Source: Candidatus Thorarchaeota archaeon
Lineage (GTDB): Archaea; Asgardarchaeota; Thorarchaeia; Thorarchaeales; Thorarchaeaceae
DNA: 64,000 nucleotides
Direction: 5' to 3'
Assembly: GCA_029855935.1 (NCBI GenBank)
Contig: JAGSHN010000032.1
Location: 40,756-104,755 of the forward strand
In this document: one piece after another, positions 1 through 64,000 of the stretch
Layout of the letters: the number at the start of each line of letters is the position of its first letter
How positions within the stretch are numbered: position 1 is the first letter of the stretch
Translations under genes and position numbers: made by a program
The notes under the pieces: generated by a model
What the model saw: only the letters and a program-made list of their open reading frames with translations
What the model was told of the DNA's origin: nothing
Databases searched by the model: none

Positions 1-9
1 GGCACTGCG

Positions 10-954
10 ATGCAGTTCGGCCTGCTCGATGGCGACCCGGGAGCGCATTACACGACAGCATTCTTGATGACCTACAGGTCCGGTCGATGCGCAGCCAACT
101 GTGCCTTCTGTCCCCAGGCCCGAGAGAGTCATTCCTCCTCCGACCGTCTGTCTAGAATTGCTTGGCCAGACTTTGAGTTTGCACGTGTGCTTGACGCCAC
201 GGCGCAGCGCGGGCATCTGTTCGAGAGACTGTGCATCCAGTGCATCCTCTATCCCGGTCTTGTGGACGACATTGAGAGAATGGTCTTATCATTGAGGAAT
301 GTGACGCAGATGCCTATCTCTGTTGCCTCAGGACCTCTCTCTGAGGAGGAGCTGTCACGTCTCCGGAGTGCTGGTGTCAACGACATTGGGATAGCGATGG
401 ATGCCTCAACGCCCGAGATCTTCGACCGCGTCAAGGGCTCGGGACGCAGGACACGGTTTAGATGGGATTCCCACGTGGAAGCCATCAGACGGGCTCTCAG
501 GGTGTTTGGCCGTGGCCACGTGACGACTCACCTGATTGTGGGGCTGGGAGAAACTGAGGCAGAGGCTCTGGACTTTCTCAAGATGATGCACAGTCTTGGT
601 GTCACCGTGGGTCTCTTTGCACTGACCAGCGTCCGCGGAACGGCAATGGAGGACGCGTTGCCCCCGCCGCTCTCCGTGTACCGGCGTATTCAGGCAGCGA
701 GGTATCTTCTGTTCGAGGCTGGCCTCAATCAGTCGCTCATCAGGGTCGACGAAGAGGGCAGAATCACGGTCAAGTTAGATTCGAAGAGCATAAGAGGAAG
801 GCTCTCCACAGGTATTGCGTTTATGACCTCAGGCTGCAAGGGCTGCAACAGGCCGTATTACAACGAGCGGCCCCGAGGTCCGATGTACAACTTTCACAGG
901 CCGCTGACGAGAGAGGAGGCCAAGCAGGCACTACACGATACGGAGCTGATATGA
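10..954 (+). CDS. Radical SAM protein, probable lipoyl synthase subunit (LipS1/LipS2-like)
   Basis: A CAANCAFC motif (Cys27, Cys31, Cys34) is the C-x3-C-x2-C site that holds the SAM-cleaving 4Fe-4S cluster. A C-terminal GCKGCNRPYYN block (Cys276, Cys279) offers a second cysteine pair, as in sulfur-inserting relatives. The stop lies 3 nt before a lipoate ligase gene. From this context I infer one half of the two-protein archaeal lipoyl synthase known from Thermococcus, which puts two sulfurs into protein-bound octanoyl groups. Which half it is cannot be told here. The frame is open to the window edge, so the true start may lie upstream of the ATG at 10. A general biotin-synthase-like enzyme is the alternative. 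Confidence 0.7.
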   Translation: MQFGLLDGDPGAHYTTAFLMTYRSGRCAANCAFCPQARESHSSSDRLSRIAWPDFEFARVLDATAQRGHLFERLCIQCILYPGLVDDIERMVLSLRNVTQMPISVASGPLSEEELSRLRSAGVNDIGIAMDASTPEIFDRVKGSGRRTRFRWDSHVEAIRRALRVFGRGHVTTHLIVGLGETEAEALDFLKMMHSLGVTVGLFALTSVRGTAMEDALPPPLSVYRRIQAARYLLFEAGLNQSLIRVDEEGRITVKLDSKSIRGRLSTGIAFMTSGCKGCNRPYYNERPRGPMYNFHRPLTREEAKQALHDTELI

Positions 955-957
955 AGA

Positions 958-1725
958 ATGGAGGAGTTGCGTTTCCTTGACCTTGAGACACACTCTGCAG
1001 CGATAAACATGGCCATAGACGAGGCGATAATGCGGTCGCTGCGTGACGGTGCGGCAGTTCCCACCTTCAGGATATACAGATGGCAGCCCTCCGCTGTTTC
1101 CATCGGTGTCTTTCAAAGCATGCGCGAGGAGGTCAATCTCGACTACTGCAAGACCTTTGGTATTGATGTCGTCAGGCGGATAACTGGTGGCGGTGCTGTC
1201 TATCACGACTATGATGGCGAGATCACCTACAGCGTCATCCTCCCTCAGGGTCATCGTCTGGCCCCTGCGGACATTCTCGAGTCCTATAAGTTGCTCTGCA
1301 AGGGCATAATTCTTGCACTCCGTCATCTCGGTATCAAGGCCGAGTTCCGCCCGGTCAACGACATCGTGACGGGTGGAAAGAAGATCTCGGGCAACGCCCA
1401 GACACGCAGGTTCTCGTGTCTGCTCCAGCACGGTACTACGCTTCTTGGCCTCGATGTCCGGAAGATGTTCTCCGTCCTTCGGGTGCCGCAGGAGAAGATC
1501 TCCGACAAGATGATAGATGATGTCAAGCAGCGGGTGACCTCCATCCGGGACGTTCTCGGCGAGATGGTGGGGATGACGGAACTCCGTGATGCCATAGTCG
1601 CTGGGTTCTCCGAGGCACTCAAAGTCGAGCTTGTCCCCGGAGCTCTATCCCGGACAGAGTGGGAGATGGCCAACACACTGGCGCGGGAGAAGTACTCGAG
1701 TGATGAATGGAACTTCAAGAGGTGA
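958..1725 (+). CDS. lplA: Lipoate-protein ligase A, catalytic domain
   Basis: This 255-residue protein activates lipoate or octanoate with ATP and transfers it to a lysine of 2-oxoacid dehydrogenase E2 or glycine-cleavage H protein. RRITGGGAVYHD (73-84) is the family signature of the lipoate pocket, and NDIVTGGKKISGNAQ (134-148) carries the conserved lysine. It lacks the C-terminal accessory domain of bacterial LplA. That domain appears to be encoded by the next gene, as in Thermoplasma, where LplA and LplB are separate subunits. It starts 3 nt after the radical SAM gene, so the three genes look like one operon for making and attaching lipoyl groups. An octanoyltransferase role is possible. 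Confidence 0.85.
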   Translation: MEELRFLDLETHSAAINMAIDEAIMRSLRDGAAVPTFRIYRWQPSAVSIGVFQSMREEVNLDYCKTFGIDVVRRITGGGAVYHDYDGEITYSVILPQGHRLAPADILESYKLLCKGIILALRHLGIKAEFRPVNDIVTGGKKISGNAQTRRFSCLLQHGTTLLGLDVRKMFSVLRVPQEKISDKMIDDVKQRVTSIRDVLGEMVGMTELRDAIVAGFSEALKVELVPGALSRTEWEMANTLAREKYSSDEWNFKR

Positions 1726-1729
1726 GGAC

Positions 1730-2026
1730 GTGTATAGGTCGGTCTACAAGGTACCGGGCGGCAAGCTGTTGAAGGTACAGTTCGACGTTGCTGAAGGCCG
1801 TCTTACAAGTGTTCGTTTCACGGGCGACTTCTTTCTTCATCCGGAGGAGGCGCTGGAGGAGATTGAGTCGAGGCTTGTGGGCGTGGAGCCGGAGCCTGAC
1901 CGCATCCGTTCAGTCGTTGAAGACGTGTTCAGAGAACGTAATGTCACTGCCGTTGGCTGCGGTCCTGCCGACTTTGCGGAGGTCATAATTGACGCTCTGC
2001 AGCGGGGCCCGGCGGAGTCGGTCTGA
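1730..2026 (+). CDS. lplB: Lipoate ligase accessory subunit (LplB-like, Lip_prot_lig_C domain)
   Basis: A protein of about 98 residues that reads as the accessory C-terminal domain of lipoate ligase, needed for the adenylation step in the Thermoplasma two-subunit enzyme. The opening YKVPGGKLLKVQF and the phrase VRFTGDFFLHPEEALEEIE are typical of this domain. I place the start at the GTG at 1730, because GAGGTG lies about 6 nt upstream; an in-frame ATG at 1703 overlapping lplA is the alternative. Longer upstream extensions of the frame are non-coding shadow inside lplA. Position directly after lplA supports a two-subunit ligase. Confidence 0.75.
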   Translation: MYRSVYKVPGGKLLKVQFDVAEGRLTSVRFTGDFFLHPEEALEEIESRLVGVEPEPDRIRSVVEDVFRERNVTAVGCGPADFAEVIIDALQRGPAESV

Positions 2027-2206
2027 GGGCCGACCTTCTCCCTGCCGCGCTGAGGTGAGGCTGTCGGTCCTGTGCCTCGCCCAATGGCGGTTAACATCGG
2101 ACATTCTTGTCTCGCAGCAGACCAAATCCTTCCTTACATGAGCTAATCCGACAGGTATCGAATCGCCATGGCGTTTACCTGGGACCTAACAGGTCGTGTT
2201 TCCGCA

Positions 2207-2226
2207 GGCCAAAGCTTATTCTGGCC
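2207..2226 (+). promoter_or_regulatory. VapBC promoter with inverted repeat around the TATA-like box
   Basis: GGCCA and TGGCC form a 5-bp inverted repeat with a 10-nt centre holding CTTATT, a TATA-like element about 32-37 nt before the antitoxin ATG at 2252. Type II antitoxins usually repress their own operon by binding such repeats, so this is a candidate operator. The arms are short and chance is possible. Confidence 0.4.
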
Positions 2227-2251
2227 AACGGTTTGGGTAGAATTGACTGCT

Positions 2252-2494
2252 ATGACCGATGCCAGATTCTACAATGACAAGATATACGTCCCCCGAAGTG
2301 TTCGCGAGAAACTTGGGCTAAGGAATGGCGACATAGTCCGATTTCAGACAACCAGCGAGGGCGAAGTGCGGCTTGTTATTCTGAGGAATAGTGAGGCGAC
2401 ACAACGGCTTCTCAAGCTGCTGGAGCACCCTCCAGACTTGGGAGCAATCAGGGGCGGACTGAGTTGGGCTGAGATCTATGAAAACGTTGCTTGA
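2252..2494 (+). CDS. vapB: VapB-type antitoxin, AbrB/SpoVT DNA-binding fold
   Basis: An 80-residue protein. The N-terminus (ARFYNDKIYVPRSVREKLGLRNGDIVRF) is the swapped-hairpin AbrB fold, which binds operator DNA as a dimer. The C-terminal tail, with LLKLLEHPPDLGAIRGG, should wrap the toxin. An in-frame ATG at 2168 exists, but the 28 residues before the ATG at 2252 do not look like antitoxin sequence and would lie upstream of the TATA-like element, so 2252 is chosen. The gene overlaps the PIN toxin gene by 17 nt, the normal arrangement for a co-translated toxin-antitoxin pair. Confidence 0.8.
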   Translation: MTDARFYNDKIYVPRSVREKLGLRNGDIVRFQTTSEGEVRLVILRNSEATQRLLKLLEHPPDLGAIRGGLSWAEIYENVA

Positions 2495-2933
2495 CACAAA
2501 TCTGCTAGTTCACGCATTCAACGCATCGTCTCCACATCACGCGCGGGCCAAGAGAGTACTGCACGATGCTCTGGAGTCACGCATTGACGCATATGTCACC
2601 CCTCAAATCCTCTATGAGTTCTTTGCTGTTGTCACGGACTCACGCAGAGTGGAATGCCCTCTCTCCACTGAGGACGCAACCAAGATATGTACGGACCTCT
2701 GGGTTTCCCCTGCCATCACGATTCTCGAACCCCAGTCCGCGATATCCCTGGATGTGTTTGAACTGGCCAATTCCCACGGATTGCGGGGGGCCGAGATACT
2801 TGACTGTGTCATAGCGGCGACAGCGCGGGCGTGTGGCATATCTCGTATCATTACCCAGAATGTCAAAGACTTTGCGAAGTTCGACTTCCTCGGTGTCGTG
2901 AATCCCTTTCACGACTGGGCCACCCTCCGGTAG
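2478..2933 (+). CDS. vapC: VapC-type toxin, PIN-domain ribonuclease
   Basis: A 151-residue PIN domain protein expected to cut RNA with a metal centre of acidic residues. Visible acidic positions are Asp6 in LLDTNLLVHAF, Glu47 in YEFF, the Asp in AEILDCVIAATA and the Asp in TQNVKDFAKF, in the usual order and spacing. Length is normal for VapC. The start ATG lies inside vapB, so toxin translation is coupled to the antitoxin. Target RNA cannot be read from sequence. It appears intact, so the module is probably functional. Confidence 0.85.
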   Translation: MKTLLDTNLLVHAFNASSPHHARAKRVLHDALESRIDAYVTPQILYEFFAVVTDSRRVECPLSTEDATKICTDLWVSPAITILEPQSAISLDVFELANSHGLRGAEILDCVIAATARACGISRIITQNVKDFAKFDFLGVVNPFHDWATLR

Positions 2934-3188
2934 GCGCAGCAAGGTTGTTTCCTGAAGGCCGACAACAGTCTATCTGAACTAGCCAAGGGATCTGATCTCA
3001 TCTGCTGCTCTCTCTGGCGACGCCTAAGCGGGCCTTCCAAGGACTGGTTTCTCTTCTCAGAGGCAGTACCCGAAACGGCAGGTACTCGTCCAGTCGTAGA
3101 TAGAAAGATATACGCAGACGCACATCTGCTGAGCGAGCTCTGCCTCTGTTTCCGGAGGAGTCGAGATCAAAGGACGGTGCACTGAAGA

Positions 3189-4178
3189 ATGGCTCTTAAC
3201 GCCTATTTCACGATAGTTCTGCTGGCGATAGTCTTGTTTTTCATCGTGTGGGGTCTCGGGTGGCTCCTGGAGAGAATCTCGCGGGCTGCTCTAAAGACGA
3301 CGCGCGAGATAGGCTCAAGGGGATGGAAACTTCTTGTGGGTCCCGGAGTTGCCCTTCACGAGTCCTCGCACGCGCTCGGCTGCATCTTCACGGGAACGAA
3401 GATCGTCGAGTTCAAGCCGCTGGCGGTACAAGAGACCGAAGACGGAATTGTTCTTGGGTACGTGTCTCATCAGAGGCCATCGAGTCCGCTGAAGGGTGCC
3501 GTCATAGGTCTGGCGCCCGTGGCAGTCTCGCTGGTTCTGTTGGTGTTCTTCGCACTAGGAGCGACGTACCTTGTTCCCAGTAGTCCGGGCATTGGCGGCA
3601 GAGCGCTGGAGCTATTGACTGATCTCATCGGGTTGAAGAATAACCCTGCGCTGCTCGCCGACCCACTGTACCCGGCCGTGAGGATATTCGAGTTTGTCTA
3701 CCTCTTCCTGTACACCTTTGGTGCCCTCACGGTGATCAATCCGCTGTTCTGGATAGTGGCCTTCTTGGCGATGACGATAATGTTCAGCAACTCTCCCTCG
3801 GACGTTGACATTGAGAATGCATGGGCCGGACTGAAGATCATCCTCATCTTCGATCTGATATGGCTGGTCATTGCGTTCTTCTATCCCCTAGCAGGATGGG
3901 CCCTCTACGGGCTGTTCGAGCTGCTGGCCGTGTTGTGGGCGCTGTCGCTGGGTTTTGCTGCCGTGGGCATTGGTTTCTTCATTCTGCTTGCAGGTCTGTC
4001 CAGAATCCGCTATCCCTACAACATTGTACCCATCGTGGTCTGCATAGCGACTGGCATCGCGCTGATGTACGCTGGCATCGGTACGCCCACATTTCAGACG
4101 GTCGCGTCAATCGGTGCTCTCGTCGGAATGATACTCCTCCTGCTGGCTGTCAGGGGATCCCCCGAGCGGACAATCTGA
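3189..4178 (+). CDS. Multi-pass membrane protein with HESSH motif (M50-like metallopeptidase candidate)
   Basis: A 329-residue membrane protein with an N-terminal transmembrane segment (about 7-27), then LHESSHALGCIFTGTKIVEFKPL, then five or six more membrane segments. HESSH fits HExxH, the zinc site of site-2 and M50B-like intramembrane peptidases, and it is followed by a Gly-x-Lys-x-x-x-Phe strand, as in M50B-like proteins. A later SPSDVDIENAW could supply an acidic ligand, but the NPxDG motif of classical site-2 proteases is not seen. It stands alone: 255 nt of non-coding sequence before it holds a TATA-like GATATACG near 3107, and a convergent GNAT gene follows. Substrate unknown. Confidence 0.6.
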   Translation: MALNAYFTIVLLAIVLFFIVWGLGWLLERISRAALKTTREIGSRGWKLLVGPGVALHESSHALGCIFTGTKIVEFKPLAVQETEDGIVLGYVSHQRPSSPLKGAVIGLAPVAVSLVLLVFFALGATYLVPSSPGIGGRALELLTDLIGLKNNPALLADPLYPAVRIFEFVYLFLYTFGALTVINPLFWIVAFLAMTIMFSNSPSDVDIENAWAGLKIILIFDLIWLVIAFFYPLAGWALYGLFELLAVLWALSLGFAAVGIGFFILLAGLSRIRYPYNIVPIVVCIATGIALMYAGIGTPTFQTVASIGALVGMILLLLAVRGSPERTI

Positions 4179-4239
4179 GGCGGCTGAAGAAGAAGCGTGA
4201 ACTCGCCGGGCCGCCTCGTCCTCCCCGGCCAACGTTCTC

Positions 4240-5115
4240 TCACAGGCTCTGCTCATATAGTATGAAATACCTGTTCTCGTACTCCTTGTCGACGTAGCCT
4301 AGGTATTTGGACCACTCCTTGGCTCTCTTGCCAAGAAACACGGCGATCCTGTGGATGCCCCTCTGGGCACTCTCCTCAACCACCCGTGCCATCACGTCGA
4401 CGAATGCTGTTCTGTCGATTGCGTACACGGTGTACGCAGCACGTCGCTGCTCTCCTCGCCCCACAACCCTGTAGAAATAGACAGCCTCTGGTGTGCCGTC
4501 CTCGCCAATCACCGCCCTGAACTCTGTCCTCTCTCCAAGCCTCTTCAACCCATCGACGCTCTTGTCCTCGAACATCCACGCAAGAGGGACCCTCTCTGTG
4601 TCAAGCAGGTCAGGATACTGGGTGCTGTAGTGGTACAGGCGCTCAGGAGAGATCGTCAGTGGCAGAATGTTCGGGCTCGGCGTAGGATGCGGCGGGTACG
4701 GGTGCTCGATCTTCAGATATCCCACCCGCGTGGCGATAGCGAAGCCTGTCTTCTCTGCCACACGCTGTGAGGCAACGTTCCTACTTCCTGTGGCGTATCT
4801 CAGGAGACGCAGGCCGCTGCGTCGGGCCTCACTCACAACGTGCTTGACGATCTGAGTGGCCAGTCCTTGCCCCTCATGTCTGGTACTGACTCGAAGTCCC
4901 TCGACCCAGGCGATGCCGGTCCCCGGGATGGACTCAAGCGCGCAGATTGCCACGATGTCCTCTCCCTCGTCTATGCCATAGACGTGAGCGGTGGGGCTTC
5001 TGATCCAGAGTGGGAACTGATCTGGAACATAGTCATTGCCCTCCCAGATATCGGCGCAGAGTCTTCTCACTCTGCCGCGATCCTCGATGGTCAGTTCTCG
5101 TGGAGTGGCTGTCAT
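4240..5115 (-). CDS. GNAT-family N-acetyltransferase
   Basis: A 291-residue acyltransferase. Residues 1-140 form a complete GNAT domain: the acetyl-CoA pyrophosphate loop is seen in VEGLRVSTRHEGQGLATQIVKHV, followed by RNVASQRVAEKTGF, the typical last helix and strand. The C-terminal half (about 150-291) reads as a second, degenerate acetyltransferase-like domain without a clear CoA loop, ending in FLGKRAKEWSKYLGYVDKEYENRYFILYEQSL. This two-domain layout occurs in several archaeal GNATs. It is convergent with the membrane protein upstream and 96 nt downstream of the PhoU-like gene on the same strand. Substrate unknown. Confidence 0.8.
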   Translation of the reverse strand: MTATPRELTIEDRGRVRRLCADIWEGNDYVPDQFPLWIRSPTAHVYGIDEGEDIVAICALESIPGTGIAWVEGLRVSTRHEGQGLATQIVKHVVSEARRSGLRLLRYATGSRNVASQRVAEKTGFAIATRVGYLKIEHPYPPHPTPSPNILPLTISPERLYHYSTQYPDLLDTERVPLAWMFEDKSVDGLKRLGERTEFRAVIGEDGTPEAVYFYRVVGRGEQRRAAYTVYAIDRTAFVDVMARVVEESAQRGIHRIAVFLGKRAKEWSKYLGYVDKEYENRYFILYEQSL

Positions 5116-5211
5116 CTCAACGGCTGACGTACACCCTGCAATAAGAACCGATTGTTCTGTGCCATCATCTCTGGCGACGGGCTCTCGGGGCGCGGTCTAT
5201 CACGTCCGTAC

Positions 5212-6228
5212 TCATTCGTGTGTCCCCAACCCTATTCTTGCTCCGATCCGTCTGTTGATGGCGACCTCCCCGATGTCCGCACAATATGATGCTATCCTCT
5301 CAAGGTGCATTAGCAATAGGACCATTCTCGGTGACTTCTCTCTTCTTGACGAGCCCATCTTCTCAAGCCTCTTCGCAAGGCTCTCAGCGCTCTCCAGCAC
5401 TGCGATTGCTTTGTTGTCGCTGGTGGAGAGTGACTGCTCTCCACCATCTCCGATGTCGAAGAACGTCCTCGTTGTGTTCTCGTAGACCTCAGTCAACGAC
5501 TTTGCTACGCGGGCCACTGATGGCCGGACCGTCTTCATAGCCCTCAGCTCTGAGGCGGCACCGCAGACGTGATCGGCAATTCGCTCGACGTACTTGGCTG
5601 CCAGGCTGAAGTTGAGGCAGTCGGACGGGGAGATTGCTATTCTCTTGGCGTAGCTCAGGTCTTGAAGGGCGAGATGGCAGAGTCGCTCGACGAAGTACCT
5701 GTGACGGTCCACGTCTTCGTCCCGCGCGATGATCTTTGACGCAATGCTGACCTCACCCGTGACCATCGCATTGACCAACCCGTTGAGCATGTACTTTGCT
5801 GTTGCGAACTGACGCTTGAGGATGGGCTTGACCATTTGTTTCTCGCTTGTGTCGCTCACCACGATACTGGCACTGTGTTCGTCGAGAATCTCAAACCCGG
5901 GCAGCCTCCTTATCCATCCGCTGATCTTCTCTCTCACGCCTATCGCGATTGGCTCCGGGAAGACGATGTTGACAGAGTCGGCCCCTATCACGTACGCGCC
6001 AGTCAGCAGGTTCTCAATGCGCGACGGATTGACATCCGGCGACGATATTGTGAGTCCCCCTCCCTCGGTCTCGCGGACAGATGCTGGAAAGAGCATCAGC
6101 GCACCATCAGGGCCCTGTTCCATTCTGATCTCAGCGTTCTTGCTGAGCCTGTTTCTTCTGACCCACTCCCGCGGTAGGTACACATAGTAGGAGTTTCTCA
6201 CGAGGTGAAGTCGCCTTGTCACTGTCAT
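5212..6228 (-). CDS. AbrB-PhoU fusion, phosphate uptake regulator
   Basis: A 338-residue archaeal regulator with an N-terminal SpoVT/AbrB DNA-binding domain (RRLHLVRNSYYVYLPREWVRRNRLSKNAEIRM) and C-terminal PhoU helical repeats, in which metal-binding type Glu/Asp-rich stretches recur (ARDEDVDRHRYFVERL and YVERIADHVCG). It sits divergently from pstSCAB-phoU, so it probably represses or senses the state of that transporter. I choose the ATG at 6228 because AGGAGAT lies 6 nt upstream; a longer reading from 6276 adds 16 residues without support. The shared upstream region holds a palindrome and tandem repeats that could be its binding sites. Confidence 0.8.
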   Translation of the reverse strand: MTVTRRLHLVRNSYYVYLPREWVRRNRLSKNAEIRMEQGPDGALMLFPASVRETEGGGLTISSPDVNPSRIENLLTGAYVIGADSVNIVFPEPIAIGVREKISGWIRRLPGFEILDEHSASIVVSDTSEKQMVKPILKRQFATAKYMLNGLVNAMVTGEVSIASKIIARDEDVDRHRYFVERLCHLALQDLSYAKRIAISPSDCLNFSLAAKYVERIADHVCGAASELRAMKTVRPSVARVAKSLTEVYENTTRTFFDIGDGGEQSLSTSDNKAIAVLESAESLAKRLEKMGSSRREKSPRMVLLLMHLERIASYCADIGEVAINRRIGARIGLGTHE

Positions 6229-6617
6229 CGGCGTATCTCCTCTTGGCGATTGTACTCGACTCGTCTCGGCCCGCACGCAGCAACGGGACGCTCCCTCCTG
6301 TCATCCGCCCCCTTTTCCCTTTTCCTATCCGTGGTGCAGTCCCCGCCACATGCCCGTACCAGCCGGCAGGTACGTGCTAGTGCACTCGCCGTACCATCCC
6401 CTCACCCGCCCTCCTCTGTGGCGTGGGCGTCCAAGTCGGCAACCAAGGCACGGGGCGCTGAAGCCTGACGCGCTCCCCGCTCGTACCGGTGCGCGTCTAG
6501 TACGTCTAGTACAAGCATGCCTTGGCAGTGAAGTGGATGCAGAGAGTTTAATACCTGCCTTTCCGGGGTCTGGACCCCAGAGTAGGGCCGTCTGTCGGTC
6601 CCGAGGATGGATAAGAG
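6229..6617. promoter_or_regulatory. Divergent control region of the phosphate locus
   Basis: This 389-nt region between the AbrB-PhoU gene and pstS has no gene of its own. It holds a near-perfect 18-bp palindrome, GTACC-A-GCCGGC-A-GGTAC (6356-6373), a tandem 9-mer CGTCTAGTA repeated twice without gap (6494-6511), and a TATA-like GTTTAATACC (6546-6555) suited to pstS. The palindrome and repeats are candidate operators. A TATA box for the leftward gene is not obvious. Confidence 0.5.
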
Positions 6618-7664
6618 ATGGGACTGAAGACCACTTGCCTGGTGTTCGTTGCTGGGATAGTCCTTGGACTCGTCATAGGGCCTGTTGTGCTGGCGCCATC
6701 CTCCGGGGGTACTAGTCACACGATCACTACAGCAGGCTCGACGACGGTGTTTCCGCTCTCGCAGGAGTGGGCGACGCACTTTCATGATGACCATCCGACG
6801 TTTACCGTCAGTCCCAACACCGGAGGTTCGGGACTTGGGCAGAGCCAGGTGGCGGCTGGTCTGGTCGATATCGGAGCATCGAGCTCGTATCCCGAGCCTG
6901 CCTACTGGGAGAATAATCCGCACGTCAAGATACTCCCAGTGTGCGCGGACGGTGTCGCGGTCGTTGCCAATCCGGCTGTGAACGGCACCGTCCTGAGGCT
7001 TGACTGCGACATGGTCGTCGCCATGTTCCAGCGCGAGGTCACGACGTGGGAGGAGTTCGAGAGCACCTTTGGCGTGGAGATTCAGCAGACCGGTCCCATC
7101 AACGTGTACGTCCGTTCTGACGCCAGTGGGACCACGTCGACCTTTGCGCGCTGGCTGGAGACAGCCGACGAGAACACCAATCCCAACGGTGCTGAGTACG
7201 AGTGGACGCTGGGACATCACGAGTCGGTCTCGTGGCCAGAGGGCGTGAACTCCGTCGATGGTAATCCTGGGGTCGCACTTGGTGTGGCCGATGACCAGAA
7301 CGGGATTGGCTATGTCGGACTGGCATTCATGGAGGGTCTGACGACTGCGCAGTTGTACAACCCGTCAAGCGGGGAGTGGGTGTCTCCCTCGGTTCAGAAC
7401 GTGCTGAACGCGGTGCCCGAGGAGATGAGTGACCCTGGTGTGGATCTGATGAACGCACCAGCACACGACGCCTACCCCATTGCCCGTTTCCTGTACTATC
7501 TTGTCAACAGCGATCACCTGCGCTGGCCAGTACTGGTGTTTCTCGAGTGGGTGCTCGTCCGAGGGCAGGTCTATGTGCCCGATGTCGGGTACGTCCCTAT
7601 CACGGGCAGTTCGGCTATGACATATGCGCAGCAGGTCGTCAGTTCATTAAGCCCCACGGAGTGA
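6618..7664 (+). CDS. pstS: Phosphate ABC transporter, substrate-binding protein
   Basis: A 348-residue surface lipoprotein-like or membrane-tethered protein: residues 5-27 form one hydrophobic segment, followed by a short linker. TAGSTTVFPLSQEW (38-51) is the phosphate-binding loop, and VRSDASGTTSTF gives a second anion-binding loop; DIGASSSYPE is the typical intervening motif. It captures phosphate outside the cell and passes it to PstCA. It is the first gene of a pstS-pstC-pstA-pstB-phoU cluster and follows the candidate TATA at 6546 and repeat elements. Some 150 nt separate it from pstC, more than between the later genes, so separate translation levels are likely. Confidence 0.9.
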   Translation: MGLKTTCLVFVAGIVLGLVIGPVVLAPSSGGTSHTITTAGSTTVFPLSQEWATHFHDDHPTFTVSPNTGGSGLGQSQVAAGLVDIGASSSYPEPAYWENNPHVKILPVCADGVAVVANPAVNGTVLRLDCDMVVAMFQREVTTWEEFESTFGVEIQQTGPINVYVRSDASGTTSTFARWLETADENTNPNGAEYEWTLGHHESVSWPEGVNSVDGNPGVALGVADDQNGIGYVGLAFMEGLTTAQLYNPSSGEWVSPSVQNVLNAVPEEMSDPGVDLMNAPAHDAYPIARFLYYLVNSDHLRWPVLVFLEWVLVRGQVYVPDVGYVPITGSSAMTYAQQVVSSLSPTE

Positions 7665-7817
7665 TGTGGTTCTGAATGATGGAGCAGGAGACGCGCACTG
7701 AGATGGTGAAGAGTTGGTGCTCGCATACGATGGTGTCAGATGTTCTGGGTGCGAACAGACGGTTGCCGCGCTGGGCTGTGTCTCGGGCCCGGCCTGAGTT
7801 CGCCCGGAGGCGATGAG

Positions 7818-8843
7818 ATGGTAATGCCCACGATTAGAGAAACTCTTGCAGCGTGGTCGAGACAGATCTCTGAGAGATACGAGAGTCTGTCTATGCGGCT
7901 TCGACGTTTGAAGGACCCAGCACATGTCGACCTTGCTGGGCGAATCGGCCTCTTCATCCCAGCGACAACGGCAATCCTCATCATAGTCTTGATTCTGACC
8001 TTCCTGTGGTATGAGTCGATGCCAATCCTCACCAGTGATGTGGGTGGCCCGGCCATCTTTCTCGAGCCGACTTGGGACCCCAACAGAGACCTCTTTGGCA
8101 TCGGCGTCTTCATTGCCGGGTCGCTCGTCTGCACGGGAATTGCTCTCGGAGTCGCACTGCCTGTCGGAATCGGAGCCGCGATCTTCCTCAGCGAGTTCTG
8201 TCCGTCACATCTTAGGGACGTCCTTCGAATGATCATCGAGATGATGGCAGCCGTGCCGTCAATCGTCTACGGTCTATGGGCCTACACGGTGATGGTGCCG
8301 TGGATTCGCGACTCGGTGTATCCTGCGGTGTCTTCGAATCCTCTGCTCGCGTGGGTGCCGTTCCTTCAGGGCCCGACGAACGGCTACAGCGCTCTGGCTG
8401 GGGGCCTCATCCTCGCCATAATGCTGCTTCCGACGGTTGTCAGTGTATCGGATGATGCGCTGAGGTCCGTGCCACGGTCGCTCAGGGAGGCCTCGCTGGC
8501 CCTTGGTGCCTCGGAGAGCGAGACAGCCTTGAAGGTCGTACTGAGGGCGGCGTTGCCGGGCGTGGGCGCAGCCATTGTTCTCTCGCTCGGACGCGCGGTC
8601 GGTGAGACAATGGCCGTGCTGATGGTGACGGGCAACTCGCTCACGATTCCCTACTCGCTGTTTGACCCGTGCTATGTCATGACCAGCATAATCACGAATC
8701 AGCTGGGCTACGCCTTTGTCTTTCCGCTCTGGAGGTCCGCACTGTTCGCTGTCGCTCTGGTATTGATGCTGATGTCAATCTGTTTCACAGCGATAGCCAA
8801 GGTGCTGATCTGGAGAGGCACGCGGATAGGAGCAGTGGTCTGA
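7818..8843 (+). CDS. pstC: Phosphate ABC transporter, permease PstC
   Basis: A 341-residue inner-membrane permease from the chosen ATG at 7818, where GGAGG lies 7 nt upstream; the reading frame opens at 7740 but the extra residues look non-coding. The first membrane segment (IPATTAILIIVLILTF) is followed by a large external loop and a five-helix permease core. SVPRSLREASLALGASESETALKVVL is the EAA loop that docks the PstB ATPase, and GRAVGETMAVLMVTGN is the conserved PstC end block. It pairs with PstA, whose gene starts 9 nt later. Confidence 0.9.
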   Translation: MVMPTIRETLAAWSRQISERYESLSMRLRRLKDPAHVDLAGRIGLFIPATTAILIIVLILTFLWYESMPILTSDVGGPAIFLEPTWDPNRDLFGIGVFIAGSLVCTGIALGVALPVGIGAAIFLSEFCPSHLRDVLRMIIEMMAAVPSIVYGLWAYTVMVPWIRDSVYPAVSSNPLLAWVPFLQGPTNGYSALAGGLILAIMLLPTVVSVSDDALRSVPRSLREASLALGASESETALKVVLRAALPGVGAAIVLSLGRAVGETMAVLMVTGNSLTIPYSLFDPCYVMTSIITNQLGYAFVFPLWRSALFAVALVLMLMSICFTAIAKVLIWRGTRIGAVV

Positions 8844-8852
8844 GGTGATGGA

Positions 8853-9833
8853 GTGAACAGGACGGACGATGAACGGGAGAGAGAAGGGACGCAGGCAGGA
8901 CGGCTCTGGACTGTTCTGTCAGAGGGCGGGACACGCCTTGTTGCGTTGGGCGGACGGGCACGAAGGCTGACACGCCGTGAGGTGAAGGACATAGTGTTCA
9001 AGTTGCTCGTGGCGCTGATGGTGCTGATCGTCGTGACACCTTTCTTCCTCCTTCTTGCGCGGCTGCTCTCTGTGGGCCTTCAGGACCTGGTGGGGTCGGG
9101 GCCCGGACAGGGCTGGGAACTGATAGCCACACTGCCTGGTGCTGCGCTCAGAGGCGGAGTACTCAATGCAATCGTCGGGACCACGGTTCTCGTCCTCGTT
9201 GCAACGGCAGTCGGAGTCCCCCTGAGCGTGATGGGTGCAGTGTATATCAATGAGTACTCCCGGCCGGGACGGGTTCGCACGGCAATCGAGTTCGGGGCCG
9301 ACGTCCTCGCCGGGATCCCCTCAATAGTGTTCGGCGCCTTCGGATTCACGTTCCTTGTGGCCTATCTCGGTCTCGGTCTGGGCGCTCTCACTGGTGGGTT
9401 GACGCTGGCCTTTATGATGATACCGACAGTGATGCGCACGACTCAGGAGGCGCTGAAGCAGGTGCCGTCTTCGCTGCGAGAGGCCTCTCTGGCTCTCGGT
9501 GCCACAAAGTGGGCGACCACTTGGCGGGTCACCGTCCGTGCTGCACTGCCCGGGATAGTGACGGGAATTCTGCTTGCGGTAGGTCGTGTGATGGGCGAGA
9601 CCGCTCCGCTGATCTTCACGACGGGCAACAATCTCGGGCTTCCGACGGGCCTAGTGGGACCGGAGTCGTGGGTGGCATCGCTACCGTTCACAATCTGGTC
9701 GTACATTATGGACCCACGTCCGTATCTTCAGGTGCGTGCACACAGTGCTGCCCTTGTTCTTCTGATGATGGTCCTCATCGTGGACATCTTGGCCAACTAC
9801 GCATCACGTCGCCTGACAAGGAGGATTGTCTGA
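8853..9833 (+). CDS. pstA: Phosphate ABC transporter, permease PstA
   Basis: A 326-residue permease starting at a GTG with GAGGTGATGG just upstream. After a charged cytosolic lead (1-45) come six hydrophobic segments. The EAA loop QVPSSLREASLALGATKWATTW and the block GRVMGETAPLIFTTGNN are characteristic of PstA. It forms the phosphate channel with PstC. The pstB GTG follows its stop directly with no gap, so translation of the two is coupled. Confidence 0.9.
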   Translation: MNRTDDEREREGTQAGRLWTVLSEGGTRLVALGGRARRLTRREVKDIVFKLLVALMVLIVVTPFFLLLARLLSVGLQDLVGSGPGQGWELIATLPGAALRGGVLNAIVGTTVLVLVATAVGVPLSVMGAVYINEYSRPGRVRTAIEFGADVLAGIPSIVFGAFGFTFLVAYLGLGLGALTGGLTLAFMMIPTVMRTTQEALKQVPSSLREASLALGATKWATTWRVTVRAALPGIVTGILLAVGRVMGETAPLIFTTGNNLGLPTGLVGPESWVASLPFTIWSYIMDPRPYLQVRAHSAALVLLMMVLIVDILANYASRRLTRRIV

Positions 9834-10592
9834 GTGTACGAATACAGGATAGAGGTAAAGGACCTAAACACGTGGTTCGGCGAGAAGCATGTGCTGAAGA
9901 ACATAACGTGCTACTTCGAGGACAACTCTGTGACGGCCATAATGGGTCCCTCTGGCTGCGGAAAGAGCACACTCCTCAGGAGCATAAACCGGCTCAACGA
10001 TCTCATCCCTGGTTTCCGACTGACCGGGCAGATCTTCTTTGCAGGGAGCAACATCTACGACCCGGACAGAAACGTTTACGAGCTCCGAAAGAGAATAGGA
10101 ATGGTCTTTCAGAGGCCGAACCCGTTCCCGATGTCCATAAGGGAGAATCTCACCTTCGGTCCTCGTCTGCACGGCATAAAGGATGAGGACGAGCTTGAGC
10201 GTATTGTTGAGGACTCGCTACGCAAGGCCGCACTATGGGATGAGGTCAGAGATCAGCTCGACAGTCCAGCGGTCCATCTCTCAGGTGGTCAGCAGCAGCG
10301 TCTGTGTATTGCAAGGGCCCTCTCTGTCGATCCACCAGTGCTGTTGATGGACGAGCCTGTCTCAGCGCTTGACCCCATTAGCGCGGGAAAGATAGAGGAC
10401 CTCATCGTACAATTGAAGAAGGAATACACGATAATCCTAGTGACCCATAACGTTCAACAGGCGTTCAGGGTCTCGGACCAGGCGGCCTTTCTATATATGG
10501 GCGAACTTGTGGAGTTCGACAAGACAAAGCGAATTGCCGTCGCGCCTGAGGACCCACGGACAGAGGCCTTCATAACAGGCAGAATAGGATAG
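9834..10592 (+). CDS. pstB: Phosphate ABC transporter, ATPase
   Basis: A 252-residue ATPase that powers phosphate import. GPSGCGKST (38-46) is Walker [16 protein letters not shown] (from about 149) is the ABC signature, [13 protein letters not shown] (about 168) is Walker B, and VTHN holds the switch histidine. [23 protein letters not shown] is the Q-loop block typical of PstB and separates it from other ABC ATPases. The start is a GTG abutting the pstA stop. The phoU gene follows 10 nt later. Confidence 0.93.
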
Positions 10593-10602
10593 GTGGAGAC
10601 AG

Positions 10603-11295
10603 GTGAGAACGCAACTGGAGTTCTATATGGAGGAGATAAAGAATCGTGTCGCAAGGATGTACGAGCTGGCGAGCCACGCCTTCATGATGTCTATAGAGGC
10701 CTTCAAGGAATTAGATGTGGAGATGGCTCGTGAGGTACAGCGGACGTCCGACGAGATAGAGGAGTTGGGCATCAAGATTGAGGACAACGTGTTTGAGACC
10801 ATCGTCCGCCGCCAGCCTGTCGCTCGGGATCTGCGTGCCCTGGGCAGCTACAACTTCGTCTCGTTGCATCTATACCGAGTCGGTCGCTACGCGTACAAAG
10901 TGGCCCACATAGTCAAGCTTGCAAGTCAGCACGAACTGTCACACTACAAGAAACTCGAGTCGATTCCGTATATGGCAGGGCTTGCCAAGAAGACACTTGA
11001 CATTGCTATGCACGCTCTCCTTGAGGGCGACCTCTCGCAGATTGACGAGCTGGAGAAGCTCGAGGCGTCGTCAGACAAGGAGACCGTGGCAATGTTCGAG
11101 GAGATAGTGGAGTATCTGAAGAAGATGACCGGCATAACAACGATGTCCCTGTTCTACGTCATCGTCGGACGCTACTGCGAGCGTGCTGCAGACCACGCCT
11201 TCTCAATCGCTGAGAGGGCCATCTATGTTCACACTGGCAAGAGAAGAAAACTCGGCCTTGCGTACAAGGGCTCGGCTGACCGTGGCCCGCACTGA
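10603..11295 (+). CDS. phoU: PhoU, phosphate transport regulator
   Basis: A 230-residue, all-helical protein of two three-helix bundles, starting at a GTG. The paired metal-site stretches are visible (SDEIEELGIKIEDNVFETIVRRQPVARDLR and SDKETVAMFEEI with YCERAADHAFSIAER). PhoU proteins bind Fe or Zn clusters and restrain the Pst transporter. This is the plain form; a second PhoU-type protein with a DNA-binding head lies at the other end of the locus, so transporter control and gene control seem divided between two paralogs (inference). It ends 27 nt before a convergent GTPase gene. Confidence 0.9.
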   Translation: MRTQLEFYMEEIKNRVARMYELASHAFMMSIEAFKELDVEMAREVQRTSDEIEELGIKIEDNVFETIVRRQPVARDLRALGSYNFVSLHLYRVGRYAYKVAHIVKLASQHELSHYKKLESIPYMAGLAKKTLDIAMHALLEGDLSQIDELEKLEASSDKETVAMFEEIVEYLKKMTGITTMSLFYVIVGRYCERAADHAFSIAERAIYVHTGKRRKLGLAYKGSADRGPH

Positions 11296-11322
11296 GGAGA
11301 GGAGCGGGAACACGACTGACCT

Positions 11323-11844
11323 CTACACTGACCTCCCGGCTCTTATAGCCTCGACCAGACTAGTGAATGCAAGGTCAACGTTGACGTTCTCGGTGGCGCT
11401 GGTCTGTATGAGTCGTGTCGCCTTCTGCTCAGCGATTCTCATGACCTCCCGCGGGTCCACAACGGTGTCAAGGTCAATCTTGTTTTCGACCATCACCACA
11501 GGGACGTCTCCTGCAGCGGAGAACAGCGCATCCAGCCACTCGTCCATGTGGTACAACGTCTCAGGGCGTGTACGGTCGAACACAAAGAACGCGCCAGATG
11601 CGTTCGAGCAATACTGTTCTCTCAGCTGCGCAAACGACTCCTCCCCGCCCAGATCCCAGATCACCAGCTTGTACACTGCTCCCTTGAGTCTGACAAGCTT
11701 GACGTGAAGAGTCGCACCGATGGTGCTGCCGATATCACCCGGGAGACTGTCATAGACATACTGCTGAACAAGTGAAGTCTTCCCGACCCCCGTGTCACCA
11801 AGGAACACGAGCTTGTAGACAAAGTCGGGCTCGGGAGAAACCAA
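11323..11844 (-). CDS. Ras-superfamily small GTPase
   Basis: A 173-residue GTPase with all five G motifs: GDTGVGKTS (16-24), the switch I threonine in TIGATLH, WDLGGEES (63-70), ENKID (120-124) and TSA (148-150). It belongs with the Rab/Ras-like GTPases that are abundant in Asgard archaea. Switch II has DLGG instead of DTAG, nearer to Arf and SR-beta, and the glutamine used in GTP hydrolysis is Glu, so its cycle may be slow or depend on a partner. No C-terminal cysteine for prenylation is present. The start is a TTG at 11844; a TTTTATC box at 11880-11886 precedes it. It lies just downstream of its paralog on the same strand. Confidence 0.85.
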   Translation of the reverse strand: MVSPEPDFVYKLVFLGDTGVGKTSLVQQYVYDSLPGDIGSTIGATLHVKLVRLKGAVYKLVIWDLGGEESFAQLREQYCSNASGAFFVFDRTRPETLYHMDEWLDALFSAAGDVPVVMVENKIDLDTVVDPREVMRIAEQKATRLIQTSATENVNVDLAFTSLVEAIRAGRSV

Positions 11845-11879
11845 GACGCACCACCGCGGCCAGGTGTACAGGCGTGAGG

Positions 11880-11886
11880 GATAAAA
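11880..11886 (-). promoter_or_regulatory. TATA-like box of the first GTPase gene
   Basis: TTTTATC on the minus strand, 36-42 nt before the TTG start at 11844. The identical heptamer precedes the neighbouring paralog at 12504-12510, suggesting matched expression from separate promoters. Confidence 0.5.
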
Positions 11887-11916
11887 CCTTCGTTCCTACT
11901 ACGCAGACGCGCCTCT

Positions 11917-12450
11917 TCAGACCATGGTGAACTTCTCGCGTGCCTGAGTTAGTATCTGCCGGGAGAGCGTGAGGAAGGCCTCCTCTACGTTCATGTCTTC
12001 CTTCGCACTCGTTCTCACGTAGACGCAGTTGAACTTCTTTGCTATCTCCTCTGCGTAGCCGGGCTTGATCTTTGAGTCCAGATCAATCTTGTTTTCCACG
12101 AGGACAAGGGGTATCGTTCCTGTGACCTCGTAGAGAACGCTTATCCACTGATGTATCCGGTCGAGAGTTTCAGGGCGGGTGGTGTCGAAGACAAAGAAGG
12201 CGCCCGCCGCGTTCTGGTAGTAGGCTCGTCGCAGCTGCTCAAAGTCCTTCTGTCCGCCTATGTCCCAGATCACCAGCTTGATGCGTACATCCTCGACATC
12301 GACAGTCTTTACGTGAATGTCGGTGCCTATTGTCGTGAGATACTCGCCCTCAAAGCTATTGTACACGTACCTTCCAACTAGGCTGGTCTTGCCTACGGCC
12401 GGTTCTCCAAGGAAGACTATCTTGAACAGGTAGTCAACAGGCGCGTGCAG
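11917..12450 (-). CDS. Ras-superfamily small GTPase, probable CTG start
   Basis: A 177-residue paralog of the GTPase downstream. From the CTG at 12450 it reads LHAPVDYLFKIVFLGEPAVGKTSLVG, which supplies G1 (GEPAVGKTS); then WDIGGQKDF, ENKID and TSAKE give G3 to G5. The first ATG/GTG in frame (12366) lies after the P-loop, so starting there would give a dead protein. No ATG, GTG or TTG exists between the in-frame TGA at about 12480 and the P-loop. GGAGAG sits 8 nt before the CTG, which makes it the best start. Otherwise the 5' end is frameshifted: an out-of-frame ATG at 12481 begins MKHRTPESIS. Switch II DIGGQ keeps the glutamine lost in the paralog. Confidence 0.75.
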   Translation of the reverse strand: MHAPVDYLFKIVFLGEPAVGKTSLVGRYVYNSFEGEYLTTIGTDIHVKTVDVEDVRIKLVIWDIGGQKDFEQLRRAYYQNAAGAFFVFDTTRPETLDRIHQWISVLYEVTGTIPLVLVENKIDLDSKIKPGYAEEIAKKFNCVYVRTSAKEDMNVEEAFLTLSRQILTQAREKFTMV

Positions 12451-12503
12451 CTGAAATACTCTCCGGTGTCCGATGTTTCATCAGATGAGGGGGGCGAGAA
12501 CAA

Positions 12504-12510
12504 GATAAAA
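12504..12510 (-). promoter_or_regulatory. TATA-like box of the second GTPase gene
   Basis: TTTTATC on the minus strand. A transcript would begin near 12480, about 30 nt before the proposed CTG start at 12450 and over 100 nt before the first in-frame GTG, which fits an N-terminus that includes the P-loop. Confidence 0.5.
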
Positions 12511-12659
12511 CTATCGAGCTTCTGGGAACTGTGCCCCGATGTTGATCCGTCATCATGGCTCTTGTTCTCGCATATTCTTCTGCATACCACAATTCACGCC
12601 TCACAAGACCAAAAGTGACAAAAGCAGGCATAGATGCGCAGCAGTGGGTGTCCCATGGT

Positions 12660-13451
12660 ATGCGGATTGGAACCTTTGCGCGGAACAATGACCAAGTCGC
12701 AATGGCGATAGACAATGATGCTGACTTTGTAGAACTGCGAATGGACCTTGAACACTCCATTGACTTTGAGGCCGCGAAACGACAGCTCTCTGACGCTGGC
12801 ATTGGGATCACCCTTCACCTACCGAGCTGGCCCGACTGGCGCCCGATTGAGGTGAGTCAGCTTGTGCTTCCGTACGTCGATCTCGGCAGACTGATGGATG
12901 CCGAGTTGGTGACCATTCACACGACTCTCTCAAGCATCTTTTATACGGATGGGGAGATTGACGACTTTCTCAATGGCATCGGCCCCGTGTGTGAGGCTGC
13001 CGAGAGCTCCGGTGTGCAGCTGGCCATAGAGAATCTCGGGCTGCAGTACACAGAACTGGCCCTTCTGTTTGACCAGCAGCCCTGTATGAAGATGGTGCTG
13101 GATGTTGGTCACGCTCAGATCATGGCGCTGAGAAACCGTGCACTGGACCACGTGGAGTTCTTCTACGACCGTATTGCAATGGTCAATCTTCACGACAACA
13201 ACGGTTCCAAGATGCTGGACGAGGTGATTGTCCTTCGCAGAGAGGGGCCTCTCTCCCGTCAGGAGATGAGAGAAGTCGCAAGACGGTACGACGAGCATCT
13301 CCCAATCGGTGAGGGGAGTGTGGATTTTGAGAGCGTTCTCTCTGCCCTGAAGAAGAGAGGCTACGATGGCAGATTCCTGATGATGTGCGCCGACCCGGCA
13401 CGGTTCCCCGAGGAACGGGAGAAGTTCCTTGCTCTATGGCAGCAGGTCTGA
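12660..13451 (+). CDS. Sugar phosphate isomerase/epimerase-like TIM barrel protein
   Basis: A protein of about 263 residues from the ATG at 12660, which begins MRIGTFARNN as is usual for this family; the frame opens at 12555 but the 35 extra residues look non-native. Barrel strands and ligands of the xylose isomerase-like/AP endonuclease 2 superfamily are visible: DFVELRMD, LHLPSW, VTIHTTL, LAIENLG (metal Glu), MVLDVGHAQ (Asp and His), MVNLHDNNG and a C-terminal FLMMCADP. Such enzymes isomerise sugars or hydroxypyruvate, or cut abasic DNA. No operon partner points to a substrate. The stop is 4 nt from the end of the convergent zinc-ribbon gene. Confidence 0.75.
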   Translation: MRIGTFARNNDQVAMAIDNDADFVELRMDLEHSIDFEAAKRQLSDAGIGITLHLPSWPDWRPIEVSQLVLPYVDLGRLMDAELVTIHTTLSSIFYTDGEIDDFLNGIGPVCEAAESSGVQLAIENLGLQYTELALLFDQQPCMKMVLDVGHAQIMALRNRALDHVEFFYDRIAMVNLHDNNGSKMLDEVIVLRREGPLSRQEMREVARRYDEHLPIGEGSVDFESVLSALKKRGYDGRFLMMCADPARFPEEREKFLALWQQV

Positions 13452-13455
13452 CTCG

Positions 13456-14607
13456 TCACGCTTTCTGCAAGATCGAGTCTTTCAGACGTTCTACCTGTTC
13501 TATGCCCTTGCTATCTCCAGCGGCCTCGTAGAACGCCCGCGCAATGGCCAGCATCTTCTGAGCCTCTCCGTTCTTTCCTTGTACGACAAAGAACCTCGCT
13601 CGTTTCAGCCGCGCCTCAGCCATCTCCGAATAGACGTGAGTGGGATACTCAAAGAGGTCGGGCACGAACGTGGCGCCGCACCTCGGACAGGTGACCGGGG
13701 TCGCCTCTCCCACAGCCGCTCTCTCCTCTGCAACGGGCGGGGGGCCGGCGGTGGCAGGAGCGCTGGGCGGCGCCTCTGGGACGGCCGCCTCAGTCTGAGG
13801 TGCCGCAGTCCCTTCCGGTGGCTGCCCCTCGGATGGCATGACTGGGATCTCAGACTCGTCGACTTCGATCTTCTCGTAGAGAGAGGACCTGAACTCCGAG
13901 GGTACTGATGCCTCTGGAGGTGGTGCAGGAGGCGGCTCGACAGGTGGCCCCTCAGGATGAATTATCGCTGACATTGCTCCCAGTATCTTGACCTCGCTCT
14001 CCTCCGGTCGTTCCTCAAGACTCTCCTCTGGAGGTAGCTCGCCCTCGGCCTTCTCCTCTCTCCATTCGACGGCCTCAGGCGCGGTGGGCTCTGCGCTCGG
14101 AGCAGGAGCGGCCGCTGCAGGTGCTCGTGCGGGCTGCGCCTCTTCGGGCTCTGCACTCTCCTCAAGCAGCTCCTTCACCTCACTTGCCCTGAGCATCCTT
14201 GTCTCGACCACCCCAGTACCAGTCTCCTCAAGGCCGACCTCCTCAGCCTTCTTGAAGGCTTCTCTGGCCTTCTCAAGCTCCGACTTCACTCGCTTCCTTG
14301 TCCCCCGTCTGACGCGATCCCTTGCGACCTGTGACGGGCGGACCCACTCCTCCTCTACCACAACTGCCTTCGGTCCTTGCTCTGCCTCTGTTTCCTGGGC
14401 AGCTGCTGCCGTTCCTGTCACAACCCTACCCGTCTCTGGGACCTCTACCTGCGGCTTCGCCAGGCGTGGTCTCCTCTTCGACACAGTCAGCTTGGCACCA
14501 CATCTTATGCAGAACTTTCTCGTTGGCAGGTTCGCCTTTCCACAATTGGGACAGACCTTCATTTGGCCACCCCACTTACTGACCGAGCTATACGCATCGT
14601 TGCTCAT
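13456..14607 (-). CDS. Zinc-ribbon protein with long disordered middle and helical C-terminus
   Basis: A 383-residue protein in three parts. Residues 16-40 form a zinc ribbon (CPNCGKANLPTRKFCIRCG). Residues 60-310 are rich in Glu, Pro and Ala, almost certainly unstructured, with a few charged helices (KSELEKAREAFKKAEEVG). Near 315 a CPRCGATF half-ribbon leads into a helical tail (ARLKRARFFVVQGKNGEAQKMLAIARAFYEAAGD) like a tetratricopeptide hairpin. Function is unknown; the layout suggests an adaptor or scaffold. Start is the ATG at 14607, with the ATG at 14562 right before the ribbon as alternative. It faces away from the GH116 gene. Confidence 0.7.
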   Translation of the reverse strand: MSNDAYSSVSKWGGQMKVCPNCGKANLPTRKFCIRCGAKLTVSKRRPRLAKPQVEVPETGRVVTGTAAAAQETEAEQGPKAVVVEEEWVRPSQVARDRVRRGTRKRVKSELEKAREAFKKAEEVGLEETGTGVVETRMLRASEVKELLEESAEPEEAQPARAPAAAAPAPSAEPTAPEAVEWREEKAEGELPPEESLEERPEESEVKILGAMSAIIHPEGPPVEPPPAPPPEASVPSEFRSSLYEKIEVDESEIPVMPSEGQPPEGTAAPQTEAAVPEAPPSAPATAGPPPVAEERAAVGEATPVTCPRCGATFVPDLFEYPTHVYSEMAEARLKRARFFVVQGKNGEAQKMLAIARAFYEAAGDSKGIEQVERLKDSILQKA

Positions 14608-14723
14608 ATAGCTTTGCCAAAGGAGCAGAAAGGACAGGCCTCGTCGGAGTGGGGCGCACTCCTCACTAGCCCCATATCGACGGGCATAAAGCGTTATATC
14701 CCCCCTCCTCTAGGGCTCAGGTC

Positions 14724-17168
14724 GTGAAAGTCTATAGCATCCCGGACTGTGCATGGAGGATTAGGCTAGATGGACGGCCTGAGCGTGAGGGCTGCCCTAG
14801 GCGCTATCCCATCGGTCTGATGTTGCGAATGGCGCCTGTCCTGTTGAGAATTCGCAGGCAGAGGAAGGTGGCTGGGAGGGGTGCCGAGCCGCCGTCGATG
14901 TTCTCTGTGAGCGCAATCAACGACGGTCACAATCAGGGCGTACCCATCGGTGGTCTTGGTGCTGGCAGTATCGGCAGAACATATCGCGGCGACTTTGCCA
15001 GATGGCACCTAAACGTCGGCGAGCACGTATATCACCCGTCTATCCCCAATCAGTTCCATCTCTTCATCCGACGCGACGGAGAGCGTCTTGCACGGACGCT
15101 CAATCCTCGTCCGTCGGCTCCCGTCCTCTCATCATGGGGGTGGGGTCTTGAGCCACATAGGGCCACGTATCACGCTCTATTCCCGCGAGCTTGGACTGTG
15201 TACGACTATGCTGACTGGGGTCTGCAGTTGACGTGTGAGCAGATCTCTCCCGTCATTGGTCACAACTATAGGGAGTCATCTTATCCTGTGGGAGTGTTTC
15301 ACTGGTCCGTTCAGAACGTCGGTTCGCGTCCGCTGGACGTCTCTCTGATGCTCACGTGGGAGAATGCCATTGTGCCCACACGCAAGGCGCACCCCGGCGA
15401 CTCTGTCTCAGGACACGTCTCTGAGCGTCAGGCGATGGTGGAGCTTCGACATGGCGAGGACGCGGATTGCTATCCCGTGTCCTTTGGGCTAGGGGTGGCA
15501 TCGGACGATGCCTCTCTGCTCCTTCTGGAGAGCTTCGACACAGAGGGCGGCGGTGCGGGCGTGTGGTCCACATTCAGTGATAGGGGCATCGTGGACGAGA
15601 GGGCATCGGCGAATCCTGTGAGGTCAGGTCACCGCCACGGAGCTGCGTTGTGCTCTTGCACGAATCTGATGCCCGGAGAGTCGAAGGATATCACGTTCGC
15701 CGTCGCGTGGGACATCCCCATAATCAGGTTCGGTCGGAGGAGCTGGTATCGTCGCTACACGAGGTTCTTTGGGAGTTCTGGGGACAACGCTCTTCGTCTC
15801 ACGGAGACAGCCCTTGGCGGCTGGCGCGAGTGGTCCCGACAGATTCACAAATGGCAGCAACCAGTTCTCGAGTCCGACCTGCCAGACTGGCTCAAGTGCG
15901 CCCTGTTCAATGAACTGTACTACCTCGTCGATGGTGGCACTGCGTGGACGGCCGGTCCGGTGGGGGCCAAGGATGATCGGGATGCTGGCACAGACCAATC
16001 CGCGAACGGGGCCGGGTCAGAACTGAGTGACGATATCGGTCACTTTGCGTATCTGGAGTGTTTTGACTATCCGTTCTACAACACGTACGACGTACACTTC
16101 TACGCGAGTTTTGCTCTTCTTTGGAACTGGCCATTACTGGATAACTCCATTCACACCGACTTCGCCGATGCGGTTCTTGCCTCGGACGAGCGGGAGCGGA
16201 TGCTTATTCTTCACAGGGGGACGGCTCCGAGGAAGCCCTACGGCTGCATACCTCACGACCTAGGGACTCCGCAAGAGGATCCTTGGGTGGCCACCAACGC
16301 GTACAACGCACAGGATGTGAGCCGCTGGAAGGACCTCAACACCAAGTTTGTGCTGCAGGTCTACAGGAACTACGTGATCACTGGAGATAGAGACTTTCTT
16401 GAGTACTGCTGGCCGAGCGTCAAGGTGGCAATGGAGTACGCCGACCGCTTTGACACGGACGGTGACGGCCTCATCGAGAACGAGGGCTTTCCGGACCAGA
16501 CCTACGACGTCTGGACGATGCAGGGCGTGAGTACGTACTGTGCCGGACTTTACCTTGCTGCGGCCGAGGCGATGGTCGCAATGGCCGGGATAATGAACGA
16601 GCCGGACGTTGCAGAGAAGTATCGTGAGGTGGTCAGCCGCGGTCGGAGAAGATTCACCGACTTGTTATGGACGGGTGAATACTTCAGGTTCGACTCGAGC
16701 GGCGGCCGTCATAGCGACAGCATTATGGCGGACATGCTCTCAGGCCTCCTGTATACGCACGTCTGCGGTCTCCCTCGGTACGTCGACGCGGAGAAGGCCC
16801 GCATGTCGCTGAGAACAATATTTGAGTTCAACGTGCTTCGTTTTGCGGATGGCGAGATGGGCGCGGTCAACGGTATGAGACCGAACGGCAAGGTGGACCG
16901 AAGCAGCCCGCAGTCAGCAGAGGTGTGGACTGGCACGACCTATGCCCTTGCGGCCCTGATGGCCTATGAGGGTCTACTGGAGGAGGCGGAGAAGACGGCC
17001 TACGGCATCTACAGAGTCACGTACCACTCACTCGGCTACTGGTTCAGGACACCTGAGGCGTGGCTCAGTGACGGCTCCTATCGCGCGTCGATGTATATGC
17101 GACCACTGGCCGTCTGGGCACTCGGGATGGCCCTCCTCCGCGATCGTGGTCACGAGGACGATGTCTGA
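14724..17168 (+). CDS. GH116 family glycosidase (GBA2-like glucosylceramidase/beta-glucosidase)
   Basis: An 814-residue enzyme with the two-domain GH116 layout: N-terminal beta sandwich (GVPIGGLGAGSIGRTYRGDFARW) and C-terminal alpha/alpha barrel. The nucleophile is expected at Glu445 in YLECFDYPFYNTYDVHFYAS, and the acid/base at an Asp of the DQTYDVW block (591-595), following DGDGLIENEGF. GH116 enzymes are retaining beta-glucosidases or xylosidases, and human GBA2 cleaves glucosylceramide. No signal peptide is seen, so it probably acts in the cytosol. The GTG at 14724 is used; the N-terminal 58 residues are atypical, and a start at a later ATG is possible. No sugar transporter is adjacent. 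Confidence 0.85.
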   Translation: MKVYSIPDCAWRIRLDGRPEREGCPRRYPIGLMLRMAPVLLRIRRQRKVAGRGAEPPSMFSVSAINDGHNQGVPIGGLGAGSIGRTYRGDFARWHLNVGEHVYHPSIPNQFHLFIRRDGERLARTLNPRPSAPVLSSWGWGLEPHRATYHALFPRAWTVYDYADWGLQLTCEQISPVIGHNYRESSYPVGVFHWSVQNVGSRPLDVSLMLTWENAIVPTRKAHPGDSVSGHVSERQAMVELRHGEDADCYPVSFGLGVASDDASLLLLESFDTEGGGAGVWSTFSDRGIVDERASANPVRSGHRHGAALCSCTNLMPGESKDITFAVAWDIPIIRFGRRSWYRRYTRFFGSSGDNALRLTETALGGWREWSRQIHKWQQPVLESDLPDWLKCALFNELYYLVDGGTAWTAGPVGAKDDRDAGTDQSANGAGSELSDDIGHFAYLECFDYPFYNTYDVHFYASFALLWNWPLLDNSIHTDFADAVLASDERERMLILHRGTAPRKPYGCIPHDLGTPQEDPWVATNAYNAQDVSRWKDLNTKFVLQVYRNYVITGDRDFLEYCWPSVKVAMEYADRFDTDGDGLIENEGFPDQTYDVWTMQGVSTYCAGLYLAAAEAMVAMAGIMNEPDVAEKYREVVSRGRRRFTDLLWTGEYFRFDSSGGRHSDSIMADMLSGLLYTHVCGLPRYVDAEKARMSLRTIFEFNVLRFADGEMGAVNGMRPNGKVDRSSPQSAEVWTGTTYALAALMAYEGLLEEAEKTAYGIYRVTYHSLGYWFRTPEAWLSDGSYRASMYMRPLAVWALGMALLRDRGHEDDV

Positions 17169-17192
17169 TTGAACTATCGTGCTTGCCGATGG

Positions 17193-18467
17193 TCAGGCGG
17201 CGTGATCGTCGGTGCTACGGCGGCCTTGGCCAATCTCTCTCTGGATTCTCAAGACGGTGTGTGCCACCTTTGAGTAGGCCTCGCCCAGTGTCTTACCCAC
17301 GCCAAGGACGGTACACACAGGGTCGCCACGCCTGACCACCACACCTGCGGGCGTTCGGTCTACGGTTCCCTCAAATGCAGACAGGTCAGGGACAGGGCCA
17401 GTCCGCCTCGCATAGGCGACTATCTTGGCAACGGGTCTCAGTGGCAGTCCGGTCACAGGGAGCTCCCCCTCACAGGCCCTAAGGTGCATCGCCATCAGCG
17501 ACCTGCCCGAGGCCAGCTCAAGCATCTCAAGCGTGCCCGTCACACGCGGGTTCACCTCGAGCACCCACGCCTGTCCCTGGTCGTCTACAACGAAGTCGAT
17601 TCCATTGTAGCCGATCAATCCGAGACCAGTGCAAAGACGTGCCATCTGTTCGGAGAGAGAGGCAATATCATCCTCTGTGAGCGGTGACGGCCAGTAGTTA
17701 CCGCAGTACACAAAGTCACAGTTTCGTCCTGCCAGTGGCATCCCGATCAGCTGGCCTTGGATGCTGACCGTGACCGAGTCACGTCCGTCCCCAATCACCG
17801 TTGCACTGCAGTCGACGCCGCTGACATACTCCTGTATAAGAAGCGGCCGAACGCCATCCTCCCTTTGGCGTCGAGAGAACTCTCTGACAAGATGCTTCTC
17901 ATTGATGGCCACACGAATCCCGCCGCCCCCGCCGGATGTGGGCCGTCGGATGACGCACGGATAGCCAATTTCTCGACCGGCTACCATCGCTCCCTCTGCA
18001 GTCGTCACGAGCCGCTCCGCAGGCATCCTCAGTCCCAGTTCCTCTGCCAGTCGTCTTACGAGTTCTCTGTCGCGAGCGCGCCTGAAACCGTTCGCATCGT
18101 TCCCAAGGAGTCTTGCTCTTGCCTCGAGTCGTTCCACAGCCTCCGGGTGGTCATCGAAACCGCTTCCCAGCACCAAGTTCCGAATATCCGGATCGAAGTT
18201 GCCAACAAAGTTCTCAACGAGAGCGTCATAGACGGGCTGTTCCAATGAGGCACGCTGACGCTGTCCAGGTCGCGGATTGAGCACCGCGACCCAACGGTCA
18301 CAGCAGGAGCTCAGGTCGTCGTCTCCCCAGAAGTCCGAGACGAAGACGGTGGCACCTAGCCTCTTGAGCGAACATGCTATCGGACGGGCGTTGAAGCCAA
18401 CCACTCCGACGCTTCCCTGGAAGGACGGTCTCTCCATCGCTCTGTCACTAGCCCCGTTTACCTCCAA
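17193..18467 (-). CDS. ATP-grasp family ligase
   Basis: A 424-residue protein. An N-terminal preATP-grasp domain (VGVVGFNARPIACSLKRLGATVFVSDFW) is followed by the ATP-grasp fold: YPCVIRRPTSGGGGGIRVA is the glycine-rich ATP loop, LIQEYVSGVDCSATVI the hinge strand, and GYNGIDFVVDD with WVLEVNPRVTGTLEML holds the Mg ligands (Asp, Glu, Asn). It joins a carboxylate to an amine or thiol using ATP. Relatives in archaea include tyramine-glutamate ligase and PylC-like enzymes, but nothing here fixes the substrate. A cupin gene is divergent, 91 nt away. The start is at 18467 or the Met at 18437. Confidence 0.8.
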   Translation of the reverse strand: MEVNGASDRAMERPSFQGSVGVVGFNARPIACSLKRLGATVFVSDFWGDDDLSSCCDRWVAVLNPRPGQRQRASLEQPVYDALVENFVGNFDPDIRNLVLGSGFDDHPEAVERLEARARLLGNDANGFRRARDRELVRRLAEELGLRMPAERLVTTAEGAMVAGREIGYPCVIRRPTSGGGGGIRVAINEKHLVREFSRRQREDGVRPLLIQEYVSGVDCSATVIGDGRDSVTVSIQGQLIGMPLAGRNCDFVYCGNYWPSPLTEDDIASLSEQMARLCTGLGLIGYNGIDFVVDDQGQAWVLEVNPRVTGTLEMLELASGRSLMAMHLRACEGELPVTGLPLRPVAKIVAYARRTGPVPDLSAFEGTVDRTPAGVVVRRGDPVCTVLGVGKTLGEAYSKVAHTVLRIQREIGQGRRSTDDHAA

Positions 18468-18528
18468 TAAGGCTGTTGCTCGTCGACTATCGCCTTCATC
18501 CGCTGCCTGCGTCGCTGTCTCAGTGACC

Positions 18529-18536
18529 TTTATCTC
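18529..18536 (+). promoter_or_regulatory. TATA-like box of the cupin gene
   Basis: TTTATCTC ends 22 nt before the ATG at 18559, so the transcript would have a very short or no leader, as is common in archaea. GGTGAGG also lies just upstream of the ATG. Confidence 0.5.
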
Positions 18537-18558
18537 TCCTCCCTACCCGGTGAGGGCT

Positions 18559-18876
18559 ATGAAGAGAGTTCACGAGTCGGAGATTGACCTTGTCAGGGTT
18601 GAGGGAACCAGAGGCCACGTGGATGTCTGGGATGCGGTCAGAGGGCCGATTGTCGCTGGTGTCCGTGAGGTCGCTCCTGAGAGTAGGGTGCCACCAGCGC
18701 CTCATCGTCATCCCGAGGCACAGCTCATCTACGTCATATCGGGAGAGCCGCTGATAACGAACGGTTCCGAGACGCTCCGGCTGAGAGAGGGCGACTTTGT
18801 GATACTTGACCCTGATGAGGAGCACTACATCATCACCGATGATGTCCCGGCCAGGCTGTTCGAGGTTCGATACTGA
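18559..18876 (+). CDS. Small cupin-fold protein
   Basis: A 105-residue single-domain cupin. PPAPHRHPEAQLIYVISGEPLITNG is cupin motif 1 with two histidines and a glutamate for metal, and GDFVILDPDEEHYI is motif 2 with the last His. Such proteins bind a metal and may be small isomerases, dioxygenases or sensors. The frame stays open upstream to 18277 over the divergent gene, but the TATA-like box and GGTGAGG support the ATG at 18559. Substrate unknown. Confidence 0.8.
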   Translation: MKRVHESEIDLVRVEGTRGHVDVWDAVRGPIVAGVREVAPESRVPPAPHRHPEAQLIYVISGEPLITNGSETLRLREGDFVILDPDEEHYIITDDVPARLFEVRY

Positions 18877-18995
18877 GGGAGCATACGACGCACCGTGAGG
18901 CCTCGTCAGGGCTACGTCGTCGTCTTGGCGGCCCGTGTCTGTGCTCTCAGGCGAGAGTATGTCATTCACTGTCTTCGGAAGCCTCTTTCTCCAAT

Positions 18996-20588
18996 TCATC
19001 CAGCGCGACGCCTTCGTAGGGCCCCAACGACAACTACAACGACGACGACAGCAACTGCGACACCGATTGCTATCGCAGGGACAAACGCTGATGCGCCCGT
19101 TGCTGTCGTGGACTCGGTTGTCGACGAGGTCGTTTCGTTCGGGGCGCCTACCACCGTGTAGACAAACCGGGCGTGACTCCAGACGCCATCCTCGTCCCGA
19201 ACGTACACATCGAGATAATGCTCGCCATTCACAGCCGGTATCGCGGACGGTTCTGTCGAGTTTGCTCCACCATCCCACGAGAACAGCTTGGCCACCGGGA
19301 CCCTGCTGAAGTAGATCTCTGGGACCACTCCCGGCCTGACTTGCGTGTTGTTTGCGTACACGCGCTCCTCTATCTCAATGGGTCCGCGGTCCGGAAGAGA
19401 GTAGGTCTCAGCCACGGTGCCGTCCGCCCTGACTGCTGTGAAGTTGACGCTCTGCGGTGAGACTTCAACGCGGAGATAGTGATAGAACGCGCCGCCCCAC
19501 GGCGTCTCGTACGGCGGAGCCCCGGCACCGCCTGTGATTATGTGGACGACACCGTTGACGGTCAGTCTGTTGTAGAGATGATCGTGGCCGGCGAAGAAGG
19601 CAGTCACGTTCGTGTCCTCAAGCAGCTGCTGGAGGTCTGCTCGTTCGTCCTTGTTCACGTCAAGAGCACTGCCGATGTGTCTGAGCGGGTAGAGCGGTCT
19701 GTGGGCAAAGACGAACTTCATTTCCTCAGTGGCCTGTGTCAGATCGTTGACCAGCCAGTCCCACTGTGGACCTGCTATGCGGCCCTCGTAGGCCTCCTGT
19801 TCCGTGTCTAGGAGGATGAAGTGCACACCTGCAAAGTCGAAAGAGCCGTACGTCTTCGGCTCGTCGGGCATCTCAAAGGCCTCTAGGAAGTACTTGTCGT
19901 TACGCACCCCCGTTGGAGTACGGATGTCGTGATTCCCAATCACGCCGTAGATGGGGACATAGTGACCCAGTCTGTCAGTGATGTTGGTGAAGTGCTCCCA
20001 GATGTTCTCGTTAGCCTTGTCGTCTGAGGTCAACGAGTAGACATAATCGCCGGTCATCACAACAATGTCGGGGTCTTCTGCTGTCACAAGGTCGATGATC
20101 TCCGAGAAGACCTGAGGCTGTGTGGGCGCTGTGTCTTGGCCCGGTCGATTGTCCCCAAGGACAATCATCTTGAACGGCTGTCCGTCCGGTGGTGCAGTCT
20201 TGAAGTTATACGTGTCGCTCTCGGTCCCATTCGAGATGACCTTGTAGTAGTATCTCGTGCCGGCCTCCAATCCGCTGAGCCAGACACGGTGTTCAGTGAC
20301 GGTGTCCGTGCTGCTCTCCGCATTGCTGAGGGTATTCTGCGCGAGGCCGTACTGAACAGTCGAGTTGGTGGGATCGCTTGTCACCCAGTAGATCATTGCT
20401 GTACTGTTCGTGACAAAGTTCACCGTGGGGCCTCTCACAACTGTGGTGCCCGCCGCGGGCTGATGGCTGTCTTGAGGGGCCGGAGCCGTCACGGTATGTG
20501 GTTCTGCCAGTGAGAGTGTGACAACGGCCCAGGCGGTCCCCGTGAGGAGTAGCAATACGACGAACCCTTTCCGCCAGTGAGGAGACAT
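18996..20588 (-). CDS. Surface-anchored metallophosphoesterase with purple acid phosphatase-like N-terminal domain
   Basis: A 530-residue exported protein. Residues 7-28 are a signal or N-terminal anchor. Residues 50-132 form an Fn3-like domain as in purple acid phosphatases (MIYWVTSDPTNSTVQYG, LEAGTRYYYKVISNG). The metallophosphoesterase core has GDNRPG (145-150), GDYVY (180-184), GNHD (218-221), His296 in FAHRPLY and GHDH (334-337), a full two-metal set. A beta domain, a Thr/Ser-rich linker, a transmembrane helix and RRRR end the chain, so the enzyme sits outside the cell. It may free phosphate from external esters. Start ATG has AGAGG about 7 nt upstream. Confidence 0.85.
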   Translation of the reverse strand: MSPHWRKGFVVLLLLTGTAWAVVTLSLAEPHTVTAPAPQDSHQPAAGTTVVRGPTVNFVTNSTAMIYWVTSDPTNSTVQYGLAQNTLSNAESSTDTVTEHRVWLSGLEAGTRYYYKVISNGTESDTYNFKTAPPDGQPFKMIVLGDNRPGQDTAPTQPQVFSEIIDLVTAEDPDIVVMTGDYVYSLTSDDKANENIWEHFTNITDRLGHYVPIYGVIGNHDIRTPTGVRNDKYFLEAFEMPDEPKTYGSFDFAGVHFILLDTEQEAYEGRIAGPQWDWLVNDLTQATEEMKFVFAHRPLYPLRHIGSALDVNKDERADLQQLLEDTNVTAFFAGHDHLYNRLTVNGVVHIITGGAGAPPYETPWGGAFYHYLRVEVSPQSVNFTAVRADGTVAETYSLPDRGPIEIEERVYANNTQVRPGVVPEIYFSRVPVAKLFSWDGGANSTEPSAIPAVNGEHYLDVYVRDEDGVWSHARFVYTVVGAPNETTSSTTESTTATGASAFVPAIAIGVAVAVVVVVVVVGALRRRRAG

Positions 20589-20716
20589 GACTGTTCCTCT
20601 GTGTCTTGACGCCTATGTTGAAAAGAGTTACGAGACCGCCGACCAAATGCCAGAGCAGGCGTCACAATCCAAGAGCTTATTGGGTCTGTCGCAAGACTGT
20701 CTGAGAGGTCTAGTAG

Positions 20717-22813
20717 ATGAACGAGGAGCGACGACCCAATCGGCTGGCTGATGAGACCAGTCCGTACCTACTGCAACACGCGTACAATCCTGTGGACTGG
20801 TATCCTTGGGGAGAGGAGGCCTTTGAACGAGCGCGGCGCGAGGACAAGCCCATCTTCCTGTCGATAGGCTACAGCACGTGTCACTGGTGTCACGTGATGG
20901 CACACGAATCCTTCGAGGACGAGGAGGTGGCACGACTGCTCAACGAGAACTTCGTCTGCATAAAGGTTGATCGCGAGGAGCGTCCGGACGTTGATAGGAC
21001 ATACATTAACATCGCTCAAGCGATGATCGGCCACGCAGGTTGGCCTCTGACGATCTTCATGACCCCTGACAAGGTGCCCTTCTTTGCGGCCACCTACATC
21101 CCCAAGTATCCCTCCCGCGGAAGGCACGGGATGTTGTCTCTCTTGCCTCTCATCTCGGAGATGTGGCGGACGAGACGTGATGAGATTGAGAGGGTAGGGG
21201 AGCAGCTGAAGAGGGCTCTTGCAACGGCTCCCTCTCTAGCGGGACGATTGCCCAGTGTTGAGGTCTTTGACGAGGCGTTTCAGGTCTATCTTGATACCTT
21301 CGACTCCACGTGGGGTGGTTTTGGAACTGCTCCCAAGTTTCCCGCACCTCACAACCTGATGTTCCTGCTCAGACATTGGCGTATCACGGGCGACACTCGT
21401 GCGGTCCAGATGGTCGAGCAGACTCTCACGGCAACGCGGAGGGGCGGTATCTTCGATCAGGTCGGCTTCGGGTTTCACAGGTACTCGACAGACTCCCAGT
21501 GGAGACTCCCCCACTTCGAGAAGATGCTGTACGATCAGGCAATGCACATCATGGCCTACACCGAGGCCTATCAGGTGACGGGCAAGACGGAGTACGCCAA
21601 GACTGTGGCAGAGGTCGTCGAGTACCTGACACGGGACCTGATGAGTCCTGACGGGGCCTTCTACTCAGCAGAGGATGCGGACTCCGAGGGGCGCGAGGGG
21701 GCATTCTACCTGTGGTCGGTTGAGGAACTGTCCGACGTGCTCAGTCCGGAAGAGCTGAAGGTCGTGACCACAGCCTTCTCTCTATCGGAGGACGGAAACT
21801 TCCACGACGAGGCGACTGGACGGCGGACCGGGCTCAACTTGTTGTACTGGAGCCTGCCTCCTGACCGCGTGGCCTGGGAGCTGGATATGGATGCCGGGTC
21901 TGTGCTTGACATCCTCGAGTCGGCGAGAAGGAAGATGCTTGAGCGTCGGGCGACGCGTGAGAGGCCGCTTCGCGACGAGAAGATCCTAACCGATTGGAAT
22001 GGCCTTGTCATTGCTGCTCTCGCCAAGGCTGGCGCCGCAATCAGTCCAGAGTTTCTGCAGATTGCCGAACGTGCTCTTAGAGCAGTCGTGGAGAGCCTGA
22101 TGTCGGATGACGGCGAGCTCTATCACAGTAGTGCCCGCGGCTCGCTTGGCCAGGTCGCCTTCTTAGATGACTACGCGTTCCTGGTTTGGGGGCTACTGGA
22201 GCTCTACGAGGCGACATCGGACCCGGGACATCTGCGTCTGGCGCGTGACCTTCACAACAAGATGCTGGAACTTTTCGAGGACCGGGAGAACGGAGGGCTG
22301 TTCTTCTCAGGCGACAGGGCCGAGCAGCTTCTAGTCCGAGACAAGAGCGCCTATGATGGTGCAATCCCCTCGGGCAACTCTGTCGCTGCCCTGAACAGCG
22401 TCCGGCTGTCAAGACTGACCGGGGACCCTGCGCTGGAGGACGGGTGCCGCAGAATAGTGCAGGCATTCTCCGCAAGCATTGAGAGGAGTCCCACCGCTCA
22501 CTCGATGATGCTGTGCGCGCTGACCTATCTGAGAGGGCCATCTCACGAGCTGGTGATTGTTGGCGATGACTCAGATATCGATGAGATGCTGCGGAGTGTG
22601 CGGTCGTGGTTTCTTCCTCACACGGCGCTTGTAGTCAAGACTCCGCGGAACGTGTCGGCTGGGCTTGAAGAGCTTGCACCGTACACCTCAGAGTATCCGG
22701 TGCCCTCGGACGGCCATCCCGTGGCCTATGTCTGTTCAGGGCAGACCTGCAGTCCGCCAGTCACTGATGTGGACGAGCTCCGTTCGCTGCTGGACGTGCG
22801 TTCTCTCGTCTGA
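20717..22813 (+). CDS. Thioredoxin-domain protein of the YyaL/Spata20 family
   Basis: A 698-residue cytosolic protein. The N-terminal domain begins [24 protein letters not shown] and carries CHWC (55-58) in a thioredoxin fold; the rest is an alpha/alpha barrel of the N-acylglucosamine 2-epimerase type ([34 protein letters not shown]). This family (YyaL, human SPATA20) is widely conserved but its reaction is not settled. Length and all hallmark blocks are normal. GAGAGG lies upstream of the ATG. Divergent from the metallophosphoesterase. Confidence 0.88.
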
Positions 22814-22840
22814 CCTCCCGCGAACCGTCGACAGACAATC

Positions 22841-22846
22841 TTTATA
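22841..22846 (+). promoter_or_regulatory. TATA box of the coiled-coil gene
   Basis: TTTATA in the context CTTTATACCC, 47 nt before the ATG at 22893. It predicts a start of transcription near 22870 and a leader of about 20 nt. Confidence 0.6.
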
Positions 22847-22892
22847 CCCACCCTTGTATGGTTGATATTAGGCACCTGTCTGAGGGAAAGAG

Positions 22893-24464
22893 ATGCCGGA
22901 CGATAGGCTTACTGACCAGGAGAAGACCGAGGTTCTTGAGTCACTTGACAAGGCCCAGCTGAGTGATGACGAGGTACGACAACTGGTGGAGGCGCACGCT
23001 CTCGAGGGAGTGGAGCCCATAGACTCAGAGGAGGACCTAATCTCTGCTGCAGCCGAGGCTCTTGAGTTCGTGGAGTCGCTCGACACAACAGAGACTCCGG
23101 CAGAGGCTGCGGCAGCCGAGGATGCAATGGCGGGCTTTGATGGCCTGCTTCGCCGGCTTGAGAACCTGAGGACAGAGATCGCCTCTCTTCAGCGTGGCGT
23201 GGTCGGTGTCTTCGCTGCACAGCTCCTGACATTCCGTGGAAAGGTCGTCGAGCTCAAGTCGCGAATCTCCGAGGAGATGGTCGACAAGCTGAAGATGCAG
23301 TTCTTCAAGAGCTTCATCGAGTCGACGTTTGTGGAGATTGTGGACAAGGAGTTCTCTGCGCTTGAGAAGGACCTTGTTGACAAGATAGTCGACCAGACAC
23401 AGTCAAAGTTCAAGGAGTTTGCTGAGCGCGTGCGTCAGTCGGAGGTTGCTCTTCGACAGGCCATCGTTGAGCAACAGGACATCGTCCGGTCGTTTATGGA
23501 CTCGCTCGAACAGGAGCTTGCTGCGGCTCGTGAGGAGGTCCGCGAACGCGAGCAGAAGATAAAGAGTCTGCAAGCAGAGATTGACAAGCTGCACGCGCAG
23601 ATCGATGCCGGGATGGGAGCCAGTGTCAGGGTCGAGGAGCTCGAGCGCAAGGTGAGTGATCTCGAAGAGGAGGTCGCACGTCTGAAGCGCGAGCTCGAGC
23701 GCAAGGACGAACTTGTGAGGGCACGGGAACAGGAGCTTGAGGCCTCAAGAAGCGAGGTGGAGGAACTGCGTGCGCAGCTTGCGGAGGCTCTCAGTCAGAT
23801 TGAGGTGTACAAGGCCGAGGCTGCAGCGGCCAAGGCTCCCGTCGCACACACGGATGCGGAGTATGAGGCTCTTCAGGAGAAGGTGCGAGTGCTTGAGGAG
23901 GCGGCAGAGCAGCGTCGTGCTGAGGCCGAACAGTATGCCGCCCGAGTGAGAGAGCTTGAGAGAGAGCTGGAGGCAGTCAAGAAGGAGAAGGCGGCTGTCG
24001 AGGAGATTGCCCAGAAGCGTCTTGAGGAGATCGAGTCGGTGCAGGAACGCATCAAGGGTGTGAGTGAGCTTGAACAGCGGGTCTACGAACTGGAGGACAA
24101 GCTGAAGGAGACCGAGGAGAAGCTGACCATTGCAGAGATGCAGCGCGAGGCCTATGAGAAGGCCACACGTCTGATGGAGAAGGAGCGCGATATGGCCCTT
24201 GAGATGCGCGACCTGGCGAATGAGAGAACCAAACGCTACATCAAAGTCCTTGGTATGGAGGCCAACACCAAGGTCCTGCTGCTCGTCGACGAGGTCGGTC
24301 AGATGAGCTTTGCAGACCTCGGCAAGGCGCTGGGCATCCCTGCTGGACTCGCGGCGAAGCACGCCCGTGAGCTTGCCAAGCTGGGAGTCCTCAAGGTTGA
24401 GGGCGACAAGGCGGTATCCACGCTACCCCGTGTCGAGATTGAAGAGGGCGAGGTGAAGGTATAG
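22893..24464 (+). CDS. Long coiled-coil protein with C-terminal winged helix
   Basis: A 523-residue protein. An acidic N-terminus (1-75) is followed by helical residues 80-190, then almost unbroken heptad sequence from about 185 to 445, rich in Glu, Lys, Leu and Ala (VEELERKVSDLEEEVARLKRELERK). The last 70 residues (ANTKVLLLVDEVGQMSFADLGKALGIPAGLAAKHARELAKLGVLKVEGDKAV) read as a winged helix. I do not know its function; the layout suggests a filament or tether that can bind DNA or a protein at one end. Own TATA box, so it is probably transcribed alone and well expressed. Confidence 0.75.
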   Translation: MPDDRLTDQEKTEVLESLDKAQLSDDEVRQLVEAHALEGVEPIDSEEDLISAAAEALEFVESLDTTETPAEAAAAEDAMAGFDGLLRRLENLRTEIASLQRGVVGVFAAQLLTFRGKVVELKSRISEEMVDKLKMQFFKSFIESTFVEIVDKEFSALEKDLVDKIVDQTQSKFKEFAERVRQSEVALRQAIVEQQDIVRSFMDSLEQELAAAREEVREREQKIKSLQAEIDKLHAQIDAGMGASVRVEELERKVSDLEEEVARLKRELERKDELVRAREQELEASRSEVEELRAQLAEALSQIEVYKAEAAAAKAPVAHTDAEYEALQEKVRVLEEAAEQRRAEAEQYAARVRELERELEAVKKEKAAVEEIAQKRLEEIESVQERIKGVSELEQRVYELEDKLKETEEKLTIAEMQREAYEKATRLMEKERDMALEMRDLANERTKRYIKVLGMEANTKVLLLVDEVGQMSFADLGKALGIPAGLAAKHARELAKLGVLKVEGDKAVSTLPRVEIEEGEVKV

Positions 24465-24482
24465 TCTGCGCCAATCGCTGCC

Positions 24483-24830
24483 TCAGAATGCTATCGCGCG
24501 ATCACCAGCCTCGAACGAGTCGACAATCTCGCTCCAATAACCGGCAATCTTCTGAAGTGATCGAGAGAGGTCCTTCGTGAGCCTGTATTTGCCCATCCGC
24601 TTCTCGACGATGCCGACGTCACGCAGCTTTCGCATCACCTTTACGTACAGTCCCCTGCTCGATAGGACGAATCTCTCCCACTCAGAGTCGGGGACGACGC
24701 CGCCATTCTGGATGATCTCGTTCAGTATCTTCGAGGCCTGTTCGACCTGCATCTCAGTGAAAAAGATGTGACGCAGCAGATGTCGTGGAGTCACCAGCGT
24801 TGGCCTGCGTGTTATGCTGATCTTCGGCAT
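24483..24830 (-). CDS. Small winged-helix protein, probable transcription regulator
   Basis: A 115-residue protein from the ATG at 24830. Residues 10-90 look like a winged helix: LLRHIFFTEMQVEQASKILNEIIQNGG, VPDSEWERFVLSSRGLYVKVMRKLRDVGIVEKRMGKYRLTKD, with the recognition helix before the GIVEKR wing, then a C-terminal helix. The frame opens farther up (24974), but that part covers the promoter of the divergent aminotransferase gene. It is a candidate regulator of itself or the aminotransferase (inference). No ligand domain. Confidence 0.65.
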   Translation of the reverse strand: MPKISITRRPTLVTPRHLLRHIFFTEMQVEQASKILNEIIQNGGVVPDSEWERFVLSSRGLYVKVMRKLRDVGIVEKRMGKYRLTKDLSRSLQKIAGYWSEIVDSFEAGDRAIAF

Positions 24831-24897
24831 ATTCCATACCCGAATATGGGGACCGAACATTGCCAATATGAGAGTGGGTATTACCGGGCAGCTCAAG

Positions 24898-24904
24898 TTA
24901 TAAT
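24898..24904 (+). promoter_or_regulatory. TATA box of the aminotransferase gene
   Basis: TTATAAT, 39 nt before the ATG at 24943. It predicts transcription from about 24925, which rules against the upstream GTG at 24910 as start. Confidence 0.6.
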
Positions 24905-24942
24905 GCGGCGTGCCAGTCGCTGTGTCATCGAGAGCGATTGCT

Positions 24943-26058
24943 ATGCGTCTGGAAGAGTTCAGTCTTGAGCGCATTCAGTCTGTCTGGGAGCACATCGTGG
25001 AGATCAATCTTGCCGAGAGTGGGATTGAGCCACTCCGCCTCGGAAACCTGATGGATACGTGTGAGCTCCGGGACGTCAGACTAGGCTATCCTCAGACCAA
25101 CGGCGGGTTGGAGCTGCGACGGAACATCACCAGTCTGTTTACTGGTGCGACAGAGGAACATGTCTTGGTGACGAATGGCGGTTCTGAGGCCAACAACGTG
25201 GCTCTCTGGTGGTTGCGTCACGAGAATCCCGACCGTGACCACATTCTTGTGGAGCTTCCGAACTACATGCAGATCTGGGGTCTCGCCGGCTCGTCAGGAC
25301 TGAGGAGAGATGCCTTCTGGCTCAGAGAAGACGGCGGGCAATGGCGGTTGGACATCGAGGATCTGAAGGAGAAGGTCACAAAGAAGACACTGGCAGTGAC
25401 TCTCTGTACGCCGAACAATCCCACTGGCTCAGTGCTCAGTGCGGAGGAGATTCGCGCGGTCGTGGAGATTGCCGAGGACCACGGCGCGGTAGTGCTGTCG
25501 GATGAGGTGTACCGCGGTGCAGAGCTGAGAGGCGGTATGTCGCCATCTGTATGGGAACATGGTGAGAACGTACTCATCACCGGCGGCCTCTCGAAGGCCT
25601 ATGCTGTTCCGGGCCTGAGAGTCGGCTGGATTGTGGCAAGGAACGAAGAGTGGGCGAGACAGCTCTGGGCATACACGGACTACACGAGCATCAGTCCGTC
25701 CCTGCTGGGTGATCTGCTTGGCACACTTGTCCTCGACCCGGTGCATCGCGACCGCATCCTGGAGCGGAACAGGAGAATCCTGCGTGAGAACTGGGCGGTC
25801 GTTGAGGACTGGCTGGAGTCAAATGATGACATACTGCACTGCATTCCTCCCCGTGCCTCGGCCGTATGCATTGTGAGATACGACCTTGACATAGGCTCGG
25901 AGTCGCTCGCCCAGAGGCTGATTCGCGAGCGGAACGTACTGATCGCTCCGGGTGATCACTTCCTTCTTCCTCATCGCATCCGCATAGGATACGGTCACAA
26001 CAGAGAGCAGCTCGAGGAGGGCCTGCGCAGGGTGACGGAGACGCTGCGGGAGCTGTAG
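24943..26058 (+). CDS. PLP-dependent aminotransferase, class I/II
   Basis: A 371-residue fold-type I aminotransferase. TNGGSEANNVALWWL is the phosphate-binding loop, LCTPNNPTGSVLS holds the conserved NNPTG, VVLSDEVYRGAEL gives the ring-stacking Asp/Tyr, GGLSKAYAVPGLRVGW gives the PLP lysine (residue 218), and HRIRIGYGHN has the carboxylate arginine. It transfers an amino group between an amino acid and a keto acid; exact substrates are not readable. The ATG at 24943 is chosen from the TATA box position. Confidence 0.85.
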   Translation: MRLEEFSLERIQSVWEHIVEINLAESGIEPLRLGNLMDTCELRDVRLGYPQTNGGLELRRNITSLFTGATEEHVLVTNGGSEANNVALWWLRHENPDRDHILVELPNYMQIWGLAGSSGLRRDAFWLREDGGQWRLDIEDLKEKVTKKTLAVTLCTPNNPTGSVLSAEEIRAVVEIAEDHGAVVLSDEVYRGAELRGGMSPSVWEHGENVLITGGLSKAYAVPGLRVGWIVARNEEWARQLWAYTDYTSISPSLLGDLLGTLVLDPVHRDRILERNRRILRENWAVVEDWLESNDDILHCIPPRASAVCIVRYDLDIGSESLAQRLIRERNVLIAPGDHFLLPHRIRIGYGHNREQLEEGLRRVTETLREL

Positions 26059-26088
26059 GGTCTGCAGAGGGGATGTACTCCTTCAGGT

Positions 26089-26616
26089 CTATGCATCGGC
26101 TCCTGTTCCGTCATCGTCTGGGTCGCTGTCATCATCATCCTCTATGGCGAACTCGTCGAGTGGTGAATAGAGGTGTCCATAGAATGTCGGCGGTGATCTC
26201 TCCTCCTCGTCGAGTTCAAGGCCCTCTGTATCGGCTATCTCGCGTCTGAGCGTGTACGACAGGGCGCCGTTCCATTCAAGATACTTGTTCAGGTCCCTAG
26301 AGATTCGTCCCTGAAACGCCCCGCACGGTCCTCCGCAGAAGACCATCTCACCACGGACCTGGAGATTGCCACCGCACCATCGGCATACCGCGGGATGGCC
26401 GTGCGCGTAGATCACACCATTGACAAGACGACCGAGAAAGACGGTCCCGTCGAACTCGCACACTATCCGACTCTGGTCATCTGTGAGTGGTGTCCAGATG
26501 CCACTGTTATCTGATGCGGTGCCCATCGACGGGCAGATAGAATGGGCTGTCGGTCCGTCATCATCATTGCCAAAGTCCGTGAGACGCGACTGCACCGATC
26601 TGCGGTCCCTATGCAT
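26089..26616 (-). CDS. Small zinc-ribbon protein of unknown function
   Basis: A 175-residue protein. The middle has CRWCGGNLQVRGEMVFCGGPCGAFQGRISRD, four or more cysteines in two pairs, which reads as a zinc ribbon. The flanking VCEFDGTVFLGRLVNGVIYAHG is beta-rich. The C-terminus is a very acidic tail (EDDDDSDPDDD). I do not recognise the family. A TTTATC box at 26640-26645 (minus strand) lies 24 nt before the ATG at 26616, indicating a leaderless message. Confidence 0.6.
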   Translation of the reverse strand: MHRDRRSVQSRLTDFGNDDDGPTAHSICPSMGTASDNSGIWTPLTDDQSRIVCEFDGTVFLGRLVNGVIYAHGHPAVCRWCGGNLQVRGEMVFCGGPCGAFQGRISRDLNKYLEWNGALSYTLRREIADTEGLELDEEERSPPTFYGHLYSPLDEFAIEDDDDSDPDDDGTGADA

Positions 26617-26686
26617 ACCATCAGGTCTCGACTGGGACTGATAAACACCACATCAGTCAGCCCCATAAGACAACACCACACACAAC

Positions 26687-26694
26687 TTTATCTT
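26687..26694 (+). promoter_or_regulatory. TATA-like box of the TRASH-domain gene
   Basis: TTTATCTT, 33-40 nt before the ATG at 26727; predicted transcription start about 26715. It is back to back with the box of the divergent zinc-ribbon gene. Confidence 0.5.
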
Positions 26695-26726
26695 GAAAGT
26701 CCCCGATACCCCACTGAGTGATTGAG

Positions 26727-26903
26727 ATGAGCGAGAAGATAAAGAAGTTCGTAAGTGTCCTTGCCGGGAAGCTTGACATCACCTGTGACGAGTGCGGTGG
26801 CACGATGCGACCAGGCGGTCACTACGAGCTTGAGTATCAGGGCAAGAAGTACCAGTTCTGCTCAGAGAAGTGCATGGAGGCCTACGAGGCCAAACTGTCA
26901 TAG
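26727..26903 (+). CDS. Small TRASH/YHS-type zinc-finger protein
   Basis: A 58-residue protein. CDECGGTMRPGGHYELEYQGKKYQFCSEKCMEAYEAKL is a treble-clef metal-binding domain with the C-x2-C ... FCSxxC pattern of TRASH/YHS fingers, which bind zinc or sense heavy metals and often occur in archaeal regulators and transporters. Here it stands alone after a short basic helix (SEKIKKFVSVLAGKL). The ATG at 26727 fits the TATA-like box; three more codons up to 26718 are possible. A strong terminator follows. Confidence 0.7.
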   Translation: MSEKIKKFVSVLAGKLDITCDECGGTMRPGGHYELEYQGKKYQFCSEKCMEAYEAKLS

Positions 26904-26927
26904 ACTCTGAACTTGTCACCAACATAC

Positions 26928-26969
26928 GGGAGGGGGACCACTGGCACCCCCTCCCAAAACGTATTTTTT
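26928..26969 (+). terminator. Hairpin plus T-tract terminator
   Basis: GGGAGGGGG (26928-26936) pairs perfectly with CCCCCTCCC (26947-26955), followed by AAAACGTA and six T residues (26964-26969). It lies 25 nt after the TRASH-domain gene. Confidence 0.7.
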
Positions 26970-27243
26970 CCCCGAAATCGCTGCCGAACGAGCCACGCGA
27001 GATGTGCTCTGTGAGTGCTGATTTTCCAAACGAAATGCCAACCAGGTTGGCACGTCCACAGAGCAGGCCTCACGTGCTACCGTTGCCTCTGGTTACGGAG
27101 GTATCTCTCTCAGTGGAACTTTCGTCTTCCTCACCAATACCCGACCTGCTCGCGTCCGACAAAAAGGTATTTTAGAAAACAGATAGCCGACACTCAAGCA
27201 AGTGTCTTGAAGGGGAGTAGGAACTCTGACGACACCCATTGAG
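26970..27243. other. Non-coding region before the restriction gene
   Basis: No convincing gene. A TATA-like TATTTTAG near 27168 is suitably placed for the restriction endonuclease gene starting at 27244. Nothing else stands out. Confidence 0.4.
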
Positions 27244-27940
27244 ATGACGGTCGAAGAGCTTCGTCGGAAACTGCTCTACATCAAAGAGCTTGGCTGGATA
27301 CGGACTTCACGTCGGGGCGATACCGGGGTCGGCCATACTCTGGAAGGTCTGTTGGGCTACAGCGAGAATAACCTCTCTATCCCCGACTGGGGTCTGCTCG
27401 AAGTGAAGACGACCCGAAAGGCATCCGACACTCCGATAACGCTTCTCAGCAAGAGCCCCAAGTTGGTGCCGGGTCTTACAAGAAGGGACCTCCTTGAACA
27501 TCACGGCTACTTGGACAAGGGATCGCGTCAAGCACTGTATGTCGAAATCGATGCCGTGCAGCCCAACTCCAAGGGCTGGTTCACGGTTGTGGACCGGGAG
27601 AAAGGCAGAATCGATTTTCTCCACAATGATGAAGGTTGTTGCTTATCAGGATACAGAGGAGCTGGGAGCCGCGCTTGAGCACAAGGTATCGAACATGGTC
27701 CTGATAGTGGCTGAGCGAACGAGAGAAGGCCGCGATGAATTCTTTCTCTACTCCGAGGCGTTTCTGCTGGGGCAAGCGGATCTGCACCGACTACTTGAGC
27801 TCATCGAGAATGGTGCAATAATATTCCACTGGAGGATGCATCTCCGGCCAAACGGAACCGTCAGGGACCACGGTGCTGCGTATCGCATCAAGCAGTCGAG
27901 GCTTCCAGAGCTCTACTCGCGCGTAGAACGGTTGGTCTAG
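27244..27940 (+). pseudogene. MvaI/BcnI-type restriction endonuclease, single-base frameshift
   Basis: The first 130 codons match the MvaI/BcnI fold: GVGHTLEGLLGYSENN followed by PDWGLLEVKTTRK, with Asp48, Glu53 and Lys55 as the PD-ExK metal site. The C-terminal part, starting VAYQDTEELGAALEHKVSNMV and including DEFFLYSEAFLLG and DHGAAYRIKQ, continues in the +1 frame to the TAG at 27938. The shift falls near 27634-27640 (GGTTGTT), where removing one T restores DEGVAYQD. As given, translation ends at 27678 and loses the DNA-recognition part. MvaI and BcnI cut CCWGG and CCSGG; the site here is unknown. Its stop overlaps that of the convergent methyltransferase. A sequencing indel is possible. 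Confidence 0.75.
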
Positions 27941-29210
27941 ACCTTTCTCAGTATGACGATGCTCTCGGTGTGCATAGTGTCGGCCTTCAGTCCCTCGATG
28001 TTCTCAGGGGCATTCTGCCAAGGCATGCGCTTGGTCGGAATCCTTCTCGGGATTGTCAGATGCTGGGCAAGTCCTCTTGCGTCTGCAATCTCTGCAACTA
28101 TTCGGTCAGTGGGGATACGTACCCTCGCAACCATTCTGTTCCCGATGACGATACTGGCGTATCTCCCTGTCTTCAGTCTGTCGCGAATAGCGACCAGAGA
28201 TTCGGTGAGGTCCCTGAAGAAGCTGTACACATGTTGGGCACGGGTTGGGTTCCTTTCGCGAATTGCCTCGAGTGTTTCAGCAAGGGTCACACTCCCAAGA
28301 TGGGACATCTCAGACCTGTGATTGGAGCCACCAAGTCCCCTCTTGTCGACGGTTCGGACAGCGTCCTCATCAAGCCCTATCCATAGTGCTGGGAACCTGG
28401 AGTACTGACCGTACGCGACAGTGGTCCCGCTATCACCATACGGCGGCGACGTGACAACAAGATCGATACTCTCATCATCAACCGGTGCGCTGCGATTGTC
28501 AGCCTCGATCACAGCTGGCCGGTAGTACTGGTGGCCTTCGAGATATTTTACGAACTGGTCTATGAGTGAGATACATCGGTCAGCGTGCCTAACGAATGTT
28601 GCTCGAACATCGGGTCTGAACTTGGTCAGTCTCTCAGCGGACATTCGTACGATCTTGAACTCTCCCTTCTTGGCGTTGGAGACCTCTCGGACCGTCAGTG
28701 CAAGACAGAGAAGGAAGAACTCACGAACCTCTGGCGTGTTGGCCACGGCATCAATTGCGTGGCGGAGTCTGGCGAGATCTCTCTGCACGTAGGACTTGAA
28801 CCAGTACTCTATGTTTGGGATCTTGGGCACGCTAGGGCTCACATTGTCCGCAACGCTCTCTACGTGCATCATCACCTTCCGTGATGTGTCGCGTAGCACC
28901 GAGGCATCAATCGGTGTAGTCTTCACCCGGGAGAGAAATATCGCGAAGGGATTGAGGTCTGTACCTATGGACCTGCGCCCCAGCAGCATCGACTCCACAA
29001 GGGTAGTCCCTGAACCACAGAACGGGTCCCACACGAGGTCACCCTCTTGCGAGTATCTGATGATAAGCCGGCGCGCAATCTGCGGTATCATTCTCGCGGG
29101 ATACTGGTGGAAGCCATGTGTAGGTAGTTGGTGTCAGCTCCGTCGAAGGTCCAGTCATCCTGGCTCGTTGCTTCTCCCCGTCCAAACTCTGGGAGTCGAG
29201 TCCGTTCCAT
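27937..29210 (-). pseudogene. N4-cytosine/N6-adenine DNA methyltransferase, single-base frameshift near the N-terminus
   Basis: The long frame (stop at 27937, first Met at 29091) has DPFCGSGTTLVES (SAM-binding motif) and TSPPYGDSGTT, the SPPY type usual for N4-cytosine enzymes, so it is the expected partner of the restriction gene. Upstream the frame reads THGFHQYPARMIPQIARRLI back to a TGA, while the preceding sequence DDWTFDGADTNYL lies in another frame running from an ATG at 29210. Together they give the usual family N-terminus DTNYL-THGFHQYPARMIP, so one base is missing around 29119-29124. The catalytic domain alone may still be made from 29091. Error in the assembly cannot be excluded. 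Confidence 0.75.
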
Positions 29211-29393
29211 CACAACCAATCAACTCTATCAGACTACCAGCATATCAAGATGTTGTACGGTGGAACCGAGATAGGGCCCACTGGAAACGAAACAACTTGG
29301 GCTCTCCCGCGCTCCAGGGGTTGCCATCCTGTGGACCATAGATTCTTCTGGCGCGCCACTGTGACCAGTCCAAAGACTGGTCGCGAAATCCAA

Positions 29394-29732
29394 TCACTCG
29401 CCAAACTCCACGCTATCGCGAATTGTCGAGTACCGCGATAGGTCGTCCGAGTCGTCGCTGGCAGCCGCAGCCTGCTGCTGAGACACGTATCTGTCGCCCG
29501 TCCAGAAGGCTATCTCCGCTATACCGTCGTACTCTGAGAGAGGCCTATCACTGATGTCATTGCCTCTGTCGTCGACGACAATCCACTCCGAGTCCTCGCT
29601 GAGGCCGCGGAATGCCCAGCCTCTCCTCAACGCCTCACGAAAAGTGGTATCAGCTCGCCCCGAGACTATGATCTCCTGGCCTGTTTCGGGTTCCCGTATG
29701 ACCCTCTTGAGAATGGAGGGGTCGTCATCCAT
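29394..29732 (-). CDS. Unknown protein with a possible ubiquitin-like beta-grasp fold
   Basis: A 112-residue protein from the ATG at 29732, preceded by AGGGGG at 6 nt; the frame continues up to 29858 with a basic stretch of uncertain status. The order reads as strand (LKRVIREP), strand (QEIIVSGRADTTF), helix (REALRRGWAF), strand (SEWIVVDDRGNDI), DRPLSEYDGIAEIAFW. That pattern, with a Gly-x-x-Ile-x-Asp and Pro-Leu-Ser-x-Tyr segment near the end, resembles ubiquitin-like folds. No C-terminal Gly-Gly is present; the tail is acidic and Gln/Ala/Ser-rich, so conjugation is unlikely. Fold call is inference; no close family recognised. Confidence 0.5.
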   Translation of the reverse strand: MDDDPSILKRVIREPETGQEIIVSGRADTTFREALRRGWAFRGLSEDSEWIVVDDRGNDISDRPLSEYDGIAEIAFWTGDRYVSQQQAAAASDDSDDLSRYSTIRDSVEFGE

Positions 29733-30026
29733 AAATTTCCCCCTGTGAAAATTGGGCATGTCATCTCGCCTAGTGCGCCTCGACCTGATGAGGCGCGTGA
29801 CAGAACGCAGCTTCTTCCTTATCTGCCACCACGGGCGGTAGCCGCCTCGGATACGCATCTCGTCATCCCTGTCCAGTGAACAGATTGCATCAAGATATCA
29901 GTGTTTTCTCCTACCGCATCTCGGCATCGCCGCGTCTGTGGCAGAGCTCACTCTCTGCGTGCTCGTCTACACTCGGTTTCCCACGAGGAATGGGCCTTGG
30001 AACTATGCCTTGTCGTGAGCGTACCC

Positions 30027-30992
30027 TCATATGGACAGTGGGCGTACAAGTTCCAGCAGATTTAGGTCTACCTCCTTAGTCTTCGTGTAGGTGTCCACAA
30101 GAGGCGTTTCAGTGAGCCCACCATTGACCTCGCCGACCATTATCCCGGTCTTGCCGTCGAGGATGCACTTCACCGCGTGAGCGCCGAGCTTTGTGGCAAG
30201 GATTCTGTCGTATCGTGTCGGGTTGCCTCCGCGCTGGATGTATCCCAGCACCGAGACCCTGCAGTTCTCACCAACAAGTTCTGACATCCTCCTGCCAATC
30301 TCAACGGCGTTCCCAGCCTCATCGCCCTCTGCCACAATCAGGAAGACGAAGCCCTTTCCTCTCCGTCGACCCTTGATGATTGTCTCGGCGATACGCTCAA
30401 TGTCGGTCGGTGTCTCGGGAATGAGGATGTCCTCTGCCCCGCAGGCAATCCCGACGTGCAGTGCGATGGCTCCCGAGTAGTGACCCATGACCTCGATTAG
30501 AAATATCCGGTCGAAGGACTGAGCCGTGTCGCGGATCTTGTCAACCGCGTCAATGGCGTTGTTCACCGCCGTGTCAAAGCCTATGCTGAAATCGGTCCCG
30601 TACACGTCATTGTCGATTGTACCGGGGATGCCAATTATCTGGCCCGACCAGAAGCGGCTGAGCTTGTCCAGCGCCTGCATAGTGCCATTCCCGCCAATGG
30701 CGACGAGGGCATCAATCCCCTCATCTGTCAGAATCTGTGCAGCCCTGCGCTGGCCCTCCTCTCTCCTGAACTCCTCTGAGCGACCTGTCGTGAGAATCGT
30801 TCCACCACGGTGGATGATGTTCGCGACGGACCGTGCATTGAGCTTCTCAAGTCGCCTGTCGAGGATTCCCTGAAGGCCACCGTAGATTGCGTAGACCTCC
30901 AACCCGTTAAAGATGCCCACCCTGACGATTGCCCTTATACAGGCATTCATCCCGGGACTGTCGCCGCCGCTTGTCAAGACTCCTACTCGCAT
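30027..30992 (-). CDS. 6-phosphofructokinase, PfkA family
   Basis: A 321-residue enzyme of the ATP/PPi phosphofructokinase family, which phosphorylates fructose 6-phosphate. GGDSPGMNACIRA is the nucleotide loop, PGTIDNDV holds the catalytic Asp and GGNPTRYDRILA the sugar-phosphate arginine region. The Gly after GGN fits ATP rather than PPi use. Two departures: GGNGT where most have GGDGS (a Mg ligand), and MGHYSG where most have MGR. The start is set at the ATG at 30992; a TTTATG box near 31015-31020 would overlap the longer reading from 31019. Such ATP-type enzymes are uncommon in archaea, which suggests bacterial origin. Confidence 0.82.
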   Translation of the reverse strand: MRVGVLTSGGDSPGMNACIRAIVRVGIFNGLEVYAIYGGLQGILDRRLEKLNARSVANIIHRGGTILTTGRSEEFRREEGQRRAAQILTDEGIDALVAIGGNGTMQALDKLSRFWSGQIIGIPGTIDNDVYGTDFSIGFDTAVNNAIDAVDKIRDTAQSFDRIFLIEVMGHYSGAIALHVGIACGAEDILIPETPTDIERIAETIIKGRRRGKGFVFLIVAEGDEAGNAVEIGRRMSELVGENCRVSVLGYIQRGGNPTRYDRILATKLGAHAVKCILDGKTGIMVGEVNGGLTETPLVDTYTKTKEVDLNLLELVRPLSI

Positions 30993-31044
30993 ACCCGATG
31001 ATAGCGACTGGTCGCTCATAAATCAATGTGAGGGGACGTACTCC

Positions 31045-32001
31045 TCAGACGAGGTTCTTGATACGCAGGTAGACAAGGAGTGGTACAGTGATTATAAGAC
31101 TGAGTGCAACGAGAAAGACAAAGGCGAACGGCTCATTCTGAAGCGGGAGTCCCACATTCATCCCGTAGAGACTGGCAATCAGTGTGGGCACCATCACCAC
31201 AAGGGAGATGGATGTCAGTGTCTTCATGACGCGGTTGAGGTTGTGGCTCACGATGCTGTCGTAGGCATTCATTGCATTCTCAATGAGGTCCCTGTAGATT
31301 GCGCTGAGCTCGAGCTGCTGCTGAAGGTCCACCTCAAGGTCCTCAAGCCTCTCGTCGTCAAGGACCATCCTGCCAATCGAATGGAGTCTCTTCAGTCTCC
31401 GCAGCACCTTCATGTCTGCCTTCAGCGCAGCCTCCATGAACACGGCGTCACGCGAGAGCTGGAAAAAGCGGTCGAGCTGCGACGGGTATATCTCGGTGAA
31501 GATCGAGTCCTCGATGCTGTTGATTGTCGCCTCTATCACATCGAGCATATGCTCGAAAGAGCTGATGACAATCTCCCAGAGGACATAGATGACCTCTGCT
31601 GCAGTTGTGCATAGACGTATCTTTGACATCATCCTCTGCTTCCTCAGGGGTATCCTCTGATGCCTAAGGATGACGACGTCCCGGCCGTTGGTGAAGATAC
31701 CTATTGGATAAGTGGAGTACTCACGGTCCGGCTCCTCTAGGTTGACGGGCACACGCAAGACCATCATCGTGAACCTATCCTGCACCTGCAGTCTTGGCCG
31801 CTCATCGAGGTCCTGCAGGTCCCTCAGGTCGTCAAGGTCGATGTCGAAGTGTTCCGATATCTTGATGAGGTCTTCCTCACGAATCTCCTGTACCTCAATC
31901 AGGAGCGGCTCATCCGGCGCCTCTTCGAAGCTCGGGTACTCGATGCCGCTCTCTAGGGCCATTATGGAGAACACTCTCTCTGTGTCGCTGGACTTGCTCA
32001 T
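31045..32001 (-). CDS. corA: CorA-type magnesium/divalent cation channel
   Basis: A 318-residue membrane protein. A long cytosolic alpha/beta and helical domain (residues 1-250) precedes two C-terminal transmembrane helices. YGMNVGLP at the end of the first helix is the GMN selectivity signature of CorA, and the chain ends in LRIKNLV, the usual basic tail. It forms a pentameric channel for Mg2+ or similar ions. It is 26 nt downstream, on the same strand, of the start region of the phosphofructokinase gene but with its own upstream region. Confidence 0.9.
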   Translation of the reverse strand: MSKSSDTERVFSIMALESGIEYPSFEEAPDEPLLIEVQEIREEDLIKISEHFDIDLDDLRDLQDLDERPRLQVQDRFTMMVLRVPVNLEEPDREYSTYPIGIFTNGRDVVILRHQRIPLRKQRMMSKIRLCTTAAEVIYVLWEIVISSFEHMLDVIEATINSIEDSIFTEIYPSQLDRFFQLSRDAVFMEAALKADMKVLRRLKRLHSIGRMVLDDERLEDLEVDLQQQLELSAIYRDLIENAMNAYDSIVSHNLNRVMKTLTSISLVVMVPTLIASLYGMNVGLPLQNEPFAFVFLVALSLIITVPLLVYLRIKNLV

Positions 32002-32114
32002 CGAGAATACCCAGATGTCTTCTGCGAACGGCGAGTTATGAATCTGACTGAGGCGCGTACATCAGCTGCGAGATGAGTGTGACAAGCGTTGCCCCTCGGA
32101 GTCGCTCTTGGGGG

Positions 32115-32675
32115 TCACCATCTGTCCCAGTGGGCAATCTCAGACAAGTCTCTCCTCGACTTGGGCGCGTACTCCTTCGCCTTTGTTTCCTCGTCCAAGG
32201 TCGCAGGATCTGCTGGATGGCCGAAGAAGACCACCGTGACGACTCGGTATTCCTCTGGTATCCCGAGTGTGGTCTTCAGTCTCTCCTCGTTCCATCCTGC
32301 GGTGGGATGGCCCATCAGACCCACGTGCACGGCCTGCAACAGCATGTTCTCTACAGCAAGGCCCACGTCCATCATATGATACGGTAGGCCATGTGCCCCG
32401 CAGCCACCATCCTCCCGGGTCGCCACCACGATCATCAAGGGCGCGTTCTTTGCCCATGCGTTGCCTCTGCTCAGTGCCTCGTGGGCCTGCTCCAGAACCT
32501 CTCTGCTACGGATCACGACAAAGTCCCATGCCTGTGTGTTCGCGCAGGACGGGGCGAGTCTTCCAGCCTCAAGGATCAGTCTGACATCATCGTCGGAGAC
32601 CGGAGTATCTGAGAACGCACGACCGCTTCGTCTGTGCACTATCTCGGGTAGCAAACTCTTCTCCATGTTGGGCAC
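32115..32675 (-). CDS. Nitroreductase-family flavoprotein
   Basis: A 186-residue FMN enzyme. HRRSGRAFSDTPVSDDDVRLILEAGRLAPSCANTQAWDFVVI is the FMN-binding start, DVGLAVENMLLQAVHVGLMGHPTAGWNEE the dimer helix region, and VVFFGHPAD the late flavin contact. These enzymes reduce nitro groups, quinones or enones with NAD(P)H. Length is normal. The start is a GTG at 32675 or the ATG at 32666. About 110 nt separate it from the corA gene start. Confidence 0.88.
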   Translation of the reverse strand: MPNMEKSLLPEIVHRRSGRAFSDTPVSDDDVRLILEAGRLAPSCANTQAWDFVVIRSREVLEQAHEALSRGNAWAKNAPLMIVVATREDGGCGAHGLPYHMMDVGLAVENMLLQAVHVGLMGHPTAGWNEERLKTTLGIPEEYRVVTVVFFGHPADPATLDEETKAKEYAPKSRRDLSEIAHWDRW

Positions 32676-32948
32676 CAGGTCCTCAGTATGTGCTGTGCTC
32701 GGGATATGGCTTGTGGTGCAGGCTATGGCACGAGGGGACTGCCGGGCGTCTATGCCAATTTGCGTTGCGCGTGTTCAAGGTGACTCATTGCTGTGCGGAG
32801 GCCCCAGCGAGAGCACGAGAAGACGGAGCACGGAGCACACACTTGGGCGACAGTGTTGGCATGTTGGGCTGAGTATGCTGGGTGTCGGCTATGGCCAACT
32901 GGGGGTCCTCTGCTGACGAGCACAGTCACTGGGGCCAGAGCCGCCTGT

Positions 32949-33392
32949 TCAGCCTTGACTGGCCTGTACGCCATAGATGATGCCGGCAAGTATTCCGAAC
33001 ACCCCGGCCAGGACAGATGGGCCAACGATTGCTATCGCCGCCGCGTCGCCTATGCTGTAGGAGAGCAGATCAGCGTAGAGATAGGCTATCACAAGTATCA
33101 GTATACCCATCCCACAGCCGCACAGCGGTGCGGCGTCCGTAAACTGGCCCGTGGACCTACCGACGATGACAGGCCGTCCGGCATAGTCATACTCGTCCGA
33201 GTAGCGGTAGACGGGTGCCTGTGCACCAGTTGCCGCACTGTATGCGCCGTAGAACATAATGAACGCGAATATCACCGAGAGCACGGCGGCGGTGACATCA
33301 TCTTCGTATACCGCCAAGGCCACACCCGCCTGGGCCAGCAGCAGGAGCCCAGAGAGCACAAAGAAGAATGCACTCAACTTTGAACCAGCCAT
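32949..33392 (-). CDS. Small four-helix membrane protein of unknown function
   Basis: A 147-residue protein from the ATG at 33392, with GGGAAG about 6 nt upstream; the frame extends to 33482 but with poor sequence. Four hydrophobic stretches are seen: SAFFFVLSGLLLLAQAGVALAV, AAVLSVIFAFIMFYGAYSAA, CGMGILILVIAYLYADLL and AIAIVGPSVLAGVFGILAGIIYG. A short cytosolic or external loop has YRYSDEYDYAGRPVIVGRS. I do not recognise it. Confidence 0.6.
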   Translation of the reverse strand: MAGSKLSAFFFVLSGLLLLAQAGVALAVYEDDVTAAVLSVIFAFIMFYGAYSAATGAQAPVYRYSDEYDYAGRPVIVGRSTGQFTDAAPLCGCGMGILILVIAYLYADLLSYSIGDAAAIAIVGPSVLAGVFGILAGIIYGVQASQG

Positions 33393-33740
33393 TTCTATCT
33401 TCCCTTGACAAGACTCTTGGGATAGTCCTGATTGGCAAAGAAAGAGAAGCGAGTTCGTGACAGGTAGGGGTCGGAGAATCATCGCTCGGTACTGTGAACA
33501 TTGACAGACAAGAGTCGATGCAAGACGCTTACAATCCCTTGCTCATCAGCACTCAACCAATTGGTAAATAGAGCTGGCAATCTCGGTATTCAATCTTGTG
33601 GAACTCTAGACGCCAGAATTGGTGATGCATACTCTGGACCGGTTCGGTCACACTACGCGTTTCTTCCGGGAATGGGAGGCGACCTCGGGCGCTTGTCGCA
33701 AGCCTGTATCCCCAACGACGGATGAAGAGTTCTCCTCAGG
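33393..33740. other. Intergenic region without recognised features
   Basis: 348 nt between the start of the small membrane protein gene and the end of the ParA-like gene. No ORF with credible sequence, tRNA or hairpin terminator was seen. Confidence 0.4.
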
Positions 33741-34808
33741 CTATGTAGCAAAATAGTGGTCGAGGAAGAGTGTGACCCAGTCGTAGAATGACCCGAGCAT
33801 TTTCCTCACGAGACCCACTGTTAGGTCGCGCCTGAGAATCATGTCGATGATGGCCTTTCTCAGGAACGGGTAGTAGTGTGGCAATGGCAGGACATTGAGA
33901 GGAAACTCCTTGTGCAACGTGAGGAAGGCGTTCACACGTTCAACCCACCTCGCGTTGATGAGGTCCTCTGAATACGTCGTTGGGTCCTCCAACACAATCG
34001 ACTCGAGCTCAGCCAGCATTGGCGAGAAGATCTCGCGCTGGATCTGGTCAAATGAATAGCCGCTCACGCGGTGACTTGGCGACTCAGCAAGCCTTCTGTA
34101 CAGCGCAGCAAGGTCGTCAGACCCGGGCACAGTGTAGACCTCCCGTCGCAGTCGCACGAGTCTCGAGACCTCCGATGAGATTCCTCTCGCCTTCTCAAGC
34201 ACCGAGAAGACATGGATGAACATCTCACTGTCCCAAGCCGGGGAACCGAAGATGTCCCTATACTCGCCAATCGTCTTTCTATAGGCCGCAGGGATGCGAA
34301 GCTCGTGCGGGCTGGTTATGCTCCATATGTTGAGAAAGATGAATGGCGGGAGGTCGACCTTGGTGCCCGGCGAGAGGCGATAGCTGGGGAAACAGTAGTT
34401 CCCGTCAACAACGATGAGGTCGGGCTCGAGTGGTGCCACCCCGTTCTCCTTTGCGTAGGCTGTCGGCGCGTCCCTGATCATCCCAAGGACCTGTTCGGGC
34501 GAAAGGGGACGGAACTCGCTCGGCCGGACCAAGTGCAGGTTGTCTCCTGCAGGGAGATAGTAGGCAGTGCCGAGTCCGGACAGCGAGAAGGCAGTCTCGA
34601 ATCCCGTTTCGCCATCGAGCCTGATATCCCTGAGAGACTGGAAGAGGTCCTGATTCGTGTGATTGATGTCAACAGCCAGGACCTTCAGCGGCGGTGTACG
34701 TGATAGTGCCCACGTGACCAGTGCAACCGCAAGCGGAGTCTTCCCACTGCCGCCCTTGTTGCTCGTCACAATGACCGTCTGTGGTCGTCCCATCTTCGTT
34801 GTTATCAC
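33741..34808 (-). CDS. ParA/MinD-like P-loop ATPase
   Basis: A 355-residue protein. VTSNKGGSGKTPLAVALVTWAL is a deviant Walker A of the ParA/MinD type (KGGSGKT with the signature lysine), although Pro follows where Ser or Thr is usual. VLAVDINHTNQDL corresponds to the switch I/A' region, and PDLIVVDGNYCF to Walker B. The C-terminal half (180-355) is long, helical and not typical of partition proteins. It starts at a GTG 15 nt after the stop of a membrane protein gene, so the two look co-transcribed. This may be a membrane-positioning or cargo ATPase rather than plasmid partition; no ParB gene is nearby. Confidence 0.7.
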   Translation of the reverse strand: MITTKMGRPQTVIVTSNKGGSGKTPLAVALVTWALSRTPPLKVLAVDINHTNQDLFQSLRDIRLDGETGFETAFSLSGLGTAYYLPAGDNLHLVRPSEFRPLSPEQVLGMIRDAPTAYAKENGVAPLEPDLIVVDGNYCFPSYRLSPGTKVDLPPFIFLNIWSITSPHELRIPAAYRKTIGEYRDIFGSPAWDSEMFIHVFSVLEKARGISSEVSRLVRLRREVYTVPGSDDLAALYRRLAESPSHRVSGYSFDQIQREIFSPMLAELESIVLEDPTTYSEDLINARWVERVNAFLTLHKEFPLNVLPLPHYYPFLRKAIIDMILRRDLTVGLVRKMLGSFYDWVTLFLDHYFAT

Positions 34809-34822
34809 CCCTTTCTGTACGT

Positions 34823-35761
34823 CTATCCAGTTCCATTCAGCAGGCCGAACACGAACGTCAGGACTGTTCCCCAGCCCACGTAGAGGATGAAGTCCATTGC
34901 GACCTGCAATGCTATCACGCCTGCAAAGGTCACCATCAGGCGCTTGATGATCGGCTCGGGGGAGGCCAGCCTGTTCAGCTCACCCTGCGCGCTCTCAAGC
35001 AGCCGAATGTTCTTCCTGAGATTTCGCATCGCATCCTCCAGCTTCGCCTTGATGTAGCCGGGGTCGTCCGAGAGTCGACCCTCCTCTAGCATTATCATAG
35101 CGTTCTTCCATCGCCGGCTGAAGTCTTCCATCGCCGATAGCACCCTGTGTCGTTTCTGCTCCACAAGCAGCTCGTACTTGTTCAGCTCGTAGACGACGAC
35201 CTTGATGACCGAGGCCAACACTATGAGTGTGCCCAAGTTCAACACGCTGCTCAGGAAGAACGTTATGCCCACTATGGGGCTCTGAGAGAAGAACTCCCGG
35301 ATGATTGTCAGGCCACGAAGTCCTGCCGCCTTGTAGAGGGCGATGAACAGCAGCAACTTCAGCGTCAGGTACAGCCTCGACAGGCTCAGCCTGAGCCAGC
35401 TCCGGCTGACTGTTCCACCTGCCGAGAATGGCTTGTCGATGAAGACGCCGAAGATTGTCCCGCCGATATTGAGCATGAACAACACGGAGACAGCGAACAG
35501 TGCAAGTCCGAGTGCAAGGCGCACCCAGCCTGTGACACTCATCACTCCGTCATCGACGGTCTCAAGTACGTGCTGCATTGTCACAAAATCGTGTTCCGTC
35601 GCCGCACGCCACAGTGCATCTACGAGGTCTGGCCGCGAGTGTAGGTACGCAGCGAAGAACATCCCGTACAATAGGACAGCAGCGAGTGATGCAGCGAACA
35701 CGGAACGGAAGAACGACCGGAGCCTGCTGTCGTTGGCTGTCCCGTAGATGGCGTGCGACAT
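34823..35761 (-). CDS. Integral membrane protein paired with the ParA-like ATPase
   Basis: A 312-residue protein with about five transmembrane segments: FFRSVFAASLAAVLLYGMFFAAY, VRLALGLALFAVSVLFMLNIGG, LTLKLLLFIALYKAAG, VGITFFLSSVLNLGTLIVLASVI, and near the C-terminus MVTFAGVIALQVAMDFILYVGWGTVLTFVFG. Between the last two is a charged helical stretch (about 205-275). I do not recognise the family. The ATG at 35761 is preferred over 35776; an ATATTAAC box near 35801-35808 (minus strand) precedes it. Short spacing to the ATPase gene suggests a two-part membrane complex. Confidence 0.65.
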   Translation of the reverse strand: MSHAIYGTANDSRLRSFFRSVFAASLAAVLLYGMFFAAYLHSRPDLVDALWRAATEHDFVTMQHVLETVDDGVMSVTGWVRLALGLALFAVSVLFMLNIGGTIFGVFIDKPFSAGGTVSRSWLRLSLSRLYLTLKLLLFIALYKAAGLRGLTIIREFFSQSPIVGITFFLSSVLNLGTLIVLASVIKVVVYELNKYELLVEQKRHRVLSAMEDFSRRWKNAMIMLEEGRLSDDPGYIKAKLEDAMRNLRKNIRLLESAQGELNRLASPEPIIKRLMVTFAGVIALQVAMDFILYVGWGTVLTFVFGLLNGTG

Positions 35762-35776
35762 TCTCGTTGCCCCCAA

Positions 35777-36109
35777 GCGGCATATGGGCCTCGAATGCTG
35801 TGTTAATATTGTTTGTTACTACGTCCTATGGGACAGAGCACGGCCCACGTGTCCTGACAATCCCCAGTTCAGATTCGGTGTTCACCCCACCACATTGATC
35901 AGAAACTGGGGGAGGTATGGCCCACCCGGCCCGGAGAGACGAACTGGTAGCGAATCCAATGAGTAAGGAACCGAGATATCGGGGTCTCGGAAGAGCCGAA
36001 TAGTGATGGCAATTGCAATGGACTGTGTGAGAAGTCGGCAGATAGGAGTGACCACAGCATTGCGGCATTCTCATCTGACGCAGTCATCATGGGTGTTTCT
36101 GTTTGCGCT
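35777..36109. other. Intergenic region holding one promoter
   Basis: About 330 nt. Near its left edge a TATA-like AATATTAACA (minus strand, about 35800-35809) fits the membrane protein gene starting at 35761. No gene, repeat or clear terminator was seen in the rest. Confidence 0.4.
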
Positions 36110-36862
36110 TCAGTAGTAGGCCCGTTCTGCTGGCGCATCATATCCCGAATATGTGTAGGGCACATACGCTTGAGTGAAGACATATGCGGCCAGAACATTC
36201 GATATCACTGATGCAGGGCCGCCAAGGAAGAAGAATATGGCTGTGGCCATAGCTACATCAGCCATACCTGTGAAGTGGCGTGCCTTCATAAACGAAACTC
36301 CGGCTAGGATGCCGTACGTGATCAGCATTATGATGGATATGACGAATCCAAGGAAGAAGTAGTAGAGCATCCCCATTCCATAGAGTAGTAACCAGATTGC
36401 AGCAAACAGGCCGCCTCCGACCATGCCAATCCCTGCCGCAAAGACGTGAAATCCGTCCCCGTAGTTCCTGTAGAACCCGTATATACCGACGGACTCCAAT
36501 ACGATTCCCAGCCCTGTCGCCATAAATCCGATGATTGGCATGTTCACCATCAGGAATGGCCAGAATGCACAGGCAAGGATTCCTCCTGCTGCTCCGACCC
36601 AGAAGAAGTTCGGCGTTGGAACTCCCGTCGGCATAGGCTCCTCCAGTGGTGCTGCCTGAGCCAGCCCAGACTGAGAGGGGCCCTGCCCTGGTCTGGGCCG
36701 TTGTTGTCCCGGAGCCCCCCAAGGCGTCGCTCGTCCTTGCGCAAGACAGTCCTTGCAATACAGCACTCCTTGGACGTCAACGGCACACTCCTCGCAGACG
36801 GCCTTGCCACAAGTCATGCAAGTCCCGACTGCATCACGGTCGTTGTGAACGAAGCACTTCAT
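36110..36862 (-). CDS. B-box zinc-finger protein with multi-pass membrane domain (paralog 1)
   Basis: A 250-residue protein from the ATG at 36862. The start is a B-box type finger with ligands at Cys3, His6, Cys15, Cys18, Cys23, Cys26, Cys36 and Cys39 (within MKCFVHNDRDAVGTC ... CGKAVCEEC ... YCKDC). A Pro/Gln-rich linker follows, then about six hydrophobic segments (FFWVGAAGGILACAFWPFL, VFAAGIGMVGGGLFAAIWLLL and others). The finger should face the cytosol. It shares this plan with the next gene on the same strand. An AAATATATG box at 36916-36924 (minus strand) gives its own promoter; a start at 36880 is also possible. Confidence 0.75.
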   Translation of the reverse strand: MKCFVHNDRDAVGTCMTCGKAVCEECAVDVQGVLYCKDCLAQGRATPWGAPGQQRPRPGQGPSQSGLAQAAPLEEPMPTGVPTPNFFWVGAAGGILACAFWPFLMVNMPIIGFMATGLGIVLESVGIYGFYRNYGDGFHVFAAGIGMVGGGLFAAIWLLLYGMGMLYYFFLGFVISIIMLITYGILAGVSFMKARHFTGMADVAMATAIFFFLGGPASVISNVLAAYVFTQAYVPYTYSGYDAPAERAYY

Positions 36863-36915
36863 CCCACTATGACCCTCCATGGCACGGAGATTGGCTCGGT
36901 TGTTGAACTGGCGAC

Positions 36916-36924
36916 ATATATTTG
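36916..36924 (-). promoter_or_regulatory. TATA box of B-box paralog 1
   Basis: AAATATATG on the minus strand, 36-44 nt before the Met at 36880 and 54-62 nt before the Met at 36862. Confidence 0.55.
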
Positions 36925-37266
36925 TACCTCCAACGTGTCAAACGGGCGGACACTCGTCGAGCGATACTGGTACAAACTAGCCTCCCGATGAGCACGAGAT
37001 CACGAGCAGACGTGTTGTTCGGGCAGAGCGGGTGTGTCAGGGAGTAGATTCCCGAGACCTCGACGGTTTCTGGTGATGTCGAGGCAGAAGAGTCCGTGTC
37101 GACCAGCCCGCTCATATCCCTCGGGTCATCTGCGCAATTCTACACGAGATTCGTTCTCGGGTTGCCGTACGAACACAGGCGCGCCCATTCGGAAACTGTG
37201 GGTCGCGACGAACACGACCAGACCTAGTCGCAGCCTGCCATCAGTCCTTTGGGCTGACTCGTTAGA

Positions 37267-38166
37267 TCACACACCACCCGTCCATTCCTCGCCGACTTGT
37301 GTGTCAATGTCAGTGTCCATATCTTGTTGGATTTCAGGAAGACCGGCTGGTGTATCGACTGGCCTCTCAAACGGTACATTGGCGTGGTAGAAGACGTATG
37401 CCACCAAGAGACCCTGGACAACGAGCCCCAAGAACAGAATGTAGTCGTTGACAACGGTGATAATGGTCGCAATGGCAACAATCGCGGCCGCTATCGTTGC
37501 TCTATCCCGGCCTGTGTAGTCGCGTACCAGAATGAGTGATATACCCACAAGTACCTCAGAGGCTGCCAGCATAAGAAACCCGTAACTTCCTCCCCAAAAG
37601 AAGATGAGCACAAATTCCTCCAGAATGCGGATGTAGGTGAGACAGTATAGCCCAAAGAGAAAGAAGACCCCGCCCGTGACGACGCCGAGAGTGGCAGACA
37701 CAATGTGAAACGCGCCTCCGTAGTTCCAGTAGAAACCTACAAGGCCCACAGATAGAATCATTATACCCAGGCCCACGACTAGTAACGACGTGAAGAATAG
37801 GTAATCTAGTCCAATATACCAATGGAGCGGGGCCAACCCCGATACGGCCATCAGAATACCACCAAGGAATCCTGCCATGAAGAAATTCCTGGAGGGACTA
37901 CGTGTTGCTCTCAGACCCGCACGTGGTTGCAGTCCTCCGTATGGCGGTGGTTTCGGTTGTCTTGGCTGAGGTCGTAGTGGCCTGACCTGTCGGGGTCGGG
38001 CCTGTGGCTGTGGTCGACGTTGCTCGGATGCGGCCCGTCCGGTTGACAGGCAGTTCTTGCAGTAGAGAATCCCTTGAACCAGAACCGCGCACTCCTTGCA
38101 GACGGCCTTTCCGCAGGTCGTACAGGTGCCCACACCGTCACGATCCGGGTGTACATAACATTTCAA
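37267..38166 (-). CDS. B-box zinc-finger protein with multi-pass membrane domain (paralog 2)
   Basis: A 299-residue protein with the same plan and strong likeness to paralog 1: finger MKCYVHPDRDGVGTCTTCG, KAVCKECAVLVQGILYCKNC; then a longer Pro/Arg/Gln-rich linker (about 47-95); then about six hydrophobic segments (FFMAGFLGGILMAVSGLAPL, YLFFTSLLVVGLGIMILSVG and others). A short acidic tail follows. The start is a TTG at 38166, with GGGGGTAG upstream and a GAAATATAAG box at 38219-38228. The pair arose by tandem duplication. They may recruit a protein partner to the membrane through the finger; function unknown. Confidence 0.75.
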   Translation of the reverse strand: MKCYVHPDRDGVGTCTTCGKAVCKECAVLVQGILYCKNCLSTGRAASEQRRPQPQARPRQVRPLRPQPRQPKPPPYGGLQPRAGLRATRSPSRNFFMAGFLGGILMAVSGLAPLHWYIGLDYLFFTSLLVVGLGIMILSVGLVGFYWNYGGAFHIVSATLGVVTGGVFFLFGLYCLTYIRILEEFVLIFFWGGSYGFLMLAASEVLVGISLILVRDYTGRDRATIAAAIVAIATIITVVNDYILFLGLVVQGLLVAYVFYHANVPFERPVDTPAGLPEIQQDMDTDIDTQVGEEWTGGV

Positions 38167-38218
38167 CTCAGTACTACCCCCAAGGATAGTGGAATGTTGT
38201 GACGGCCTGCTGGAGTGG

Positions 38219-38228
38219 CTTATATTTC
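38219..38228 (-). promoter_or_regulatory. TATA box of B-box paralog 2
   Basis: GAAATATAAG on the minus strand, about 53-62 nt before the TTG start at 38166. Confidence 0.55.
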
Positions 38229-38728
38229 TACTTGCGGCGTGCAGCTACGTAGAGCTGTTGGCTGGTCATGCCCGTCACTAGTGGTATATGTCATGCGAGA
38301 TATGAAGCATCACGCAGTCCTCGGCATATGTGGAGTGGTGTTGACTGACACGGAGATTGACTGTTGTATATAGGGTGGTCCTACAATGGCGCCTTGTCTT
38401 CTTTGATGAGGTCGTAGGGATGGTCCAGACAGTGCTCGGTCGTGATGTTTCGCGACAGTACATCCACTGCAGGTATGTTCGAGGTCTACTTGATATCGGG
38501 CGAATTGCGTGGATTCGCCGTGGACGGTACTCTGCACCTACGTCTGACAGGTTGTGGGGGCCACGAGCACCACGCGGTGGTACCGTACAAGACCCGTCCA
38601 CCGGGGTATTGAGCTGCCTTGAGGCGTTCGAGGTGTAGGGTGCGAACTGTCCATTTGATGCGTTCACGTCAGAGATATGCGTCCGTTGAGAGGGCTGCTT
38701 CTCGCCATTCATATACGAAGGCGGGCGG
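38229..38728. other. Gene-poor region
   Basis: About 500 nt with no credible gene. Open frames on both strands exist here (for example 38278-38754 minus) but their composition is unlike the neighbours and they lack start signals. A GTTGTATATAGGG element near 38366 could be a promoter on the plus strand. Confidence 0.35.
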
Positions 38729-38896
38729 ATGAGGCCGATGGTCGTGGATAACACGGAGAGTGAGATTGTCGAGGTCCGCTACGGCATTCACACATACCGC
38801 GTTCGTGTGAGCAGGCGTGGGTGCATATTTCTCTACCGCATCGAGAGGTCCAGTCGGGTGTCAAACTGGGAGAGCGTCTTCAAGAGCCTTGCATGA
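38729..38896 (+). CDS. Small hypothetical protein (55 residues)
   Basis: Reads from the ATG at 38729: a mildly basic 55-residue chain, with EIVEVRYGIHTYRVRVSRRG then IFLYRIERSSRVSNWESVFKSL, which could form strands and one helix. GGCGGGCGG precedes the start. The next small ORF begins 15 nt after the stop. No family recognised; it could be a remnant of a larger gene. Confidence 0.35.
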   Translation: MRPMVVDNTESEIVEVRYGIHTYRVRVSRRGCIFLYRIERSSRVSNWESVFKSLA

Positions 38897-38911
38897 CTGA
38901 GAGGCGTCGAC

Positions 38912-39184
38912 TTGAGGAAACTGAAACGCCTCCTCTATGAACGGAATAATCAGATGCTGCTGCGCAAGGCGTGGCTGATGTCTGAGCTGCCGACGTATGA
39001 ATCCACTCTCTATAGGAAAGGGGACGCAATGTTGTTGCTTGACCGCATCGTTGACCGCATACAGGGGCCTCCGCGGTACTCGTTTCAATACAACGACACG
39101 CGCTATTCTGCCTTTGGCACGATGCACGTCGACCCGTGGCGGCTCTACGTGCCTCCAACCTTGAGGTTGTGCTGCGCGGCATAG
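38912..39184 (+). CDS. Small hypothetical protein (90 residues), TTG start
   Basis: A 90-residue basic protein from a TTG with GAGAGG about 8 nt upstream. A helical start (KLKRLLYERNNQMLLRKAWLMSEL) is followed by LLLDRIVDRIQGPPRYSFQYNDTRYSAFGT. Codon pattern to about residue 80 resembles genes; the last ten residues do not. Not recognised. It sits in a decayed neighbourhood, so it may be a fragment. Confidence 0.35.
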   Translation: MRKLKRLLYERNNQMLLRKAWLMSELPTYESTLYRKGDAMLLLDRIVDRIQGPPRYSFQYNDTRYSAFGTMHVDPWRLYVPPTLRLCCAA

Positions 39185-39287
39185 CCTCAACAAGCCAGTC
39201 GATTCTTCGTGTCGCGTGGCCAAGGGAGGATTAAAAGACTAGCGAGGTTCTATGTACCTCGTGGTCGCCCCAGTGTCGGCAGAATAT

Positions 39288-39767
39288 CTAGTCCCCGAAT
39301 GGAGGAAGCCAGCCGTGGTAGCCCATCGATAGCACATAGGCCCTCTTCGTGACTCTATGAGAGATTCGTAGTGCTGCGTACACCGCCTCCGATCCTGTCT
39401 TGAAATATGCCGCACGGCCTGCAACGGAGAGGTTGCGGATGAGCCACTCTGCGACTTCAACCTCGGCCGGATGCCGAATGGAGAGGCTCAGGCCCTCGTC
39501 AAGTTCAAGTCTAATGGCCCGGAGTAGGTCGCGGTCGCAGTGGCCGAGAATCACGGTCCCGCTTCCCAAAAAGAGGTCGACGTACTTGTTCCCAGCAACA
39601 TCCCATACGTACGCACCCCGGCCTTGGAGAAATATCTTGATTGAGGGCTGGAACACGCTAGGTTGTTCTCAACCATTAGGGGCAGGCGGAACGTTCCCAT
39701 CGGCTGCACAAGTCCCCCCACTTGTTATGTCTGGGCAACGAAGGAGGATTTCCAGCTCTTCGAGGAG
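39288..39767 (-). pseudogene. Class III aminotransferase remnant (glutamate-1-semialdehyde aminotransferase-like)
   Basis: PSIKIFLQGRGAYVWDVAGNKYVDLFLGSGTVILGH, followed by YFKTGSEAVYAALRISHRVTKRAYVLSMGYHGW, is the N-terminal third of a class III PLP aminotransferase up to the PLP phosphate loop and GYHG block. The reading then stops at 39288; the PLP lysine and the C-terminal two thirds are absent. Upstream, the same frame goes on through a TGA at 39669-39671 into a helix LLEELEILLRC that could be the original N-terminus. A truncated, broken gene is the simplest view. Extent beyond about 39767 is uncertain. Confidence 0.65.
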
Positions 39768-40252
39768 ATCTCCTCGCAAACCGAGCCGCAAACGGCCAAC
39801 ACATTGATTCAACGGAAACAACGCGATGATATGAAGCAGGTTTTCGTACAGAGTCCGCCGCCTAGGCTGACACTGCCTCAGAGGGGCAGGTCGACCTGCC
39901 GAAGAGGCTCGTACCACAGCACCAGTTCCGGCAGGTTTGAGCACTGACCTAGAGGTCACGTCAAGGGAGCGATCTTTTCCTCCACGGGACGAACCCCCTC
40001 CGCATTCGACGGGCGCCCTTCCATTCTATCCTCAAGCATTGGCAAGCTCGACTACCCTCAGCGACCGGTCGCGACAGAAGTGTCCGCCGGAGGGGCAATG
40101 CAATCTGTCAGGGGTGAGATGCCGTCCTACAGGGCCGAAGAACACTTATGAGTTACTACCACTGTTGACTCTGAGCAGAGGTTCGACATTGGGACCCCGA
40201 TTGGGCCCGATCAACTGCGTAATGCTGCTCGTGGCTTGATGGGGGAGAAGGT
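39768..40252. other. Non-coding or decayed region
   Basis: About 485 nt with no intact gene. A CACTTATGAG element near 40143 is a possible TATA box for the GNAT gene starting at 40253. The rest shows no recognised motif. Confidence 0.35.
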
Positions 40253-40879
40253 GTGAAACGCTTGAAGATGGAAGTGGACGGACTGATTCCTCTCCCTGAG
40301 TCCTCAAATGAGAGGGCGGTAGATGTCCTGACCAGGGCATTCTCGAACGATGCGCTTGAGGCCTACTTTTTTCCCGACGAGGCCGAACGTCGGAGGCTGG
40401 CACCGATGTTCCACAGGTATCGTCTGAATCAGGCAAGACTCTACGGGACCGTGCTCACCACATCCCCAGATGTGGAGGGCGTCGCTGTCTGGATCCACTC
40501 GTCCTCTGGCAAGGGTCTCATAGCGACATTCAGAGGCGGTGGCCTCTGGATGGTTCCACGAATCGGAATGAAGCGGCTGAAGAGGATGCTCAGGTATAAG
40601 GAGTTCGCCGTTGGCCAGAGGGAGAAGTATGCACCAGAGCCGCACATGCATCTGACCTCAGTCGCGGTGGATCCCGAGCTACAGGGGCAGGGGTTCTGCA
40701 GCAAGACGTTGCGCCCTGTGTTCGCCTATCTCGACAAGATTGGGCTTCCGTGCTATCTTGAGACTCAGAGCGCGAGGAATGTTTCAATCTATGAGCACTA
40801 CGGGTTCGAGGTCGTCTCTGAGGCTGAAGTACCAGATTCGGACTTGACGTACTGGGGCATGGTGCGCTCACCGCAATGA
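40253..40879 (+). CDS. GNAT-family N-acetyltransferase
   Basis: A 208-residue acetyltransferase from a GTG preceded by GGGGGAGAAGG. Its N-terminal half (TRAFSNDALEAYFFPDEAERRRLAPMFHRYRL) is typical of the small-molecule or polyamine-type GNATs, and LTSVAVDPELQGQGFCSKTLRPVFAYLDKIGLPCYLETQSARNVSIYEHYGFEVV holds the acetyl-CoA loop (QGQGF) and C-terminal motif B. Substrate unknown. It stands alone downstream of a decayed region. Confidence 0.85.
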   Translation: MKRLKMEVDGLIPLPESSNERAVDVLTRAFSNDALEAYFFPDEAERRRLAPMFHRYRLNQARLYGTVLTTSPDVEGVAVWIHSSSGKGLIATFRGGGLWMVPRIGMKRLKRMLRYKEFAVGQREKYAPEPHMHLTSVAVDPELQGQGFCSKTLRPVFAYLDKIGLPCYLETQSARNVSIYEHYGFEVVSEAEVPDSDLTYWGMVRSPQ

Positions 40880-41049
40880 GCGACCACTTATCCGGGCTCT
40901 GGTCGACGGCGAGCCTATGGGATCACGGCGGCCATCAGACTGAGGGTGTGTTCCCCAGACTATCTGCCCAAATTTGGTCTCTCCAGTGGCAACTGTTCCA
41001 GTGTCATCTGTGCAGCAGCTGATGACGTTTCTGCAGACGTGTTGCCTCA

Positions 41050-42378
41050 TCATATGACAACGTTCTCAGGCTCAACCTGTCTGTGTTTGAGACTGAGCGC
41101 ATCGGACGGAATCTTTCTCCCTCCGTAGAGCTCCGCCTCGGGCTGCCCACGGTAGAGTGCGTCGGCAATCCTGGCCAGAGCGTCCGACTTCATTATCCCG
41201 CTGCCGCTGGCCCCGTTGACCACAATGACGCCGTTCTCCTTGTACACTGTGGGGATGGCATCGGGCGAGTAGCTGTATCCGCCGCCCCAGCCTCCGACCG
41301 GCTTCACATCCGCGAATGCCGGGAAGTACTTTGAGAGCACAGGATAGAGGCTCAGCTCGTAGTATGAGATCTCTGAGTTGGCATAGTCCTCTGTCTGAAC
41401 ATAGTCATAGGCCCGACCGAGTTTGTCGCCGCAGCCAATCCAGAAGCCCTTCTCCTCCAGCTGGGGTCTGAAGTAGACCGAGCCGCCTGCGCCGGCTGTC
41501 GGCAGGATGACGAACGGGATGCAGCCCAACTCATTGAAGCCCTTGGTGTAGAGCAGGTCAAGTAGATCCTTCTTGTCCTGCGCGTGGATGACGAACAGCT
41601 GTCGTTTCTTTGCCTTCAGGAGGCTGTTCATTCCAATCGGGTCCAGTAGCTCGTTGGCCCACGCGCCTGTCGCCAGTACTGTGGTCTCCGCCCTGAGAAC
41701 CTCACCCTTGTCTGTCACTACTCCGTTGACGCGTTTGAACTGCCAGACGAATGGCTCACCCGGTAGGTCGAGCTTCGGGTCGGCCTCGAGAAGCAGTCTT
41801 GTCACGTTGACGCCAAAGCGTGGCTTGACATGTGAGATCTTCTTGAACTCCTCGTAGTAGAAGTCCACCAACCGTGTCGGGTCGAGCACACCGCAGTCTG
41901 CACCGAAGAGGCCATAGGCAACCTCCCTGAGATTCATCAGCTCGGCCTCCTCGTCGTTACTGAAGTCAGTGTTCAGTCCAGGGATCAGCTCCTTGAGCTC
42001 CTCCTTGTTGTAGACCCTGAAGTGAACGCCCGACCTCTCCATCCGCTCCATCCATAGCTTGACGCTCTCGTGATTGAACTGCTCCTCGCCGAGCAGCCAG
42101 AGGTAGCCGACCTTCTCGAACATCAGCTCGTGACCCATCTCTTCCTGAATATGTTCAAAGAACTTGATGCTGGTGTCGGTCAGGAGCTGGTTCGTGGAAG
42201 ATGCGAACATATTTCGGACAGCCGCGGCACTCATTGCGGTGTTCGCCTGTCCGGGTGCCGACAGTCTGTCGATGAGAAGAATGCGTTTGTCGGGGTTGTT
42301 CTTCTGAATGTAGTAGGCCGTGGCCACGCCCAGTACACCAGCCCCGACCACGATGACGTCAAAGGTCTCATCGCTCAC
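41050..42378 (-). CDS. FAD-dependent oxidoreductase, DAO family
   Basis: A 442-residue flavoenzyme starting at a GTG. VIVVGAGVLGVATAYYIQ is the FAD-binding GxGxxG fold; AAAVRNMFASSTNQLLTDTS, LATGAWANELL and PVGGWGGGYSYSPDAIPTVY, with VVNGASGSGIMKSDALARI at the C-terminal end, are the other flavin contacts of the D-amino acid oxidase/sarcosine/glycerol-3-phosphate dehydrogenase family. It oxidises an amine or alcohol at carbon; the substrate is not readable. A stand-alone gene, with about 320 nt of non-coding sequence before it. Confidence 0.85.
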   Translation of the reverse strand: MSDETFDVIVVGAGVLGVATAYYIQKNNPDKRILLIDRLSAPGQANTAMSAAAVRNMFASSTNQLLTDTSIKFFEHIQEEMGHELMFEKVGYLWLLGEEQFNHESVKLWMERMERSGVHFRVYNKEELKELIPGLNTDFSNDEEAELMNLREVAYGLFGADCGVLDPTRLVDFYYEEFKKISHVKPRFGVNVTRLLLEADPKLDLPGEPFVWQFKRVNGVVTDKGEVLRAETTVLATGAWANELLDPIGMNSLLKAKKRQLFVIHAQDKKDLLDLLYTKGFNELGCIPFVILPTAGAGGSVYFRPQLEEKGFWIGCGDKLGRAYDYVQTEDYANSEISYYELSLYPVLSKYFPAFADVKPVGGWGGGYSYSPDAIPTVYKENGVIVVNGASGSGIMKSDALARIADALYRGQPEAELYGGRKIPSDALSLKHRQVEPENVVI

Positions 42379-42697
42379 GATGGTAGCCTCCGTACGAACG
42401 CTACCGGGCTGAAGTCAGCCGCCCTATAACAGTTTGCCTCGCCCCTGTGAGTAGGTGCTGACCAGGAAAGAGATGTGGGCAGGCCACACGGCATCCTGAA
42501 TGTGCGACGCGTTGTCAGGCATCCCACGCAGTGGCGTAGCCAACACGAGTGCGACATAGAGCATCGTTATTGGCGATTCCATTGCGCGGCTTCATTGATA
42601 ACTATAGGCTGCGGATGCGTGCGAGGCTGCACATTCCTCTGTCACCGGGTTGGCCGACGCAAGAGATCCCATCCAGGCTGCCACAGAGCCTGCCCGT
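42379..42697. other. Intergenic region without recognised features
   Basis: About 320 nt between the FAD enzyme start and the end of the FetB-like permease gene. Frames here are antisense or short and have no gene-like sequence. No hairpin terminator was noticed. Confidence 0.35.
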
Positions 42698-43519
42698 CTA
42701 TTCTGTGGGCGGTGGCACTGTCAGCTGATAGCGGTCATTGAACATCTCCCTGAGGAACAGTCGCGAGACTATGATGCCACAGACGACCGTGGCGAGGAAT
42801 ATCATGATGAAGATGATCACTTGGTAGAAGGCCGCGGCGACCGGGTTGGCACCGCCAATGATCATTCCACTCATCAGGCCGGGGATGCTGACGATGCCCA
42901 GAGAGGCGTATCGGTTGAGGTTCGGCAACATACCGCTCCTTATCGCCTCACGTATGGTGAGCTCTGTGGCCTGTAGCGGTGTCGCGCCCAGAGCGAGAGC
43001 AGTTTCCATCAGTGCTCTCTGTTTCTGTGCATTGGACCACATCCTGTCGAGAATGAGGCTCGTCATCCCCATAGAGTTGCCAATGACCATCCCACCCATC
43101 GGGATGATGAATTCGCCCCTCTGCTGGATTATGCCCAGAAACGTCACAAGGAGCATCACGCCGACTCCCCCTACGATGACTCCAGGCAGAGACGTCCTAA
43201 AGACACCGGGAATGTAGTCCAGATTGCCACGTACTGTGTAGGCAGCGAAGGTTGCCATGAATAGCAGCACTGCAAAGATGATGATCATATCCTCAAGAGC
43301 AAATATCTCAACGAGAATGAGGGCCATCAGGATAATCTGAATGGTACCCCTGATTGTCCCGACTATGAGTTTGTTCCCGACGCCAAGGCCCTGCCATCTG
43401 TTGAGAAGGAGAATGATTGCCAGAAGTATCATAGCCACGACATAGCCCTGCGCCGCCGTGACGACCTCTGGTGGCAGAGTCGCGAGCCAGTCCATCAGCG
43501 TTGGTATCTGAATCATCAT
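42698..43519 (-). CDS. ABC transporter permease, FetB/UPF0014 family
   Basis: A 273-residue membrane protein with about seven hydrophobic segments. GGMVIGNSMGMTSLILDRM and LALGATPLQATELTIREAIRSGMLPNLNRYASLGIVSIPGLMSGMIIGGANPVAAAFYQ are family hallmarks; the last is also the region that contacts the ATPase. E. coli FetAB has been linked to iron export and oxidative stress. The ATG has GAGGAGGT about 9 nt upstream and follows the ATPase stop by 3 nt, so the two genes form an operon. Confidence 0.85.
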   Translation of the reverse strand: MMIQIPTLMDWLATLPPEVVTAAQGYVVAMILLAIILLLNRWQGLGVGNKLIVGTIRGTIQIILMALILVEIFALEDMIIIFAVLLFMATFAAYTVRGNLDYIPGVFRTSLPGVIVGGVGVMLLVTFLGIIQQRGEFIIPMGGMVIGNSMGMTSLILDRMWSNAQKQRALMETALALGATPLQATELTIREAIRSGMLPNLNRYASLGIVSIPGLMSGMIIGGANPVAAAFYQVIIFIMIFLATVVCGIIVSRLFLREMFNDRYQLTVPPPTE

Positions 43520-43522
43520 TGT

Positions 43523-44176
43523 CTATTGACCTCCTCTTGAGTTGCCAATCTCTATTATCCTGTCTGCCAAGCGCTGGGCCTGTTCGCTATTGTGTGTCAC
43601 AATCATCACGCCGATGTCTTGGTCACTGATCACGCGCTGAATGCTCTCCTCAACGACCTCTGTGGAGTCATCATCCAGAGCTGCTGTCGGCTCGTCCAGC
43701 AGCAGGACCTCGGGCTCCAGCAGGAGGGCCCTCGCAATGGCCACACGCTGCTTTTCCCCTCCCGAGAGATTCCCTGCGGTCTTGTCGAGCATAGAAACAG
43801 GGAGGTTGACCTGACTGAGAACATCCCTGAGCCTCTCCTCGGACGCCTCAAGCCTGTGAATCCGCAGTCCCCAGAGAAGATTCTCCCTGACATTGCCCGG
43901 AAACATGCTGGCCTGTTGAGGAACGAGAATCATACTTCTACGCAATTCTCGTGGGTCCCATTCGGTCACGTCCTTGCCGTGAAAGAGCACCCTTCCGGCC
44001 GTCGGCGAGACGAGGTTGACCGCTATCCTGAGGAGCGTGCTCTTGCCGCCTCCGCTGGGCCCTGAGATTCCTATGGTCTCGCCGTGATTCAGTGCAAGAT
44101 TGAGGTCCCTGAAGAGGACCCTCTCACCAAAGGCCATTGTGACACCCATCATCTGTAGGACTGGTCCTTCGCCCAT
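43523..44176 (-). CDS. ABC transporter ATPase, FetA-like
   Basis: A 217-residue ATPase from the ATG at 44176. GPSGGGKST is Walker A, LSGGEKQRVAIARAL the signature, VLLLDEPTAALDD Walker B and VTHN the switch. It pairs with the FetB-like permease directly downstream. An ATCTAAGTA element at about 44213-44221 (minus strand) would start transcription near 44190, after the alternative start at 44203, which is why 44176 is preferred. Substrate, possibly iron or another ion, is inferred from the permease family only. Confidence 0.85.
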   Translation of the reverse strand: MGEGPVLQMMGVTMAFGERVLFRDLNLALNHGETIGISGPSGGGKSTLLRIAVNLVSPTAGRVLFHGKDVTEWDPRELRRSMILVPQQASMFPGNVRENLLWGLRIHRLEASEERLRDVLSQVNLPVSMLDKTAGNLSGGEKQRVAIARALLLEPEVLLLDEPTAALDDDSTEVVEESIQRVISDQDIGVMIVTHNSEQAQRLADRIIEIGNSRGGQ

Positions 44177-44353
44177 CAGTTGATCGCCAAATTGGTGCAG
44201 CAATGCAAGACCTACTTAGATGTTTCAGTGACAGCCACACTCAGCTGGACAATGCCCGCTGGACGAGTCAGACGCGGCCAGTGCTGGCGAGTCAACTCCA
44301 TCTGCGCAAAGCACTTATGGGCACGCCTAGACGGGTGCTCGGAGGTATGACGC

Positions 44354-45361
44354 TTGCCGGGCCTCGTAGTCAGACGTAGTAACGGGGAACTTAGGTGGTA
44401 CCCCTTCTTCAAGCACGGTGATACCTACACCTTCTACCCCGACAAGGAGTACGGTGAGGATGAGACTGGGAGACGAGTTGGACGTGGCTTCAAATTCGAG
44501 AAGTACCTGCCCGGTTACTGGATGCCAGCCAAGTCGCCCGTGAGGCATCGCCGTATCGGCGGTGGTAACTCGCTGGTCGTTCTGGAGAAGGATGGTGACC
44601 TTAAGTTCTATCGGTTCGAGGGCTTCACATTTATGGTCAGCGACACAGGAAAGAAGGTCGGAAGGGGCTTCAAGTCCGACTGGGACTATGTGGTGGCCGA
44701 GTGGACCGGGAATGGCACCAGCGACCTTCTTGTGAGGGATGAGGATGGCAATCTGAGACTGTTCCCGTGGAACGGTGAGAAGTTCATTGACCTCGGCGGC
44801 GATGAGAAGGTCGGTGTGGGCTTCAAGAAGGACAAGTTCACTCATCTCTTTGCGGGCTACTGGACTGGCGGAGACACACCCGACCTTGTGGCCAGAGAGC
44901 GCGATGGCGACCTCTGGCTGTACCTCTTCGATGGGAAGACCTTCCGCGGCCACGGGAAGCCGCGCAAGATCGGCCGCGGGTTTGGCAACCAGTTCACGCA
45001 CTACTTCGTCGACGAGTGGATGGGCAACGGCACGCCCGACCTGATTGTCCGTCACAAGAACGGCAACCTGATTCGATATCCATATGGCAAATTCGATTCT
45101 TCAAAAGATCACTACGTGTTTGCCGAACCGCCATACGCCACTGTTGGTCGGGGGTTCAAGAGCGACTGGACATACATCGTGGGCCACTGGCGACAGCCCG
45201 GTCATCCCGACCTCCTGGTATGCGACAATCATCACAATATGCGGTTCTACCCATTCGAGAACGGCGAGTTCGTGGAACTACCAAAGGACCAGAAGTTTGT
45301 CGGCCGGGACTGGAAGTTCACCCACTACTGGGACTTCTATCCGGTCGAGGAACAGGGATAG
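44354..45361 (+). CDS. Six-repeat VCBS/FG-GAP-like beta-propeller protein
   Basis: A 335-residue protein from a TTG with GGAGG 8 nt upstream. It is built of six copies of a unit of about 50 residues; each has a strand of the form PDLLVRDEDGNLRLFPWNG and then VGRGFKSDWDYVVAEWTGNG. Copies of VGRGFK or a close variant occur six times. This is the repeat of VCBS/FG-GAP-like propellers, which often bind calcium or sugar. No signal peptide or membrane segment is seen, odd for a fold that is mostly extracellular. Function unknown; a CACTTATGGG box near 44309 suggests its own promoter. Confidence 0.7.
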   Translation: MPGLVVRRSNGELRWYPFFKHGDTYTFYPDKEYGEDETGRRVGRGFKFEKYLPGYWMPAKSPVRHRRIGGGNSLVVLEKDGDLKFYRFEGFTFMVSDTGKKVGRGFKSDWDYVVAEWTGNGTSDLLVRDEDGNLRLFPWNGEKFIDLGGDEKVGVGFKKDKFTHLFAGYWTGGDTPDLVARERDGDLWLYLFDGKTFRGHGKPRKIGRGFGNQFTHYFVDEWMGNGTPDLIVRHKNGNLIRYPYGKFDSSKDHYVFAEPPYATVGRGFKSDWTYIVGHWRQPGHPDLLVCDNHHNMRFYPFENGEFVELPKDQKFVGRDWKFTHYWDFYPVEEQG

Positions 45362-45500
45362 ACGACGAGGGCGGAGCCCGGGCCAGCCGACAATTGGCCC
45401 CCGCAGTGGAAAGTGGGCGAACAAGGCCAGTCCCTCCACCGGAACCGTCCGCAACGGTCTTAAGCTCGTCAGTAGAGCTCCATCTCCGGGTGTGACGAGA

Positions 45501-46280
45501 ATGGCGGACGGTCTGAGCACGCAGGAAGGTTTCGAGCTGTTTGGTGGAATTAGTGAGACGAAGCAACACGCTATAGGGGTTTTGCTGGCCGCGGTATACG
45601 GCGTTGCCAGTGCCGTACCAATCAGCGCCTTTCTCGGCGCGGTGGGTGTCAGCGGTGCCATCGGCTTCTCGATCTGTATTGCGCCGCTCTTTGGCATCTT
45701 GCTGGGGCCCTCACGAGGCTTTGCCTACGGGCTTGTTGCTGGTATCATACAGCTTATGGTAGCCGTGTTCGTGCCGACAGCGGTCGTGCCTCTCATTGTG
45801 CCGACAATTCCCCTCGGCCCTGCCGTGTCGGGCCTGTTTACCGGTCTTGCACTGCGTCCGCGCACGACCCTGGGAGGGATCTCGTTGCCTGGTCCGCTGC
45901 TGACGGCGGGGTACCTGATGGCCATCATCATCCTCTACGAGATACCGAATGGCCAGGCGTGGTGGTTCCCTGCCGTCTTGATGCTGGCTGTGGTGGTGGC
46001 TCTGGCCCTGCAGGTCACTGGATTCGAGTTCGATCCCGAGTCGTTCGGTCCTCGCCGATATCTGCAGCTCCTGCCTCTGGCCCTGATAGGAACGGCAACG
46101 GATTTCTCCACGATGATGATGGGCGCGGTCTACCTAATGGCAATTCCCGCCCCTACATTTGGCTGGGTGATATTCCCCTTTATGTTGATCGAGAGGACAG
46201 CCGCGACCCTTATCAGCGCCGCAGTCGCAGCAGCCGTTCTGGCGGCGTTCCCCGAAGTGTTCTACTCAGTATCTTCGTGA
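45501..46280 (+). CDS. Integral membrane protein, possibly ECF-transporter S component-like
   Basis: A 259-residue protein with six or seven hydrophobic segments from the ATG at 45501. HAIGVLLAAVYGVASAVPISAF, FSICIAPLFGILLGPSRGFAYGLVAGIIQLMVAVFVP and LQLLPLALIGTATDFSTMMMGAVYLMAIPAP are small-residue-rich helices, as in substrate-binding S components of vitamin transporters, but no defining motif or energising partner is nearby. The frame runs upstream to 45084 through the preceding gene; this is shadow. A CTTAAGC element near 45459 may be the promoter. Confidence 0.55.
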   Translation: MADGLSTQEGFELFGGISETKQHAIGVLLAAVYGVASAVPISAFLGAVGVSGAIGFSICIAPLFGILLGPSRGFAYGLVAGIIQLMVAVFVPTAVVPLIVPTIPLGPAVSGLFTGLALRPRTTLGGISLPGPLLTAGYLMAIIILYEIPNGQAWWFPAVLMLAVVVALALQVTGFEFDPESFGPRRYLQLLPLALIGTATDFSTMMMGAVYLMAIPAPTFGWVIFPFMLIERTAATLISAAVAAAVLAAFPEVFYSVSS

Positions 46281-46307
46281 TGACAATCGGGTGGCGGTCA
46301 TTGAGGC

Positions 46308-46937
46308 TCACAGGCCGAGGCCACGTGCGGTCTCCGCAATGACTGTCCTGATGGCCCGCATCTCGTCATCAAGTCTCATTGTGGGCAGTGTCGCTGTTCG
46401 CTTCTGTATGGCCTGCTCAGGCAGAGGCGGGACGTGTACAAAACCGATGACCCCGCTAATCTGACCCGTGTGCCGCCAGTGGAGAAGATTGTAGAACAGC
46501 CAGTTGCATCCGTACGTCCCGGCGTGGTAGCTCACCTCTGCAGGAATTCCCATCTCCCTCAGTCTCTGGGCAAGACCCGTCACGTCGAGCATCGAGAAAT
46601 AGGCGGCTGGGCCGTCGGGAATGATGACGTCTGTCTCGGGGAGGTTGCCATAGTTGTCCTCCCGCTGTGTGCTCACTGCGTTGATGGCGATCCGCTCGAG
46701 CGTGATTGCACCCCTGTTCGCCTGTCCGCACGCTATGATGACGGCGGGGGCTGTCTCACCAATTAGCCTTCGGGCCTCGGACAGACAGGATGTGTAGTCC
46801 AGCGGCAGCTGGGCGCCCACAACGGTCAACCCCTCTATTTCTCCACCGTCAAGGGAAAGTGCGACCTCCGCTGAGGGGTTTATCTCGAAGTCATCAAAGG
46901 GCTCGAAACCTGTGACCAACACGTTCTCTAGTGCCAT
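46308..46937 (-). CDS. pcp: Pyroglutamyl-peptidase I
   Basis: A 209-residue cysteine peptidase that removes N-terminal pyroglutamate from peptides. From the ATG at 46937 (longer reading to 46952) the family landmarks are LVTGFEPFDDFEINPS at the start, then ERIAIN with the catalytic Glu81, AGTYGCNWLFY with Cys144, and GFVHVPPLPEQ with His168: a complete Cys-His-Glu triad. Acts in the cytosol in peptide turnover. It follows the LysE-type exporter gene on the same strand without a gap, so the two are co-transcribed. Confidence 0.9.
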   Translation of the reverse strand: MALENVLVTGFEPFDDFEINPSAEVALSLDGGEIEGLTVVGAQLPLDYTSCLSEARRLIGETAPAVIIACGQANRGAITLERIAINAVSTQREDNYGNLPETDVIIPDGPAAYFSMLDVTGLAQRLREMGIPAEVSYHAGTYGCNWLFYNLLHWRHTGQISGVIGFVHVPPLPEQAIQKRTATLPTMRLDDEMRAIRTVIAETARGLGL

Positions 46938-46952
46938 TGTGACCACCCACAT

Positions 46953-47642
46953 CTATGAAGCGTGGAGCATCGAGACCGCCCCACATATGAAAAGGGCCCC
47001 GAGGACAATCTGAAACACACCGACGCCAACATTCAACCAGTTGATGCCTCCAATGTTGGCGTGCCGTCGCACCCTGTCGGTCCCCAGAGACAGGAATGCT
47101 CCATATATCAGATCGGTCGATATGTGGGTGACGTAGACGAGAATGCCAGCAATGAACAATGCGCCGACTCCAGCCTGTATCCCGACAACGAGCACGGTCA
47201 CGGTAGAGAGGCCGATGGCAAACCACCACAGTATGAAGTACGGCGACAGAATGCTGACCAGAGCGCCTTGGGTGATGGCAGCAAGAAGACTCACACGGCT
47301 CCGAGACACGGGGTCCGACATCTCATCGTCAGGCGAGATGCGATAGTCGCGGAGAGCTAGTAGTCCGAACAGCACCACGACCGATCCCCCAAAGAGCAAG
47401 ATCATCGCGACCGTCTGGTCTGTCAGCGCAATTGTCTGGAGGCTCACAACAATGGCCGCCACTATCACTAGTTCCACGATGGCGTGACCAACCATCGGCA
47501 GCATGCCAAAGGCCCTCCCGCCAGTCGTGGCATTCTGGATGACGGCAGCTGAAAGTGGTCCAGGCGCGAGCGCCCCCGTGAGCGAGAGGAGGAACCATGC
47601 CACCAGCGCCTCTACAACCGTCACGTCGGTGTCACTCTCCAT
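46953..47642 (-). CDS. LysE-family amino acid/metabolite exporter
   Basis: A 229-residue membrane protein with six hydrophobic segments. LSLTGALAPGPLSAAVIQNATTGGRAFGMLPMVGHAIVELVIVAAIVVSL is the family start block with the PGP motif, and QGALVSILSPYFILWWFAIGLS is the repeat in the second half. LysE/RhtB proteins export amino acids or homoserine-like compounds. Directly followed by the pyroglutamyl-peptidase gene: together they could release and export amino acids from peptides (inference). A TATATATA box at 47673-47680 stands 31-38 nt before the ATG. Confidence 0.82.
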   Translation of the reverse strand: MESDTDVTVVEALVAWFLLSLTGALAPGPLSAAVIQNATTGGRAFGMLPMVGHAIVELVIVAAIVVSLQTIALTDQTVAMILLFGGSVVVLFGLLALRDYRISPDDEMSDPVSRSRVSLLAAITQGALVSILSPYFILWWFAIGLSTVTVLVVGIQAGVGALFIAGILVYVTHISTDLIYGAFLSLGTDRVRRHANIGGINWLNVGVGVFQIVLGALFICGAVSMLHAS

Positions 47643-47672
47643 AGACCGGAATGGCTCACGGGCTTTTCAGTG

Positions 47673-47680
47673 TATATATA
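47673..47680 (-). promoter_or_regulatory. TATA box of the LysE-pcp operon
   Basis: TATATATA, 31-38 nt upstream of the leftward ATG at 47642. As the motif is symmetric, rightward activity cannot be excluded, but the next plus-strand gene starts 160 nt away. Confidence 0.6.
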
Positions 47681-47837
47681 GAATGGACACATACGATGCC
47701 GTCTGCCTGTTGGCGAATGGGCAGGACAATGCAGTCACCTATTCTTCCACAGTGAGGCCAGCCTCCGTGCTGAGATACGAAAGATTCATTTTGAGTCGTG
47801 TAGGCGGTTTAACAACACTATTCTTGGAGAAGAGGAA

Positions 47838-48527
47838 ATGAAGTACGCTATCAATGCAATTCTTGCGCTTGCAATCATCGCGATGTTCATGGTTTCTCCG
47901 GTCGCCGCCGCTACCTCACAGGGTCTTGAGTGGGGCATCCACACTGGCGACAGGTTTGATTTCACCCTCAGGTCGAGTGAAACTGGCTTGAACGAACAGA
48001 TCTACTTGAACATCACGTCGATGCCGGCGACTGCAATCCCCGACCCCTTGACATCATGGGGTAGTATACCAGACCCCGATGTCGGCGCGTACTGGGCGAA
48101 CGGCACATCGATGGGGCTCTATATCCTTGTCTTCCTTGGCCTGCTGTCAACGGGAGGAAAGATTGCCGTACCTGTGGGCAATTTCTCCCTACTCACGAAT
48201 CTCCTTGCGCCAGAGCTCATAGGGGAGGACTTCATCAACGATGCCAGTGTATGGGGTGTCGAGCTGGTGCATGAGCTCAACTCCACGCACGAGGGACACA
48301 TCCGTGTGACGTACTCAAAGTCAGACGGCTTCCTTGCTGAGTACATTCTAACCATGGTCGTTTCGGCCACGGACGAGGTCGTACAGGAGCTGTCCGCCAG
48401 GAGAAACAACCTTGGCGGTGGTATTGGAATCGACCAGCTAGTCCAGCTTGCAAAGGACAATGCCCTGTACATCGGTGCTGCAGTCGTCGTTCTGGTGATC
48501 CTCGGCGTTGTCTGCAAGAGGCGATAG
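47838..48527 (+). CDS. Exported protein with signal peptide and C-terminal membrane anchor
   Basis: A 229-residue protein. A signal peptide of about 24 residues ends in AAAT; the outside part is beta-rich (LEWGIHTGDRFDFTLRSSETGLNEQIYLNITSMP, HIRVTYSKSDGFLAEYILTMVVSA) with several N-x-S/T sites; a final helix (LYIGAAVVVLVILGVVC) and KRR anchor it. This plan recurs in the other surface proteins of this window. No family recognised. A hairpin terminator follows. Confidence 0.7.
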   Translation: MKYAINAILALAIIAMFMVSPVAAATSQGLEWGIHTGDRFDFTLRSSETGLNEQIYLNITSMPATAIPDPLTSWGSIPDPDVGAYWANGTSMGLYILVFLGLLSTGGKIAVPVGNFSLLTNLLAPELIGEDFINDASVWGVELVHELNSTHEGHIRVTYSKSDGFLAEYILTMVVSATDEVVQELSARRNNLGGGIGIDQLVQLAKDNALYIGAAVVVLVILGVVCKRR

Positions 48528-48537
48528 TGGAATGTGA

Positions 48538-48568
48538 CGGGGCTAGAGGCCCCGCCCCTCTCTTTTTC
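48538..48568 (+). terminator. Hairpin and T-rich tract terminator
   Basis: CGGGGC (48538-48543) and GCCCCG (48549-48554) form a 6-bp stem with loop TAGAG, followed by CCCTCTCTTTTTCTCC. It lies 10 nt after the exported protein gene. Confidence 0.6.
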
Positions 48569-48657
48569 TCCTCCTGCTGTGCTCTACCAGCGAGGACTCC
48601 GGACGAAACTGGATATGGGGCCGTGTAGCCAGTGCGAAACGGCAGTTCTGGCTGGAC

Positions 48658-50589
48658 TCACTCCCGATGGTTCTTCCGAAGGTGCGCAATAGTTGCTGCT
48701 GTGAACCCTGCAGCGACGGCTGCGGCGACGACTGTGACGCCGAGCGATATCGGGCGGAGGCCGAGTATTCTCCCAATGCCATAAAGACCTGTGGTGTCAC
48801 TGTCATTGACTGGCGGACTGGTGATCGTTGTGTCTGGAGTTCCGGGTGTTGATGGACTCTGAGGGGAGTGGACGATGTTGAAGGGATGTTCTCTGTTTAT
48901 AACGAGCTGGAGGTTGCTGTGCTCATCCCACGCGGAGATGGAGAAAGGACCCGATGTGACAACGGATTCGACGGACTGGTCGAACCGCCAGTGAACTAGC
49001 TGGTCGGTGGTCCAGTTGGAGATTATGTGAGCAGGTAGAACGGGGAGCGTGCCAACACGAAGGAGGTTCCAGTATGACTCGTCCTTGAACTCGATGACGA
49101 TTGACCTCCTGTCGTCTGTGGTGACCTGGGCCACATTCTGGACACACCGATGGAGCCACAGACCTGAGGCCATCCTGAGAGAGTCAATCGTCTGTTTGAC
49201 ATCATACGATGTCACTGGCATTCCATCACTCCAAGTAAAGCCTTGTCTTAGAGTGAAACGGATCTGCATCCTCCCCTCTGGGACGTTGGGGTCGTCGTGG
49301 TGGGTATCGATCTGAAAGGTCCGGGCAAGCCACATATCCGGTTCTCCGGAGGGCCTTCTGCGCAGGAGACTGTCGTAGGCGAGAGAGAGTATGGTCCTGC
49401 GCAGGTCGTGTGCCAGTGCAGATACCTCGATGAGAATCACTGTGCCAGGAAGAACAGTCCTGCCTGCTCGGAATGTCCCCCCGACAGGGCCCCCCTGCTC
49501 CTGTTTTAGGCGCACCAGATATGGTGTCCACCAGCTGAAGAAGCCATCTTCGATCGTGAACACGGGGTCCTCTAGTTTCTCACTGTTCCATAGTTGATAA
49601 CGATACTCCTGGCAGATCGGTATGAAGGGGCATTGCTCAGCGACTATTCTCTGCATCTCGATTGCAGCATCGTAGACTTCGGAATAGCTTGAGGCGTGGA
49701 GGAACTGGTTTCGATAGAAGTCGAACGTGTTGTTCCTGAACTTTGGGAGATTGACATATGGTCGGTCTGCATTGCCCGACCAGAACTCGTCTGCCATCCA
49801 GATAATGTCATTGAACCGCGGATAGAGCACGTGCAGAAAGAAGAAATAGCGTTTCTCGCGCTCGATGCTGAGTAGCTCGCTAACGCTCCACTCATCGTAG
49901 ACTATGAGCTGGCTCTGTATTCCAATGTCTTCCAGAGTCGACACTATTGTCTGGCCCGCGGCCCGGGCCTGCGGCGAGTCGTGTGTCACAACTGGGAGGA
50001 TCCCGAACTCGACACTCGCCCGACCCAGTGGTCCCGGGCCTTCCAAGTAGCTGTCATTATCGGAGTCAAAGAATCCCGCATTCGCAAGAACCTGTCGGGC
50101 CTTTGTGACGAGTCCGTAGCGGTACATCGGACCTATGACCTTCTCGGCTGTGAAGGGGTCTGTTGGAGGGATGCAGGCCTCAAGAGTTCTGCCGGAGTTG
50201 TTCATCGCATCACGGAGAATCGCAACCTTGTCGATTGCGAAGGCAACGGCCCTCCGGAATTGCGTAATATTAAGGGGATATCTCTCAGTGTTCAGTGATA
50301 GGGACCAGTACCAATCGCAGGGGATCATCACAGTGCGAACAGACTGTGTAGTATTGATCTGTGACAGGCGGTCGTATCGGACCGGGTCAAGTGCCATATC
50401 GATGTCGCCATTCTGCAGGGCCACGAGTTCCTCGTCGGTATTGGACAGCCCGACATAGTCGATTCTGTCTACGTAGCCCCCATACGGTGGAGTGGAGGCC
50501 ATAGTCTTCTTGGCGACTATCTGTGGAGATACTGCTGCGAGCAGGACTAGACTGATTGCGATGATGCCCACGCCACGCCTTACCAACAA
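48658..50589 (-). CDS. Solute-binding protein, SBP_bac_5 family, circularly permuted and membrane-anchored
   Basis: A 643-residue exported protein from a TTG with GTGAGGAC upstream. Residues 1-26 are a signal sequence. Residues 40-360 match the second half of oligopeptide/nickel-binding proteins (IDYVGLSNTDEELVALQNGDIDMA, LNITQFRRAVAFAIDKVAIL), while residues 370-570 match the first half: GGTFRAGRTVLPGTV, FTLRQGFTWSDGMPVTSYDV (family signature at 445-464), TSGPFSISAW. The usual order is thus swapped, with the cut just before the IDYVG strand. A Ser/Thr/Pro linker (575-600), a transmembrane helix (about 610-632) and KNHRE follow. No permease or ATPase gene adjoins, so its transporter is elsewhere or it is a receptor. 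Confidence 0.75.
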   Translation of the reverse strand: MLVRRGVGIIAISLVLLAAVSPQIVAKKTMASTPPYGGYVDRIDYVGLSNTDEELVALQNGDIDMALDPVRYDRLSQINTTQSVRTVMIPCDWYWSLSLNTERYPLNITQFRRAVAFAIDKVAILRDAMNNSGRTLEACIPPTDPFTAEKVIGPMYRYGLVTKARQVLANAGFFDSDNDSYLEGPGPLGRASVEFGILPVVTHDSPQARAAGQTIVSTLEDIGIQSQLIVYDEWSVSELLSIEREKRYFFFLHVLYPRFNDIIWMADEFWSGNADRPYVNLPKFRNNTFDFYRNQFLHASSYSEVYDAAIEMQRIVAEQCPFIPICQEYRYQLWNSEKLEDPVFTIEDGFFSWWTPYLVRLKQEQGGPVGGTFRAGRTVLPGTVILIEVSALAHDLRRTILSLAYDSLLRRRPSGEPDMWLARTFQIDTHHDDPNVPEGRMQIRFTLRQGFTWSDGMPVTSYDVKQTIDSLRMASGLWLHRCVQNVAQVTTDDRRSIVIEFKDESYWNLLRVGTLPVLPAHIISNWTTDQLVHWRFDQSVESVVTSGPFSISAWDEHSNLQLVINREHPFNIVHSPQSPSTPGTPDTTITSPPVNDSDTTGLYGIGRILGLRPISLGVTVVAAAVAAGFTAATIAHLRKNHRE

Positions 50590-50829
50590 GTCCTCACTTC
50601 CAGACGTCCCGATATTTCTGTCAATACGAACAGGATATCAGGTATAAGCTATCTTGTTGACGTAGCAACACATTGGCGCCAACCTACCAGTCTATTTGGT
50701 GATGGCCGTTGCAGTTGGGCCTCCCTCTTCTCCGCGGGAGAGGCCGTTTTCGGGCCGTGGCTGCTGCGACCCAATAGGCTTAATAGACTGGGGGCATCAG
50801 CGGTCGAGGACCTAGGGAGCGGTTCATCT
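50590..50829. promoter_or_regulatory. Divergent promoter region
   Basis: 240 nt between the permuted binding protein and the DUF389 gene. GCTTAATAG near 50777-50785 is a TATA-like element for the rightward gene (GTG at 50830). An imperfect hairpin, CCTCTTCTCC/GGGAGAGG, lies near 50725-50745. Nothing else recognised. Confidence 0.4.
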
Positions 50830-52044
50830 GTGAAAGTTGTACAGATAGCACTGCCCTTCGACAAGACGGCGCCTATATACAACTTCCTCGTCGAGGCTCT
50901 GGACATCGATATGATTCACAAGATCGATGTCGGAGAGGCGCACCTCCTGACCTTCAGAGTCCCGGATGCCAAGGTGGCAGACCTTGTCGAGGCGCTGAAG
51001 AGTCACGGGGTTGGCGTTGACTACGGCTATGTTGACATCCTTGACACCAAGGTGTCGTTGCCAGGCGATGTATCAGAGAGCAAGTCAGAGGAGAAGATAC
51101 AGCGCGAGGCGATGCTAGCGGTCGAGGAGATTTACGTCAATGTCGAGCGTCAGGCCTCTCTCAGCTTCGACTTCATCGCATTCTGCATACTGGCTGCACT
51201 GATGGCGGGCGTGGGACTGATCCAGAACAACGTCACGGTCATAGTTGCCTCCATGCTCCTATCGCCGCTGATGGGGCCGATGCTGGGCGTTGCACTCGGA
51301 TACGTTGTCGGTGACAGGGCCCTCTTCATCAAGGGAACAAGGAACGAGCTGATAGCGCTCGGAGTGTCATTCGCTGTCGGTGCCATTATGGCCGCGGTAA
51401 TGCCGCTACTCTATCCGGGGACTCCGTCACTGGTGGACATCATCGAGTCGCAGTGGAATGGCGGTCCTGTGGTGCTCACCGAGATTACAAGGAGGGGCGG
51501 CTTTTCCACGTTGGACGTTGGCGTGGCGATATTCTCGGGTGCTGCAGTCGCAGTATCGGTGACAAGAGGCGATATGTCCTCCCTCGTTGGTGTCGCGATA
51601 TCTGCTGCTCTGATGCCTCCTGCTGTTAATGTTGGTATGATGCTTGCTCTCGGGCTGCTGAACAGTTCGGCCGCCTGCATGGAGATTGGCATCGGATCAT
51701 TGATGCTCCTTGTGATGAACATAGTGATCATTGATATCGCCGCCATTGTGATGTTCAGGATAAAGAAGCTCGGTGTGATAGCCGACAAGTCCGCTAGATG
51801 GGTGGCCGTAGCGCACCTGAAGAAACAGGGGATGGGCGCTCTCTACCACACGTACACTCAGCCAAAGCGTGAGGGCCCTGTTCCGACACCCGCGCCGGCT
51901 GCGCCAGTCCCTGAGCCTGAGCCTATCAGGCCTCCACCTCCCGAATCAGGGGGACCTGACGTGGAGACCGTGGCGCCGACAGAGGAGGAGAGCGCACCTA
52001 CGGACACCGCTGGCGAGAACGAGACAGGTGGAGAGTCCGCATAG
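50830..52044 (+). CDS. DUF389 family membrane protein
   Basis: A 404-residue protein from a GTG. An N-terminal soluble ferredoxin-like domain (1-85; VVQIALPFDKTAPIYNFLVEALDI) is followed by five or six transmembrane segments with the family blocks VIVASMLLSPLMGPMLGVALG and GVAISAALMPPAVNVGMML. The C-terminal 65 residues are Pro/Glu-rich and disordered. The DUF389 family is widespread in archaea and bacteria; its function is not established. The TATA-like box upstream suggests transcription on its own. Confidence 0.85.
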   Translation: MKVVQIALPFDKTAPIYNFLVEALDIDMIHKIDVGEAHLLTFRVPDAKVADLVEALKSHGVGVDYGYVDILDTKVSLPGDVSESKSEEKIQREAMLAVEEIYVNVERQASLSFDFIAFCILAALMAGVGLIQNNVTVIVASMLLSPLMGPMLGVALGYVVGDRALFIKGTRNELIALGVSFAVGAIMAAVMPLLYPGTPSLVDIIESQWNGGPVVLTEITRRGGFSTLDVGVAIFSGAAVAVSVTRGDMSSLVGVAISAALMPPAVNVGMMLALGLLNSSAACMEIGIGSLMLLVMNIVIIDIAAIVMFRIKKLGVIADKSARWVAVAHLKKQGMGALYHTYTQPKREGPVPTPAPAAPVPEPEPIRPPPPESGGPDVETVAPTEEESAPTDTAGENETGGESA

Positions 52045-52203
52045 CGACGCCGAGACAGTGCAGTTCTCACCGTAAGCCGTAGTCTCCGAGCGGCAACGCC
52101 GTAGTGCTCTCTATACGGGAGGTAATACTAGGATACATAGCGTGACGCCCTACAGTCAAAGTGCGGGTTAACTCGCTAACCAGTTTCAGTCGGAGGCTGC
52201 GAG

Positions 52204-52578
52204 ATGGCTCCAGTCAAGGGCACCAAGAACAAGCTGTTCAAGGGTCTGACCGAGCACGATATTCTCGTCTGGGAGGAGGAGAAGATGCGCTACCAGCGTC
52301 GTGTGGGCCACAAGGTGACGGACCTGGAGTTTCTCCGCTATCTTCTGATGACGGCATCGCGTCCGGTCGTGACCGGAAAGGACGGTGTCGTGTCAGGTTA
52401 CCTGACAGGAACGGGGCCCATCTACGAGAAGACAGACACACTGCTTGAGAAGTACAGGTCAGCAAGACTCTCCCAGACGGTACGCGGGGGGACAACGCAG
52501 CCCAGCACCCACGTACATATGGATCTGACTTCCGAGACCACTCCTACCGACCAGGTCGCAGGGACGCGACACATCTAA
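52204..52578 (+). CDS. Small hypothetical protein
   Basis: A 124-residue basic protein from an ATG with GGAGG 7 nt upstream, so it is very probably real. A helical first part (NKLFKGLTEHDILVWEEEKMRYQRRVGHKVTDLEFLRYLLMTA) is followed by GYLTGTGPIYEKTDTLLEKYRSARL and a polar, disordered tail. No zinc site, signal or membrane segment. Not recognised. The next gene's TATA-like CATCTAAAT overlaps its end. Confidence 0.55.
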   Translation: MAPVKGTKNKLFKGLTEHDILVWEEEKMRYQRRVGHKVTDLEFLRYLLMTASRPVVTGKDGVVSGYLTGTGPIYEKTDTLLEKYRSARLSQTVRGGTTQPSTHVHMDLTSETTPTDQVAGTRHI

Positions 52579-52605
52579 ATGCTCGAACTAGTCTTCTAGA
52601 AAGAT

Positions 52606-53820
52606 ATGTCACGAGTCACGGTCCTTGGTGGAGCCGGAACAGTCGGAGCGGTGGCCGTGCGGACCCTGCTCTCGTCAGGCGAATTCTCTGAGGTGGTAAT
52701 CGCCGACCTGAATATGCCACTTGCTAATCAGCGACTCAAGGAGATGGCGGATGACAGGCTCTCAGCCGTGAAGGTCGACGCCTCTGATGTCGAGTCTGTC
52801 AAGCGGGTCATCAAGGACTCAGAGGTCGTTGTCAATTGCGCCGGACCGTTCTATAGGCTCGGTCCGAGCGTTCTTAGGGCGGTGATCTCCGCTGGTGTGA
52901 ACAGCGTTGACGTCTGTGATGACTTCGATGCGACGCGCCTTCTGCTGAAGATGGACGAGGATGCCAAGAAGGCTGGCATAACTGCTCTGACGGGAATGGG
53001 CAGCTCGCCGGGCATAGCAAACCTGATTGCGAAGCTCTGTGCTGACCAGATGCTCGACGAGGTCGAGTCGATCGACATCCTGCACGCGCACGGCGGCGAG
53101 CCCAGAGAGGGCCCGGCGGTCGTTGCGCACAGGATACACAGTATGCTCGCAGACATTCCTATGTACCTCGATGGCAAGTTCACCACGGTCAGGTACTTCG
53201 AGGAGAGCGGTAGGGCTCTGGAGGAGGATGTCGACTTTCCCAAGCTCGGTACGTTCAGGTGCTATCCGTATCCCCATCCTGAGACCATCACCCTTCCCCG
53301 CTACATCAAGTGCAAGAGAGTGACCAACCTTGGCTGTGTGCTACCCACTGAGTACTACGACCTCATCCGCAACATTGTCCGGCTTGGGATAGTGGGCGAT
53401 GAACCGATTGACGTGAAGGGCGTGAAGGTGGCGCCGCTCGACTTTGCTATAGCCTACATCCTTCACGAGCGCGAGAGAATACTTCGGGAAACGAACTTTG
53501 GTACCCAGCGTGGTTGTCTCAAGATCACAATCAAGGGCAAGCTCGACGGCAAGCCGCACAGGTTCGACTTCTCGCTTGTTTCCGTCGGTCAGTCAATGGG
53601 CGAGGGGACGGGCATTCCTGCAGCCATAGGTGCGATACTGATGCACAAGGGCAAGATAACAGAGAAAGGAGTGTTGCCTCCCGAGGGCTGCGTCAATCCG
53701 TTCGAGTTCCTCCTTGAGATGCAGAGACATCTGGGTCTGGACAGCCTCAGCTCCGAGGAGTCGCCACTGATCATTGAGTCGACCGACAGCGAGGGCAATA
53801 CTGAGCGCGTCACGCTGTGA
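52606..53820 (+). CDS. Saccharopine dehydrogenase-family oxidoreductase
   Basis: A 404-residue NAD(P)-dependent enzyme. VLGGAGTVGAVAVRTLL is the Rossmann loop, VVIADLN the cofactor-selecting strand end, VVNCAGPFYRLGPSVLRAVISAGVNSVDVCDD the family block, and GMGSSPGIANLIAKLCADQML the second domain entry. The family works on saccharopine, carboxynorspermidine, lysine or homospermidine; the substrate here is not certain. A TATA-like CATCTAAATG some 30 nt upstream indicates a leaderless message. The FGGY kinase gene follows after 93 nt. Confidence 0.8.
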   Translation: MSRVTVLGGAGTVGAVAVRTLLSSGEFSEVVIADLNMPLANQRLKEMADDRLSAVKVDASDVESVKRVIKDSEVVVNCAGPFYRLGPSVLRAVISAGVNSVDVCDDFDATRLLLKMDEDAKKAGITALTGMGSSPGIANLIAKLCADQMLDEVESIDILHAHGGEPREGPAVVAHRIHSMLADIPMYLDGKFTTVRYFEESGRALEEDVDFPKLGTFRCYPYPHPETITLPRYIKCKRVTNLGCVLPTEYYDLIRNIVRLGIVGDEPIDVKGVKVAPLDFAIAYILHERERILRETNFGTQRGCLKITIKGKLDGKPHRFDFSLVSVGQSMGEGTGIPAAIGAILMHKGKITEKGVLPPEGCVNPFEFLLEMQRHLGLDSLSSEESPLIIESTDSEGNTERVTL

Positions 53821-53928
53821 GACCTCCAGAATACCGGTCCTTGGCCTCCAGAGCATCAGGTTGGCCAAAAGCTATTTTGGAGACCTACACGACTAGATAC
53901 GTTCCTCAATGTTGTGGGAGTGTGCGCA

Positions 53929-55512
53929 TTGACCACATACGTGTTGGCTCACGATGTCGGTACTGGCGGCGACAAAGCATCACTCATTGACCAAACAGGG
54001 AGAATCGTCGCCTCCGCCGTGAGGGACTATCCTGTTCTCTACCCGCAGCCCGGCTGGGCTGAACAGGACCCGGAGGCGCACTGGTGGCAGGCCATCTGTG
54101 AGACCACTCGGCGCGTACTATCGGACTCTGGTGTTGAACCGCGGGATGTGGCCGCTGTCGTCTTCTCGACGCAGATGATGGGGACCATTCCTGTGGACCG
54201 TGATGGCCGGCCCCTGATGAACTGTATGACCTGGATGGACACCCGTGCGGCTGAGCAGAACAAGGCGATCATCTCCAATCCCATCAGGATGCTGAGGATG
54301 CTGCGGCTGACTGGCGGGCTGCCGTCGGGCAAGGACATCATTGGCAAGATCGTCTGGTTGAGAGAGGAGCGTCCACAGATCTATGAGAAGACGCACAAGT
54401 TCCTGGACTGTAAGGACTACCTGATTCATCGCTGCACGGGCGAGTACGTGACATCCTACGACTGTGCCAACCTCACGTGGTTCATGGACTCGCGCAGAGG
54501 CAGATTGAGGTGGTCGTCGACGATACTGGGCTGGATTCGGCTCGACGAGGACAGGCTTCCAAGGCTTGCGCCGTCGACAGAGATAGTCGGGACACTCACG
54601 CCCGAGGCGGCCTCTGAGATGGGTCTCACCACCGAGACTCAGGTTGTCAATGGGGCAGGCGACATGACGTCCGCCGGTGTGGGCTCTGGCGCTGTCCGTG
54701 AGAGGGAGGTACATCTCTACGCCGGGTCCAGCGCCTGGCTGGGTGCCCATGTGTCGAGCAGGAAGCTGGACATCTGGACCTATACCGGGTCCATCTGCAG
54801 CGCCATCCCGGGTATGTACTTGATGATTGCAGAGCAGGAGTCAGCAGGGGCGTGTCTGAAGCACCTGCGGGAGAACTGGCACTGTGACCTGTGTCGTCAC
54901 GTCATCGAACGCGCCGCAACAGTCTGCACCCAGTGTGAGACAGGTGAGCGGAACCCCTACGCCGAGCTCGACGAGATAGCGGCTGGCGCCTCTCCCGGTT
55001 CTGAGGGCCTAATATTCGCACCGTGGATGTTTGGTGAGCGCTCGCCGATTGATGACCATTTCGTGCGTGGTGGATACTTCAATCTCTCCCTTGCTCACGG
55101 CAAGACCCATATGATTAGGGCGGTACTGGAGGGCGTTGCCTATCACATCCGGTGGATGATGGAGGGCCTTGAGAAACGGAAGATGCTGGGACGAGTGCCT
55201 GCCGTGAACATGATTGGCGGGTGTGCCCGCTCTGACATCTGGCCACAGATCATTGCTGATGTGCTGCAGAAACCAGTGCGACGTGTGCGTCATCCACTGG
55301 AGGCTGGAAGCGTTGGCGCTGCGATGATTGCCTTTGTTGCACTTGGTGAGGTCTCCAACTTCTCTGCGGTGGCGCACATAGTCGAGATTGACAGAGTGTT
55401 CGATCCCAATCCTGGCAACTCTGAGGTCTATGACTCCGGCTTCCGGGTACTAAAGGAGTATTACAGGCGCAACAAGAGCCTCTGGCGTAAGGTCAACAGA
55501 CAACGCCGTTGA
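53929..55512 (+). CDS. FGGY-family carbohydrate kinase with zinc-ribbon-like insertion
   Basis: About 527 residues from a TTG with GGGAG 8 nt upstream (GTGs at 53914 and 53920 are alternatives). AHDVGTGGDKASLID is the N-terminal phosphate loop of xylulokinase-like enzymes, WMDTRA and QVVNGAGDMTSAGVGSGAV hold the sugar-binding and catalytic Asp (Asp245), and GGCARSDIWPQIIADVLQKPV the adenosine site. Between the two lobes is an insert, CDLCRHVIERAATVCTQCE, with two C-x2-C pairs (about residues 319-336) that looks like a zinc ribbon and is unusual in this family. It probably phosphorylates a pentulose or tetrose-type sugar. Close to a RuBisCO-like gene. Confidence 0.85.
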   Translation: MTTYVLAHDVGTGGDKASLIDQTGRIVASAVRDYPVLYPQPGWAEQDPEAHWWQAICETTRRVLSDSGVEPRDVAAVVFSTQMMGTIPVDRDGRPLMNCMTWMDTRAAEQNKAIISNPIRMLRMLRLTGGLPSGKDIIGKIVWLREERPQIYEKTHKFLDCKDYLIHRCTGEYVTSYDCANLTWFMDSRRGRLRWSSTILGWIRLDEDRLPRLAPSTEIVGTLTPEAASEMGLTTETQVVNGAGDMTSAGVGSGAVREREVHLYAGSSAWLGAHVSSRKLDIWTYTGSICSAIPGMYLMIAEQESAGACLKHLRENWHCDLCRHVIERAATVCTQCETGERNPYAELDEIAAGASPGSEGLIFAPWMFGERSPIDDHFVRGGYFNLSLAHGKTHMIRAVLEGVAYHIRWMMEGLEKRKMLGRVPAVNMIGGCARSDIWPQIIADVLQKPVRRVRHPLEAGSVGAAMIAFVALGEVSNFSAVAHIVEIDRVFDPNPGNSEVYDSGFRVLKEYYRRNKSLWRKVNRQRR

Positions 55513-55605
55513 TATGAGTACCACTGCCCTGCATCGCAGCTCCGGGCGATGCGGATTCCTACGACCGTACGAGGGCGAGTCGAGAGGACTGCTAGGCAAT
55601 GACGC

Positions 55606-55827
55606 CTATTTGAACAGACCGACGAGGAACAAGATGACACCGAGTCCAATAAGTGCAAGCATAGTCTCGGTGAACACGTACCCAGCAATCACGGTCTGGT
55701 AGATGCCCAACATCGTGAAGTACGGTAGAATCTGGTCGAGTGCGGCTATGGCGGCTACCGTCGCGATTATGGGCAGGAGCCCGACTACTATCAGAATGAT
55801 TCCGAGGATGACAAGTCCCTTTCCCAT
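55606..55827 (-). CDS. Small two-helix membrane protein
   Basis: A 73-residue protein with two hydrophobic helices, GLVILGIILIVVGLLPIIATVAAIAAL and TETMLALIGLGVILFLVGLF, and almost no loop sequence. GAGGAGG lies 7 nt before the ATG, which strongly supports a real gene despite its size. Function unknown. It lies between the convergent kinase gene and the RuBisCO-like gene on the same strand as the latter, 122 nt after its stop. Confidence 0.65.
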   Translation of the reverse strand: MGKGLVILGIILIVVGLLPIIATVAAIAALDQILPYFTMLGIYQTVIAGYVFTETMLALIGLGVILFLVGLFK

Positions 55828-55948
55828 GTGGATTCCTCCTCATAGAACAGTATGCAGTGGGGCCTACTCTCCCTGATAACTGTTCGTACGTTTCGCACTC
55901 GAAATGTTCAGCCGCCCGTCTCGGGGTCACTCTGGCTGCAAGTGCCGT

Positions 55949-57256
55949 CTAGAGGTCAAAGCCCGTGCGGCCCGATCCCCACGCGTCAAGGGCTCTCTGG
56001 AGTTCCTCGTGTTCCTTGGCATATCGTCCCACAGGTATGCCCTGCATCTTGGCCTCTATCGCCTGCCTGAAAGCCCTCGCGCCAGCCCGCGGTCCGTCGG
56101 GATGTGCGTGAATGGCACCGCCTGCGCCGATGACGATGTCAGTTCCCAAGTCGTCTATGACCTCCTCGACCATCCCTTGTGATATGCCGCCACTGGGCAT
56201 CGGCATGGTCTGTTCGATGTGGTGCAGCGGCATCACCATGTCGTGGGCCATGTGCAGGAATCTCTCCTTCAGGATTGGCGCCTTGCCGTATGGCGCAGGG
56301 AAGACTGTGATGTCTGAGCCGCAGACTCTCGGCAGCTTGCCGATGACGATGTTTGTCGCAATCCCCGTGATTGGGGAGTAGGACAGGGCGCCCGTGATGT
56401 CCATATGTGCAAGAACGGGGACGTTGACGGACGGGTCCTCACAGACCGCCCTGAAGGCCGAATAGCCCACAGCGAGGAAGTTGATCATCAACGCATTGGC
56501 GCCCAGCTCGATGGCCCGCTCAGCGTTCTCAAGCAGCTGCGGAATGCGATCTGTGATGTTGACAGTGTACAGTGTCTTCTCGCCCTTCTCGGAGTCTGCC
56601 CGGTCAATCGCCTCCATGAAGAGCGGTACCCTCTCCTCGATGCTGTTGAAGGAGGCATTCGCCAGCAGTTCGTCGTCCTTCACGATGTCTGCTCCTCCGA
56701 CCGCCGCCTCATAGCAGAGCTCAGCACCTACCTTCGCCGACGTGTAGACGCACGGCTTGATCATGTTGTTCAGCAGCGGCCTGTCACGTACACCGAGGAG
56801 CTTCCTGAGGCCCTTGATACCGAACTTCGGACCCTTGAAGCCCTTCAGCCAGCTCTTCGGGAACCTCATATCGAGACACTTGATCCTGCCGCCGAGAGAG
56901 ATGTTCCCTATCACCGTTGACAGCAGCATTGGTATCTGCTGCCCGAAGTTCTCCCACGGGAAGGCCACCTGGATGACGTATTGCCGCCGCTCAAGGTCCT
57001 TCGGCGTGCTGTACTCGTACTGTGGCACCTCGTAGATGCCGATGACCTTCGCAACGTGCCGTTTCCGCACCTCGACGGTCTCCCCAGGCACGAGCGTCCA
57101 CGTACCGGTGCTCTGCTCCACAGCAGCAGCCTGCGCCACATCCCTCACGTCGATGAAGGGCGGCAGACCCACATAGTAAGTGCAGATCACGTACTTCTCA
57201 ACGTCTATAGCGTCGGGCAACGCATCAGGCAACGCATCCAGTGGTAGTCTCTCCAT
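55949..57256 (-). CDS. RuBisCO-like protein (form IV-type large subunit)
   Basis: A 435-residue RuBisCO large-subunit homologue. Kept landmarks (spinach numbers in brackets): Glu47 (60), Thr52 and Trp53 (65, 66), Asn118 (123), Lys167 (175), KDDE with Lys193, Asp195 and Glu196 (201, 203, 204), His284 (294), Lys307 (334), SGG 355-357 (379-381), GG 379-380 (403-404). Changed: Cys169 for Lys177, Met285 for Arg295, Ala300 for His327. With the carbamylated lysine retained but these phosphate/catalytic residues lost, it is probably not a carboxylase but an enolase, isomerase or decarboxylase type of form IV. GTGAGAG precedes the ATG. The neighbouring FGGY kinase suggests a sugar-phosphate pathway. 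Confidence 0.85.
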   Translation of the reverse strand: MERLPLDALPDALPDAIDVEKYVICTYYVGLPPFIDVRDVAQAAAVEQSTGTWTLVPGETVEVRKRHVAKVIGIYEVPQYEYSTPKDLERRQYVIQVAFPWENFGQQIPMLLSTVIGNISLGGRIKCLDMRFPKSWLKGFKGPKFGIKGLRKLLGVRDRPLLNNMIKPCVYTSAKVGAELCYEAAVGGADIVKDDELLANASFNSIEERVPLFMEAIDRADSEKGEKTLYTVNITDRIPQLLENAERAIELGANALMINFLAVGYSAFRAVCEDPSVNVPVLAHMDITGALSYSPITGIATNIVIGKLPRVCGSDITVFPAPYGKAPILKERFLHMAHDMVMPLHHIEQTMPMPSGGISQGMVEEVIDDLGTDIVIGAGGAIHAHPDGPRAGARAFRQAIEAKMQGIPVGRYAKEHEELQRALDAWGSGRTGFDL

Positions 57257-57495
57257 CTCTCACAACCCTATCTACCAACGCATCCGCGCTATTTCACGTT
57301 TTGGGCCTCTGTGTGCCGACGGCTGCTGCAGCAAGGCTTGGGCAATCTCTCCGCGGCACTGTCCCCTTGCAATCGCTCCCACCCCCCGAGCGAGCGTGTA
57401 CACACAGTCCCTGCAAGAGACTCGGTAGGACGGCGAAGAACAGATTAGGCTATGCTGGACAGGAGGCCTCTGAAGAGAACAGGGAATGAGCCGCG

Positions 57496-58098
57496 TTGTC
57501 CGAGAACAACACTGAGAGCAGCAGGCCAATTCGCGTCACCGTCGACCGCCTTCGCCTTCCCCGCCTGTGCCCTGTCTGCGGAACCAAGGCGAACGACTAC
57601 GTTCGCATCCTCCTCCGAGATAACAAGGCGGACGATGCCGGATCGTTCACGGCCAACGTGATGTGGAGCCCCTACGCTCATCAATGGCGCAGATGGGGTG
57701 GTGGAGATGTTCTCACTCTGAGCGTGGCAGTCTGCAGCGCCCACAGGTTCTCCTACGACAGTGTGTACCGCACGAGGACCGTGTGCCTCATCGCTGTGGC
57801 GTTCACCGCCGTTGCCGCTCTTCTCTCAGCCGGCGTGATATCGAGTGCACTGCAGCTCGGCACGGAGGTCCCGCTGTGGTCGCTGGCTCTGGTCGCACTG
57901 TTCGTCATCACACTCTTCTCTACAGGCTACGTCTTCCGACCTGCGCCGGTCGAGAGGGCCTTCAGAGTTCTCTCATTCGATCCCGGCTCTCGGGAGATAG
58001 TCGTTTCGCTTAGCAATCCAGCCTACCGTCAGGCGTTCCTTGAGGAGAATCCGTATGCCGAGGAAGAGAAGGGGGAGCCGACAGCAGCCAGAGAGTGA
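57496..58098 (+). CDS. Membrane protein with N-terminal CxxC motif
   Basis: A 200-residue protein from a TTG. A CPVCG motif at 25-29 in RLPRLCPVCGTKANDYV, and a further Cys-x2-His (VCSAHRFSYDS), may bind zinc. Two transmembrane helices follow (CLIAVAFTAVAALLSAGVISSAL and PLWSLALVALFVITLFSTGYVF), then a soluble end, FRVLSFDPGSREIVVSLSNPAYRQAFLEENPYAEE. This layout is seen in many uncharacterised archaeal and bacterial membrane proteins. Not otherwise recognised. Confidence 0.6.
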   Translation: MSENNTESSRPIRVTVDRLRLPRLCPVCGTKANDYVRILLRDNKADDAGSFTANVMWSPYAHQWRRWGGGDVLTLSVAVCSAHRFSYDSVYRTRTVCLIAVAFTAVAALLSAGVISSALQLGTEVPLWSLALVALFVITLFSTGYVFRPAPVERAFRVLSFDPGSREIVVSLSNPAYRQAFLEENPYAEEEKGEPTAARE

Positions 58099-58142
58099 TC
58101 CCACATAGCCTCTGATCCGAGCTGGTACGGCTGGAGCGAAAA

Positions 58143-58176
58143 TTTTAATTACACTAGGGACCATAATATTCCCTAG
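58143..58176 (+). promoter_or_regulatory. Promoter with perfect palindrome before the ArsR-like gene
   Basis: TTTTAATTA (58143-58151) is a TATA-like element. Right behind it CTAGGGA (58154-58160) and TCCCTAG (58170-58176) form a perfect 7-bp inverted repeat with an AT-rich 9-nt centre, covering the stretch up to the predicted transcription start. This is the usual place for a dimeric repressor site, so autoregulation by the downstream winged-helix protein is plausible. Confidence 0.6.
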
Positions 58177-58405
58177 ACGGGAAGGCAAGGACGAGGTGAC
58201 GCGGAGCGTGGCGAGCGCCGTGTCAGTATTGTGAATGAGAGGTTCCGGCCGGCTCGAGTTCACTGTATCTTGTGGGGCGCTCGCATCTGCCGTGGGCCCA
58301 ACTTGCCTCCGAGGAGCCTCGGAGACCTGTCCCCGGGGAGGGCTTGTCCCTCCCCTCCTCTTGTTGTGAGGAGCAGTGTCGTCGGCCAGCAGAGGTGAAT
58401 AGGCT
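58177..58405 (+). ncRNA. Hairpin-rich transcribed leader (possible cis-regulatory RNA)
   Basis: About 230 nt between the promoter and the ATG at 58406, with no ORF. It holds TGACGCGG/CCGTGTCA (stem near 58197-58225, one G-U), CTCCGAGG/CCTCGGAG (58307-58324), GGGGAGGG/CCCTCCCC (58335-58355, loop CTTGT) and CTCCTC/GAGGAG (58355-58373). GCGAGCGCC (58211-58219) can also pair perfectly with GGCGCTCGC (58276-58284), an alternative to the first stem. The pattern suggests a structured leader; no known riboswitch or SRP/RNase P RNA was recognised. Confidence 0.45.
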
Positions 58406-59059
58406 ATGCAAAGGCAGGAGCCCACGGATTTGGATCGGGTGTTCAAGGCGCTCGGTCACGTGACGAGGAGACGGATTCTTCAGCTCCTCGCTCAGGGGCC
58501 ACGCTATCCATACGAGCTCTCGAAGCTGTTGAATCTGAACAGGCGTGTCGTGCTGAAACATCTTGAGATGCTCGAGGAAGCAGGCCTGATAGAGCACGAG
58601 ACTGGCTCATCAGACGTCGGTCCGGATCGTACATACTACAGACTCAGTGTCTCGTTCGGTCTGTCCACGACAATCCTGCCAAACTCGTTTCTCATTCGAG
58701 TGACCCGTCCGCCCAGTAGTCGCGAGCGCCAGGGCGAGGTCACGGTCGATGCACGTCCTGACGTTCGTGCAGTCAAGGCATTGCTTCGAGAGCTGGAACA
58801 GGTCGATAGGCGGATTGAGGAGTTGGACCGGGAACGTGTCAGGCTAGCCGAGGTCCGAGGGGAGATAATCCGAAGGATTGAGGCGGTGATGCGCGCGTGT
58901 CGCTGGGACGCCGAGAGCTGTATGCGTGTCAGGTCACTCATCGATCCGGCGAGAGTGGAACTTGAGCCGTCTGCGCGTGGGGCGCTCAGTTCCTGGTCGC
59001 AGACGGTCAGAGAGGTCCTTCGACTCTTCGAGGACTTCTTTGGCAGCGCGGGCCAGTGA
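58406..59059 (+). CDS. ArsR-like winged-helix transcription regulator
   Basis: A 217-residue protein. Residues 5-85 are a winged helix of the ArsR type: DLDRVFKALGHVTRRRILQLLAQGPRYPYELSKLLNLNRRVVLKHLEMLEEAGLIEHETG, then the wing DRTYYRLSVSFGLSTTILPNSF. Residues 110-155 form a coiled coil (VKALLRELEQVDRRIEELDRERVRLAEVRGEIIRRIE) likely used for dimer formation. No ligand or metal-binding cysteine pattern is obvious. AGAGGTGA sits 7 nt before the ATG. This class in archaea often controls surface or stress genes. Downstream targets unknown. Confidence 0.8.
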   Translation: MQRQEPTDLDRVFKALGHVTRRRILQLLAQGPRYPYELSKLLNLNRRVVLKHLEMLEEAGLIEHETGSSDVGPDRTYYRLSVSFGLSTTILPNSFLIRVTRPPSSRERQGEVTVDARPDVRAVKALLRELEQVDRRIEELDRERVRLAEVRGEIIRRIEAVMRACRWDAESCMRVRSLIDPARVELEPSARGALSSWSQTVREVLRLFEDFFGSAGQ

Positions 59060-59421
59060 GCGGCACACTTGGGGAGGAATGTGTCAAACAGGTCCGGGAG
59101 ACAATCTATGATGTCGCTGTCCGAAATCCTAGCTCGCTGTACGTTCCGCATCTCTTGAGTCATCCCTCGACAGTCCTGCCTGGTCCATTCTCATATGCGG
59201 ACGGCGTTCTATGGATCACTCTTTTGGGATAGATTGACGTTGCTGGGCCGTTTGTGGAATCCGGCACGGTATCTTCAAGAATCAGCGACTGTCGTTGATG
59301 GCTCAGCCTACTGTTCTCACACTGTTGGCAGATAGAGGGACTGGTGAAGAGTCTCAAGAATGGAAGCGAAGCCAAGATTCCAGAGAGGAATCCTAGCTTG
59401 CTACCCATTCTGTAGAGGGAA
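59060..59421. other. Intergenic region without recognised features
   Basis: About 360 nt between the ArsR-like gene and the stop of the large surface protein gene, which converge. No credible gene or strong terminator hairpin seen. Confidence 0.35.
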
Positions 59422-62400
59422 TCACTTGTTGGAGCCAAGAATGCCCTTCATCTTGAGAACGACAACTAGCACGACTACGCCGGCAACGCCACCTATGGCA
59501 AGAATCACCAGGCCCATGGTGTCGCCGCCGCCGGGTGGAACGGTGCTGGTTGTAGACGTTGTGCTCGTCGTGGTTGTCGTTGTTGTAGTTGTGGTTGTTG
59601 TGCTTGTGGTACTCTCAATCACATAGACGACTACCCAGTCATCGTTCATATGACCCGCCCTATCGTAGACGCTAATGTGGACAGAGTGGTCTCCTACTGC
59701 AAGTCCATCTATGTTTACGACAATTGTACTGCCATCCCACGTCGCATTGAGTAGCGAGATATCGTCAATGGTCACGTTGTAACATCTGGGATTCAGGTCA
59801 TACGCGGTCCACGTAATTGTATTCCCGACGGACCCTGCAGAGTAAGTGACGTCTCCGGGCTGGCTCAACTCTGGATCGGTCACATCTTGATAGATTGTGA
59901 TTGTTGCAGAAGTTGCGACATTTCCGGCGCCATCGCCTGCCTGATACATGACCTCGTACGCTCCCTCACCCGTGAAGGTGAGTGAATAAGAGAGCACTGT
60001 CGAAGTGTCATCTCGCGTTGCATTAGTCATCAATGTTCCATTGACCCAGAGAGCGATCCATTTGACGTGTGAGAGCGTGTCCTGTGCGTTCACTTGCAGA
60101 TTCATGTAGCTGCTAGAAGTGACGTCTCCATCCGAATTGCCCAGGATGAGAACGGGACCAGTATTATCTGCAATCACGGTTACCTCTTCGGTATACTCGT
60201 CCACCGAATTGACCGTGGTCAGGACTTTGAGGATGTATGTCCCATCAGCAAACGTTGTTGAGTCGAGAGTGAAGGTGATGGTCCCATCTGTACCACTGCC
60301 AATTTGTGTTCCGTTCAGTGTGATCACCGTAGAGACGGTCATGCTGCCTTCATAGTAGACACCAGTTTGAACTGTCATGTTCACTGTGACTGTGACCGAG
60401 CCTGCGACATACGAGCCATCACTCGGCGCGATAATCACGATCTCCACATCGTATCCCCCGGGCCTCACCATGAGCGGGAGATAGTCATAGTATTCGTACG
60501 AGATCTCGTGTGGTGTGTCACCAATACCATCATGGTTGGCGTCTATGCCAGTGTAGTCGTACCAATAATTGCCGTACTCTGTACTGTTCAGGTAGAAGTC
60601 CGAGTAGATGCTATACGGAGACAAGAAGCTATTCAGAGTCAGGGTCACATTTGAAATATAACCCCGGAATATGTGGAACGTACTCGTAGTGTTGAAAGTG
60701 TTTCCGATAAACACCGTATCAGACACATCATTCAACCGCAGGGAAACACGAACTGTCGAATTCGCAAATGTCGAGTTGGAGAGGGAATAGAGATGGATGT
60801 AGTCTGTCCTATCCCCTACAGTCGATTCTGTGATAGTGATGTGGTCGCAATACATGACGTACAGCGAGTATGTGTCCAAGCCGGCAAAGGTCTCATGGTC
60901 ACGATTGAAGAGATAGTAGATCGGTTTGCCATCAAAGGTGTTCGATGTGTCTATCGTATGATTTGCGTCACTGATGCTGGACACTCCGCCATCGTAGAAA
61001 TTGATGACCTCAGTACTGTTCTCAATGTGACACCCACTCATAGTGACGCGCGTCGTAGTATAGAACTCTATCGCGATCTTTCCGTTCTTGAGGACCACAT
61101 TCGTGAGTGTAGTGTTCACGGACTCGCGAATGTATATTCCAAAGTCGTCGTAACCCTGGATCAAAGTGTTTGAGATTGACACATTATCTACTGAGAGGAT
61201 GTAGATGCTAGTCGGACAGTCAATGATGGTCTCGTTTTCGATGACGAAGTCGTGTGCCTGCTGTTGAAGACTGATTGCATAGACGCATCTCACATAGGTG
61301 TTATTGAAGAGATGACCGTTCATCCTCACCTGACCGTACTCACTGACTGACACGCCGTAGTCAGCATCAGAAATAGTGTTCCGCCCAAAGAGAAAGTTGT
61401 GTGATTGCACGCGATACACTGCGAACTGGCAATAGGAAAATGTGCTGTCGTAGACCTCTATGACGACTGATGAGTCATAGACCTGTGGCATTGAAACTCC
61501 GTGCGAGCATCCGTAGAAAGTCACAGACTTCACAGTGACACTATGGCCAGCTTCATCGTAGCGGAAGCGAATGCCGTCTGTGAAGTTCAGCAGGTCTGAG
61601 TTCTCTATTAGTCCTGTGGTGTCATAGACAAATACACCTATTGACCCATTGAATCCGTAGCAGTCAAACACGTGGAACCATGCTGCATCTTGAATAAAGA
61701 CCATCGTTCCAGCACTGTTCATCTGAATGTTGCAGTCGTAAATGGTGACATTCGTCAATAAATCAATCATCGAGAATCCAGTACCCACATCTGTGGCGTT
61801 CACATTGTGTACGATCAGAGTAGCACCATGGAGAGGCCAGCGTTCGGTCAGAACACATGATGCATCAGAAACGACACTGTCTGCCAGAGTCACATCTCCG
61901 CATTCCTGAATGCCTACTACTGCGTCGATAGTGATATGTTGAGCATGTATCCCAGTGATGGTCAGGTCAACGCAGTAACGCGCATACAAGACATATTTCT
62001 CAATGGAGGTCGCTGTGATACCGTTCACTGTGATGCCCATCAGTCTCTGAGAACTGCTGCCATCGAGATACAGGCCAACATACGAGTCCTGAACGATCAT
62101 GTCAGTTACGTATGTGTCATTGGTCTTGGTCTCAAACCAGTACAATCCAACGAAGGTTGAGTGTGCCACCTCGACATAACCGCCGATGTTTGCAAGTGCG
62201 GTAAACCTGTTTGTGTTGTTTGTCGCCCGGAACGTTGAGTCTTCGAACAGAACGTGACCACCATCTTCGATAGTGATACCAAACTCCTGATCGCTGGAAC
62301 AGTTGAACCAGATGGTTGCCGACATTGTTCTCATGTACCCGCCATCGTAGACTGTGAGGTCTCCGGATAGCGTGTAGTTCGTTGCAAACACGAAGGTAAG

Positions 62401-64000
62401 TGAATGAACATTCCAGCTTGTGTGAGTCGGGAGATCACCCCACACCATAGTGGGCAGGGTGTCAACAACATCTGAGAGAGCAGGAACGTTGTAGGAGGTG
62501 TCACCGATGAGGTCACCATCGTTGTCCACGCCAGCATAGTCCCAGTAGACGTTGCCGTACGTACCATTATTGAACGCATTACCCGTGCCGGATTCGGTGA
62601 TGTGCCTGTAATTATTCCAAAACAGGTTCATGTAGACCACATTATTGTCACCCTCAACATCGAGTGCAACACTGGATGCAGAAGTGATTCCCTGGAAGAC
62701 GTTAAATCGAATTGTGTTGTGAGCGCTAGAGCCATCGATGAAAAGACCTACATCATTGGTCCCTGTGAAATTCGAATGCTCGATCGTACAATACGTGCTC
62801 CCACCAAGGAAGATTCCTGTATCCACATTGTCAAAGGACATGTCGGAGATCGTCGTGCCATTGACACTGTTGAGATAGAGTCCAGTTGTGCAGTCGGTCG
62901 CTGTCAATCCATCGACGTCCACTGCAACATTGTCAATATACAATCCTACGTCAGCATTGCTTACAGTAACATTTCTGATTGTGACGGGCGAGATTGTGAT
63001 GGTCAGTCCTGAACGGGCTGCACCCCAACCGCACCAGCTCACAGTGCTATCTGTAAACACAAAGTGAGCGCCTGAATAGAAGATGATGTCGTACGAGTTG
63101 GTATGATCTGAGCTATCTATGAGCGCACCCTTTGTGATGTGGAAGGCTCCTCCGTTCTGCACAGACAGTGTCTGCAACGACGATGAACCGAAGATGAGAT
63201 GAGTTCCGATCAGTGTCAAGTTCCCGGTCCCAAGAATATTCACATTGCCTGTGATCGTCTTGGTCACACGCAGTAGTATTGTCTGGCTATCGATGGTCCA
63301 ATCGCCAGAGTCCGGTGGTAAGTTACCCATGCCCATTATTGGATAGTGGTCAACACCAGCCAGAGAATAGCCGTAGAGATTCCATGGAGTAGCACCAATC
63401 CATGGTGTGGCGCCTTCAACACCAGTATAGTCATCATAGAAGTTGCCATAGGTACCATTGTCAAATTGGTTGCCGCCTCCCGAGCCGAGCCAGACATTAC
63501 CAAGAGCATTCGAGTAGAACCAGTTGAGATATGCTATACAGTTCTGGGGTCGGAAAAGATTGAAGCCCCATCCGCCATTGTCGTGTACCGTGTTATTGTA
63601 CAGGGTCGCATGGTTCATTGTGTTGTGGATCTCGATTCCATCGCCGCCTGAATTGTACACAACGTTGTCGGTCAAGAGGAACCCATTTGCACTGGCCATG
63701 AATACATACATTCCGTCATCTCCGCTATCATGGACCACATTCCTCTGGACTGCCGCGTTATCAGGCGCGTTCATCGAGAGGCCTCTCAATGTGACATTGT
63801 AGATCACATTATCGGACACATTGATTGCCTGTGCGGGCGATTCAATGCTAATACCGTCGCTTCCACAGGCGTAGACAGTATTATTCGTCAGAATCAGGTT
63901 ATGACCGACCTCAAAACGAATCCCATAGCCACTAATGTCATGAATGATATTTCCCGACAAAGTGATATTGTTCGGCAAGCGGGATGAGTCTACGTAGCCA
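59422..64000 (-). CDS. Giant surface protein with right-handed beta-helix repeats, C-terminal anchor (N-terminus outside window)
   Basis: At least 1525 residues, open at the window edge (the sequence continues as GYVDSSRLPNNITLSG before the first possible TTG at 63978). Most of the chain consists of parallel beta-helix (NosD/PbH1-like) coils, with phrases such as NIIHDISGYGIRF, NNTVYACGSDGISI and DNVVYNSGGDGIEIHNT repeated about every 22-24 residues, and many N-x-S/T sites. Residues from about 1190 read as Ig-like domains (APSDGSYVAGSVTVTVNM, DNTGPVLILGNSDGDV). A Thr/Ser-rich run, a transmembrane helix and KMKGILGSNK anchor it. It is probably a cell-surface adhesin or polysaccharide-acting protein. 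Confidence 0.85.
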   Translation of the reverse strand, partial: GYVDSSRLPNNITLSGNIIHDISGYGIRFEVGHNLILTNNTVYACGSDGISIESPAQAINVSDNVIYNVTLRGLSMNAPDNAAVQRNVVHDSGDDGMYVFMASANGFLLTDNVVYNSGGDGIEIHNTMNHATLYNNTVHDNGGWGFNLFRPQNCIAYLNWFYSNALGNVWLGSGGGNQFDNGTYGNFYDDYTGVEGATPWIGATPWNLYGYSLAGVDHYPIMGMGNLPPDSGDWTIDSQTILLRVTKTITGNVNILGTGNLTLIGTHLIFGSSSLQTLSVQNGGAFHITKGALIDSSDHTNSYDIIFYSGAHFVFTDSTVSWCGWGAARSGLTITISPVTIRNVTVSNADVGLYIDNVAVDVDGLTATDCTTGLYLNSVNGTTISDMSFDNVDTGIFLGGSTYCTIEHSNFTGTNDVGLFIDGSSAHNTIRFNVFQGITSASSVALDVEGDNNVVYMNLFWNNYRHITESGTGNAFNNGTYGNVYWDYAGVDNDGDLIGDTSYNVPALSDVVDTLPTMVWGDLPTHTSWNVHSLTFVFATNYTLSGDLTVYDGGYMRTMSATIWFNCSSDQEFGITIEDGGHVLFEDSTFRATNNTNRFTALANIGGYVEVAHSTFVGLYWFETKTNDTYVTDMIVQDSYVGLYLDGSSSQRLMGITVNGITATSIEKYVLYARYCVDLTITGIHAQHITIDAVVGIQECGDVTLADSVVSDASCVLTERWPLHGATLIVHNVNATDVGTGFSMIDLLTNVTIYDCNIQMNSAGTMVFIQDAAWFHVFDCYGFNGSIGVFVYDTTGLIENSDLLNFTDGIRFRYDEAGHSVTVKSVTFYGCSHGVSMPQVYDSSVVIEVYDSTFSYCQFAVYRVQSHNFLFGRNTISDADYGVSVSEYGQVRMNGHLFNNTYVRCVYAISLQQQAHDFVIENETIIDCPTSIYILSVDNVSISNTLIQGYDDFGIYIRESVNTTLTNVVLKNGKIAIEFYTTTRVTMSGCHIENSTEVINFYDGGVSSISDANHTIDTSNTFDGKPIYYLFNRDHETFAGLDTYSLYVMYCDHITITESTVGDRTDYIHLYSLSNSTFANSTVRVSLRLNDVSDTVFIGNTFNTTSTFHIFRGYISNVTLTLNSFLSPYSIYSDFYLNSTEYGNYWYDYTGIDANHDGIGDTPHEISYEYYDYLPLMVRPGGYDVEIVIIAPSDGSYVAGSVTVTVNMTVQTGVYYEGSMTVSTVITLNGTQIGSGTDGTITFTLDSTTFADGTYILKVLTTVNSVDEYTEEVTVIADNTGPVLILGNSDGDVTSSSYMNLQVNAQDTLSHVKWIALWVNGTLMTNATRDDTSTVLSYSLTFTGEGAYEVMYQAGDGAGNVATSATITIYQDVTDPELSQPGDVTYSAGSVGNTITWTAYDLNPRCYNVTIDDISLLNATWDGSTIVVNIDGLAVGDHSVHISVYDRAGHMNDDWVVVYVIESTTSTTTTTTTTTTTTSTTSTTSTVPPGGGDTMGLVILAIGGVAGVVVLVVVLKMKGILGSNK
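59555..59610 (-). repeat. Low-complexity ACA/ACC codon run (Thr-rich linker)
   Basis: Plus-strand GTTGT/GTGGT units repeat here; on the coding strand they spell a run of threonines and serines just before the C-terminal anchor. It is a simple-sequence tract inside the surface protein gene, prone to length change. Confidence 0.7.

Follow-up and report, generated by a model that had tools for sequence, protein, structure and literature searches.

A putative circularly permuted, membrane-tethered cluster-C solute-binding protein in a Thorarchaeal genome and the distribution of its relatives

The receptor gene and its surroundings

The window analysed here, a stretch of 64,000 nucleotides from a Candidatus Thorarchaeota archaeon, carries a gene for a family-5 solute-binding protein (SBP). 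The gene, its segments and its neighbours are listed in Table 1 together with genes at other loci. Kyte-Doolittle peaks of the window protein (window starts 1-9 and 608-619) support an N-terminal signal peptide, which is likely cleaved, and a C-terminal transmembrane (TM) helix; the helix had been proposed in the sequence-only reading of this DNA. The helix, which the other permuted paralogues of the genome also have, is followed by a basic tail (HLRKNHRE). The family motifs were found where that reading had placed them: LQNGDIDMA from residue 58, FRRAVAFAIDK at 111-121 and FTLRQGFTWSDGMPVTSYDV at 445-464.

Table 1. Positions of the receptor gene, its segments and its neighbours in the window, and of genes at other loci (locus given before the colon).
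Feature	Position	Strand	Evidence or remark
Type-A permuted family-5 SBP gene	48658..50589	(-)	643 aa, TTG start, intact ORF
Signal peptide region at the N-terminus (hydrophobic residues 1-27)	50509..50589	(-)	hydropathy peak, low pLDDT at 1-31
Normally C-terminal ~60%, residues 36-365	49495..50484	(-)	PF00496 147-364; 1xoc 206-520, 1dpe 207-507
Normally N-terminal ~40%, residues 366-575, with FTLRQGFTWSDGMPVTSYDV	48865..49494	(-)	PF00496 12-137; 1xoc 17-213
S/T/P-rich linker, residues 576-612	48754..48864	(-)	sequence PSTPGTPDTTITSPPVNDSDTTG; pLDDT <50 from 578
Putative C-terminal TM helix, about residues 614-636	48682..48750	(-)	hydropathy peak; shared with other permuted paralogues
ABC ATPase gene	43523-44203		sole one near the receptor gene
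Pyroglutamyl peptidase gene	46308-46952		
Gene convergent with the receptor gene	47838-48527	(+)	229 aa, signal peptide and C-terminal helix
Saccharopine-dehydrogenase-like protein	52606-53820		
FGGY sugar kinase	53914-55512		
RuBisCO large-chain family protein	55949-57256	(-)	435 aa
DppC of C27	L012:9383-11002		example of an enlarged DppC
Receptor-protease fusions	L040:421-5364; L262:1927-9705; L263:1873-9414; L264:795-8531; L265:3181-10080		1600-2600 aa
Type-B permuted proteins	L080:3523-5142; L146:1357-3066; L157:1441-3195; also L173, L178, L179, L256-L261		order C2-N-C1

No transporter genes are adjacent to the window gene, and the single ABC ATPase gene in its vicinity has no Dpp/Opp-type permease beside it. 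The earlier statement that the receptor lacks ABC partners thus holds for the neighbourhood. The nearby pyroglutamyl peptidase gene is a weak hint at peptides. For the product of the convergent gene, a confident family assignment was not found. Further, the gene for the RuBisCO-family protein lies near those for the sugar kinase and the saccharopine-dehydrogenase-like protein.

The genome encodes nine family-5 receptors, and in seven of them the permutation is found at one and the same position. The other two, of ordinary order, adjoin full Dpp gene sets of their own and possess N-terminal hydrophobic anchors. Of the seven permuted genes, six are located apart from Dpp/Opp permeases; the remaining one, on contig C27, is located 84 bp downstream of a gene for an OppC-type permease, with DppB, a second DppC, DppD and DppF encoded within about 20 kb. 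Identity of the window protein is 37% to its nearest paralogue in the genome and at most 36% to family members elsewhere, among the matches listed. It is a divergent paralogue whose role may have changed.

Segment order and predicted fold

Profile PF00496 (SBP_bac_5; Pfam gathering cut-off 32.4 bits) matched the window protein with 142 bits (3.2e-41) in two stretches. The best of these comprised residues 39-273, aligned to profile positions 147-364; the second, seen in the genome profile search, lay downstream in the same ORF and corresponded to profile positions 12-137. Since profile positions 147-364 precede 12-137 in one ORF, the order of the segments is swapped. The standard linear order of SBP_bac_5 is absent from the window protein, and the matches in ordinary order that would have spoken against a permutation were not obtained.

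A circular-shift scan was performed in which residues 32-577 were rotated in steps of five and compared with a profile derived from 51 ordinary-order relatives. In the native order, the best single domain scored 163 bits and covered part of the profile only. Chains starting at 362-367 reached 253 bits over profile positions 28-483 of 495, and scores were lower again beyond. The gain by rotation at residue ~365 amounted to 89 bits over the native order, and the best composition-matched shuffle scored 4 bits against the same profile. As judged from the sequence, this optimum is the mark of a circular permutation in which the native termini have been joined near residue 365, and the window protein is a circular permutant of SBP_bac_5 rather than an ordinary member. 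The native termini would be fused and new ones opened between the 'NPxYW' strand and the 'GPYVDxIxY' strand, with the binding fold otherwise kept as in ordinary relatives.

An AlphaFold2 model computed from an alignment of permuted homologues (51 rows) had a mean pLDDT of 80 and a pTM of 0.79, with long stretches of pLDDT <50 confined to the signal peptide (1-31) and to the linker and anchor (578-643). Because Foldseek and VIA-align follow sequence order, they covered mainly residues ~32-363 of the model. The two halves were compared separately. Residues ~32-363 align to the C-terminal part of the AppA, DppA and NikA structures: residues 32-363 match AppA (1xoc) 206-520 with Z 27, and the match to 1dpe 207-507 has Z 26 and an rmsd of 2.4. 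Residues 366-577 were modelled alone, and 366-575 of these match 1xoc 17-213 (Z 19.0). Together, the two segments span AppA once, each part being present once, and the join from residue ~570 to ~40 that had been predicted from the sequence is confirmed to within a few residues. The model supports a complete two-lobed cluster-C fold in one chain, and its high pTM argues against two separate folds. All strong fold matches listed belong to cluster C family 5, with no MglB-like (cluster B) chain among them, and all 60 PDB matches listed have the ordinary order, none being a permuted homologue.

As the data derive from a metagenome-assembled genome and the best single domain in native order leaves some of the profile unmatched, the swapped order might be ascribed to an assembly join or to a chance fusion of two partial domains. 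However, neither half is missing or duplicated, the two together make up a single protein in one confident model, and the same order recurs in many assemblies, with about 118 such ORFs, some of them on a Thorarchaeal chromosome assembled as a single contig (L065, L076), and also in bacteria. Recurrence across independent assemblies refutes such an artefact, the probability of which is negligible.

Distribution and origin of the permuted order

The order seen in the window protein (type A) was followed with profile A1, made from the seven permuted paralogues, and was read from the match ranges: permuted proteins gave one continuous match and ordinary ones two pieces. Matches to A1 were present in 45 of the 47 genomes of the window's family, nearly all rows listed being full-length, so that the permuted order is the rule in this lineage. 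Type A was further found in the Asgard families f9, f12, f10 and f23, including named Hermodarchaeota. It occurs in at least about 26 of 398 Thermoproteota genomes and, in the Bacillota phylum to which a Halobacteroidaceae bacterium belongs, likewise in at least about 26 of 398; in both cases full-length rows were counted, and the numbers are lower bounds with the best three candidates per genome scored. None was found among 301 genomes of Chloroflexi at E 1e-35. With seven paralogues in one genome and a class common to other archaea and bacteria, the permutation is not peculiar to the window gene.

In the bacterial type-A proteins inspected, the chain stops at most a few residues after the NPNYW strand; they have no anchor and no obvious lipobox. 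The new termini are therefore clean, and the tether is separable from the permutation since these members do without it. The idea that tethering caused the permutation was discarded, given the anchor-free bacterial proteins and the C-terminal helices of L147 and L149, two ordinary-order Asgard receptors. A duplication intermediate (N-C-N-C) was not encountered either: the examined ORFs of more than 1000 aa hold a subtilase or Ig-like repeats rather than a second receptor.

In the receptor tree, ordinary and type-B proteins (see below) are split from type A with a support of 100/99, except for L147-L149. In the best tree, these ordinary-order Asgard proteins (families f24 and f25) take a basal position on the type-A branch of Asgards; both members inspected, L147 and L149, are those with C-terminal helices. 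They are possibly the nearest unpermuted relatives of type A or the result of a reversion. Their position would fit a permuted class that arose more than once, the type A of Asgards and that of Thermoproteota and bacteria being convergent. Such multiple origins are somewhat doubtful, however, as the AU test does not reject one common type-A clade (p 0.16), the partner permeases group by type, and the break point is identical.

A second permutation, termed type B, has the order C2-N-C1 and is cut after the 'AGYxDxDGDGxRE' motif (loop). Bacteria, Thermoproteota and Asgards all have it: it was observed in several Asgard families, in a Desulfurococcales archaeon and in a Halobacteroidaceae bacterium, and several of the proteins have a C-terminal helix and permeases encoded next door. 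In the receptor tree, type-B proteins are scattered among ordinary proteins.

Transport partners, substrate and significance

In other lineages, type-A receptors are part of co-linear operons with the five-gene make-up of E. coli DppABCDF (PMC12136057). Of ten bacterial loci retrieved, seven (L222, L223, L225, L226, L228, L229, L231) had a complete SBP-DppB-DppC-DppD-DppF operon headed by type A, as had three Thermoproteota loci (L232, L233, L240). In a further one of the latter (L238), the DppBCDF set is placed divergently from the type-A receptor, and most remaining bacterial and Thermoproteota type-A loci carry a partial Dpp set. At ten loci of the Thorarchaeal type, the permuted SBP adjoins DppB and/or DppC. 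In the DppB tree, the partners of type A and the DppB of C27 form one group of 40 rows (SH-aLRT 92), which also includes two type-B partners; L201, a very long type-A branch, falls outside.

Apart from the permuted receptor, type-A systems differ from DppABCDF in their mostly longer DppC. In type-A systems this protein mostly measures 464-578 aa, while most of the ordinary and type-B systems sampled have one of about 280-330 aa. The pattern is broken by L233 (309, type A), L104 (503), L248 (422), L080 (592, start uncertain) and the two ordinary Asgard systems of the window genome (437 and 443 aa). The greater length is due to extra residues, about 200 in most type-A systems, between the first helix and the LGTDxxGRD motif. 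The Thorarchaeal insert had no match in Pfam or PDB and did not detectably resemble the inserts of bacteria or Thermoproteota. The chances are about even that type-A receptors, their own DppB branch and an enlarged DppC with an extra extracellular domain make up a distinct, undescribed class of peptide-type importers. Such a class would be common to Asgards, Thermoproteota and some Bacillota, its receptors would dock unlike DppA/OppA, and in Thorarchaea the receptors would have multiplied, several of them becoming joined to secreted subtilases.

With good confidence, the window protein is taken to be a naturally permuted cluster-C SBP, exported and membrane-tethered, which probably feeds a type-A Dpp/Opp-like importer encoded elsewhere (C27). 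The permutation, the single predicted fold, the anchor signature, the class distribution, the co-linear operons of relatives and the clustering of partner permeases were all computed here. Operons and permease clustering support an import receptor role of the type-A class; by extension, the window paralogue would have the same role and use the C27 transporter. A permease gene adjoins the C27 paralogue, with the rest of the set within 20 kb, and many relatives are encoded together with a cognate permease and ATPases; the window gene is not. In mechanistic terms, the signal peptide would export the protein, and the S/T/P-rich linker and C-terminal helix would tether it to the outer face of the membrane. 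The substrate would be caught by the usual flytrap motion and handed to the C27 importer, a member of the type-A branch that several permuted receptors would have in common.

The sequence-only reading had left the choice between a tethered receptor and cooperation with a distant transporter. The latter has gained support from the DppB, DppC, DppD and DppF genes near the permuted paralogue on C27, the former less so. A permuted surface receptor that operates independently of a transporter, either sensing or concentrating its substrate or supporting a neighbouring protease, would agree with the divergence of the window protein, with the lack of a permease beside its gene and beside those of most permuted paralogues, and with the location of some Thorarchaeal homologues within surface proteins of 1200-2600 aa that contain subtilase or Ig-like domains. 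It is nevertheless unlikely, given the links of the class as a whole to the SBP-BCDF operons of other lineages and to a permease branch of its own. Moreover, orphan receptors that share one translocator are known in the family: five DppA receptors of Pseudomonas aeruginosa use one DppBCDF (PMC4206461).

Oligopeptides are slightly favoured as substrate of the window protein, oligosaccharides being a possible alternative. Peptides are preferred because several Thorarchaeal genomes encode, as a single exported polypeptide, a type-A receptor joined to a subtilisin-family protease, as found in L040 (1.6e-35) and L262 (6.3e-33) and, by motif evidence, in L263-L265. Mannoside- and chito-oligosaccharide-binding proteins are among the closest solved relatives by sequence in the matches listed. 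DppA gives no guide to the substrate, since its residues R383 and D436, which hold the termini of the dipeptide (PMC12136057), are not conserved in type A. In an alignment that is uncertain in this region, R is present in seven of 66 type-A rows at R383, D does not rank within the six most frequent letters at D436, and the window protein has neither equivalent. The best NCBIfam equivalog was Opp4A (57 bits; cut-off 650), DppA scored 25.7 bits (cut-off 1005), and no equivalog cut-off was reached.

The window protein thus shares family, fold (in two pieces) and predicted export with DppA, OppA, AppA and NikA, and differs from ordinary SBP_bac_5 proteins in its swapped segments, its C-terminal anchor and the dipeptide-clamp residues. 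A natural circular permutation with conserved fold and binding has been described for TpMglB-2 (Tp0684) of Treponema pallidum, an ABC SBP designated 'Type Ic / Cluster Bc', and its authors suggest the permuted topology as a possible adaptation to tethering (PMC4990184). That protein is a sugar-binding one of cluster B and hence of another fold class, and its last 70-100 residues are unmatched by ordinary relatives, whereas about 200 residues have moved in the window protein of cluster C. No description of natural permutation in family 5 or in Asgard transporters was found in the open-licence literature searched, an absence that is weak evidence. Fold and role are known; permutation in family 5 and the type-A class are apparently undescribed.

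Natural permutation is rarely reported in ABC SBPs; the one documented case found lies in another cluster. The present family, which ranks with the commonest receptor families, carries no fewer than two separate permutations across archaea and bacteria, and type A is tied to a permease branch of its own. Family databases and order-bound structure tools catch the halves only, and permuted proteins are consequently split, mis-scored or called truncated. Since its untethered bacterial members weaken the tethering explanation put forward for TpMglB-2, the type-A class offers a direct test of why a permutation persists.
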